A stretch of 33,480 nt of DNA from Gammaproteobacteria bacterium (GTDB lineage Bacteria; Pseudomonadota; Gammaproteobacteria; Pseudomonadales; Halieaceae): the NCBI GenBank assembly GCA_030428835.1, contig JAUIEP010000040.1, positions 1 to 33,480 of the forward strand, given 5' to 3'. The translations under genes and the position numbers were made by a program. Position 1 is the stretch's first letter, and every line of letters begins with the position of its first letter. The notes below the pieces were generated by a model that ran no database searches, was not told where the DNA came from, and saw nothing but the letters and a program-made list of their open reading frames with translations. This document shows, piece after piece, positions 1 to 33,480 of the stretch.

Positions 1-2064
1 CAGGGGCGCGCTCTGCTCCGCGGCCGGCTCCGCGGCCTGCGCCGCGGCGGTCTTGAGCCAGATCGGCGACGACCAGGCCCGCTCGCGGATAGTGGCGGGC
101 ACGTGGGCCGGCGGTTCGCGACCCAGGCGCAGCGAGTCATAGGTCGACCAGCGGCACGTGGGATTTTGCAGTACGCGCACGTAGTAGAAAGCGTTCTGGC
201 CGGGCACGTAGTCCGGGTCACGCCACACGACGGCGAGTTCGCCCGCGCCCGTACCGGTGTCCACGCTGCAGTCGGACAGGTCCACCGCCGCGCCGTTGTC
301 CGGGCAGCGCCCGGTCGCTGGATCCACGTCGAGGTCATCGGCGCAGGCGATATCGCGGACCGTCTCATGGGTCTGCCCGGCCGCATCGATCCAGCCTTTC
401 ACGACCTGGATGCGCTGCAGGGGCGCGCTCAAGGGATCCGCGGCGGCCCAGGCGAAGAAAGCGGGGCTCTGCGTATCGTCGGGCCGGCTCGGCAGGACAC
501 CGCCCATCGGTACGCCGCCGCTGGTGGCGAGCGCCACGGCATCAGGATTATCGACCAGCGACTCGTCGAACCCGCGACCGGCAAAGAAGCGCAACGTGAT
601 ACGTGTACCGGAGGTCGCGTAGGTCTCGCGGCGCTGCATCCCGGCGAAGATCGCGTCGCGGGTATTCTCCTGTGCCCACACCGCGGCGAGGCCGCCGCCC
701 GTGTGAAACTGCAGGGTGGACTCGAAGGGTTCGCGGTCCGGCCACTCGCGCATGCGCCGCACCGCGGGCGAACTGACCGTGGCGACCTTGCCGACGAAGT
801 CCCACTCCTCCGCGTCGCCCGGATTGGCGTTGTGTGTATCGGTGGCGCCGATAAAACCGAACGCGAGCGGGTTGAACCCGTACTCGCGTTCCAGCGCCAG
901 GCCCACCTTGAGGCCCTGCCGGGCGAAACTGGTCCTGAAGGCACAGCCGGCCACCTGGCCCTGCTCGCAGGGCGGCAGCACCTGGCTGAAGCCGCACTCC
1001 TCGTCAGTCGCTCCCACGCCCAGGGCGCATTCCGACGCACCCTTCACCTGGTAGATTTCCGCGAGCGGCTCGTAGCGCTCGCGCAGGCGCCAGCCCTGTG
1101 CGTCGTATGTCCCGCCGTCCCAGGTGTAGGGGGAATAGAACAGGCCCCAGCCCTTGTTCATGTTGTGCGGGATGGTGAGGAAGTCGCAGTCGTCACTGCA
1201 GTTGCGCGCGAGTTCGCGCCACAACTCGATCGCGTTAGGCACGTCCATCGACGACACGGCGTGATCGGGTAGCGCGTCGCCGTTGAAAATCACGTTGCGG
1301 TGGTGTTTGCCCGAGCGCGGCAGCGCAGGCGAAAATTCGTACGCCGCGAACGTGGTGAACACGCCCGGCTCATTGTAGCGTTCTGCCAGTTCGCGGTAGC
1401 GACGCCAGTCCGCCTTGCTGTCGGCGAAGCAGCGCGCGCCGTCGTCCTCGTCTCCGGCGCAGATCGGCCAGTCGTTATAACCGGGCGCCTCCCGCCCGGT
1501 ACGCTCGTAAACGCCCGCGGGAGCCGCGGAGACGATACCTTCATCCGTTCCACCGGCCATCGCGGCAAGAAGGATGAACGTGGTGACATTGGGCGTGTTC
1601 ATCATCCAGCAGTTGAAGCGCTCGCCGAGGGAAAGCCCTTCCCCGCCACAGCGCACCCGGGTGCCGAAGCCTTCGGCGTGATCGGTGATCGCGACGAAAT
1701 CCAGCGGGCGCGACAGGCGCGTAAGCTCCCCGCCGTCACCGCGCAGCGGCTCACCACGGGCGAAACGGTACGCGTCCTCGATGCCGAGCGTGGTGCCGAA
1801 CAGTACGGCGTCCAGGCTCTCGACCGTGTGCACGTGCAACTCACCCCAATACGCGTTCTTGAGTGGATTGGCAGGTGGCGGCGGCGCCGTTCGCAGCGCC
1901 GGTACCGACACGCGACTGTCATCCTGCAATGCGTAGTCGCGCTCGACGTTGGCCGGGGAGGTGGCCTCGTACAGCGCGTACAGGTCATCGCCGCCGCTAA
2001 ACCAGAGGAAGGCCGCACCGCCGAGCAACAGCAGCAGGAGCACCAGGAGTATTTTTTTCAGCAT
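1..2064 (-). CDS. DUF3604 family secreted/anchored protein (3' end cut by window edge)
   Basis: An open frame runs without a stop from the ATG at 2064-2062 to base 1 (688 codons), so the C-terminus lies outside the window. Residues 1-22 form a signal peptide or anchor: two lysines, then a leucine-rich stretch. At residues 74-85 the motif GELHVHTVESLD gives an HxHT..S.D pattern (H77, H79, D85) like the metal-binding motif of PHP-type phosphoesterases. The last ~45 visible residues, with the Trp-rich AWSSPIWL block, are typical of the DUF3604 C-terminus. Usual family length is about 650-700 residues, so little is missing. It is probably exported, because of the signal and several cysteine pairs. 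The substrate is unknown; hydrolase activity is inferred from the metal motif only. It is divergent from the CPBP gene at 2154, with 89 bp between the starts. Confidence 0.88.
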   Translation of the reverse strand, partial: MLKKILLVLLLLLLGGAAFLWFSGGDDLYALYEATSPANVERDYALQDDSRVSVPALRTAPPPPANPLKNAYWGELHVHTVESLDAVLFGTTLGIEDAYRFARGEPLRGDGGELTRLSRPLDFVAITDHAEGFGTRVRCGGEGLSLGERFNCWMMNTPNVTTFILLAAMAGGTDEGIVSAAPAGVYERTGREAPGYNDWPICAGDEDDGARCFADSKADWRRYRELAERYNEPGVFTTFAAYEFSPALPRSGKHHRNVIFNGDALPDHAVSSMDVPNAIELWRELARNCSDDCDFLTIPHNMNKGWGLFYSPYTWDGGTYDAQGWRLRERYEPLAEIYQVKGASECALGVGATDEECGFSQVLPPCEQGQVAGCAFRTSFARQGLKVGLALEREYGFNPLAFGFIGATDTHNANPGDAEEWDFVGKVATVSSPAVRRMREWPDREPFESTLQFHTGGGLAAVWAQENTRDAIFAGMQRRETYATSGTRITLRFFAGRGFDESLVDNPDAVALATSGGVPMGGVLPSRPDDTQSPAFFAWAAADPLSAPLQRIQVVKGWIDAAGQTHETVRDIACADDLDVDPATGRCPDNGAAVDLSDCSVDTGTGAGELAVVWRDPDYVPGQNAFYYVRVLQNPTCRWSTYDSLRLGREPPAHVPATIRERAWSSPIWLKTAAAQAAEPAAEQSAPL

Positions 2065-2153
2065 GCCGGTAGCGGGCTTGTTACCATGGCGAAGCGCCAC
2101 ACTATGACACAGCCTCCGGGAAAGACCCAGCGCAGCAGAACCTGGAATCCACT

Positions 2154-2909
2154 ATGCGAGACTTCCTGCGTCGGCACTACTTACCCGACAACTTTCCCAC
2201 GGGCGCCACGCTCGGACTCGCCGCCACCGGCATCTTCATCGCACTCGTCACGCTCACGCTGGAGTTCTACGGCTGGCAACAGCCCTTCCTGCGCATGGCC
2301 GGCCCGGTCTTCGGATTGGGGGACCTGTCGCGCAACGAACTCAACTTTTACGCCCAGGTCTACACCAGCGCGAGCTTCTTCGTGCTACTCGTCATGCTGC
2401 CGGGACTGTTGCACCTGTTCGCGCCATTGCGCGGGAACAACCCCTACGGTCTGAGCGCACGTAATTTCGGCGCCAACCTGCGGCTCTACCTGCCCCTGCT
2501 GCTCGTCATGCTGCCCGTGCTGTGGGTGGCGTGCGGCAATCCCGCCTTCAGCGACTTCTACCCGCTGTACAAGCCGGCCACGTTGCGCGACCTCGTCCTC
2601 TATGAGGCGATCTACCTCACGCAATTTATCGCCGTCGAATTCTTCTACCGCGGCTTCTGCCTGTTCCGCTTCGAACGCCTCGCCCCGGGACTCGGCGTCT
2701 TCATCATGGTGATTCCCTACGCGCTGCTGCACATCCACAAACCCTTCCCCGAGGCCGCTGGATCCGTGGTGGCCGGGCTCGTGCTGGGCGCACTGGCGCT
2801 CAAGAGCCGCTCTATCTGGCCCGGGGTGTTCACCCACTGTACGGTTGCCCTGTCGGCAGACGTGTTTGCACTGCTACACTCCGGCAGAATGGCGCAGTTG
2901 CTGCAGTAG
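2154..2909 (+). CDS. CPBP family intramembrane glutamic endopeptidase (CAAX protease-like)
   Basis: This 251-residue polytopic membrane protein has about six to seven hydrophobic segments. The C-terminal half carries the CPBP signature: VEFFYRG (E162, R166), then YALLH (H193), and finally FTH (H228). In the family these side chains form the metal-free or metal-assisted active site of type II CAAX/Abi proteases in the membrane. The usual EExxxR first motif is VExxxR here, so the first glutamate of the pair is replaced by valine while E162 is kept. It is followed after 10 bp by another membrane protein gene, probably in the same transcript. The ribosome binding site is weak. Substrate unknown; roles for such proteases include prenyl-protein or peptide processing and bacteriocin immunity, none indicated here. 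Confidence 0.85.
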   Translation: MRDFLRRHYLPDNFPTGATLGLAATGIFIALVTLTLEFYGWQQPFLRMAGPVFGLGDLSRNELNFYAQVYTSASFFVLLVMLPGLLHLFAPLRGNNPYGLSARNFGANLRLYLPLLLVMLPVLWVACGNPAFSDFYPLYKPATLRDLVLYEAIYLTQFIAVEFFYRGFCLFRFERLAPGLGVFIMVIPYALLHIHKPFPEAAGSVVAGLVLGALALKSRSIWPGVFTHCTVALSADVFALLHSGRMAQLLQ

Positions 2910-2919
2910 ACCCTGGACA

Positions 2920-3942
2920 ATGCCCGAACACACATCGCTCGCGCCGACGCAGAACCTGCAGCGCATCTGGCTGTTGCGGCTCGTGCTGCCTTTCGGCGGC
3001 GCTTTCAATCGCCTGCTCACGGGGCTGTTGATCATCGCGGTCACCTGGGTCTTGCTGTGGCTTTGCAGCGACGAGATCTCCCGGTACGAGCTCTGGTTTT
3101 TCGCCTGCCTCTTCGGCTACTCGGTGGTGATATTTTCCCGCATCATCGAGCAGTCCGAGCGCGCGGTCGACGAGATCCAGTCGGCTACCGCGCTGCCCGC
3201 AGAGCAGCTGGCGCCGCTGCGCAACTACATGAGCCGTTACACGCGCGGCGAGTTTATCTACAACCTCATCGGCGCGCTGCTGGCCGGCAGTATCCACGTG
3301 GCCGTGATTCGCGCCTCTCACGACACACCGCTGGGAGAAATCTTCCGCAACCGGGAGTTGTACGCTTCCCAGGTCGGCACACTGGCCGCGTGGGTGATCC
3401 TGACCTTCGTCATCAGTTCGCTCATCAATAACGCAATGGCGTGGTCGCGGCTCGGGCGGGTGATCAGGATCGACCTGCTGCGGCCGCGGGCGGTGTGCGC
3501 CATCGGTCGCATCGCCGTACTCTCCACGCTGTCCGTGATCGGCGCCCAGGTGCTGTTCGTCATCCTGATCATCGACAGCGGCTGGGACTGGTTCACCACC
3601 TTCCCCGGTCTGCTGGCAAGCTCCCTGCCCACGCTGGCGATGTTCTTCATCCCGGTGTTGCCGTTGCACCGGCGGCTGCGCGAGAGCAAGGCCCGCGCCC
3701 TCGCCGGACTGGATCGCAAAATCGGCGCACTGGGCAACGTCGCCGACTTCGAGCTGGACGACTCACACCGTATCGATGAGCTGAACCGCCTGTTGCAGTT
3801 GCGCCGGGAAGTCCGCGAGGCGTCCGTATGGCCGTTCGATGCCTCCAACCTGTTGCGGCTGGTGTTCTACGTGCTGCTGGTGCCGATGACCTGGGTGGGC
3901 GCGGCCCTGGTGGAGAGCGTCGTCGATGCGCTCGTCGACTAG
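2920..3942 (+). CDS. Polytopic membrane protein of unknown function
   Basis: A 340-residue protein with about seven hydrophobic segments: six between residues ~25 and ~250, and one at the C-terminus. Between the last two lies a soluble stretch (roughly 245-305) rich in charged residues and heptad-like leucines (ELNRLLQLRREVREAS), which may form a short coiled coil. I start it at the ATG at 2920, 10 bp after the CPBP stop; an in-frame ATG at 2845 would overlap the preceding gene by 65 bp and add a non-membrane, Cys-rich start. I do not recognise the family. Close spacing suggests co-expression with the CPBP protease. Its TAG stop overlaps the TAG stop of the convergent gene within the palindrome CTAG. 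Confidence 0.75.
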   Translation: MPEHTSLAPTQNLQRIWLLRLVLPFGGAFNRLLTGLLIIAVTWVLLWLCSDEISRYELWFFACLFGYSVVIFSRIIEQSERAVDEIQSATALPAEQLAPLRNYMSRYTRGEFIYNLIGALLAGSIHVAVIRASHDTPLGEIFRNRELYASQVGTLAAWVILTFVISSLINNAMAWSRLGRVIRIDLLRPRAVCAIGRIAVLSTLSVIGAQVLFVILIIDSGWDWFTTFPGLLASSLPTLAMFFIPVLPLHRRLRESKARALAGLDRKIGALGNVADFELDDSHRIDELNRLLQLRREVREASVWPFDASNLLRLVFYVLLVPMTWVGAALVESVVDALVD

Positions 3943-4301
3943 CTGAACGCGCCCATGTCGAAGTAGTCGCGCCAGGCGGCGATCTTGCCGCCCTGGAGTT
4001 CGAACACACCCATGACCGGCAATTCCACGGTACGGCCGTCCATCACGAGTTTGTCGGTGCGCTCGTTCATGACCACGCCGCTGCCGTCGTCCACCTGGTG
4101 GTGCACCGTGAAATCTATCCCGGTGGTGGTACTCATGAAGCCGTCGATAAAGGCGCGAATCGCCTCCCTGCCGACGTGGGGCGGACCCATGGGGACGTTG
4201 GCATAGGCGGCGTCTTCGGTGAAATGGTCCATGACCGCGTCGACATCCATGGCGTTCCAGGCGGCCATGAAGCTGTCGATGACCTGTGCGTTGGCTGGCA
4301 T
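3939..4301 (-). CDS. Limonene-1,2-epoxide hydrolase-like / SnoaL-fold protein
   Basis: A 120-residue protein of the NTF2/SnoaL fold. The residues matching the limonene-epoxide hydrolase active site are all visible: Y33 and N35 in YANVP, R81 and D83 in ERTD, and D112 in WRDYFD. In that family the Asp-Arg-Asp relay activates a water held by Tyr and Asn, which opens an epoxide. The start at 4301 is chosen because GAGGAG sits just upstream at good spacing; an in-frame ATG 15 bases earlier overlaps that site. It is probably a soluble cytoplasmic epoxide hydrolase; the natural epoxide is unknown. It converges on the membrane protein gene and overlaps its stop by four bases. Confidence 0.82.
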   Translation of the reverse strand: MPANAQVIDSFMAAWNAMDVDAVMDHFTEDAAYANVPMGPPHVGREAIRAFIDGFMSTTTGIDFTVHHQVDDGSGVVMNERTDKLVMDGRTVELPVMGVFELQGGKIAAWRDYFDMGAFS

Positions 4302-4436
4302 GCTGGTTCTCCTCAATGATCGAGGCCCCTAAAGTAGCACGCGGATATTCCGTGGTGCACCACGGTGACGAGGTGGCGCTATCGCCGATGTTGCCCTACC
4401 TTGGTGGGACCGCTTGTGTCGCAAGGGATAAATGCC

Positions 4437-4823
4437 ATGTTCATAAAAGCAACGAAACTCACCGCGCTTGCGCTGCTCATCGCCCTGGCGGGCTGCGCGC
4501 AGACGGGCGGCAGCGACCCCGAGGCGGGCAACGCCGCGTCCCAGGAGGCGAACCAGGACATCCCCTCCTCCAGTCCGATGTCCAGGATCACGGTCGGCAT
4601 GTCGGGCGACGAGGCCCGCTCCATCCTCGGCCGACCGGATCGCATCGACAGCTACCAGACCGGCAAGTCGTGGATCCCCTATGCCGGGAGCTGGCTCAAC
4701 GACAAGACCCGCCAGTCCTGGTACTACCACGAGATGGGGTACCTCGTGCTGTCGCGCAACAGCTACTCGGGGCAGTACGTCGTGCGCGAGTTCGTGTACG
4801 ACCCGCAAATCAGGGCGCACTAG
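4437..4823 (+). CDS. BamE/SmpA-OmlA-like outer-membrane lipoprotein
   Basis: A 128-residue protein with a short signal peptide and lipobox (ALAGC, lipidated C20). A low-complexity Gly/Ala/Ser/Glu linker spans about 21-48. A compact domain follows (about 50-125) that starts with ITVGMSGDEARSILGRPDRI, the typical opening of SmpA/OmlA/BamE-like domains, and continues with Trp/Tyr-rich beta strands. BamE itself is part of the outer-membrane beta-barrel assembly machine; this protein is longer than E. coli BamE and is not next to fur or recN, so it may be a paralogue with a different role. The start at 4437 gives the cleanest signal peptide. It is convergent with the glycine-zipper lipoprotein, with 35 bp between stops. 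Confidence 0.75.
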   Translation: MFIKATKLTALALLIALAGCAQTGGSDPEAGNAASQEANQDIPSSSPMSRITVGMSGDEARSILGRPDRIDSYQTGKSWIPYAGSWLNDKTRQSWYYHEMGYLVLSRNSYSGQYVVREFVYDPQIRAH

Positions 4824-4858
4824 CGGCCGGGCCCGAGGCCGGTGCAGGCAACGCCGGT

Positions 4859-5218
4859 CTAGTTGAGCACCCTGTAGCCGCGACCCGCGAGACAGCGCTT
4901 CACTACCTGCATTTCTTCCCGCTCACCCTCTGCGACACCCTTGGCACCGCCGGTGACCGCCCCGACGCCGGCCCCCCTGGCGGCGCCCTCGGGACCGCCG
5001 AGAATCGCGCCGACCGCCCCGCCGACAACCGCGCTGGACGCGGCGCCGCGCGCACCCTTTTCGCCGGTCTTCACGGCCTGCGCATACTCACGACACTCGG
5101 CGAGATCCTGCTCGTAGGCCACCATGTTCACGCCCTTGCGGTCGATGATGATCTCGTCGGTAGTGGTGCACGCGGGCAGCAGCGGGAGCGCCGCGATGAG
5201 TACAACGTGTATTCGCAT
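4859..5218 (-). CDS. Glycine-zipper lipoprotein
   Basis: A 119-residue protein. The signal peptide ends in a lipobox (LLPAC; lipidated C17). A glycine zipper with many GxxxG repeats occupies roughly residues 64-100 and could insert into or pack against a membrane. Two further cysteines flank the zipper (AECREYA before it and KRCLAGRGY near the C-terminus) and may form a disulfide in the periplasm. The start at 5218 is supported by GGAGG six to seven bases upstream. Related proteins in Gammaproteobacteria are annotated only as glycine-zipper family; the function is unknown. It is transcribed away from the CHRD gene, leaving a 278-bp divergent intergenic region (5219-5496) in which I see no further gene. 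Confidence 0.8.
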   Translation of the reverse strand: MRIHVVLIAALPLLPACTTTDEIIIDRKGVNMVAYEQDLAECREYAQAVKTGEKGARGAASSAVVGGAVGAILGGPEGAARGAGVGAVTGGAKGVAEGEREEMQVVKRCLAGRGYRVLN

Positions 5219-5496
5219 TCCAAACCTCCGCTTTGCTACACAGCGTATAACATGCCGGCTGCGCGGGCGCCAAACGCCTTGCCGTGCGCGCACGCGGCGC
5301 GAGCGGCACCCACGCCGTGCGCAGCGCACGCGCCCGGCGTCAGGAATTTTTACAAGTACGCGATGAAGACCGCCGCGACCAACGGGCCATTCCTACGCAA
5401 ATCAGCCAGTTACCGCCCGTGGCGCGAAATTTGCAGGAAGCCTTGCATAAAAGCCCGCCTGATAAAAAGCCGCGGGGCGCCCGCGAGGAAAACACC

Positions 5497-6084
5497 ATGA
5501 AAAAACCCACCCACCTTGTCACCAAGCCCGCCAGGCTGTCCGCGAAGACCGCCAGGCTGTTCACGACGACGCTCTTCACCACACTCGTGCTGCTCGCGCT
5601 GCCGGCGCGCGCCGGACTGATGTTCGTGGCCGATCTCGACGGCGCGCAGGAAGTGCCGTCCGTCGCCACGGCCACTTTCGGCCAGGCGCGGTTCGAGTTC
5701 AGCGACGACCTGAGCATGCTGGATTACGAACTCGACGTCTTCAACGGCAACGACATCACGCAGGCCCATATCCACATGGCGCCCGCGGGCGTCAACGGCC
5801 CTGTCATCGCCTTCCTGTTCGGCTTCGCCCCCGGGGGCGTCGACATCGACGGCCTGCTCGCAGCGGGCACCCTGACGGCGGGCAACCTCCTGAACCCGCC
5901 GACCATGGCGGAGGTGGCGCAGGCTTTCTCCGACGGCAACGTGTACGTCAACGTGCATTCAGTGGCCAACCCCGCCGGGGAAGTGCGCGGCCAGGCCCGG
6001 GCCGCGCAGGTACCCGCCCCCGCCGGTATCGCCCTGGTCATGCTCGGGTTGCTCGCGGCAGGAACCGCGCGCAGGCTGCGCTAG
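5497..6084 (+). CDS. CHRD-domain secreted protein with PEP-CTERM-like sorting tail
   Basis: A 195-residue protein. It has a signal peptide with an unusually long basic/Thr-rich n-region (residues 1-38, with a repeated KxARL), then a CHRD (chordin-like) domain from about 42 to 168, recognised by DGAQEVPSVATATFG, AHIHMAPAGVNGPV and the closing NPAGEVRGQ. The C-terminus is VPAPAGIALVMLGLLAAGTARRLR-like: a VPAP motif at 172-175, one transmembrane segment, then an arginine cluster. That layout is a PEP-CTERM signal, normally processed by an exosortase, for release or anchoring at the surface with exopolysaccharide. No exosortase gene lies in the window. The start at 5497 has GAGGAAA just upstream. 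Confidence 0.88.
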   Translation: MKKPTHLVTKPARLSAKTARLFTTTLFTTLVLLALPARAGLMFVADLDGAQEVPSVATATFGQARFEFSDDLSMLDYELDVFNGNDITQAHIHMAPAGVNGPVIAFLFGFAPGGVDIDGLLAAGTLTAGNLLNPPTMAEVAQAFSDGNVYVNVHSVANPAGEVRGQARAAQVPAPAGIALVMLGLLAAGTARRLR

Positions 6085-6102
6085 CGCCGCGAGATCGCGG
6101 CG
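6085..6102. terminator. GC hairpin between convergent genes
   Basis: A perfect 7-bp stem (CGCCGCG / CGCGGCG) with a four-base AGAT loop begins directly after the CHRD stop codon, in the 41-bp gap to the convergent DUF1704 gene. There is no T-tract on either side, so it may be a weak or factor-assisted bidirectional terminator, or only an mRNA 3' stabiliser. Confidence 0.4.
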
Positions 6103-6125
6103 GTAACGGAACGCGCAGGGATCGC

Positions 6126-7406
6126 CTACAACAAGGATCCGTAGTCCGCCTCCAGCTGGTCGAAATTCAGCCCTGTGATAAAGCGTGAAAAGCTCATCCA
6201 GGACGCCAGGCCCTTCAGGTCGGCAAAATGCGGCGGTATGAAGGGCGGGTCTATGACCACACCCTCGTTGCGCAGCAACTCGTAGGTCTTGATGTCTTCC
6301 AGCGTGATCTTGCCGCAGAACAGCAGGGGCAATGTCTGCAGCTTGCCCTCGCTCATGGCGAGGCGCAGGTAGTTGAAGGTCTGCACGAAGCCACGCATAT
6401 AGGCCAGGTCCTTGTTGAACGGGTGCCCCTCCGGGGTACTGCCGCGGAATATCCGGACCGCCACCGTATACGCATCGTCCGCCGCGACCCCCATCGTCCG
6501 CAGGTAGTCGAACACCTCCAGGAAATTGGCGCCGTCCTCGGCCAGCGTAATGGAGCGCACACGGTTGATGAGCCGGTACAGGCGCGTCGGGCTGCTGCGC
6601 ATCGTCAGGATCTCCGTGAGTACGGCGAGGCCCTCCTGCGTGGTGGTGGATGACGGCGGTCCCTTGCCCATGAAGGTACACCAGGGCTGTGCGTTGCCGT
6701 TGAGGGTGGTGCCGAGGTGGATCCAGCCCTCGTGCACCTCCAGCACATCGATGTCGAGTTCATTAAACACCGCATCACCGCGAATCTTCAGGTAGTCCGA
6801 GCCCGCGGCGGCGTCCGCGGTCATCCTGTCATCGAGCAACACGCGGATGCCCGCGTTGGGAAATACCCGTAACAGGCGCTCGTTCAGCATGTCCACGGCC
6901 TGCGCTGCCGGGATGTCCTTCTCCTCCTCATGCATGGACACGTTGCCGAGCAGGTTCACCAGCGTGCCCTCCATGTCCTTGCCGAGGTCCGCCAACGAGG
7001 GGTCGCCGGCGTGGAATACGTCCGACGCCGAGCCGTAGAGCTCCTCCGAGAGGATGCCGAACTCATCGGTGCCGCGGGACTCGAGCATGCGCACGACGGT
7101 CGCGTACTCCCGGCAAATCCGGCGCATCAGCGCGGACAGCGGGTTCAACTGGCCCAGCGTCCGTGAGATATCGCGCTCGATCTGGTGCAGTTCCGCCCGT
7201 TTGCTCGCGGGGTCGAAGTCCAGGGGATTCTGCGCAAGGTAGTAGTCGCGATCGACGGCCGGGAGTTCGCGGCACCCCTGGCGGAAAAACGCCTCCTTGA
7301 CCTCGGGACCCCACTTGATCGCGTCGAGGATACGGATAGGCCGCTGCGCCTGGACTATCCGGTTGGACAGGTCCCGCACGGTGGCAAGGTAGTCGCTACT
7401 GCTCAT
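6126..7406 (-). CDS. DUF1704 / QEGLA-motif protein, putative zinc metallopeptidase
   Basis: A 426-residue soluble protein of the family described as flavohemoglobin expression-modulating QEGLA motif protein (TIGR02421, DUF1704). The defining motifs are present: HEGWIH at residues 225-230, a KGPPSSTTT stretch, and QEGLA at 257-261. DUF1704 also covers the eukaryotic MATCAP tubulin carboxypeptidases, in which HExxxH plus a downstream glutamate bind zinc. Here H225, E226, H230 and E258 fit that pattern, so I infer a cytoplasmic metallopeptidase, although the bacterial substrate is unknown. The start at 7406 is preceded by GGGAG; an earlier ATG at 7646 would read through the intergenic region and overlap the divergent small gene. 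It is divergent from that gene at 7620, sharing a 213-bp AT-richer intergenic region. Confidence 0.88.
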   Translation of the reverse strand: MSSSDYLATVRDLSNRIVQAQRPIRILDAIKWGPEVKEAFFRQGCRELPAVDRDYYLAQNPLDFDPASKRAELHQIERDISRTLGQLNPLSALMRRICREYATVVRMLESRGTDEFGILSEELYGSASDVFHAGDPSLADLGKDMEGTLVNLLGNVSMHEEEKDIPAAQAVDMLNERLLRVFPNAGIRVLLDDRMTADAAAGSDYLKIRGDAVFNELDIDVLEVHEGWIHLGTTLNGNAQPWCTFMGKGPPSSTTTQEGLAVLTEILTMRSSPTRLYRLINRVRSITLAEDGANFLEVFDYLRTMGVAADDAYTVAVRIFRGSTPEGHPFNKDLAYMRGFVQTFNYLRLAMSEGKLQTLPLLFCGKITLEDIKTYELLRNEGVVIDPPFIPPHFADLKGLASWMSFSRFITGLNFDQLEADYGSLL

Positions 7407-7619
7407 GGGTATCACAGCTCCCTGGATTTTCGGGGGCAGGCTCAGGCCCTGTCTACCCGCCGCCCTGACACCATAACGGAGGCAGGCGGGCCGACGAAGA
7501 CAAATTATATTAGCGCCTGCCAAAAAATTATTTTGCTGTACCGGCCACCGTTTCCTTCCTAGATTCGTGCGAGGTCCCCGCAGCGGGACCGCAATCACGA
7601 CCATAGGAGGCTCACAGCG

Positions 7620-7808
7620 ATGGGCAACATGAACGGTTCCCGGCAAGGGACCGGCAAATGGGCGCCTGACGATTGGCGTTTCACCGGCTATGATGACGGT
7701 GGCTCGACCTACGAATACAGGCAGAAGGGCCGGGACTCCTCGGCGAAACGGCGCGACATCGAGCGGCGCAAGGCGCGCCGCCGGTCACAGCGCTGCCGCG
7801 ACTGGTAG
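7620..7808 (+). CDS. Small basic protein of unknown function
   Basis: A 62-residue reading frame with a strong Shine-Dalgarno sequence (AGGAGG about nine bases before the ATG) and a terminator-like hairpin just after its stop, which together argue for a real gene. The N-terminal half is Gly/Asp/Trp/Tyr-rich (KWAPDDWRFTGYDDGG) and the C-terminal third is strongly basic (RRKARRRSQR), possibly a helix binding nucleic acid or ribosome. No signal peptide or membrane segment is present. I do not recognise a family. It stands alone, divergent from the DUF1704 gene. Confidence 0.65.
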   Translation: MGNMNGSRQGTGKWAPDDWRFTGYDDGGSTYEYRQKGRDSSAKRRDIERRKARRRSQRCRDW

Positions 7809-7827
7809 TACCCGCCCCACACCTTTT

Positions 7828-7858
7828 CCCGGGGTCACTGACCGGCCCCGGGGATTTT
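7828..7858 (+). terminator. Rho-independent terminator after the small basic protein gene
   Basis: Seven-base stem CCCGGGG (7828-7834) pairs with CCCCGGG (7846-7852) around an 11-base loop and is followed by GATTTT. It lies 20 bp after the stop of the 62-residue gene and before the kinase gene, separating the two transcripts. Confidence 0.65.
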
Positions 7859-7914
7859 CAACCTGACGCCAGGCAGAATCGGGCCATTCACTGCAACCCG
7901 GAGACATTGGCGCC

Positions 7915-8622
7915 TTGGATACATTCGACCTGAAACCCGGGCGCGTCATCGCCGGGAAGTACGAAGTCCTCGACAGGCTGGGCGGCGGCTGGGAGGGCGA
8001 GGTCTACAAGGTCGCTGAACAGTCCACCGGCATCGAGGCGGCGGCCAAACTCTTCTTCCCCGCCCGCAACGTGAACAACCGGACCATCGTGTCCTACGCC
8101 AGAAAGCTGCACGCGTTGCAGGACTGTCCCATTGTCATCAAGTACCACACCCAGGAAATCATGCAGTGGCGCGGACACAGGATCAGCGTCCTGCTCTCCG
8201 ACTTTGTACAGGGCACGCTGTTGTCCGAGTACCTGCGCGCCCTGCCGGGACGCCGGCTGGCGCCGTTCCAGGCCGTCCATCTGCTGCACGCGCTGGTGGC
8301 CGGTCTCGAGGGTATCCACTACCACGGGCACTACCACGGCGACCTGCATATCGAGAACGTCATCGTCTGCGGCGTCGGGCTGCAGTACGAGCTCAAACTG
8401 CTCGACCTGTTCGACCCCGGCGGCTCCAGGCGCGACAACACCGGGCACGACATCTGCGACGCTATCCGCATCTTCTACGACGCGCTGGGCGGCGCGACCC
8501 ACTACGCAAGGCAACCGCGGCAGGTCAAGGAGATCTGCTGCGGCCTGAAACGCACGCTCATCCTGCAGAAGTTCCGCAGCGCATCGGCGCTGCGCCAGCA
8601 CCTCGAGGCGCTGCAGTGGTAG
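7915..8622 (+). CDS. Minimal protein kinase-like protein
   Basis: A 235-residue protein with kinase-fold motifs in order: a glycine-rich loop LGGGWEGEVYKV (residues 22-33), the lysine of AAAK (K45), a catalytic loop HGDLHIEN (141-148, with D143 and N148), and DLF (D164) in the place of the magnesium-binding DFG. The catalytic loop has HGD instead of HRD, and histidine instead of lysine two residues after the aspartate; such loops occur in atypical bacterial kinases. It is shorter than usual Hanks kinases (about 260-280 residues for the domain alone), with a reduced C-lobe and no membrane or sensor domain. The TTG start at 7915 has GGAG about 12 bases upstream; no ATG is available. Substrate unknown. 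It lies 48 bp before the flavoprotein gene, possibly co-transcribed. Confidence 0.75.
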   Translation: MDTFDLKPGRVIAGKYEVLDRLGGGWEGEVYKVAEQSTGIEAAAKLFFPARNVNNRTIVSYARKLHALQDCPIVIKYHTQEIMQWRGHRISVLLSDFVQGTLLSEYLRALPGRRLAPFQAVHLLHALVAGLEGIHYHGHYHGDLHIENVIVCGVGLQYELKLLDLFDPGGSRRDNTGHDICDAIRIFYDALGGATHYARQPRQVKEICCGLKRTLILQKFRSASALRQHLEALQW

Positions 8623-8670
8623 CCGGATTTGGTATGCTGCGCGTGCTCGCACGGCTTTTCCGGACATCAC

Positions 8671-10143
8671 TTGGCAATCACGGCAACCCCTGACAACCCC
8701 ATCCCCCTGGCCGCGGTGACCGAATGGCACGCCACGGCCGACGTGATCGTGGTCGGTGGCGGCGGCGCCGGCACCTGCGCCGCCATCGAGGCCGCGGATG
8801 CCGGGGCCGATGTGCTCCTGCTGGAGGCCGCGAGCGAGGCGGGTGGCTCCACCGCGCTGGCGGGCGGCCTCATCTACCTCGGTGGCGGCACCCCCACGCA
8901 GTCGGCCTGCGGTTTCGACGACGACGTGGAGGACATGTACGCCTACCTGCTCGCGGCCGCGGGACCCGATGCCGACGCGGCGAAGGTGCGGCTTTACTGC
9001 GACAACTCGCTCGAGCACTACGCCTGGCTGGTCGGGCAGGGCGTGGAGTTCAAGCCCGAGTACTATCCCGGCAAGCACGTCAATACGCCCAACGAGGCCG
9101 CGCTGATGACCACGGGCAACGAGGACGCCTGGCCGTACAGCGCGATCGCGAAGGCGGCGCCGCGCGGACACAAGCCGCGCATCAAGGGCGACCACGGCGG
9201 GATACCGCTGATGGAGAACCTGTTGCGCAGCACCCGTGAGCGCGGGGTGCGGGTCACCTGCGATGCCCGCGTCCTGACCGCCATCATGGACGGCGGGGAA
9301 GTCGTCGGCGTCGTCGCGCGCATCGACGGCAGCGAGCGCTGCATCCGCGCCCGGCGCGGTGTGGTGCTGTGCGCCGGCGGCTTCATCATGAACGAGGACA
9401 TGGTGGCGCGGTACGCGCCGCGCCTGGCCCGGGGCAACTACCCCAACGGCAACCCGAACGACAACGGCAGCGGCATCCGCATCGGCATCGGCGCGGGCGG
9501 CGCGGCCGTCAACATGCACGAGGGCTTCATCTGCACGCCGTTCTACCCGCCCCGCCAGTTTCTCGAGTCGATCATCGTGGACGAGTCGGGACAGCGCTTC
9601 ATCAACGAGGACGTCTACCACGGGCGACTCGGGAGCGCGATCCTCGATCGGCCCGGCGGGCGCTTCTACCTCGTGATCGACAGCCGCCACTTCGACGTTC
9701 TCGACCGCCCACCCTTCGGTGGTTACCCGGTCGCGGGCACCGGCGAGACGATCGACGAACTGGCCGCGGAACTCGCGCTGCCGCCGGCGACGCTTGCCGC
9801 AACGCTCGAGCGCTACAACGACTGCGCCGCGCGCGGCGAGGACCCGGTCCAGCACAAGCACCCGAAATACCTCGTCGCGCTCGACCGCCCGCCCTACGCG
9901 GCCTTCGACCTCACACCGGGCAACGGCGCGATCTACGCGGTCATGACCTTCGGCGGCCTCGACACGCTGCCCACGGGCGAAGTGCTGGACGCGCACGGCG
10001 GTGTCATCCCCGGACTGTACGCCGCGGGCAGGAACAGCGCGGGCATACCCCGCTGCGCGGAAGGGTACGCGAGCGGCATGAGTATCGGCGATGCGACCTT
10101 CTTCGGGCGGCTGGCGGGCCGCAGCGCCGCGCGCCGCTCCTGA
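8671..10143 (+). CDS. FAD-binding dehydrogenase/reductase, KstD / fumarate reductase flavoprotein family
   Basis: About 490 residues. The N-terminus has the Rossmann dinucleotide motif VIVVGGGGAGTCAA followed by an acidic strand end (LLLEAASEAGGST). The C-terminal FAD-binding part reads GLYAAGRNSAGIPRCAEGYA then SGMSIGDATFFGR, typical of FAD_binding_2 enzymes acting on ketosteroids or related enoyl/ketone substrates (3-ketosteroid dehydrogenase and 4-ene-reductase relatives). It probably oxidises or reduces a C-C bond next to a ketone; the exact substrate cannot be read from sequence. The start is uncertain: TTG at 8671 (chosen), GTG at 8716 directly before the conserved TEWHATADV, or TTG at 8629. 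It is convergent with the CPBP gene, 41 bp away. Confidence 0.82.
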   Translation: MAITATPDNPIPLAAVTEWHATADVIVVGGGGAGTCAAIEAADAGADVLLLEAASEAGGSTALAGGLIYLGGGTPTQSACGFDDDVEDMYAYLLAAAGPDADAAKVRLYCDNSLEHYAWLVGQGVEFKPEYYPGKHVNTPNEAALMTTGNEDAWPYSAIAKAAPRGHKPRIKGDHGGIPLMENLLRSTRERGVRVTCDARVLTAIMDGGEVVGVVARIDGSERCIRARRGVVLCAGGFIMNEDMVARYAPRLARGNYPNGNPNDNGSGIRIGIGAGGAAVNMHEGFICTPFYPPRQFLESIIVDESGQRFINEDVYHGRLGSAILDRPGGRFYLVIDSRHFDVLDRPPFGGYPVAGTGETIDELAAELALPPATLAATLERYNDCAARGEDPVQHKHPKYLVALDRPPYAAFDLTPGNGAIYAVMTFGGLDTLPTGEVLDAHGGVIPGLYAAGRNSAGIPRCAEGYASGMSIGDATFFGRLAGRSAARRS

Positions 10144-10184
10144 CGGTCGCACCGGAACGCCGTAGGCGCGGCAGTGCGAACCCG

Positions 10185-10802
10185 CTAATCGTCCTCGCCC
10201 TTCGTCCTCGGTGGCGGGAACGGCGTGTTCAGGAACGTGCCGACCCAGTGCACCATGATAACGAGCGTCAGGTCGCCGTTGGTCAGCAACTGGCTGAGCC
10301 CCATCCCGCCGAGGAAGGTGCCGACACAATTGCGCAGCTTCCAGCGCAACGTGACGTAGTGCAGTCCCGCGAAAACAAGGTTGCAGCACACGTTGGCGGC
10401 CAGCCAGCCCGTTTTCGAGCCGAGGAACAACGGGAAGGCCAGGCGGAACGCGACCTCTTCCACGATGGAGATGAACAACAGGTACAGGACCCAGCGAATT
10501 TGCCGCGGGGCCGGCTGCGGCCCCCGGGCGCTCCACAACAGGAAAAACACCACCATCGCGACGAGGCCGATGAGGTACAGGCGCGGGTTTGCCACGGTCG
10601 CCGCCGTGGTCGCCTGGAACGCGCCCCAGGCGCCGGGCAGCAGCAGCCCCAGCAGGGCGAGCAGGCCCATGGTCCCGCCGTGGCGATAGATGACCTCGCG
10701 GAAGGTATCGACCCGGTATCCGTCCGGCGTGGCCGGTCGCTGCAGGCGCCTTCTGTGCGCGCGGCGCGGTTTGGCGGGTGCCGCTCGCTGTTCCCCCTGC
10801 AT
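10185..10802 (-). CDS. CPBP family intramembrane protease (second copy type)
   Basis: A 205-residue membrane protein with a basic N-terminus (residues 1-30, RRAHRRRL) and about five to six hydrophobic segments. It shows the canonical CPBP motifs: VEEVAFR (E115, E116, R120), FAGLH (H148) and a late HWVGTFLNT (H185, N192). Unlike the CPBP protein at 2154 it keeps both glutamates of the first motif. The start is well supported by GGGAGGA upstream of the ATG at 10802. The C-terminus is short and hydrophilic. Its substrate is unknown. It is divergent from the tyrosine phosphatase gene, with a 177-bp gap. Confidence 0.85.
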   Translation of the reverse strand: MQGEQRAAPAKPRRAHRRRLQRPATPDGYRVDTFREVIYRHGGTMGLLALLGLLLPGAWGAFQATTAATVANPRLYLIGLVAMVVFFLLWSARGPQPAPRQIRWVLYLLFISIVEEVAFRLAFPLFLGSKTGWLAANVCCNLVFAGLHYVTLRWKLRNCVGTFLGGMGLSQLLTNGDLTLVIMVHWVGTFLNTPFPPPRTKGEDD

Positions 10803-10918
10803 GGCGCTTCCTCCCGCCCGGTTGGCGGGCGCAGCGCAGATTGTACACGCCGGTGAGGCCAGGCAGCCGCCTTGCACCCGGGAGGTGTCATCTGTTAAAC
10901 CAAAACCGGAGATGCGCC

Positions 10919-10948
10919 TTACACGGCGCCGCCCGCGGGTGGTATTCT
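10919..10948 (+). promoter_or_regulatory. Candidate sigma-70 promoter of the phosphatase gene
   Basis: TTACAC (10919-10924) and TATTCT (10943-10948) are separated by 18 bp and lie 32 bp before the ATG at 10980. Each hexamer matches the consensus at about four of six positions. Position and spacing fit; there is no other evidence. Confidence 0.4.
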
Positions 10949-10979
10949 CGCCAGCCCAGTCGCTGATCCCCTGCTGCCC

Positions 10980-11888
10980 ATGAAGAAAAAAGTCCTGTTT
11001 CCCGCGATTCTCGGCGTGGCACTGCTGGCCCTGGCGGTCATCCAGTTCATCCCCGGGCCGCCGCTGGTCATTCCCGCCGAACTGCCCGCCGCGGACAGGG
11101 CCGGTCACCGGCACCTCAATTTCGAGGGCATCGATAATTTTCGCGACCTGGGCGGCTACCCCACCGCGTCCGGCGCCACCGTCAGGTGGGGAGTGCTGTA
11201 CCGTTCGGGCATGCTTGCGCAGGCCAGTCGCGCCGACCTCGAGGGTCTGCAGCGTCTCAATCTCAGCCACCTCATCGACTTCCGCTCCGCGCTGGAGAAG
11301 GAGGCGGAGCCCGACCGGCTGCCCGAACCGCACGCGTTCGAGGTCGTCGAGATCCCGACGCTCGACGGTGGCGACAACACCGTGGCGCTGGACATCATGC
11401 GCCGCATCGACGAGGGAGACTTCGAGGATTTCGACCCCGACGCCCTCATGCTCGATGCCAACCGCGCGTTCGCGACAGACTTTCTCCCGCAGTACAGGCA
11501 GTTCTTCCAGACGGTGCTCGCCGCCGACGGCGCACCTGTGTTGTGGCACTGCACCGCGGGCAAGGACCGGGCCGGCTTCGCCGCCGCCGCGCTGTTGCGC
11601 CTGCTGGGCGTGCCGCAGGACGTCATTGTGCGCGACTACATGCTGAGCAAGGAGTACGCCATGGGCGCGCGCAGGAACGAGTTACGCCTGCTGCGCCTGT
11701 TCAAGGGCGACGAGGCGGCCGACAAGCTGCAGGTCATCATGGGCGTGGAAGCGCCCTGGATCGAAGCCGCCTTCAGCGCCATCGACGAACGCTGGGGCAG
11801 CTTCGACACGTACGTGCGGGAGGGCCTGCAGCTCGATGACACGGATATCGCGCGGCTGCGCGCCAACCTGCTCACGCGCGACACGTGA
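10980..11888 (+). CDS. Membrane-anchored tyrosine-protein phosphatase (Y_phosphatase3 type)
   Basis: A 302-residue protein with an N-terminal anchor or uncleaved signal (residues 1-24: KKK then a hydrophobic helix), so the catalytic domain should face the periplasm. The domain begins with NFRDLGGYPT (from residue 53) and contains the CX5R active site HCTAGKDRAG (C191 nucleophile, R197). This arrangement is the tyrosine/serine phosphatase family to which Mycobacterium PtpB and IphP-like enzymes belong; some also cleave phosphoinositides. Family members are often secreted, in keeping with the anchor. No partner kinase is adjacent; the kinase-like gene at 7915 is three genes away and should be cytoplasmic. 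Substrate unknown. Confidence 0.87.
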   Translation: MKKKVLFPAILGVALLALAVIQFIPGPPLVIPAELPAADRAGHRHLNFEGIDNFRDLGGYPTASGATVRWGVLYRSGMLAQASRADLEGLQRLNLSHLIDFRSALEKEAEPDRLPEPHAFEVVEIPTLDGGDNTVALDIMRRIDEGDFEDFDPDALMLDANRAFATDFLPQYRQFFQTVLAADGAPVLWHCTAGKDRAGFAAAALLRLLGVPQDVIVRDYMLSKEYAMGARRNELRLLRLFKGDEAADKLQVIMGVEAPWIEAAFSAIDERWGSFDTYVREGLQLDDTDIARLRANLLTRDT

Positions 11889-12214
11889 GGCCGGTGCGGT
11901 GCGTCTCATGCTCTGGGGTCCGGCAACCGCGGGTTGAATCCCCGGGGCGCCGAGTATCTTTGGGGTTCTGTCTCTGTCGGCTCGATCACCCGTAGGGTCG
12001 AATTTATTCGACCTTGCAGACTGGTTCTCGATTGCACCCGCGCAGGTATTGAGAGCCTTTCCCATGTCGAATAAATTCGACCCTACGCGGCGCCTGACGC
12101 GCCTCACGGCCGAAAAAATTATGACGTACAGGGTGTTTTCGATGATATTCGCTGCCCGGGCAGGAAACCTGCATCACCGCATCGCAGCAGGATTGTGATC
12201 GGGGCAAGATCGCT
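11889..12214. other. 326-bp intergenic region
   Basis: No credible gene lies here. The central part holds the inverted REP-type doublet described separately. To the right, 12110-12160 is AT-richer (GAAAAAATTATGACG, GATGATATT) and may carry the promoter of the FG-GAP gene, but I cannot fix clear hexamers. Confidence 0.6.
11992..12086. repeat. REP-type inverted doublet (REPIN/BIME-like)
   Basis: Two copies of one 21-bp unit stand in inverted orientation at 11992-12012 and 12066-12086, identical over all 21 bases, with 53 bp between them. Each copy contains a palindromic core (GTCGAATTTATTCGAC or its complement) with a GTAG foot on the outer side. A palindrome with a 5'-GTAG foot, present as an inverted pair, is the layout of REP elements mobilised by RAYT transposases. 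No RAYT gene is in the window, so it would act in trans. Confidence 0.7.
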
Positions 12215-14446
12215 TTGCGTGTGTTGACAAGGCGGATCCTGAAGATACTGGGCCTGGTGTTAATCCTGGGCCTCGTTGCACTGTACCTGGGCTACCAGTT
12301 CCTGTTGCCGCTGCCCAATCCCTCACCGCATCCCCGCCAGGCGCAACTACTGTATCGCGAGGCCAGCCTCGCCTGTATCAGGTCGTGGATCGACGCGGAC
12401 TCCGAGGGGAAGGGCTACTACTACCTGATAGACGGACATCCCGCGGCGGATCGCCCCGATGGCATCCGCGAATACAACCAGCTACCCGGGCCCGATGAAA
12501 CGGCAGCGGTCGAAGAGACGCTCGCCACCGACAAACCCTCGGTGCCCATCATCGACTTCCACGTCACCCACCTCATTGCCAACGGCTCGGTGCAGGAGGC
12601 GCAGGCGATCCTGGAGCGCGCCGTCGCCCGGTACGGGCGCGATAAGGACGGAAGCTACCGCAAGGTGCCCAGGCGACTGCTGCACAGGCTGGCGGAGGCC
12701 TACCTGCGCGAGGCGGAAACACGCAACTGCCTCTCCAACCACGCCGCCCGGTCCTGCATTTATCCGTTGCGCGGGGACGGGGTACACCTGGAGCGGGAGC
12801 AGGGACGCAAAGCTCTGGCGCTGTACGAAGAACTGGTAGGGCTCTATCCCGGGGATGTCCGCTACCGCTGGCTCATGAGCGTCACGGCGATGGCGCTGGA
12901 CGTTGCGCCCGCCCACGCGCCGTTGAGCCCGGACGGGGGCGACAGCCCTTTCCCGGCATTCCACAACGCCGCCATCGCCGCCGGTCTCCACAACCCCGAC
13001 TCGCCACGCTCGTCCGGTGGCGCCATCCTCGACGACTTCAACGGAGACGGCCATCTCGACATCATGCTCGGCGGCTACCTGCCCTCGGACCCCGTCCTGT
13101 ACTACGAAAACCGCGGCGATGGGACTTTCGTGAATCGCTCGGACGAGTCCGGGCTGTCGCGGGAGCTGGGCGTGTTCCGCCTCAACCAGGCGGACTACGA
13201 TAACGACGGCGACCTGGACGTCTTGCTCGTGCGCTACGGCTGGCAGGGCCCCGGTCGCAACACGCTGCTCGCAAACGACGGCAATGCCGTCTTCACCGAC
13301 GTCACCGACAGGGCCGGACTGGGCGAATCGCTCGAGTCTTCATTCGAGGGCGCCTGGGCGGACTACGACAACGACGGCTGGGTCGACCTGTTCGTCGCCA
13401 ACAACCACGCGGGGAAAGGCAGCGTGCTGTGGCGCAACCGCGGCGACGGCAGCTTCGCCGACGTCACCGCTGCCGCGGAACTGCCGTACCTGAAACAGTT
13501 GCTGAGCGCGAGCTGGGGCGACTACGACAACGACGGCGACCAGGACCTCTATGTATCGAGCATCGCGGCGCCCAACCACCTGTTTCGCAATGAGGCGGAC
13601 GGCACGTTCACGGATGTCACCTTCGAGGCCGGCGTCGGCCTGCCGCTGGTCTCCTTCCCGGCCTGGTTCTTCGACTACGACAACGACGGCAACCTCGACA
13701 TTTTCGGGGGTAACTATTGGCTGCCCTTCGAAGACGAGGTCGCCAGCCTGGCCGGCGCCGAGCCACCCTGCGGGGCCGCCTTGTCGAAACTGTACAGGAA
13801 CACGGGAACGGGAACCTATCGCGACGTGACCGAGGAGGCCGGGCTGGACGTCGTCTTCACCGCCATGGGCGCCAATTTCGGCGATCTCGACTCGGACGGT
13901 TTCCTCGACATCTACGTGGGCACCGGTTCCCCCTCCCTGATGCACCTGGTGCCCAACCGCTTCTTCCACAACCAGGCTGGCAGGACATTCGCGGACGCCA
14001 CGTTCAGCGCGGATCTCGGTCACCTGCAAAAGGGCCACGGCATTGCGTTCGGCGATTTCGATGCGGACGGGGACCAGGACCTGCTGGTGAACCTGGGCGG
14101 GGCCGCGCGCGTCGACCGCTTCCAGCCCGCGCTGTTCCGCAATCCCGGCAACGGGAACCGTTCACTGGAGATCACCCTGGTCGGCAGGCAGAGCAATCGG
14201 TCGGGTATCGGCGCTCGCATCACGGCCACGCTGGATGACGGCAGCAGGGTTCACCGCACGGTCGCCAGCGGCGGACCCTTCGGCGCGTCACCCCTGCGAC
14301 AGCACGTCGGGATGGGGCAGAACGCCGCCATCGACACGCTGGTAATCGACTGGCCCAGCGGCACTCGCGATGTGTTGCAGGGGTTACCCGCCGGCGCGCA
14401 CCTGGTCATCGAAGAGGGCGGCGACGTGCGCGAATTCGAACCATGA
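12215..14446 (+). CDS. CRTAC1-family FG-GAP/VCBS repeat protein with ASPIC/UnbV domain
   Basis: A 743-residue exported or anchored protein. It has a hydrophobic helix at residues 9-32 after a basic start. A region of unknown function at about 40-260 has several helices and four cysteines, including CLSNHAARSC. Then come seven FG-GAP/VCBS blades, each with a DxDxDG calcium loop (near residues 274, 327, 384, 436, 487, 558 and 615), predicting a beta-propeller. The C-terminal ASPIC/UnbV domain (about 650-735) has GIGARITATLDDGS and IDWPSGTRD. CRTAC1-type proteins are extracellular calcium-binding proteins of unclear role. The TTG at 12215 is used as start, but GTG 12221 or TTG 12224 are equally possible; no strong ribosome binding site decides. 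Confidence 0.87.
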   Translation: MRVLTRRILKILGLVLILGLVALYLGYQFLLPLPNPSPHPRQAQLLYREASLACIRSWIDADSEGKGYYYLIDGHPAADRPDGIREYNQLPGPDETAAVEETLATDKPSVPIIDFHVTHLIANGSVQEAQAILERAVARYGRDKDGSYRKVPRRLLHRLAEAYLREAETRNCLSNHAARSCIYPLRGDGVHLEREQGRKALALYEELVGLYPGDVRYRWLMSVTAMALDVAPAHAPLSPDGGDSPFPAFHNAAIAAGLHNPDSPRSSGGAILDDFNGDGHLDIMLGGYLPSDPVLYYENRGDGTFVNRSDESGLSRELGVFRLNQADYDNDGDLDVLLVRYGWQGPGRNTLLANDGNAVFTDVTDRAGLGESLESSFEGAWADYDNDGWVDLFVANNHAGKGSVLWRNRGDGSFADVTAAAELPYLKQLLSASWGDYDNDGDQDLYVSSIAAPNHLFRNEADGTFTDVTFEAGVGLPLVSFPAWFFDYDNDGNLDIFGGNYWLPFEDEVASLAGAEPPCGAALSKLYRNTGTGTYRDVTEEAGLDVVFTAMGANFGDLDSDGFLDIYVGTGSPSLMHLVPNRFFHNQAGRTFADATFSADLGHLQKGHGIAFGDFDADGDQDLLVNLGGAARVDRFQPALFRNPGNGNRSLEITLVGRQSNRSGIGARITATLDDGSRVHRTVASGGPFGASPLRQHVGMGQNAAIDTLVIDWPSGTRDVLQGLPAGAHLVIEEGGDVREFEP

Positions 14447-14537
14447 CGCGCGTCCCTGCCAAACCAGTTTTGCCCGGCACCGCACGGTGCTCCAATGAAC
14501 GCCATAACGTTTGAGGGCGTACCGCCCTGCCGGTAAC

Positions 14538-15194
14538 ATGGCCGACATGAGCCAGCCGAGCCCCCCTGCCCCGCGCAAACTGCCTAAACAGTCGCGCTCC
14601 CTGATCCTGGTGCAGTCCATCCAGCAGGCCTGCCTGCAGATCCTGCGCGACGAGGGTGCACAAAGCCTCACCACCGCGCGTATCGCCGATGTCGCCGGCG
14701 TCAATATCGCGTCGCTCTACCAGTACTTCCCGAACAAGGAGGCGATCCTCGCCCAGGTGTTCGAGGAGCAGATCGACCAGTACATCGAGTCGGCGCGCGA
14801 CAAGATCCACGAGATCGACCGGCTCTCACGTTCGGACTTCGCCGCCACCATCCGCGCCATCGTCGACATGGAACTCGACCAGCGCCTGTTGCTGTACCGC
14901 ATGGAGCCCCAGTTCTACAGCACCTACCAGCAGAGCCTGAATATCCACGAGCGGGTGGACGAATTCACGGTCGCCATGAACAACCCGAGCTGGGGCGAGT
15001 GGTTTGCCGAATTCCTCGCCATGCACCTGGAGGGCGTACCGCGAGGCGAACTGGCGACCCTGGGCAAGCTCGCGACACACGCGCTGTCCGGCGCGCTCGA
15101 GTCCGCGGTGAAGAGCGAGCCCGAGCTGCTCGAGGACAGCGCCTTCCGCGACGGCCTGTATCGCCTGCTGCTCAACTTCCTCGCTTACAGGTAA
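14538..15194 (+). CDS. TetR/AcrR family transcriptional regulator
   Basis: A 218-residue protein. The N-terminal helix-turn-helix spans about residues 18-65: SIQQACLQILRDEGAQSLTT, then ARIADVAGVNIASLYQYFPNKE, the standard TetR recognition helix sequence. The C-terminal ligand-binding and dimerisation part is helical and mostly unconserved. The start is either the ATG at 14538 or the ATG at 14547. The sulfotransferase-like gene follows 36 bp downstream on the same strand and could be co-transcribed. Its target and ligand are unknown; no obvious palindromic operator is seen in the 91 bp before it. Confidence 0.88.
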   Translation: MADMSQPSPPAPRKLPKQSRSLILVQSIQQACLQILRDEGAQSLTTARIADVAGVNIASLYQYFPNKEAILAQVFEEQIDQYIESARDKIHEIDRLSRSDFAATIRAIVDMELDQRLLLYRMEPQFYSTYQQSLNIHERVDEFTVAMNNPSWGEWFAEFLAMHLEGVPRGELATLGKLATHALSGALESAVKSEPELLEDSAFRDGLYRLLLNFLAYR

Positions 15195-15230
15195 ACTGGC
15201 GGTCGCCGCGCGACAGCCGGGCCGGAGCCG

Positions 15231-15920
15231 ATGGCACTATTGCTCAACAACCACCTCTTCCTCGCCACGCCGCGAACGGCCAGCAACGCCCTGTTCCACT
15301 GCCTGCGCGGCGCCGGCGGGGTGGATCTCGGCGATCACCACGATATCCCCGATGACGTGCCGCCCGGCGTGCGCGTGGTCGCCTGCGTGCGCAACCACTA
15401 CGACTGGTTTGTCAGTTCCTGGATAAAGGCGACCTGGCGCAGCCGGGACGAGGCGTTGCAGAAGATGTCCTTCGGCGAGTGGCTGCGGCGCATCCACGAG
15501 CCGGGCTCGCCCCTGCGTCACTTCACCTTTCGCGGTTACGTGGAGATAGGCAACGCGCAGGGCGAACTGTACGCGCCACTGTGGCAGCGCTGCGACGCGC
15601 TGTTGCGCTACGAGGACATCGAGACCGAACTGCAGAGCCTGCTCGGCAAGGATTGCCCGCTACCGGAACGCATCAACACCACGCCGCACAAGAAGGATTA
15701 CCGGCGCTACTACGACGACGGCCTGCGCGAATTCCTCGCGCAGCGCTACGGTGGGGAAATGGCCGAACTGGGTTACACCTTCGACAACGGCCGCGCGTGG
15801 CAGCCGCGGGACGACAGCGCGCCCCTGACGGGCGGCGGCCTGTTCGACGCCAACAACGTGCGCCGCGAGCGCCTGCGCGAGTACCGCGACTGGCCGAACA
15901 TCGCCAACAACCCCGACTGA
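15231..15920 (+). CDS. Sulfotransferase-like P-loop protein
   Basis: A 229-residue protein. The N-terminus has a 5'-phosphosulfate-binding-like loop TPRTASNALFH (residues 13-23), and a 3'-phosphate-binding-like element VRNHYDWFVSSW follows (R54, S62/S63). Together they suggest a PAPS-dependent sulfotransferase fold, as in small bacterial carbohydrate or protein sulfotransferases. The rest includes Trp/Tyr/Arg-rich segments and an Asn-rich C-terminus. No signal peptide: cytoplasmic. GGAG lies just before the ATG. It follows the TetR gene and converges on the oxygenase-like gene with a six-base gap between stops, so it borders the hydroxylase-sulfotransferase fusion locus. Confidence 0.68.
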   Translation: MALLLNNHLFLATPRTASNALFHCLRGAGGVDLGDHHDIPDDVPPGVRVVACVRNHYDWFVSSWIKATWRSRDEALQKMSFGEWLRRIHEPGSPLRHFTFRGYVEIGNAQGELYAPLWQRCDALLRYEDIETELQSLLGKDCPLPERINTTPHKKDYRRYYDDGLREFLAQRYGGEMAELGYTFDNGRAWQPRDDSAPLTGGGLFDANNVRRERLREYRDWPNIANNPD

Positions 15921-15926
15921 ATGCGC

Positions 15927-16589
15927 TCAGGCGCCGAACGCATCGCGCCAGTTGCCCGGTATGACGAACCCCTTGCTCCAGCGGTAGGCGTCGACCGAGG
16001 CGATCGCGTGCCAGAACGGCTGATCCGCGCGCACCTCGAAGATGTTGATCTGCCCGTCGCTGTCCCAGCGCGTCTGCAGCGCCGTGGTGACCGGGTCGAC
16101 GTAGCGGAAGAACGAGCGCCCCTGCGCGGACTTGCGGATAATGTACATGCGCCAGCCCGGCACGCTCGCCATGTTCGTGTGCCACTCCTTGAAGCCGCCC
16201 GGCGGGTAGAGGTAGTTGCCGCTCTCGAGGACTGACTCGCCGAAAAATTCCGTCAGCAGGTCCGTCAGCAGCTTGCGCCGCGAGCGATCCATCCCCGGAC
16301 CCATCTTTACCACCCCGTTCTTCGCCTGCACACGGCTCAGGGGGGCCTGCGCCCTGCGCGGCGCCTCCTGCTCCTGCGCGCAGGTGGCGAGTTCGTACGC
16401 GATACGGTCGGCGTCGGGCAGCGCCTCGATCTCCCGCCGCGCGCTCACGAGCTGCGGTTGTGCGAGGTGCCGGCTGAAGGCGTGCAGGTCGAGATCCTCC
16501 GGGACATAGGACAGCTCCTGCACCAGTTCCCACGCCTGCCGCAGCCGGGGAATCCCGGCGATGTCGAACACGTGAACGGGGCCGTCCAT
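15927..16589 (-). CDS. Oxygenase-like protein with an HTN motif
   Basis: A 220-residue protein. The N-terminal half (1-95) is helical without recognised motifs. The C-terminal half resembles a double-stranded beta-helix 2-oxoglutarate/Fe(II) oxygenase: YPPGGFKEWHTNM (H137, N139), GRSFFRYVDP, then FWHAIASVDAYRWSKGF (H194 and R203 or K206). The order His-x-Asn ... His ... basic residue mirrors the HxD...H...R iron and 2-oxoglutarate ligands, except that asparagine replaces the usual acid. It starts five bases after the stop of the large fusion gene, so the two are almost certainly co-translated. The function is inferred to be oxidation or binding connected with the modification performed by the fusion protein. 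Confidence 0.6.
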   Translation of the reverse strand: MDGPVHVFDIAGIPRLRQAWELVQELSYVPEDLDLHAFSRHLAQPQLVSARREIEALPDADRIAYELATCAQEQEAPRRAQAPLSRVQAKNGVVKMGPGMDRSRRKLLTDLLTEFFGESVLESGNYLYPPGGFKEWHTNMASVPGWRMYIIRKSAQGRSFFRYVDPVTTALQTRWDSDGQINIFEVRADQPFWHAIASVDAYRWSKGFVIPGNWRDAFGA

Positions 16590-16594
16590 CGGCG

Positions 16595-19573
16595 CTACTT
16601 GACGAGTGTGCCGTTGGGGGTGGCCCAGGTCTCGTCGAGCGCCGCCTCGTGACTCTGCACGAGTTCCGGCTCGGCGATGCCGGGCAGCGCCTCCACCGCG
16701 AAGATCTCGTTGACGTCGCCCTCGAAGCGCAGCCAGGCCACGATGCGGCCGTCGGTGATATCCACCACCCACACGCCGCAGATGCGCTCCTTCGCGCGCT
16801 CGGTAATGGGAATGCTGCCGAACACCGCGGTCTCGCGCACCTCGGACAGGCCGATGAAGGCGTACTTGTCGACGAAGTCCAGGCCGCGCGTGAAGCCGGG
16901 CAGTTCCGCCACCGTCTGGATCTGCCCTGTCGCCACATCGACCTTCGCCAGCGAGCCCTTGCCGGACTCGAGCACCCAGAGCTGGTCGCGGTACCAGCGC
17001 GGCGAGTGCGGCATCGACAGGCCGCTCGCCACTATGCGGTTTTCCTTGATATCCATGATCAGGCCGCCCTTGGCGCGGTTCTCGCGCCAGCCGCCCGCCT
17101 TGTCGCTCTGGCCGAGGGACGTCACGTAACGCGGCCGGTCGTCCACCAGGCACAGCCCGTTGAGATGGCAGCGGTCCTCGGGGACCAGTTTCGAGATGAA
17201 CCACGGCTGCCAGCGCGGCACGAAATTGTTTTGCAGGTCCAGGGTGCACAGGCAGGAGAAACGCGTGTTGATCAGCCACAGGTCCGTGCTGCTCCAGGCC
17301 ATCTCGTGGATGTCGATGTTGCCGGTCACGGCCTCGAGGCGTTTGACGTAGCGCCCCGGCCGCCCCGGGTCGCCCTGCTTCTCGGGCCGCGGCACATCGA
17401 TATAGAACTCCACGGCATTGCGCGTGCCGACCGCCAGCTTGCCCTGCGCCTTCGCCAGTCCCATCGGCTTGGCGACGCCGGCGAAATGCGTGTTCAGCTT
17501 GCCGCCCCGGCTGCGCACCAGCACCACCTTGCCGGCCTGGTAGGTGGTGACCACCAGGCTTGTATTGCCGCTGGCGAGCATCTGGCTGAGGTTGGAGGTG
17601 TAGGAGGAGCGCAGCGGGGAACTCTCCGGGTCGCGACTGGGGTCGAGCTTCAGGCGCTGCGGGTACACCCGCTGTTTGCTGTCGGCGATCATCGCGGTCG
17701 CCCTGGCGGTGGTCTCGCGCGTCGCGTCGAGCAGCGGCGTGATATCGGCCTCGTGCCGCCGCCACTTGTCCGCCTCGGGCGGGCTCACGGTATGCCGGGA
17801 CAGCGGCAGCGGCTGGCCGAGGTCGGCGTCCCACGGCAGCCCCGCAAACTGGCACAGCCGCGCGATCTCACCGGGCGTATCCGCCAGCAGGTCCTCGTAA
17901 CTCAGGGCCGTCCAGCGCTCTGGCTCGATCGCGGCGAGGTCCTCGATCACCTGCTGGTTGCTGGCGAGCCACTGCTGCTGCGCGATCTCGAAGAGGCTCT
18001 TGCCCTCCAGTTCACGCCAGCCCGGCGTGAGCAGCAGCGACCACTGCCCGCGCGACCAGCCGGGCACCTCGGGATAGGTGACGAAACGCCCGCTCTCCCA
18101 CGCCTCGGCGATACTCGCGAGGCTCTCCTCGGGCTTGCGATAGAGATAGATGTAAAGGGCGCCGGGGAAGACCTCTTCCAGGAACGGGATGCGCAGTGCG
18201 TTCTTGGGCGTTTTCTCCAGCAGCCGGAACGGCGCGTTGCGCGCGGGCGGCTTGCCTTCCCGGTCGCGCACCTTGGCGAGGAAGGACTGGCGGATGATGT
18301 CGCAGGTCTGGGCGTCGGCGTCCTGCGCCGTCAGCCGGTTGGACTCGAACAGGCGGTTCGCCGGCTGCAACTTGGGAATGCTCTCGAAGAGCTGGTGGCT
18401 CTCGCCGCCCACCGTGTGCAGGCCCGGCGAGCGCGACAACGTCTCGAACAGGAAGGAACTGCCCGAGCGCGGGGCGCAGACAAGGATGACCGGGCGGTGG
18501 AAGCGCTTTGCCAGCCGCGAGGTCGCGGCCGCGGGCGGCTGCGCGGGCGCCTCCGGCGCAGGCGGGGACTGCGCCGCCGCCAGCCCGACCTGCGCCCGTC
18601 TTTCTCCCTTCACGGCGAGTTCGGTGTTGAGCGCGGGGGCGACGGCGGCCTCGTCGACCATGTACGTCGCCTCCATGCCGTTGGAGAGGTACAACTGCCC
18701 CTTGATCGACTCCAGCGCGGCGCGCAGGCTCGCCCGGTAATTCTCATACACCGGCCATCCCGCCGGACTCTCGCCGTACTCCATCCAGGCGTTGAACCAC
18801 TGCCGCAGGTAGCGCTCGACGGCGGCCTCCAGTCGCGCCAGCTTGTGCGGCTCGGCGGCGTATATCCCGCGCAGGTCGTCCAGCAGGGGCGCCACCAGGC
18901 TGCGCTGCTCCCAGGGCGACATGACGACCGGGAAGTTGATGCTCTCGGTCTCGAGCGCCACCTCGGCGCCCTCGCGGTACTCGATGAAGCGCGGACTCTG
19001 CCGGGCGTCGTCGCCGGAGGGCGGAATCGTGCGGGCGCTGTCCATGAGATCCCACAGCGCCGGGGAGCCGACGGTGTCGGCCACCAGGTGGATGCGCGTC
19101 TGGTCGGTGTCGTTCTTGACCGTGTGCATGTTCCAGGTATTGAAGACCCAGCAGTCCCCCGCCCCCATGTGCACCGCGCTGTCGCCGGAGTGGAACATGA
19201 TGTCCGGGTGGGTCTGGATAGGCACGTGCACGCGGATGCGCTGGTGCCAGTAATAGCTGGCGTCCATGTGCGCCTTGGCGTCGCAGCCGGGCGCGAGACG
19301 CATCAGCCGGGTGCGCCCCAGCACAGACTCGAAGGAGGCCAGGACCTGCATGAGATAGGGGCAGCGCTGCAGCAGCGGCGTGGGCAACTGCGGGCCCTGC
19401 AGCCTGTCGCTCTGCAACTGGCCGCCGGTGGAAATGAGCTGCAGCGCGCTGTTGCCCACGAAGCCGGAGGGATGGGCGCGCCACTCATCTTCGCTGAAAC
19501 CCGCGGCTTCCCCGGCCAGCCGCTGCGCATCGAAGCGCAGAGGCAGGTGATAGAAATCGTATTTCAGGTCCAT
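16595..19573 (-). CDS. Asp/Asn beta-hydroxylase - sulfotransferase - TIGR03032 fusion protein
   Basis: A 992-residue cytoplasmic protein with three domains. Residues ~1-170 resemble aspartyl/asparaginyl beta-hydroxylase: AHMDASYYWH (H102, D104), RIRVHVPIQT, GDCWVFNTWNMHTVKND (H150) and RIHLV (R160), the iron and 2-oxoglutarate sites. After a helical region (180-330) and a Pro/Ala linker (334-352) comes a sulfotransferase domain (~358-635) with the PAPS loop CAPRSGSSFLFETL (366-379) and the 3'-phosphate element YLYRKPEESLAS (R479, S484, S487). Residues ~655-992 are a TIGR03032 domain, marked by TGNIDIHEMAW, TRFSCLCTLD, EDRCHLNGLCLVDDRPRYVT, SMPHSPRW and LPGFTRGLDF. The ATG at 19573 has no evident Shine-Dalgarno sequence. 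The domain order suggests hydroxylation followed by sulfation of the same target, but no substrate is known. Confidence 0.87.
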   Translation of the reverse strand: MDLKYDFYHLPLRFDAQRLAGEAAGFSEDEWRAHPSGFVGNSALQLISTGGQLQSDRLQGPQLPTPLLQRCPYLMQVLASFESVLGRTRLMRLAPGCDAKAHMDASYYWHQRIRVHVPIQTHPDIMFHSGDSAVHMGAGDCWVFNTWNMHTVKNDTDQTRIHLVADTVGSPALWDLMDSARTIPPSGDDARQSPRFIEYREGAEVALETESINFPVVMSPWEQRSLVAPLLDDLRGIYAAEPHKLARLEAAVERYLRQWFNAWMEYGESPAGWPVYENYRASLRAALESIKGQLYLSNGMEATYMVDEAAVAPALNTELAVKGERRAQVGLAAAQSPPAPEAPAQPPAAATSRLAKRFHRPVILVCAPRSGSSFLFETLSRSPGLHTVGGESHQLFESIPKLQPANRLFESNRLTAQDADAQTCDIIRQSFLAKVRDREGKPPARNAPFRLLEKTPKNALRIPFLEEVFPGALYIYLYRKPEESLASIAEAWESGRFVTYPEVPGWSRGQWSLLLTPGWRELEGKSLFEIAQQQWLASNQQVIEDLAAIEPERWTALSYEDLLADTPGEIARLCQFAGLPWDADLGQPLPLSRHTVSPPEADKWRRHEADITPLLDATRETTARATAMIADSKQRVYPQRLKLDPSRDPESSPLRSSYTSNLSQMLASGNTSLVVTTYQAGKVVLVRSRGGKLNTHFAGVAKPMGLAKAQGKLAVGTRNAVEFYIDVPRPEKQGDPGRPGRYVKRLEAVTGNIDIHEMAWSSTDLWLINTRFSCLCTLDLQNNFVPRWQPWFISKLVPEDRCHLNGLCLVDDRPRYVTSLGQSDKAGGWRENRAKGGLIMDIKENRIVASGLSMPHSPRWYRDQLWVLESGKGSLAKVDVATGQIQTVAELPGFTRGLDFVDKYAFIGLSEVRETAVFGSIPITERAKERICGVWVVDITDGRIVAWLRFEGDVNEIFAVEALPGIAEPELVQSHEAALDETWATPNGTLVK

Positions 19574-19610
19574 GTACGACGATAACCGAGGGCGCGTGCC
19601 GGTCTACCGG

Positions 19611-19639
19611 AAACAAAAAAGCCCCGGCACAGCCGGGGC
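19611..19639 (-). terminator. Strong rho-independent terminator after the beta-helix protein gene
   Basis: On the minus strand an 8-bp perfect GC stem (GCCCCGGC / GCCGGGGC, three-base loop, 19621-19639) is followed by TTTTTTGTTT (19620-19611). It begins 17 bp after the stop of the beta-helix gene and ends 37 bp before the ATG of the fusion gene. Confidence 0.88.
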
Positions 19640-19655
19640 CTCGATGATAGCAGGA

Positions 19656-21722
19656 TCAGCGCTTGTCGGAACGCCGGCGGTAACGCGCCGCCACGCCCGG
19701 TAGCAGCAGACCGAGAATCCAGAGCGCCCAGCCCGGCAGCACCGGGACCTCCAGCGGTGCGGCGGGTGCCGCCGAGGCGCCGCTTTCAACGGCGCCGATG
19801 TCCAGCCTGCCGTCGAGGATGCGGGGGAAGCCCGAGCCGCGCTGGTCAAACATCTGGGGCGACGGCCCCGGCTCGCCCGCGTTGATCGCGGGGCTGCCCG
19901 CCAACAGCTGGTGCACCTCGTTCAGGCCGCCGGCATTCGCAAGGACTGGCGACACACCCGAGGCGGTATTGAGGATAGTCCCGCCGCGGTCAACGACATT
20001 GGCGTCGGAGTCATCGCCGACCAGGCTGTAGCGCGAATAGACGTAGTTGCCGTTCGAATAGATGTCATGCCCACCGGAATAAAACGACTCGTTCTCCGCG
20101 ACAATCGTGTTGTAGAGGTAGATGTCGCCGTCTTCCTGCGAGATGCCGCCGCCGTAGTAGTAGGACTCGTTGAAGACGATGGTCGAGTTGCGGATGATGG
20201 TCGTATAGCTTGTCTCCTCGATGGCGATACCCCCGCCGTTGTCGTAGGCGTAGTTGTTGGAGATGGTGCTCTGGTCGATCGTCAAACGGCCGTCGTCGCT
20301 GTAGAAGAAGATGCCGCCGCCGTCGCCGCCGTCGCGCGCATTGTTGCCCGAGATGGTGCTGTTGCTGACGACCAGGTAGCCGTCGTCGTCCGAGTAGAAG
20401 AAGATACCGCCGCCGTCGTCATAGGCGTCGTTGTTCGAGATCGTGCTGTTGTCGATATAGACCGTGCCGCCCTCGTCGTCGGCGTAGGCGAAGATACCGC
20501 CGCCGTCGTAGCGCGCGGTGTTGTTGGTGATCAGGCTGTCCTCGACGCGCAGGATGTCGTCGTCGTCATCCATGTAGAAGGCGATGCCGCCACCGTCTTC
20601 GCCGGCGTAGTTATTGGAGATCTCGGTGCGGCGGATGGTGAGGTAGCCCTCGTCCTGGTAGATCGCGCCGCCGTCGGTGTCCGCCGAGTTGTTGGTGATG
20701 ACGGAGTCTTCGATCGTGAGGTTGTTGCCGTTGTTGCTGATCGCGCCACCGTCGCTCGCGTCGCCGTCCCGGAGGGTGAGGTCGCGGATGGTGGTGTCGT
20801 CCTGGATATCGAAGATCCGGCTGGAATTGTTGCCGCTGATCGCCAGGCTGCCGGAACCGGGGCCGTTGATGGTCAGTTCGTCCGTAATGTCGATCTGGCC
20901 CAGCGTGAGGGTGATCGTACCGGTCACGCCGCCCGCGAAGGCGATGATATCGGCGCCGCCGGCGCCGTTCGCCGCGTCGATAGCCTCGCGCAGCGAACAG
21001 TCCGCGTCACAGGTACCGTCATCGGTGTCTGCTGTCTTGGTGACCGTGAAGGTGGCGAGGCGGTAGGGGTAGGACCCCGCGTTCGCTGACGTCAGGGCAG
21101 GCTCTGTCTCGATATAGCCCGCGTGCACCTCGAGGTCCCAGTCGCCGCCGGCGCCCGTCACGTCGTCGGATGCCGCGACGTCGGCGCCCGTGTAGCGCGC
21201 CAGTTGCGCCACGAAGGCGTTCCCCGCCTCGCCCTGGGCGACATTACAGGAGTACAACAACAGGTCGGGCCGCGCCGCCGCGTCGTTGACGAACCACTGC
21301 TCGAGTTCCTCCGCGCGCGCACTCAGCTGCGCGCCGGAGAGGTGTGTGCTGCCAAGCTGCATGGAGCCCGGTTCGCCGTGGGCCACGATATGCACGGCGG
21401 TGATGTCACGCCGCCCCCGCAGCACCTCGGTGATCTGCTCCAGGCCGTCGCGCTGCTGTTCCAGCACGACGAGTTCGATGTTGGGCCGCAGGTTCAGCAG
21501 GAGCTGCGCGGAATCCGCCACCGTGGCGTCGACAAACAACAGCTCCCGCGTGACCACGGAATCGGTCTGCCGGAAATGCGACTTGGGCTGCTGCAGGTCG
21601 GGAAGGACAGCAGCGTGACTGGCGGTGGACGAGGCCAGCACGAGGCTGACGGCGATGGAACTGGAAATATCAGAATGCTTGCGAATTGCCGCGGCAATCG
21701 CAGTCTTCTTATAGTTATTCAT
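19656..21722 (-). CDS. Secreted DUF4347 / beta-helix (choice-of-anchor Q) protein with IPTL-CTERM-like tail
   Basis: A 688-residue surface protein. An extended signal peptide (residues 1-38, cleavage near SHA-A) precedes a DUF4347 domain (~58-205: LLFVDATVAD, VHIVAHGEPG, LLLYSCNVAQG). A CSLREA motif (242-247) opens a right-handed parallel beta-helix (~285-600) with coils of about 30 residues ending in NNxAxxDGGGI. A choice-of-anchor Q closing segment follows (SPAINAGEPG, RILDGRLDIGAVE), then VPVLPGWALWILGLL-RRR (659-684), an IPTL-CTERM-like sorting signal. The coils contain many tyrosines beside acidic residues (FYMDDDDD, FYSDDDGY, FYSDDG). Such proteins are usually large surface or adhesin-like proteins. 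It has its own terminator; the gene for the hydroxylase-sulfotransferase fusion follows. Confidence 0.87.
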   Translation of the reverse strand: MNNYKKTAIAAAIRKHSDISSSIAVSLVLASSTASHAAVLPDLQQPKSHFRQTDSVVTRELLFVDATVADSAQLLLNLRPNIELVVLEQQRDGLEQITEVLRGRRDITAVHIVAHGEPGSMQLGSTHLSGAQLSARAEELEQWFVNDAAARPDLLLYSCNVAQGEAGNAFVAQLARYTGADVAASDDVTGAGGDWDLEVHAGYIETEPALTSANAGSYPYRLATFTVTKTADTDDGTCDADCSLREAIDAANGAGGADIIAFAGGVTGTITLTLGQIDITDELTINGPGSGSLAISGNNSSRIFDIQDDTTIRDLTLRDGDASDGGAISNNGNNLTIEDSVITNNSADTDGGAIYQDEGYLTIRRTEISNNYAGEDGGGIAFYMDDDDDILRVEDSLITNNTARYDGGGIFAYADDEGGTVYIDNSTISNNDAYDDGGGIFFYSDDDGYLVVSNSTISGNNARDGGDGGGIFFYSDDGRLTIDQSTISNNYAYDNGGGIAIEETSYTTIIRNSTIVFNESYYYGGGISQEDGDIYLYNTIVAENESFYSGGHDIYSNGNYVYSRYSLVGDDSDANVVDRGGTILNTASGVSPVLANAGGLNEVHQLLAGSPAINAGEPGPSPQMFDQRGSGFPRILDGRLDIGAVESGASAAPAAPLEVPVLPGWALWILGLLLPGVAARYRRRSDKR
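20130..20705 (-). repeat. In-gene tandem beta-helix coil repeats (about 90 bp period)
   Basis: Residues ~340-530 of the beta-helix protein consist of seven coils with a period of about 27-30 residues, each containing I(S/T)NN and ending in GGGI or GGAI. The repeats have diverged in sequence, as expected for structural repeats rather than a recent tandem expansion. Confidence 0.75.
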
Positions 21723-21935
21723 TTCCCCAAACCCTGCCTTGGATTTACCGCCAGTCTATGCCCGGTATATGACAGGTGCAATAAGGGAAGAGCAATTTTG
21801 TGCAATTTATAACCAAAACCTGCACAGAATTCCCGGGCCTGTTAAATTTTAACGAAATCGTCGGCCGTATCGTCCCGCATCACACCTGCGGTGCCGCGAT
21901 TGCGCCATTCCAGGCACGCCAGGCGACACCGGCGT

Positions 21936-23264
21936 TCAGTCGGCAACAAGCAGTTTGTACTGGCTCGCGTCAGTGATGAAGTCGGCGTGGCCGTAGCTCT
22001 CCAGCAGGCGCGCGAGTTTCTGCGTCATCCGCCGGTCGAGCAGCCCCGCTAGGCCCGGAATGCCCGTCCCGAGCCGATAGGTCGTGGAGGACGTCACGAT
22101 CACCGCAATCGCGACCGCCGCGGCCATGCGATCGGCCCGCGTGTAGCTGACCCCCATCTTCTCGGCGCGCTCCACCTTGCCCTCGCAGAAATTGCGGATG
22201 AGGAAGAACTTCGAGAAACCGCGCTCCATCCAGCGGTGAAAGCGCCCGCGCGGCGACGGGTCGGTAAACAGTTCGGCATTCATCGTGCCGCGCACGAGTT
22301 CGCCGCAGGTCGCGTCGTCGTACTCCTCGCGCAGTGAGATCGTGCGCAGCATCATGAGGTCGACGATTTCCTCGGGCGTTTCGCCGAGCAGGTCCTGCGG
22401 CAGGCCGAGGAGGAAACAGCGGTAGCGCGCCATCTCGACGCGGTCGCGCTCGTCCGGTGTGAAGATGTTGCGGCCCTTCGCAAGGAGCTTGAAGGACAAG
22501 AGGAAAATACCGATCAGCCCGGCGGGCATCTGGTCCACCTGGGGAATGGGAATGCCGTAGGTGGCCACGTCCCACTTGCCGGTCTGCATGATGTTGTAGC
22601 GCACCATCGAATGCATCAGGCGCACCTTGGCCGCCGCCTTGAAGCCGGCCCCGAAGCGCTGCAACGCGCCGGGCATGGCGGTGGCCGTGAAGAAGCTGGC
22701 GGTCTCGAACACGCGGCGCGCGGACTTCTCGTCGGACAAGGTGCCCGTCATCGTCATGGGCAGCGCGGTGTACTTGTTCATGAAAGTCGCGACAAACGTG
22801 CCGCGAATGGCGAAGGGGGATATCAGTGCCAGCGGCATCCGCTCTTGCATGGCGCCGCGCTCGACCATGTCCATGTCCACCCAGTCCGGCGTGGCTTCCA
22901 TGGCGCGGATGAAAGCGACGAGTTCCGGCGGCGCATCGGGTATCGACTCCACGCCCTTGTCGCAGGCCTCCTCCAGCATGCCGACGAGGGCGCGAAAGCC
23001 GTATTCGGGGATGAGCGCGGCGTAGGCATCCGCCACCCGGTCGCCCATCATGGTGGCGTTGCGGATGGTCTCGACGTTGGCGGGATTCTGCAGGGCGCGC
23101 TCGGCATAGGCACGATAGCGCGGTGGGAGCCTGTCGATAATGCTGCCGTCGCGCACGTAGCGCTCGGGCGGACTCAAGAAATCCACGCTGCCGTAGATGC
23201 GCGGGATCGCCTCCTTCTGCGCCGTCACCGACGGGGCGTAACCGTGTACTTCCTGCGCTGTCAC
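21936..23264 (-). CDS. DUF2236 / MpaB-type oxygenase (rubber oxygenase catalytic domain family)
   Basis: A 442-residue protein. The central region has the DUF2236 layout: RRVFETASFFTATAMPGALQ, then KVRLMHSMVRYNI (H218, R222), then GIPIPQVDQM and a late FTPDERDRVEMARYRCFLLGLP. In Lcp and MpaB proteins the histidine at this place is the axial haem ligand, so H218 probably holds b-type haem. Family members perform oxidative cleavage or hydroxylation of hydrophobic compounds. A hydrophobic helix (about 395-415, AVAIAVIVTSST) and another at 248-262 suggest membrane association. The start is GTG at 23264, with GGAGGGG upstream. The gene is divergent from the pqi operon across a 151-bp gap. Confidence 0.82.
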   Translation of the reverse strand: MTAQEVHGYAPSVTAQKEAIPRIYGSVDFLSPPERYVRDGSIIDRLPPRYRAYAERALQNPANVETIRNATMMGDRVADAYAALIPEYGFRALVGMLEEACDKGVESIPDAPPELVAFIRAMEATPDWVDMDMVERGAMQERMPLALISPFAIRGTFVATFMNKYTALPMTMTGTLSDEKSARRVFETASFFTATAMPGALQRFGAGFKAAAKVRLMHSMVRYNIMQTGKWDVATYGIPIPQVDQMPAGLIGIFLLSFKLLAKGRNIFTPDERDRVEMARYRCFLLGLPQDLLGETPEEIVDLMMLRTISLREEYDDATCGELVRGTMNAELFTDPSPRGRFHRWMERGFSKFFLIRNFCEGKVERAEKMGVSYTRADRMAAAVAIAVIVTSSTTYRLGTGIPGLAGLLDRRMTQKLARLLESYGHADFITDASQYKLLVAD

Positions 23265-23344
23265 TGCGTCGATCCCCTCCTGCGTTGGCTAGAACGCTAC
23301 GGATATTGCACGGAATGTCAATCGACCGCGCACACAATGGTGGA

Positions 23345-23362
23345 ACTGGCACGCGGCTTGCT
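23345..23362 (+). promoter_or_regulatory. Near-consensus sigma-54 (RpoN) promoter upstream of the pqi operon
   Basis: CTGGCACGCGGCTTGCT (23346-23362) matches the -24/-12 consensus YTGGCACGrNNNTTGCW at every conserved base with the correct spacing (GG at 23348-23349, GC at 23360-23361); only the weakly preferred purine is not met. Transcription would start near 23373, 43 bp before the first pqiA ATG. It requires an activator such as PspF or another enhancer-binding protein. Confidence 0.6.
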
Positions 23363-23415
23363 GTTCAATTTGCAGTCATTATCCTCAAGGGGCAGGCCTC
23401 TCACGCCGACCTACG

Positions 23416-24078
23416 ATGCAGACGACACACTCCGCACATACGGGCTTCCCCGCCCGCCAGTCCCAGGGGGTAGGCCGGGTGGCCTGCCCGGGCTGCGACC
23501 TGTTGCTGGAGATCAACGTCCTCAGCGACGGCTCCCGGGCCGCCTGCCCGCGCTGCAACCATACCCTGACCCGCCACATCCACGACGGCTACAACAAGGT
23601 CCTGGCGTACAGCGTGGCCGGACTCATATTGCTGGTGCTGGCGAGCAGCTATCCCTTCCTGTCCTTTGCGGTGGCCGGACTGGAGAGCGAAATGACGCTC
23701 ATCAACACCCCCGGGGCGCTGTGGCGCTACGGCATGCCCGGCATCGGGGCCCTGGTGGCGACCTTCATCATCCTGCTGCCGGCGCTCACGCTGTTGATGA
23801 GCGGCGCGGTGGCCGCGGCGCTGCTCACGGGCCGCCGCTACACCTGGCTGGTGCCCTGCGCCCGGTTCATCTTCCTCTGGCAGGGCTGGGCCATGGCCGA
23901 GGTGTTCATCATCGGCGTCATCGTGTCACTGGTGAAACTCGCGACCATGGCCACGGTAGTGCTGGGGGTGTCGTTCTGGTGCTACGGTGCGTTCACGCTG
24001 TGCCTCATCGTGGCGCTGAGCAACCTCGACCGCTACCGCTGCTGGGAAGACATCGAAGCGGTGATGCGCGATGACTGA
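23416..24078 (+). CDS. pqiA: PqiA-type inner-membrane protein, first half
   Basis: A 220-residue inner-membrane protein. The N-terminal zinc-ribbon has CPGC and CPRC (C24, C27, C44, C47), followed by four transmembrane helices (YSVAGLILLVLASSYPFLSF and three more) as in each repeat of PqiA/YebS (LetA). In E. coli PqiA these two repeats are one protein; here the gene is split, as in many Gammaproteobacteria. With PqiB and PqiC it forms a lipid-transport bridge between the inner and outer membranes. The stop overlaps the next start by eight bases (ATGACTGA), indicating translational coupling. Confidence 0.9.
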   Translation: MQTTHSAHTGFPARQSQGVGRVACPGCDLLLEINVLSDGSRAACPRCNHTLTRHIHDGYNKVLAYSVAGLILLVLASSYPFLSFAVAGLESEMTLINTPGALWRYGMPGIGALVATFIILLPALTLLMSGAVAAALLTGRRYTWLVPCARFIFLWQGWAMAEVFIIGVIVSLVKLATMATVVLGVSFWCYGAFTLCLIVALSNLDRYRCWEDIEAVMRDD

Positions 24079-24688
24079 ACACGCCACCGCGCTGGACGCG
24101 GGGCTGGCCTCCTGCCATACCTGCCTCAAGCTGGAACCCGTGGCGGCACGGCACTGCGGGCGCTGCGGGTCGCGCCTGCACCCGCGCAAGGTCGACAGTA
24201 TCCAACGCACACTGGCGCTGCTGATCGCCGCCTGCATCCTTTACGTCCCGGCCAACCTGTACCCGATCATGTACACCGACCAGCTCGGCAGGAGCGAGGC
24301 GAGCACCATACTCGGCGGCGTTATACTGCTGATCGAACTGGGCTCGATACCCATTGCGCTGGTCATCTTCCTGTTCAGCGTGATGGTGCCGATTGGCAAG
24401 ATCCTCGTGATGTTTTACCTTGTCTGGACGGTGCAGCGCTCAACGCTGGACAATCCGCGCCAGCGCGCCACCCTGTATGCCGTCACCGAGTTTGTGGGCA
24501 AGTGGTCGATGGTGGATGTCTTCGTGGTGGCGATCCTGTCCGCGCTGGTGCACCTGGGCGGGCTGATGGTCGTGCGGCCGGGCATCGCCGCGCTGGCCTT
24601 TGCGGGGGTCGTCATCCTGACGATGGTGGCCGCCGAGAGTTTCGACGCAAGACTTATCTGGGACAAAGCAGACGAGACCCATGGCTGA
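24071..24688 (+). CDS. pqiA: PqiA-type inner-membrane protein, second half
   Basis: A 205-residue protein with a second zinc ribbon (C15, C18, C29, C32 in SCHTC and HCGRC) and four transmembrane helices; it contains YVPANLYPIM and GKWSMVDVFVVA, hallmarks of the C-terminal PqiA repeat. It overlaps the preceding gene by eight bases and the pqiB gene by eight bases (ATGGCTGA). Together with the previous protein it probably rebuilds a full PqiA that holds the PqiB channel in the inner membrane and supplies it with lipid. Confidence 0.9.
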   Translation: MTEHATALDAGLASCHTCLKLEPVAARHCGRCGSRLHPRKVDSIQRTLALLIAACILYVPANLYPIMYTDQLGRSEASTILGGVILLIELGSIPIALVIFLFSVMVPIGKILVMFYLVWTVQRSTLDNPRQRATLYAVTEFVGKWSMVDVFVVAILSALVHLGGLMVVRPGIAALAFAGVVILTMVAAESFDARLIWDKADETHG

Positions 24689-26309
24689 GACCGAAAGCGC
24701 CGCTACCGAATCAGGATTCAAGCTTTCAGCGGTATGGATCATCCCGCTGCTCGCCCTGTTGCTGGGCGTATTCCTCGTCGTCCAGGCCTGGTTGACCGAG
24801 GGCCCGGAGATCGAGATTCACTTCAAGACGGCGAGCGGCCTCGAACAGGGCAAGACCAGGATCAAGTACCGCAACGTCGACATCGGCGTGGTGGACAAGG
24901 TGCGCCTGAACAACAACTTCGAGGGCGTCGTCGCCACCGCCAAACTGGACCGACACGCGACGCCACTGTTGCGCGAGGATACGCGCTTCTGGGTGGTCAC
25001 CGCGCGCGTGGGTATCAACAGTATCACCGGCCTCGACACATTGCTGTCCGGCGCCTATATCCAGCTCGCACCGGGCGAGGGCGCGCTCGGCGTGCGCGTA
25101 TTTGAGGCGCTCGAACAGCCGCCCCTCACTCCCGCTGGCGCCCCCGGGCTGCGCCTGGAGCTGACCAGCGAGCACGCGGCCTCGGTCAGCGCGGGCGACG
25201 ACGTGCTGTACAAGGGTTTCAAGGTGGGTCGCGTCGAGAGCCGCACGTTCGATCCGCGGGAGCGCCTCGTGCGCTACGCGATTTTCATCGACGCGCCCTA
25301 CCACGAACTCGTCAACAGCGCGGTCAGGTTCTGGGACGTCAGCGGCTTCGAGGTCAGTGCCGGTGCCGACGGCTTCCAGGTCGAGACGGGCTCCATCGAC
25401 ACCATGCTGCTCGGGGGAGTCGCCTTCGAGCTCCCGGGCGAGGTCAGCGCGGGCTCTCCGGTGGCGGCCGGTACCAGCTTCCGGCTCTACGACACCTACG
25501 GCGAAATTCACGAGAATCCCTACAATTACGGCACATACTTCGTCGTCAAGTTCAGCCAGTCCATCAAGGGCCTGCTGCCCGGTGCGCCGGTCGAGTACCG
25601 CGGCATACCCGTGGGCCAGGTCGAGCGCATCCTGCTGCGCGAGTCCATGGAGGGCGCCAGGTTCCGCGACAGCAACGGGCGCAGTGAACCGATCCCGGTG
25701 CTCATCTACGTGGAGCCCGCGCGCCTGGAACTCCCCGACCAGGCGGAGTCCGTCAACAGTTTTCGCGAGGCGATCCTCGCGGGGGTAGACCAGGGCCTGC
25801 GCGCCTCCCTCGAAAACGGTAACCTGCTGACGGGCGCCAAATATATCGGCGTCGACTTTTTCCCGGCCGCGGAACCGGCCCAGGTCGGGCAGTTCAATGA
25901 GTACACCGTCATCCCCACCATCGACACGGGGCTCGCGCAGATCCAGCAGAAAGTGGTCGCGGTGCTGAACAAGGTGAACGACCTGCCGCTGGGCGACACG
26001 GTGGGGAACCTGAACGACGCCATCGCCTCGCTGGACAGGATACTGGCCGAGGTGCAGTCGCTGCTCGCTCAGGACGGCACCCAGAACCTGCCCGGCCAAC
26101 TCGGCGACACGCTGCAGGAACTGACGCAACTACTCGCCGCCGTCGCCCCCGGCTCGCCGACCTACGAGAGCATCGACTCGAGCCTGCTGCGCCTGAATCG
26201 CGCACTCGCGGAATTCGAAGCGCTGATGGACACCCTGTCCGAGCAACCGAACGCCCTGGTGCTGCCCTCGAGCATAACCGCCGACCCCGAACCGGAGGCC
26301 CCGAAATGA
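24681..26309 (+). CDS. pqiB: PqiB, MCE-domain lipid-transport tunnel protein
   Basis: A 542-residue periplasmic protein with one N-terminal transmembrane helix (residues 14-38) and three MCE (MlaD) domains, at about 44-135, 160-220 and 288-400; each begins with the characteristic ...LexG.V.YRG/KYRNVDIGVV pattern (IKYRNVDIGVVDKV, VLYKGFKVGRVESR, VEYRGIPVGQVERI). The rest (~410-520) is helical and is expected to form the needle-like coiled-coil tube seen in PqiB hexamers. It bridges inner and outer membranes. The stop overlaps the pqiC start by four bases (ATGA). Confidence 0.93.
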   Translation: MAETESAATESGFKLSAVWIIPLLALLLGVFLVVQAWLTEGPEIEIHFKTASGLEQGKTRIKYRNVDIGVVDKVRLNNNFEGVVATAKLDRHATPLLREDTRFWVVTARVGINSITGLDTLLSGAYIQLAPGEGALGVRVFEALEQPPLTPAGAPGLRLELTSEHAASVSAGDDVLYKGFKVGRVESRTFDPRERLVRYAIFIDAPYHELVNSAVRFWDVSGFEVSAGADGFQVETGSIDTMLLGGVAFELPGEVSAGSPVAAGTSFRLYDTYGEIHENPYNYGTYFVVKFSQSIKGLLPGAPVEYRGIPVGQVERILLRESMEGARFRDSNGRSEPIPVLIYVEPARLELPDQAESVNSFREAILAGVDQGLRASLENGNLLTGAKYIGVDFFPAAEPAQVGQFNEYTVIPTIDTGLAQIQQKVVAVLNKVNDLPLGDTVGNLNDAIASLDRILAEVQSLLAQDGTQNLPGQLGDTLQELTQLLAAVAPGSPTYESIDSSLLRLNRALAEFEALMDTLSEQPNALVLPSSITADPEPEAPK

Positions 26310-26887
26310 CCCTGCCGCACGTCCGCCTCCTCGCCCTGTCCGCCTGCCTGCTCGCGGCCTGCGCCGGTACGCCGGTGGAGCCGAGCTACTACCTGTTGCG
26401 TGTCGACGGCGCGACAACCTCGCGCGCACTGGCGCCCGCGCCCTATCGGCTCGGGCCCGTCAGCGTGGCCCCGTATATCAACCGCGCCGGGCTGCTGCTG
26501 GAGATCGCCCCCGGCCAGGTTCGCCCCGCCCGCAATCACCTGTGGGCCGAGCCGGTACAGGAAGGCGTGCGCGCGCTCCTCACCACCGAGATCTCGCGCG
26601 CCCTGGGACAGGACATCCTGCCGCTCACCGCGACGTCGACCGGCCCGGTCATCAGCGTGCGCATTGAGCAGTTCCACGGCACACAGTCGGGTGAGGCGAA
26701 GCTGGAGGCTTTCTGGGGCGTGAGCGAGGGGGATTCGATACTCGCCGCGCAACAGTTCGCCGCCACGTTGCCGCTGTCGCGCGACGGCTACGGCGCGCTG
26801 GCGGAGGCACAGCGGGCCCTGCTGCAGTCGCTGGCACAGGCGATCGCGGCGGGCCTGAATCCCGGACTCACGTCGCCGCCCGGCTAA
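26306..26887 (+). CDS. pqiC: PqiC-like outer-membrane lipoprotein (ABC-type transport auxiliary, DUF330)
   Basis: A 193-residue lipoprotein with lipobox LLAAC (C20). The mature part begins with PSYYLLRVDG and shows the domain features of PqiC/ABC-type transport auxiliary lipoproteins (LGPVSVAPYINRAGLLLEI, then NHLWAEPVQEGVRALLTTEI). In E. coli PqiC anchors the tip of PqiB in the outer membrane. It is the last gene of the coupled pqi operon, with 11 bp before the DUF819 gene. Confidence 0.88.
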   Translation: MTLPHVRLLALSACLLAACAGTPVEPSYYLLRVDGATTSRALAPAPYRLGPVSVAPYINRAGLLLEIAPGQVRPARNHLWAEPVQEGVRALLTTEISRALGQDILPLTATSTGPVISVRIEQFHGTQSGEAKLEAFWGVSEGDSILAAQQFAATLPLSRDGYGALAEAQRALLQSLAQAIAAGLNPGLTSPPG

Positions 26888-26898
26888 CGCGGCACCCG

Positions 26899-28056
26899 AT
26901 GCAGAATGTCCTGGTCATCGCCGCGGGCCTCGTTGTTCCGGCGGGTCTTATCTGGCTGACCCATCACCAGGCGTGGGCACGCAGGATCGGCATTATCGTC
27001 CTGTGTTACCTCGCCGGACTGACCATGGGCAACACCGGCCTCGTGTCGGTGGAGTCGACCGCGGTGCGCACGACGATCACCGAGGTCACCATCGCCCTCG
27101 CCATGCCGCTGTTGCTGTTCTCGCTGGATATCCGCAAGTGGCGCAGGGTGGCGGGCAAGGCGCTGTTGTCGATGCTGTTTGCCACCGCTTCCGTCGTGAC
27201 CCTGGCCACCACCCTGTTCTTCGTGTTCAACAGCGGCGGCATGGCGGGCGCCGGCAACTTCGCGGCCATGTCCGTGGGTATCTACACGGGCGGTACGCCG
27301 AACCTCGCGGCCATCAAGGCCGGCCTGGAAATTCCGCACGAGCAGTACCTCATCTTCCACAGCCTCGACACCATTGCCGGTTCGCTCTACCTGCTCTTCA
27401 TGTTGACCGCGGGCATTCCACTGCTGCGGCGCTTCCTGCCCGCCACGCCCGTCGCGGCCGGCGCGGGCGACGACCAGCACGATTTCGCGCAGGACAACTA
27501 CGCGCCGCTGCTGCAACCACGCAACTGGGGTCAACTGGCCATGGCCGCGGGCCTCGCGGTCGCGGTGGTGGCGGCGGCGAGCGGCATCGAGCGCGTGTAC
27601 AGCGACGTGCTGGGCGGCGCGAGCGGCGCGGCGGTACTCATCGTGGCCATTACCAGCCTCGGCATAGCGCTCTCGCTGTCGGCGCGCGTCAGGCATCTCA
27701 GCCTGTCCTACGACCTCGGCATGTACCTCATCTACGTCTTCTGCTTTGTGGTGTCATCCATGGCGGACCTGAAGCAGCTCGCCGGTATCGACTGGACGAT
27801 CGGCCTGTTCCTGCTCGGCACCATTTTCGGCAGCCTGCTGTTACACGGCCTGTTGTGCCGCCTCGCGCGCGTCGACGCCGACACCTACATCGTCACATCG
27901 GTGGCGGCGATCGCCAGCCCGCCCTTCGTGCCGCTGGTTGCGCGGGCGCTGGGCAATCCGGCTGCTATCCTGAGCGGTATCACCACGGGCATCATCGGTT
28001 ACGCCCTGGGCAACTACCTGGGCATCAGCCTGGGCCTGCTGCTACAGGGCCACTAG
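26899..28056 (+). CDS. DUF819 family membrane protein
   Basis: A 385-residue polytopic protein with about ten to eleven transmembrane helices. DUF819 signatures include YTGGTPNLAAIKAGL, YDLGMYLIYVFCFV, and near the C-terminus VTSVAAIASPPFVP followed by AILSGITTGIIGYALGNYLG. The GGTPN and glycine-rich reentrant-like segments resemble those of secondary transporters with substrate-binding loops, so a transport role is likely, but the substrate is unknown. It lies 11 bp after pqiC and 12 bp before the PLP enzyme gene, and may be transcribed with both. Confidence 0.87.
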   Translation: MQNVLVIAAGLVVPAGLIWLTHHQAWARRIGIIVLCYLAGLTMGNTGLVSVESTAVRTTITEVTIALAMPLLLFSLDIRKWRRVAGKALLSMLFATASVVTLATTLFFVFNSGGMAGAGNFAAMSVGIYTGGTPNLAAIKAGLEIPHEQYLIFHSLDTIAGSLYLLFMLTAGIPLLRRFLPATPVAAGAGDDQHDFAQDNYAPLLQPRNWGQLAMAAGLAVAVVAAASGIERVYSDVLGGASGAAVLIVAITSLGIALSLSARVRHLSLSYDLGMYLIYVFCFVVSSMADLKQLAGIDWTIGLFLLGTIFGSLLLHGLLCRLARVDADTYIVTSVAAIASPPFVPLVARALGNPAAILSGITTGIIGYALGNYLGISLGLLLQGH

Positions 28057-28068
28057 GGAGTACTTACC

Positions 28069-29520
28069 ATGCATCGAGCCATGCCAGACGAGGGCCGTCC
28101 GCGGGCCGACATCGTCGCGGACCTTGAGGGGTTCAAGGAGAAGGACCCGCAGTACAAGGACGGCCGCGTGTGGAGCCTCGTCTACTACCTCGACGAGGAC
28201 CACTCGGAATTCCTGAAAGACGCCTACCACCGTTTCGCGTGCGAGAACGGGCTCAACCCCGGCGCCTTCAAGAGCCTCAAGAAAATGGAAACCGAGGTGA
28301 TCAGCGCCACCGCGGACATCCTCAACGGCACGGACGAGGTCTGCGGCGTCATCACCTCCGGCGGCACGGAGAGCTGCCTGATGGCGGTCAAGACCTACCG
28401 CGACAAGGCGCGCGCGGAACGGGGCGTCAAGCACCCCGAGATGGTGATTCCCACCACCGCTCACGTGGCCTGGTTCAAGGCCTCGGAGTACTTCGGCGTG
28501 AAAATTCGCCTGGTGCCCCCGCAGGACGATTTCACACCGGACCTGAAGAAACTCAGACGCCTCATCAACCGCAACACGGTCATGATCCTCGGCAGCGCCC
28601 CCGAGTACCCGCATGGAACCATCGACCCGATCGAGGCGATGGGTGAGATAGCACAGAAGAAGAACATTCCGCTGCACGTGGACGCCTGCGTGGGCGGCTT
28701 CATCCTGCCGTTCATGGCGATGAACGGCGAGGATATCCCGCCCTGGGACTACCGCGTACCGGGCGTGACCTCGATTTCCGCCGACATCCACAAGTACGGC
28801 TACGCTGCGAAGGGCGCCTCCACCATCACCTATCGCAACCTCGACTACCTGCGCTACCAGATGTTCGCCTACGAGGACTGGCCCGGCGGGGTGTTCGCCT
28901 CGTCCGCCCTGCTCGGTACCCGCCCCGGCGGCGCCTACGCGGCGGCGTGGGGGGTGACGCAGTATTTCGGCAAGGCGGGTTACCGCAAGCTCGCGGCGGA
29001 CACCCTGGAAGCGGTCAACCGGCTGAAGGCCGGCGTGGCCGCCATCGACGGCCTGCAGGTGATGGGCAGGCCGCAGGGCCCGCTGTTTTCCTACCGCTCC
29101 GTCGACCCGGACTTGAGCATCTACGCCGTGGGCGACCAGATGGACGGGAAAGGCTGGCAGGTCAATCGCAACCAGCACCCCGAGGGGCTGCACGCCATGG
29201 TGACGGCGCAACACCTGCGCGTGGTGGACGACTACCTGCGCGATCTCGCCGACGCGGTGGCAACCGTGCGCGCCCATCCCGAGCTCGCGCAACAGGGCGG
29301 CGCCGCCACCTACGGCATGATGGCCCACGTGCCGCTGCGCGGCATGGTGCGTAAAAAAGTGCTGCAGATGTACTCGGAGCAGTACCGCGCAGGCGGCGGC
29401 GAGCTGAATATCGCAGAGGGCGCCGAGGGCGGTATCAGCGGCGGTGGCAAAGGCTTGCTGGATCGAATGGTTGAGCGCTACGTGCAGTATCGCTCGCGCA
29501 AGGGCGCCACGCGCAAGTAA
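28069..29520 (+). CDS. PLP-dependent enzyme of the sphingosine-1-phosphate lyase type
   Basis: A 483-residue fold-type I PLP enzyme. The active-site elements match sphingosine-1-phosphate lyase and related group II decarboxylases: TSGGTESCLMA (98-106, phosphate-binding loop), AHVAWFKA (H132 stacks on the ring), HVDACVGGF (D205, binds the pyridine nitrogen) and ADIHKYGYAAKG (K242, Schiff base). Unlike the eukaryotic enzyme it has no N-terminal transmembrane segment. It probably cleaves a phosphorylated long-chain amino alcohol or decarboxylates an amino acid; the former fits the HVDxCxGG and DxHKYG signatures better. The ATG at 28069 has GGGAG eight bases upstream. Confidence 0.82.
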   Translation: MHRAMPDEGRPRADIVADLEGFKEKDPQYKDGRVWSLVYYLDEDHSEFLKDAYHRFACENGLNPGAFKSLKKMETEVISATADILNGTDEVCGVITSGGTESCLMAVKTYRDKARAERGVKHPEMVIPTTAHVAWFKASEYFGVKIRLVPPQDDFTPDLKKLRRLINRNTVMILGSAPEYPHGTIDPIEAMGEIAQKKNIPLHVDACVGGFILPFMAMNGEDIPPWDYRVPGVTSISADIHKYGYAAKGASTITYRNLDYLRYQMFAYEDWPGGVFASSALLGTRPGGAYAAAWGVTQYFGKAGYRKLAADTLEAVNRLKAGVAAIDGLQVMGRPQGPLFSYRSVDPDLSIYAVGDQMDGKGWQVNRNQHPEGLHAMVTAQHLRVVDDYLRDLADAVATVRAHPELAQQGGAATYGMMAHVPLRGMVRKKVLQMYSEQYRAGGGELNIAEGAEGGISGGGKGLLDRMVERYVQYRSRKGATRK

Positions 29521-29527
29521 CGCGCGC

Positions 29528-30391
29528 TCAGGCCGCCCGCCGGGTGAGGCGGTAGCGGTGCCAGGAGAGCGCGGCGCTGGCCAGCAGTACGATGGCGCAG
29601 CCCGTGAGCTTGCGGGCATCCATCGCCTCCCCCAGGAAAACCACGCTGCCCACCACGGCGCCGGGCAGGTACAGGAAGTAGATCATGCTGGAATAAATGG
29701 CGGGCAGTTCCGTGGTCGTCTTCACCCACAGCCCGTGCGACACCACGGTGCAGAGCAGGCCGAGCACAAGGAGCTGGTACACGTCGCTCTCCGCCAGCCG
29801 CCAGTCCGACCACGACCAGAAGGGCAGGAAAAACAGCAGCGCGAAGAAGAACTGCCCGAAGGTGCGTTCCGCCGTGCCGATGGCGCTCGCGCGCTGGTGC
29901 AGCAGGGGCAACGCGGCGTAGAGCAGCGCCGAGAACAGGCCCACGGCGACGCCGAGGGTCACGTCGTTACCGAGGGACACCTCCGGTGACACCATTAGGC
30001 AGCCGGCGAAACACACACCGATGGCCATCCACTCCGGCCAGGTGACGCGCTCGCGATTGAACAGCCAGGCCAGCACGAGGTACTGCACACTGTAGGTGAG
30101 GATCGCGAGTGCCGCGATAGACGCCGTGGCGAGTTTGATGCTGGCGAAGTACGTGAGCCAGTGCAGGCCGAACACGGCGCCGATCACCGCGAGCTGGCGC
30201 CACTGGCGCAGTGCGAGGCGCAGGAGCGCACCCCTGGCCAGCACGACGGGCGCGAACGCCAGCACGGCGATCACCAGCCGCGCGATGCCGATGGTGACCT
30301 CGTTCGCGCTCGTGGATTTTATGAGCACCGGGACCGCCGACATGGTCAGCACGGCGATAACGGCGACGAGTACAAGCCGGTTATTGACCAC
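29528..30391 (-). CDS. EamA/DMT superfamily transporter
   Basis: A 287-residue membrane protein with ten predicted transmembrane helices in two EamA repeats (about 8-135 and 150-280), as in drug/metabolite exporters. It contains typical features: GLHWLTYFASIKLATASIAA in the first repeat, and the second repeat closes with PGAVVGSVVFLGEAMDARKLTGC. The GTG at 30391 has GGAGG five bases upstream; a longer upstream reading frame adds a Cys-rich non-membrane start and is less likely. It is convergent with the PLP enzyme gene, seven bases apart. Substrate unknown, perhaps amino acid or metabolite export. Confidence 0.88.
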   Translation of the reverse strand: MVNNRLVLVAVIAVLTMSAVPVLIKSTSANEVTIGIARLVIAVLAFAPVVLARGALLRLALRQWRQLAVIGAVFGLHWLTYFASIKLATASIAALAILTYSVQYLVLAWLFNRERVTWPEWMAIGVCFAGCLMVSPEVSLGNDVTLGVAVGLFSALLYAALPLLHQRASAIGTAERTFGQFFFALLFFLPFWSWSDWRLAESDVYQLLVLGLLCTVVSHGLWVKTTTELPAIYSSMIYFLYLPGAVVGSVVFLGEAMDARKLTGCAIVLLASAALSWHRYRLTRRAA

Positions 30392-30461
30392 GTCGCCCTC
30401 CGTGCATAACCCGGCACGATCGCATGCGCGAGACACTGCTCGATCGCCCTGGCAACGCACT

Positions 30462-30485
30462 GCACAGACACCCGCACAGACACCT
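30462..30485 (+). repeat. 12-bp tandem direct repeat
   Basis: GCACAGACACCC (30462-30473) is followed immediately by GCACAGACACCT (30474-30485); 11 of 12 bases match. It lies in the intergenic region between the EamA gene and the gph gene; its role is unknown. Confidence 0.6.
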
Positions 30486-30524
30486 GCAAGACAGGCGGGC
30501 GTCGCCAGGTTCGCTGCCACGCGC

Positions 30525-30530
30525 TAGAAT
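30525..30530 (+). promoter_or_regulatory. Candidate -10 element for gph
   Basis: TAGAAT lies 95 bp before the GTG start of the phosphatase gene and matches the sigma-70 -10 consensus at five of six bases. The -35 region 17 bp upstream is poor, so this is a weak call. Confidence 0.35.
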
Positions 30531-30619
30531 CATCGGCCCTCAATCCGGGGAGCGGGACGCACGCGCGTCCGGGAGGGCGATAGTAACGGACCCCGGGACA
30601 GCTTGGCAGCCAAATACAC

Positions 30620-31273
30620 GTGAATATCATCTTCGACCTCGACGGCACGCTGATCGACAGCGCGCCGGACATCCAGTACGTCGCCAACACCGTGCTCACC
30701 GGTCGCGGGCGGCCCGACATTTCCATGGAAGAGACGCGCCGCTTCGTCGGCGAGGGCTCGGCAGTCTTTGTGCGCAGGATGATGGCCGCCAGGGACATCG
30801 ACTGGAGCGACGCGGCGTTCGAGGAGATTCACGGGGAGTTCATGCGGCTCTACGAGGGGGCGGTCAGCCGCGCGCGCTTCTATCCCCGCGCCAGGGAGAC
30901 ACTGGACGGGCTGGCCGGCGAGGGGCACGCGCTCGCGCTGTGTACCAACAAGCCCGAGGCTCCTACGCGCGCGGTGCTGCGACACATGGGACTCGAGGGG
31001 CTCTTCGCGGTTGTCGTGGCCGGGGGTATGCTGCCCACGCGCAAGCCGGACCCGGAGATGCTGTTGCACGCCAACACGCTACTGGGCGGCGGCGCGACGC
31101 TCTACGTGGGCGACAGCGAGATCGACGCGCTTACCGCGCAGCGCGCGGGCATCCCCTTTGCTCTCTACACCAACGGCTATCGCAGGACGCCCGTCGAGGC
31201 ACTGCACCACGACTTCCGCTTCGACGGGTTCGAGGAACTGCCGGGGATCGTGGCGCGCTGCCCCGGCGCCTAG
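30620..31273 (+). CDS. gph: Phosphoglycolate phosphatase, HAD superfamily
   Basis: A 217-residue cytoplasmic HAD phosphatase. All four motifs are visible: DLDGT (D6 nucleophile, D8 acid), TNKPE (motif II), RKPDPEM (motif III lysine), and GDSEIDALTAQRAG (motif IV aspartates). The cap is the small helical type of Gph/PGP-like enzymes. Its likely job is dephosphorylating 2-phosphoglycolate that forms during oxidative DNA repair or photorespiration-like reactions, but other C2-cap phosphatases are similar. The start is GTG at 30620 with a poor Shine-Dalgarno sequence; the leader contains a 6-bp-stem hairpin at 30555-30570. Its stop overlaps the stop of the convergent acyl-CoA dehydrogenase gene in CTAG. 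Confidence 0.82.
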   Translation: MNIIFDLDGTLIDSAPDIQYVANTVLTGRGRPDISMEETRRFVGEGSAVFVRRMMAARDIDWSDAAFEEIHGEFMRLYEGAVSRARFYPRARETLDGLAGEGHALALCTNKPEAPTRAVLRHMGLEGLFAVVVAGGMLPTRKPDPEMLLHANTLLGGGATLYVGDSEIDALTAQRAGIPFALYTNGYRRTPVEALHHDFRFDGFEELPGIVARCPGA

Positions 31274-32406
31274 AAGTGGTGCAGCCGCGCGTAGCGGTCG
31301 CGGTGGAAGGCGCGATTGCCGAACATCGCCTCCAGTGCGCGGGCGCGCTTCAGGTAGAGTCCCGCGTCGAACTCGTCGGTCATGCCGATGCCGCCGTGGA
31401 TCTGGATCAGCTCATTGGACATATCGAAGAGGAACTGCCCCGCCTTGAACTTCGCCAGCGAGGCCAACTCGGGTACGTTGTCGGCACCGTCATCAATGGC
31501 CTGCAGCGCCGCCTCCACACAGGAGCGCGTTTGTTCCTTCGCGGAGAACAGGGCCGCGGCGCGGTGGCCGAGGGCCTGGAAGGAGCCGATGACCGCGCCG
31601 AACTGTTCGCGCGTCTTGAGGTACTCGACGGTCATGTCGAAGGCCGCCGCGGCGGTGCCCAGCATCTCCGCCGCCAGTCCCGCCCGCGCCCGGTCGAGCA
31701 ACGGTTCCAGCACGGCCATGCCCTCGCCCTGCTCGCCGAGCATTGCGTCCCGCGGCACCGCTACATCGGCGAAGGTGAGTCGCGCGTGGTCGCGACTGTC
31801 GAAGGTGTGGGAGGCGGTTCGCGTCAGCCCGGCCGAGTCGGCGTCTACCAGGAACAGGCTGAGTCCCGCCGCATCGCCGGCGCTGCCGCCGGTGCGCGCA
31901 ACGACCACGAAATGCGTGGCGGACATACCCTCCTGCACAAACACTTTCTCGCCCGACAGCGAAAAACCGTCCGCGTCCGGCGTGGCGGCGAGCGCCACCC
32001 GTTCCGGCGCGTGGTGTGCGGATTCCTCGAGCGCCAGCGTCAGCACCGCGCTGCCGCCGGCAATCTGCGGCAGCAGGGTTTCACGCTGTGCGGGTGAACC
32101 GGCCAGTACCAGCGCGCTCGCGCCGACCAGTGCCGAGGCGAACAGCGGTGCGGCGGTGAGCTGTCGCCCCGTCTGTTCGAGGATGAGGCCGAAAGTGAGG
32201 TAGCCGAGGTCGGAGCCGCCGTACTCCTCCGGCACCAGGATGCCGCTCCAGCCCATCTCCACCATCGCGTTCCAGGTGGCGGGGGCATAGCCCTCGCCCT
32301 GCCCCGCGTCGCGCAACGCACGGAATGCGCTAACGGGCGCCTTGTCGACAACCCAGGCGCTGGCCTGTTCGCGAATGAGTGCCTGTTCTTCTGTCAGTGC
32401 CGCCAT
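31270..32406 (-). CDS. Acyl-CoA dehydrogenase, probable non-catalytic-type subunit
   Basis: A 378-residue acyl-CoA dehydrogenase with the usual three parts: N-terminal helical domain (EEYGGSDLGYLTFGLILEQTGR), a beta domain, and a C-terminal helical domain (TREQFGAVIGSFQALGHRAA). The position of the catalytic glutamate of MCAD (YEGT) reads HGGIGMT, and the alternative site used by isovaleryl- and long-chain-type enzymes reads LLDRAR rather than LxxER, so no catalytic base is evident. The ATG at 32406 comes two bases after the stop of the adjacent dehydrogenase gene, so the two are co-translated and probably form one heteromeric enzyme. Substrate unknown. Confidence 0.85.
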   Translation of the reverse strand: MAALTEEQALIREQASAWVVDKAPVSAFRALRDAGQGEGYAPATWNAMVEMGWSGILVPEEYGGSDLGYLTFGLILEQTGRQLTAAPLFASALVGASALVLAGSPAQRETLLPQIAGGSAVLTLALEESAHHAPERVALAATPDADGFSLSGEKVFVQEGMSATHFVVVARTGGSAGDAAGLSLFLVDADSAGLTRTASHTFDSRDHARLTFADVAVPRDAMLGEQGEGMAVLEPLLDRARAGLAAEMLGTAAAAFDMTVEYLKTREQFGAVIGSFQALGHRAAALFSAKEQTRSCVEAALQAIDDGADNVPELASLAKFKAGQFLFDMSNELIQIHGGIGMTDEFDAGLYLKRARALEAMFGNRAFHRDRYARLHHF

Positions 32407-32408
32407 GG

Positions 32409-33480
32409 TCAGCCCTTCTGTGTCGTTTCCGGTAGGCCGAGAATGTTCTTGGCAATGATGTTTTTCTGGATCTCGTAGGAGCCGCCGTAGATCGACATGG
32501 CCTTGCCCCCGAGCCACTCGCGCACCGTGAGCAGCTCCGCGTCGCTGTAGTCCTCGCCTTCCCAGCCCAGCCCCTGGTTACCCATAATCTCCAGCAGGAG
32601 TTCCGAGCGCCGCTGGGCTACATCGGTCGCGGAGTTCTTGAGTATGGACGCGGTGGCGGACACCTCCATGTTGCCGCCACGCGCCTCGTCCATGATGCGG
32701 GCGATGGTCAGTTCGTGCGCCGCCTTGTCCATCAGGTGATCGGCCAGGCGGCTGCGCAGGTCCGCGTCGGCAAGACTGCCGTCGGCGTTGGTTCCCAGGT
32801 ACTGCTTGGCCACCGACTCTATGGACTCCACCTTGCTGCTGGTCGGCGGCGCGCTGGTCTGGCTCTGCCGCTCGTGCTGCAGCAGCCGCTTCACCACGCT
32901 CCAGCCGTCATTCAGTTCGCCGAGCACGTCGTCCTCGCGCGCTCGCGCATCGGTGAAAAACGTCTCGCAGAACGGCGACTCGCCGGCGATCAGGCGGATG
33001 GGGCGCGTCTCGATACCCGGTTGGTCCATCGGCAGCATGATGAAGCTGATGCCGTCGCGCTTCGGGACGCCCGGGTCCGTGCGCACCAGCGCACCGCACC
33101 ACTGGCTCTTGTCGGCGCCCGAGGTCCAGGTCTTCTGACCGTTGAGCACCCAGCCCGTGTCATCGCGCTCCGCGCGCGTGGACAGGGACGCGAGATCGGA
33201 CCCGGCGTTGGGTTCGGACAGGCCAAGGCACCAGCGCACCTCGCCGCTCGCGATGCCGGGCAGGTGGCGCGCTTTCTGTTCCGGTGTACCGTATTCCAGC
33301 AGGGTGGGGCCGACCATGGTCGCGCCCATGCCGGTGATCAACATGATGGGATTGGTGCTGCCCGCCTTGCGGATCTCGCGATTGACGATCTTGGCCTGCG
33401 CATCGGTGAGTCCGCCGCCGCCGTACTCCCGCGGCCACGTGGGTACACCCCACCCCTTTTCCGCGAGACGCTGGCGCCAC
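32409..33480 (-). CDS. Acyl-CoA dehydrogenase, probable catalytic subunit (5' end cut by window edge)
   Basis: The frame continues to the right edge without a start, so the N-terminus (~40 residues or so) lies outside. Visible features: GWGVPTWPREYGG, SEPNAGSDLASLSTRAERDD, VLNGQKTWTSGADKSQW (FAD-binding beta region) and IYGGSYEIQKNIIAKNILGLP. The MCAD-type glutamate position is glycine, but LLQHERQ matches the LxxER site used as catalytic base in isovaleryl-CoA and long-chain acyl-CoA dehydrogenases. It is thus the likely active partner of the downstream dehydrogenase. Such pairs handle branched or steroid side-chain acyl-CoA thioesters in other bacteria; the substrate here is unknown. Confidence 0.87.
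   Translation of the reverse strand, partial: WRQRLAEKGWGVPTWPREYGGGGLTDAQAKIVNREIRKAGSTNPIMLITGMGATMVGPTLLEYGTPEQKARHLPGIASGEVRWCLGLSEPNAGSDLASLSTRAERDDTGWVLNGQKTWTSGADKSQWCGALVRTDPGVPKRDGISFIMLPMDQPGIETRPIRLIAGESPFCETFFTDARAREDDVLGELNDGWSVVKRLLQHERQSQTSAPPTSSKVESIESVAKQYLGTNADGSLADADLRSRLADHLMDKAAHELTIARIMDEARGGNMEVSATASILKNSATDVAQRRSELLLEIMGNQGLGWEGEDYSDAELLTVREWLGGKAMSIYGGSYEIQKNIIAKNILGLPETTQKG

Follow-up and report, generated by a model that had tools for sequence, protein, structure and literature searches.

A hydroxylase–sulfotransferase–TIGR03032 fusion protein in a Halieaceae genome, and its partial counterparts in other bacteria

Why would one bacterial polypeptide join a 2-oxoglutarate oxygenase, a sulfotransferase and a TIGR03032 domain, and on what would it act? 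The question is raised by a protein, here called P0001, that is encoded in positions 1–33,480 of contig JAUIEP010000040.1 (assembly GCA_030428835.1), from a Gammaproteobacteria bacterium of the family Halieaceae. We refer to this 33,480-nucleotide stretch, the whole of the DNA analysed, as the window (Table 1), and to other genomes and loci by G and L numbers. P0001 reads as a single open frame from an ATG start, and the original prediction that it carries three domains in one chain was borne out by profile searches, in which each family scored above its cut-off: Asp_Arg_Hydrox (PF05118) at residues 66–167 (E = 5.3e-15, 56.1 bits versus a cut-off of 22.6), Sulfotransfer_3 (PF13469) at 361–582 (E = 3.2e-22, 80.3 bits versus 27) and TIGR03032 (389 bits versus 251.5). 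DUF4915 at 661–971 (E = 1.4e-119) and Sulfotransfer_1 (E = 3.5e-6) were also over their Pfam cut-offs. The signature motifs lie where they had been placed, with HMD at 102–104, the second His at 150, CAPRSGSSF at 366–374 and TGNIDIHEMAW at 750–760.

Table 1 Features of the window (positions on the forward strand)
Feature	Position	Strand	Basis
MATCAP protein (PF08014), E = 1.7e-126, in a bacterium	6126-7646	-	Pfam
FG-GAP / UnbV_ASPIC protein, 743 aa	12215-14446	+	Pfam
Convergent gene, 229 aa, P-loop-like start; belonging to the system uncertain	15231..15920	+	ORF
Downstream protein, 220 aa, starting 5 nt past the P0001 stop	15927..16589	-	ORF and 4 homologues
P0001, hydroxylase–sulfotransferase–TIGR03032 protein, 992 aa	16595..19573	-	Frame, profile matches, motifs
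TIGR03032/DUF4915 module of P0001, residues 653-987, modelled beta-propeller	16613..17617	-	Pfam, TIGR03032 profile, model
Sulfotransferase module of P0001, residues 345-640 (PF13469 361-582)	17654..18541	-	Pfam, models, alignment
Hydroxylase module of P0001, residues 1-325 (PF05118 core 66-167)	18599..19573	-	Pfam, alignment, models
Terminator-like hairpin separating P0001 from the beta-helix gene	19618..19642	-	Sequence
Secreted-type protein, 688 aa: DUF4347, CSLREA motif, right-handed beta-helix, C-terminal hydrophobic anchor; candidate substrate	19656..21722	-	Profile matches

A chimeric assembly or a chance reading frame was rejected as the source of this design on two grounds. A second full-length copy, a hydroxylase–sulfotransferase–TIGR03032 protein of 1,030 aa, is present in a genome from another family of the order (G718) and shares 47% identity with P0001 across residues 1–990; and the G+C content of P0001 by codon position (0.658/0.471/0.916) is as a real gene at such G+C would show. 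A 978-aa antisense ORF is the mirror of the same frame. We modelled P0001 twice. In the full-length model (52 sequences), the hydroxylase and TIGR03032 parts were confident, with most ten-residue blocks of 1–320 and 655–980 above a pLDDT of 85, and the poorly aligned sulfotransferase part fell below 60; a second model of residues 1–640 (25 sequences) reached a mean pLDDT of 91.0. The pTM values, 0.49 and 0.55, give no confidence in how the three domains are arranged with respect to one another.

Both enzymatic modules retain their catalytic positions. In the hydroxylase, H102, D104, H150 and R160 are conserved, the first three being the predicted Fe ligands and R160 the predicted 2-oxoglutarate Arg. 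The set is complete in all nine sulfotransferase-fused hydroxylase modules aligned and in 17 of 19 other hydroxylase rows; the remaining two are partial and have gaps there. P0001 shares its profile, its HxD...H...R set and its fold with PF05118 enzymes such as human AspH and L-proline cis-4-hydroxylase, and differs from them in having a long helical extension (residues 171–325) and a fused sulfotransferase. AspH itself is not known to have the Asp ligand. Specificity for Asp or Asn, which the original prediction had assumed, goes back to Pfam's name for the family, and we rejected it as a known property because L-proline cis-4-hydroxylase (4p7w; Foldseek E = 4.0e-11 and 1.0e-11), which acts on free proline, is the closest solved relative in both sequence and fold. 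AspH was a weaker fold match (2.4e-6). A hydroxylase tree of 17 rows, excluding G718, did not resolve the position of P0001.

In the sulfotransferase, the P-loop PRSGSS including R369, followed by E391, K454, R479 and S487, is invariant in 18 of 18 rows (alignment A3). R369 presumably belongs to the 5'-phosphosulfate loop and R479/S487 to the Arg/Ser pair that binds the 3'-phosphate of PAPS, and we take E391 to sit where the catalytic base of a tyrosylprotein sulfotransferase (TPST) would be. CurM, whose substrate is a carrier-bound polyketide, ranked above TPST1 and TPST2 by fold (Foldseek E = 1.5e-8 versus 1.4e-7 for human TPST1) and was also the nearest sulfotransferase by sequence. The P-loop and fold resemble those of CurM, the tyrosylprotein sulfotransferases and bacterial RaxST; P0001 is unlike them in that its sulfotransferase is an internal domain fused to an oxygenase. 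The source genome encodes an APS kinase (E = 2.8e-69), so PAPS should be made. The same genome is rich in sulfotransferases (30 PF13469 matches, 29 over cut-off).

The third module had been predicted to be propeller-like, and the model agrees: high pLDDT extends across most of residues 655–980 of a modelled beta-propeller whose top Foldseek matches are six-bladed designs and kelch domains. Among the genomes examined, the large TIGR03032 family spans Cyanobacteria, Chloroflexi, Planctomycetes, Bacteroidota and Proteobacteria. P0001 contains a full-length member, whereas most other members stand alone or are joined to a TPR-glycosyltransferase or a GNAT domain; in the source genome, the single PF05118 match and the single TIGR03032 match are both P0001. 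Fusions in which TPR repeats end in a GT9-type stretch were over the GT9 cut-off in L040, L069 and L046 and just under it in L134, with TPR only in L119 and L116, and GNAT domains are fused to TIGR03032 in L009 and L128. A TPR-GT41 gene, of the O-GlcNAc-transferase family, directly precedes the TIGR03032 gene in G017 (L157). The propeller is a recurring partner of transferases, and known members of these transferase families modify proteins or cell-surface molecules. A role as substrate selector would fit such varied fusions, and the pattern of fusions suggests a testable function for TIGR03032 alongside enzymes that act on exported proteins. One 1,242-aa protein (L162:5218-8943) combines TPR, a GT9-type stretch, TIGR03032 and further TPR in one chain.

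The design of P0001 is not unique. We searched sets of 369, 140 and 390 genomes, which overlap one another and an earlier set of 57; in each genome no more than the top 2, 5 and 2 candidates, respectively, were scored, at E ≤ 1e-20. G718 was the one further triple fusion found among the genomes searched, with none in the 80 loci kept from genome contigs, and several partial forms surround the pair. Two-domain hydroxylase–sulfotransferase fusions without the propeller occur in seven genomes (G007, G022, G068, G096, G189, G301 and G311), and hydroxylase–TIGR03032 fusions without the sulfotransferase on four Wenzhouxiangellaceae contigs. Elsewhere the parts are separate genes: hydroxylase and sulfotransferase are neighbours in G043, G449 and G662, and a hydroxylase gene lies next to a TIGR03032 gene in G041. 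A candidate sulfotransferase–TIGR03032 fusion in G466 was rejected, because several stops between the two mark them as adjacent genes; a 265-aa ORF and then a TPR-GT41 gene follow. The finding is real and more general than first described. Literature searches, which lay largely outside subscription journals, gave no report of the P0001 architecture among the matches listed, and no paper on the function of TIGR03032 or DUF4915 under either name, on a sulfotransferase fused to a beta-hydroxylase domain, on a SEC-C motif with a sulfotransferase or on a TonB/TPR/oxygenase combination.

Outside fusions, hydroxylase and sulfotransferase remain linked. A sulfotransferase gene lies within about 1.5 kb of 24 of 26 stand-alone hydroxylases of the extended type (loci L166–L212), a count in which 15 of the 26 loci come from one genus and L212 qualifies through a weak match of 39 bits. 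The figure is 21 of 23 once L170, L192 and L193, fetched through their sulfotransferase match, are set aside, and seven of nine when counted by genus, one of these on a weak match. In larger regions, eight of nine stand-alone hydroxylases have a sulfotransferase at most two genes away. By our estimate, from 30 sulfotransferases in 5.2 Mb, chance would give a few per cent. The seven two-domain fusions and the 24 linked loci support the coupling that had been supposed, and the two activities very probably serve one pathway; in P0001 the pair would then amount to a two-step modification in one chain. That the sulfate is placed on the newly installed hydroxyl itself, as had been suggested, is less likely than not.

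The Wenzhouxiangellaceae proteins (L033, L034, L038 and L039) bear on this coupling from the other side. Having no sulfotransferase, they have also lost both His ligands and the Arg in all four cases and the Asp in one, so that their hydroxylase, judged by these residues, appears to be a pseudo-enzyme fused to a propeller. All four form one clade, and the loss, confined to it, was probably a single event. If the two activities form a coupled pathway, the sulfotransferase and the hydroxylase ligands should be lost together, as they are here, and the case shows that TIGR03032 can persist after the chemistry is lost. It also raises the alternative that P0001 is itself a relic, a fusion no longer working as a unit and heading for the Wenzhouxiangellaceae form, where the essential function would rest with the propeller. 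Stand-alone TIGR03032 is indeed common, and the Wenzhouxiangellaceae TIGR03032 groups with that of P0001 (SH-aLRT 88, in a quick tree built from 49 of the 97 rows, without G718); the catalytic positions of P0001 and G718, however, are all intact, and we regard decay as very unlikely.

The gene setting offers a candidate substrate. Upstream of P0001 lies the gene for a large secreted-type beta-helix protein, probably on a separate transcript given the terminator-like hairpin between the two. Across TIGR03032 loci, beta-helix genes occupy 16 of the 159 slots adjoining TIGR03032 versus 8 of the 548 at a distance of two to six genes (Fisher p = 3.0e-6; 86 loci before genus deduplication, with the beta-helix region of the window as sole query and the window itself left out). 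With one locus per genus (54 loci), the counts are 14 of 101 adjacent versus 8 of 345 farther slots (p = 2.7e-5). Flanking genes were called with a home-made heuristic that missed TIGR03032 in L096 and L103, both dropped from the neighbour count. As 40 of the 54 loci have no detected beta-helix neighbour, the adjacency is a tendency. Several TIGR03032 neighbours independently show Beta_helix or PMP repeats in Pfam. Both triple-fusion genes adjoin a beta-helix gene, G718 having two tandem homologues of the window's beta-helix protein (2.5e-35 and 4.4e-29) that start 175 bp off and are divergent. A beta-helix gene is also found at three of the four Wenzhouxiangellaceae loci, the fourth (L038) being a contig without a called upstream gene. 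Among two-domain fusions, that of G189 adjoins a Beta_helix/NosD protein by Pfam, and no beta-helix neighbour was detected for L148, L149, L151 and L152. Beta-helix proteins may be the substrates of the form that carries the propeller. We judge it somewhat short of an even prospect that the neighbouring protein is the substrate of P0001, and its gene offers a ready substrate for testing the enzyme.

Composition bears on which residues of this protein could be modified. Its residues 296–560 contain 24% Asp plus Asn, 8.3% Tyr and 0% Pro (2.8% Pro in the whole protein), so hydroxylation of proline in that central region is unlikely. The same figures suit an alternative in which P0001 makes two independent modifications, hydroxylation of Asp, Asn or another residue and sulfation of tyrosine at separate sites, through one shared propeller. 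The fold match to tyrosylprotein sulfotransferases and the conserved Glu at the place of their base point the same way, as does mean Tyr content, which is 4.0% in five beta-helix neighbours at sulfotransferase loci versus 2.3% in 23 others (Mann–Whitney p = 0.013, on rounded values); yet those five proteins come from three lineages, and all 28, three of them secreted neighbours without a beta-helix match, were hand-picked. Acidic-flanked Tyr, moreover, is frequent only in the window's beta-helix protein (10, versus 0, 3, 0 and 0 in the other four). We consider separate-site modification unlikely.

A further alternative places the chemistry on small molecules: a free amino acid or lipid would be hydroxylated and then sulfated, with TIGR03032 as an oligomerisation or docking part. 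It draws on the top solved matches, the free-proline hydroxylase and CurM, and on NCBIfam, where P0001 scores weakly, far under cut-off, for a family of nonproteinogenic amino-acid hydroxylases and for LpxO. Against this, TIGR03032 is fused to or adjoins GNATs and glycosyltransferases of the TPR-GT41 kind, it adjoins surface-protein genes, and the window genes that were profiled include neither an NRPS nor a PKS gene; we rate small-molecule tailoring as rather improbable. A peptide or protein is the probable substrate, as argued by the fusions of TIGR03032 to TPR-GT9-type and GNAT domains and its adjacency to TPR-GT41 genes, by the resemblance of the sulfotransferase fold to both tyrosylprotein sulfotransferases and CurM, and by the gene set of L149 described below.

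Our preferred reading, offered tentatively, is that P0001 is a cytoplasmic tailoring enzyme. Its N-terminal Fe(II)/2-oxoglutarate oxygenase would hydroxylate a residue, the PAPS-dependent sulfotransferase would then add sulfate, and the C-terminal propeller would hold or select the polypeptide, most likely the large beta-helix surface protein encoded next door. We infer that all this would take place ahead of export. A hint of work on chains before export comes from relatives of P0001 with SEC-C, a zinc motif found at the end of SecA. Pfam finds it in the G043 hydroxylase (1.2e-6) and in a TPR-sulfotransferase beside the G189 fusion (9.4e-5), and by eye we recognised it in the L156 sulfotransferase and in L163 and L218; P0001 itself has none. 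In its broadest form, the proposal would make TIGR03032 the general substrate-holding propeller of a surface-protein modification system, with the triple fusion yielding sulfated hydroxy-residues on beta-helix proteins, a modification that to our knowledge has not been described from bacteria. We think this extension rather unlikely; if true, TIGR03032 lends itself to glycosyl-, acetyl- and sulfo-transferases and to hydroxylases in an undescribed bacterial system.

Other gene settings are varied, so the hydroxylase–sulfotransferase pair works on substrates of more than one class. The G311 two-domain fusion (L149:2873-10454) lies amid Asn_synthase, PqqD and Sulfotransfer_1 genes, with two sulfotransferase-type genes in the set, together with HPr-kinase-like and JmjC-like genes that are each under cut-off, a set that resembles a lasso-peptide cluster. 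In lasso-peptide tailoring, the Fe/2-oxoglutarate enzyme CanE beta-hydroxylates a peptide Asp (PMC8498205), and in a published table the entries lasso B2, sulfotransferase, aspartyl beta-hydroxylase, PqqD and Asn synthase have cluster numbers close to one another (PMC10040529). P0001 has the Fe/2-oxoglutarate hydroxylase in common with the CanE system, but no Asn_synthase or PqqD match was found among the window ORFs profiled. Around the G096 fusion are three 2-oxoglutarate-oxygenase genes, one for a TPR-sulfotransferase and one for a TPR-PF05118 protein, and TonB-receptor-like genes, recognised by eye, stand beside the hydroxylases of L154, L165, L164 and L218.

Two small genes follow P0001. 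The 220-aa protein gave no Pfam, PHROG or PDB match; H137-T-N139...H194...R203 is invariant in four distant homologues, and the protein is possibly 2-oxoglutarate-oxygenase-like, with HxN replacing HxD. The 229-aa protein has no Pfam match and matches a phage galactose-3-O-sulfotransferase family weakly (E = 0.0014). Farther off, the window encodes a member of the MATCAP family, which is named for a microtubule-associated tyrosine carboxypeptidase.
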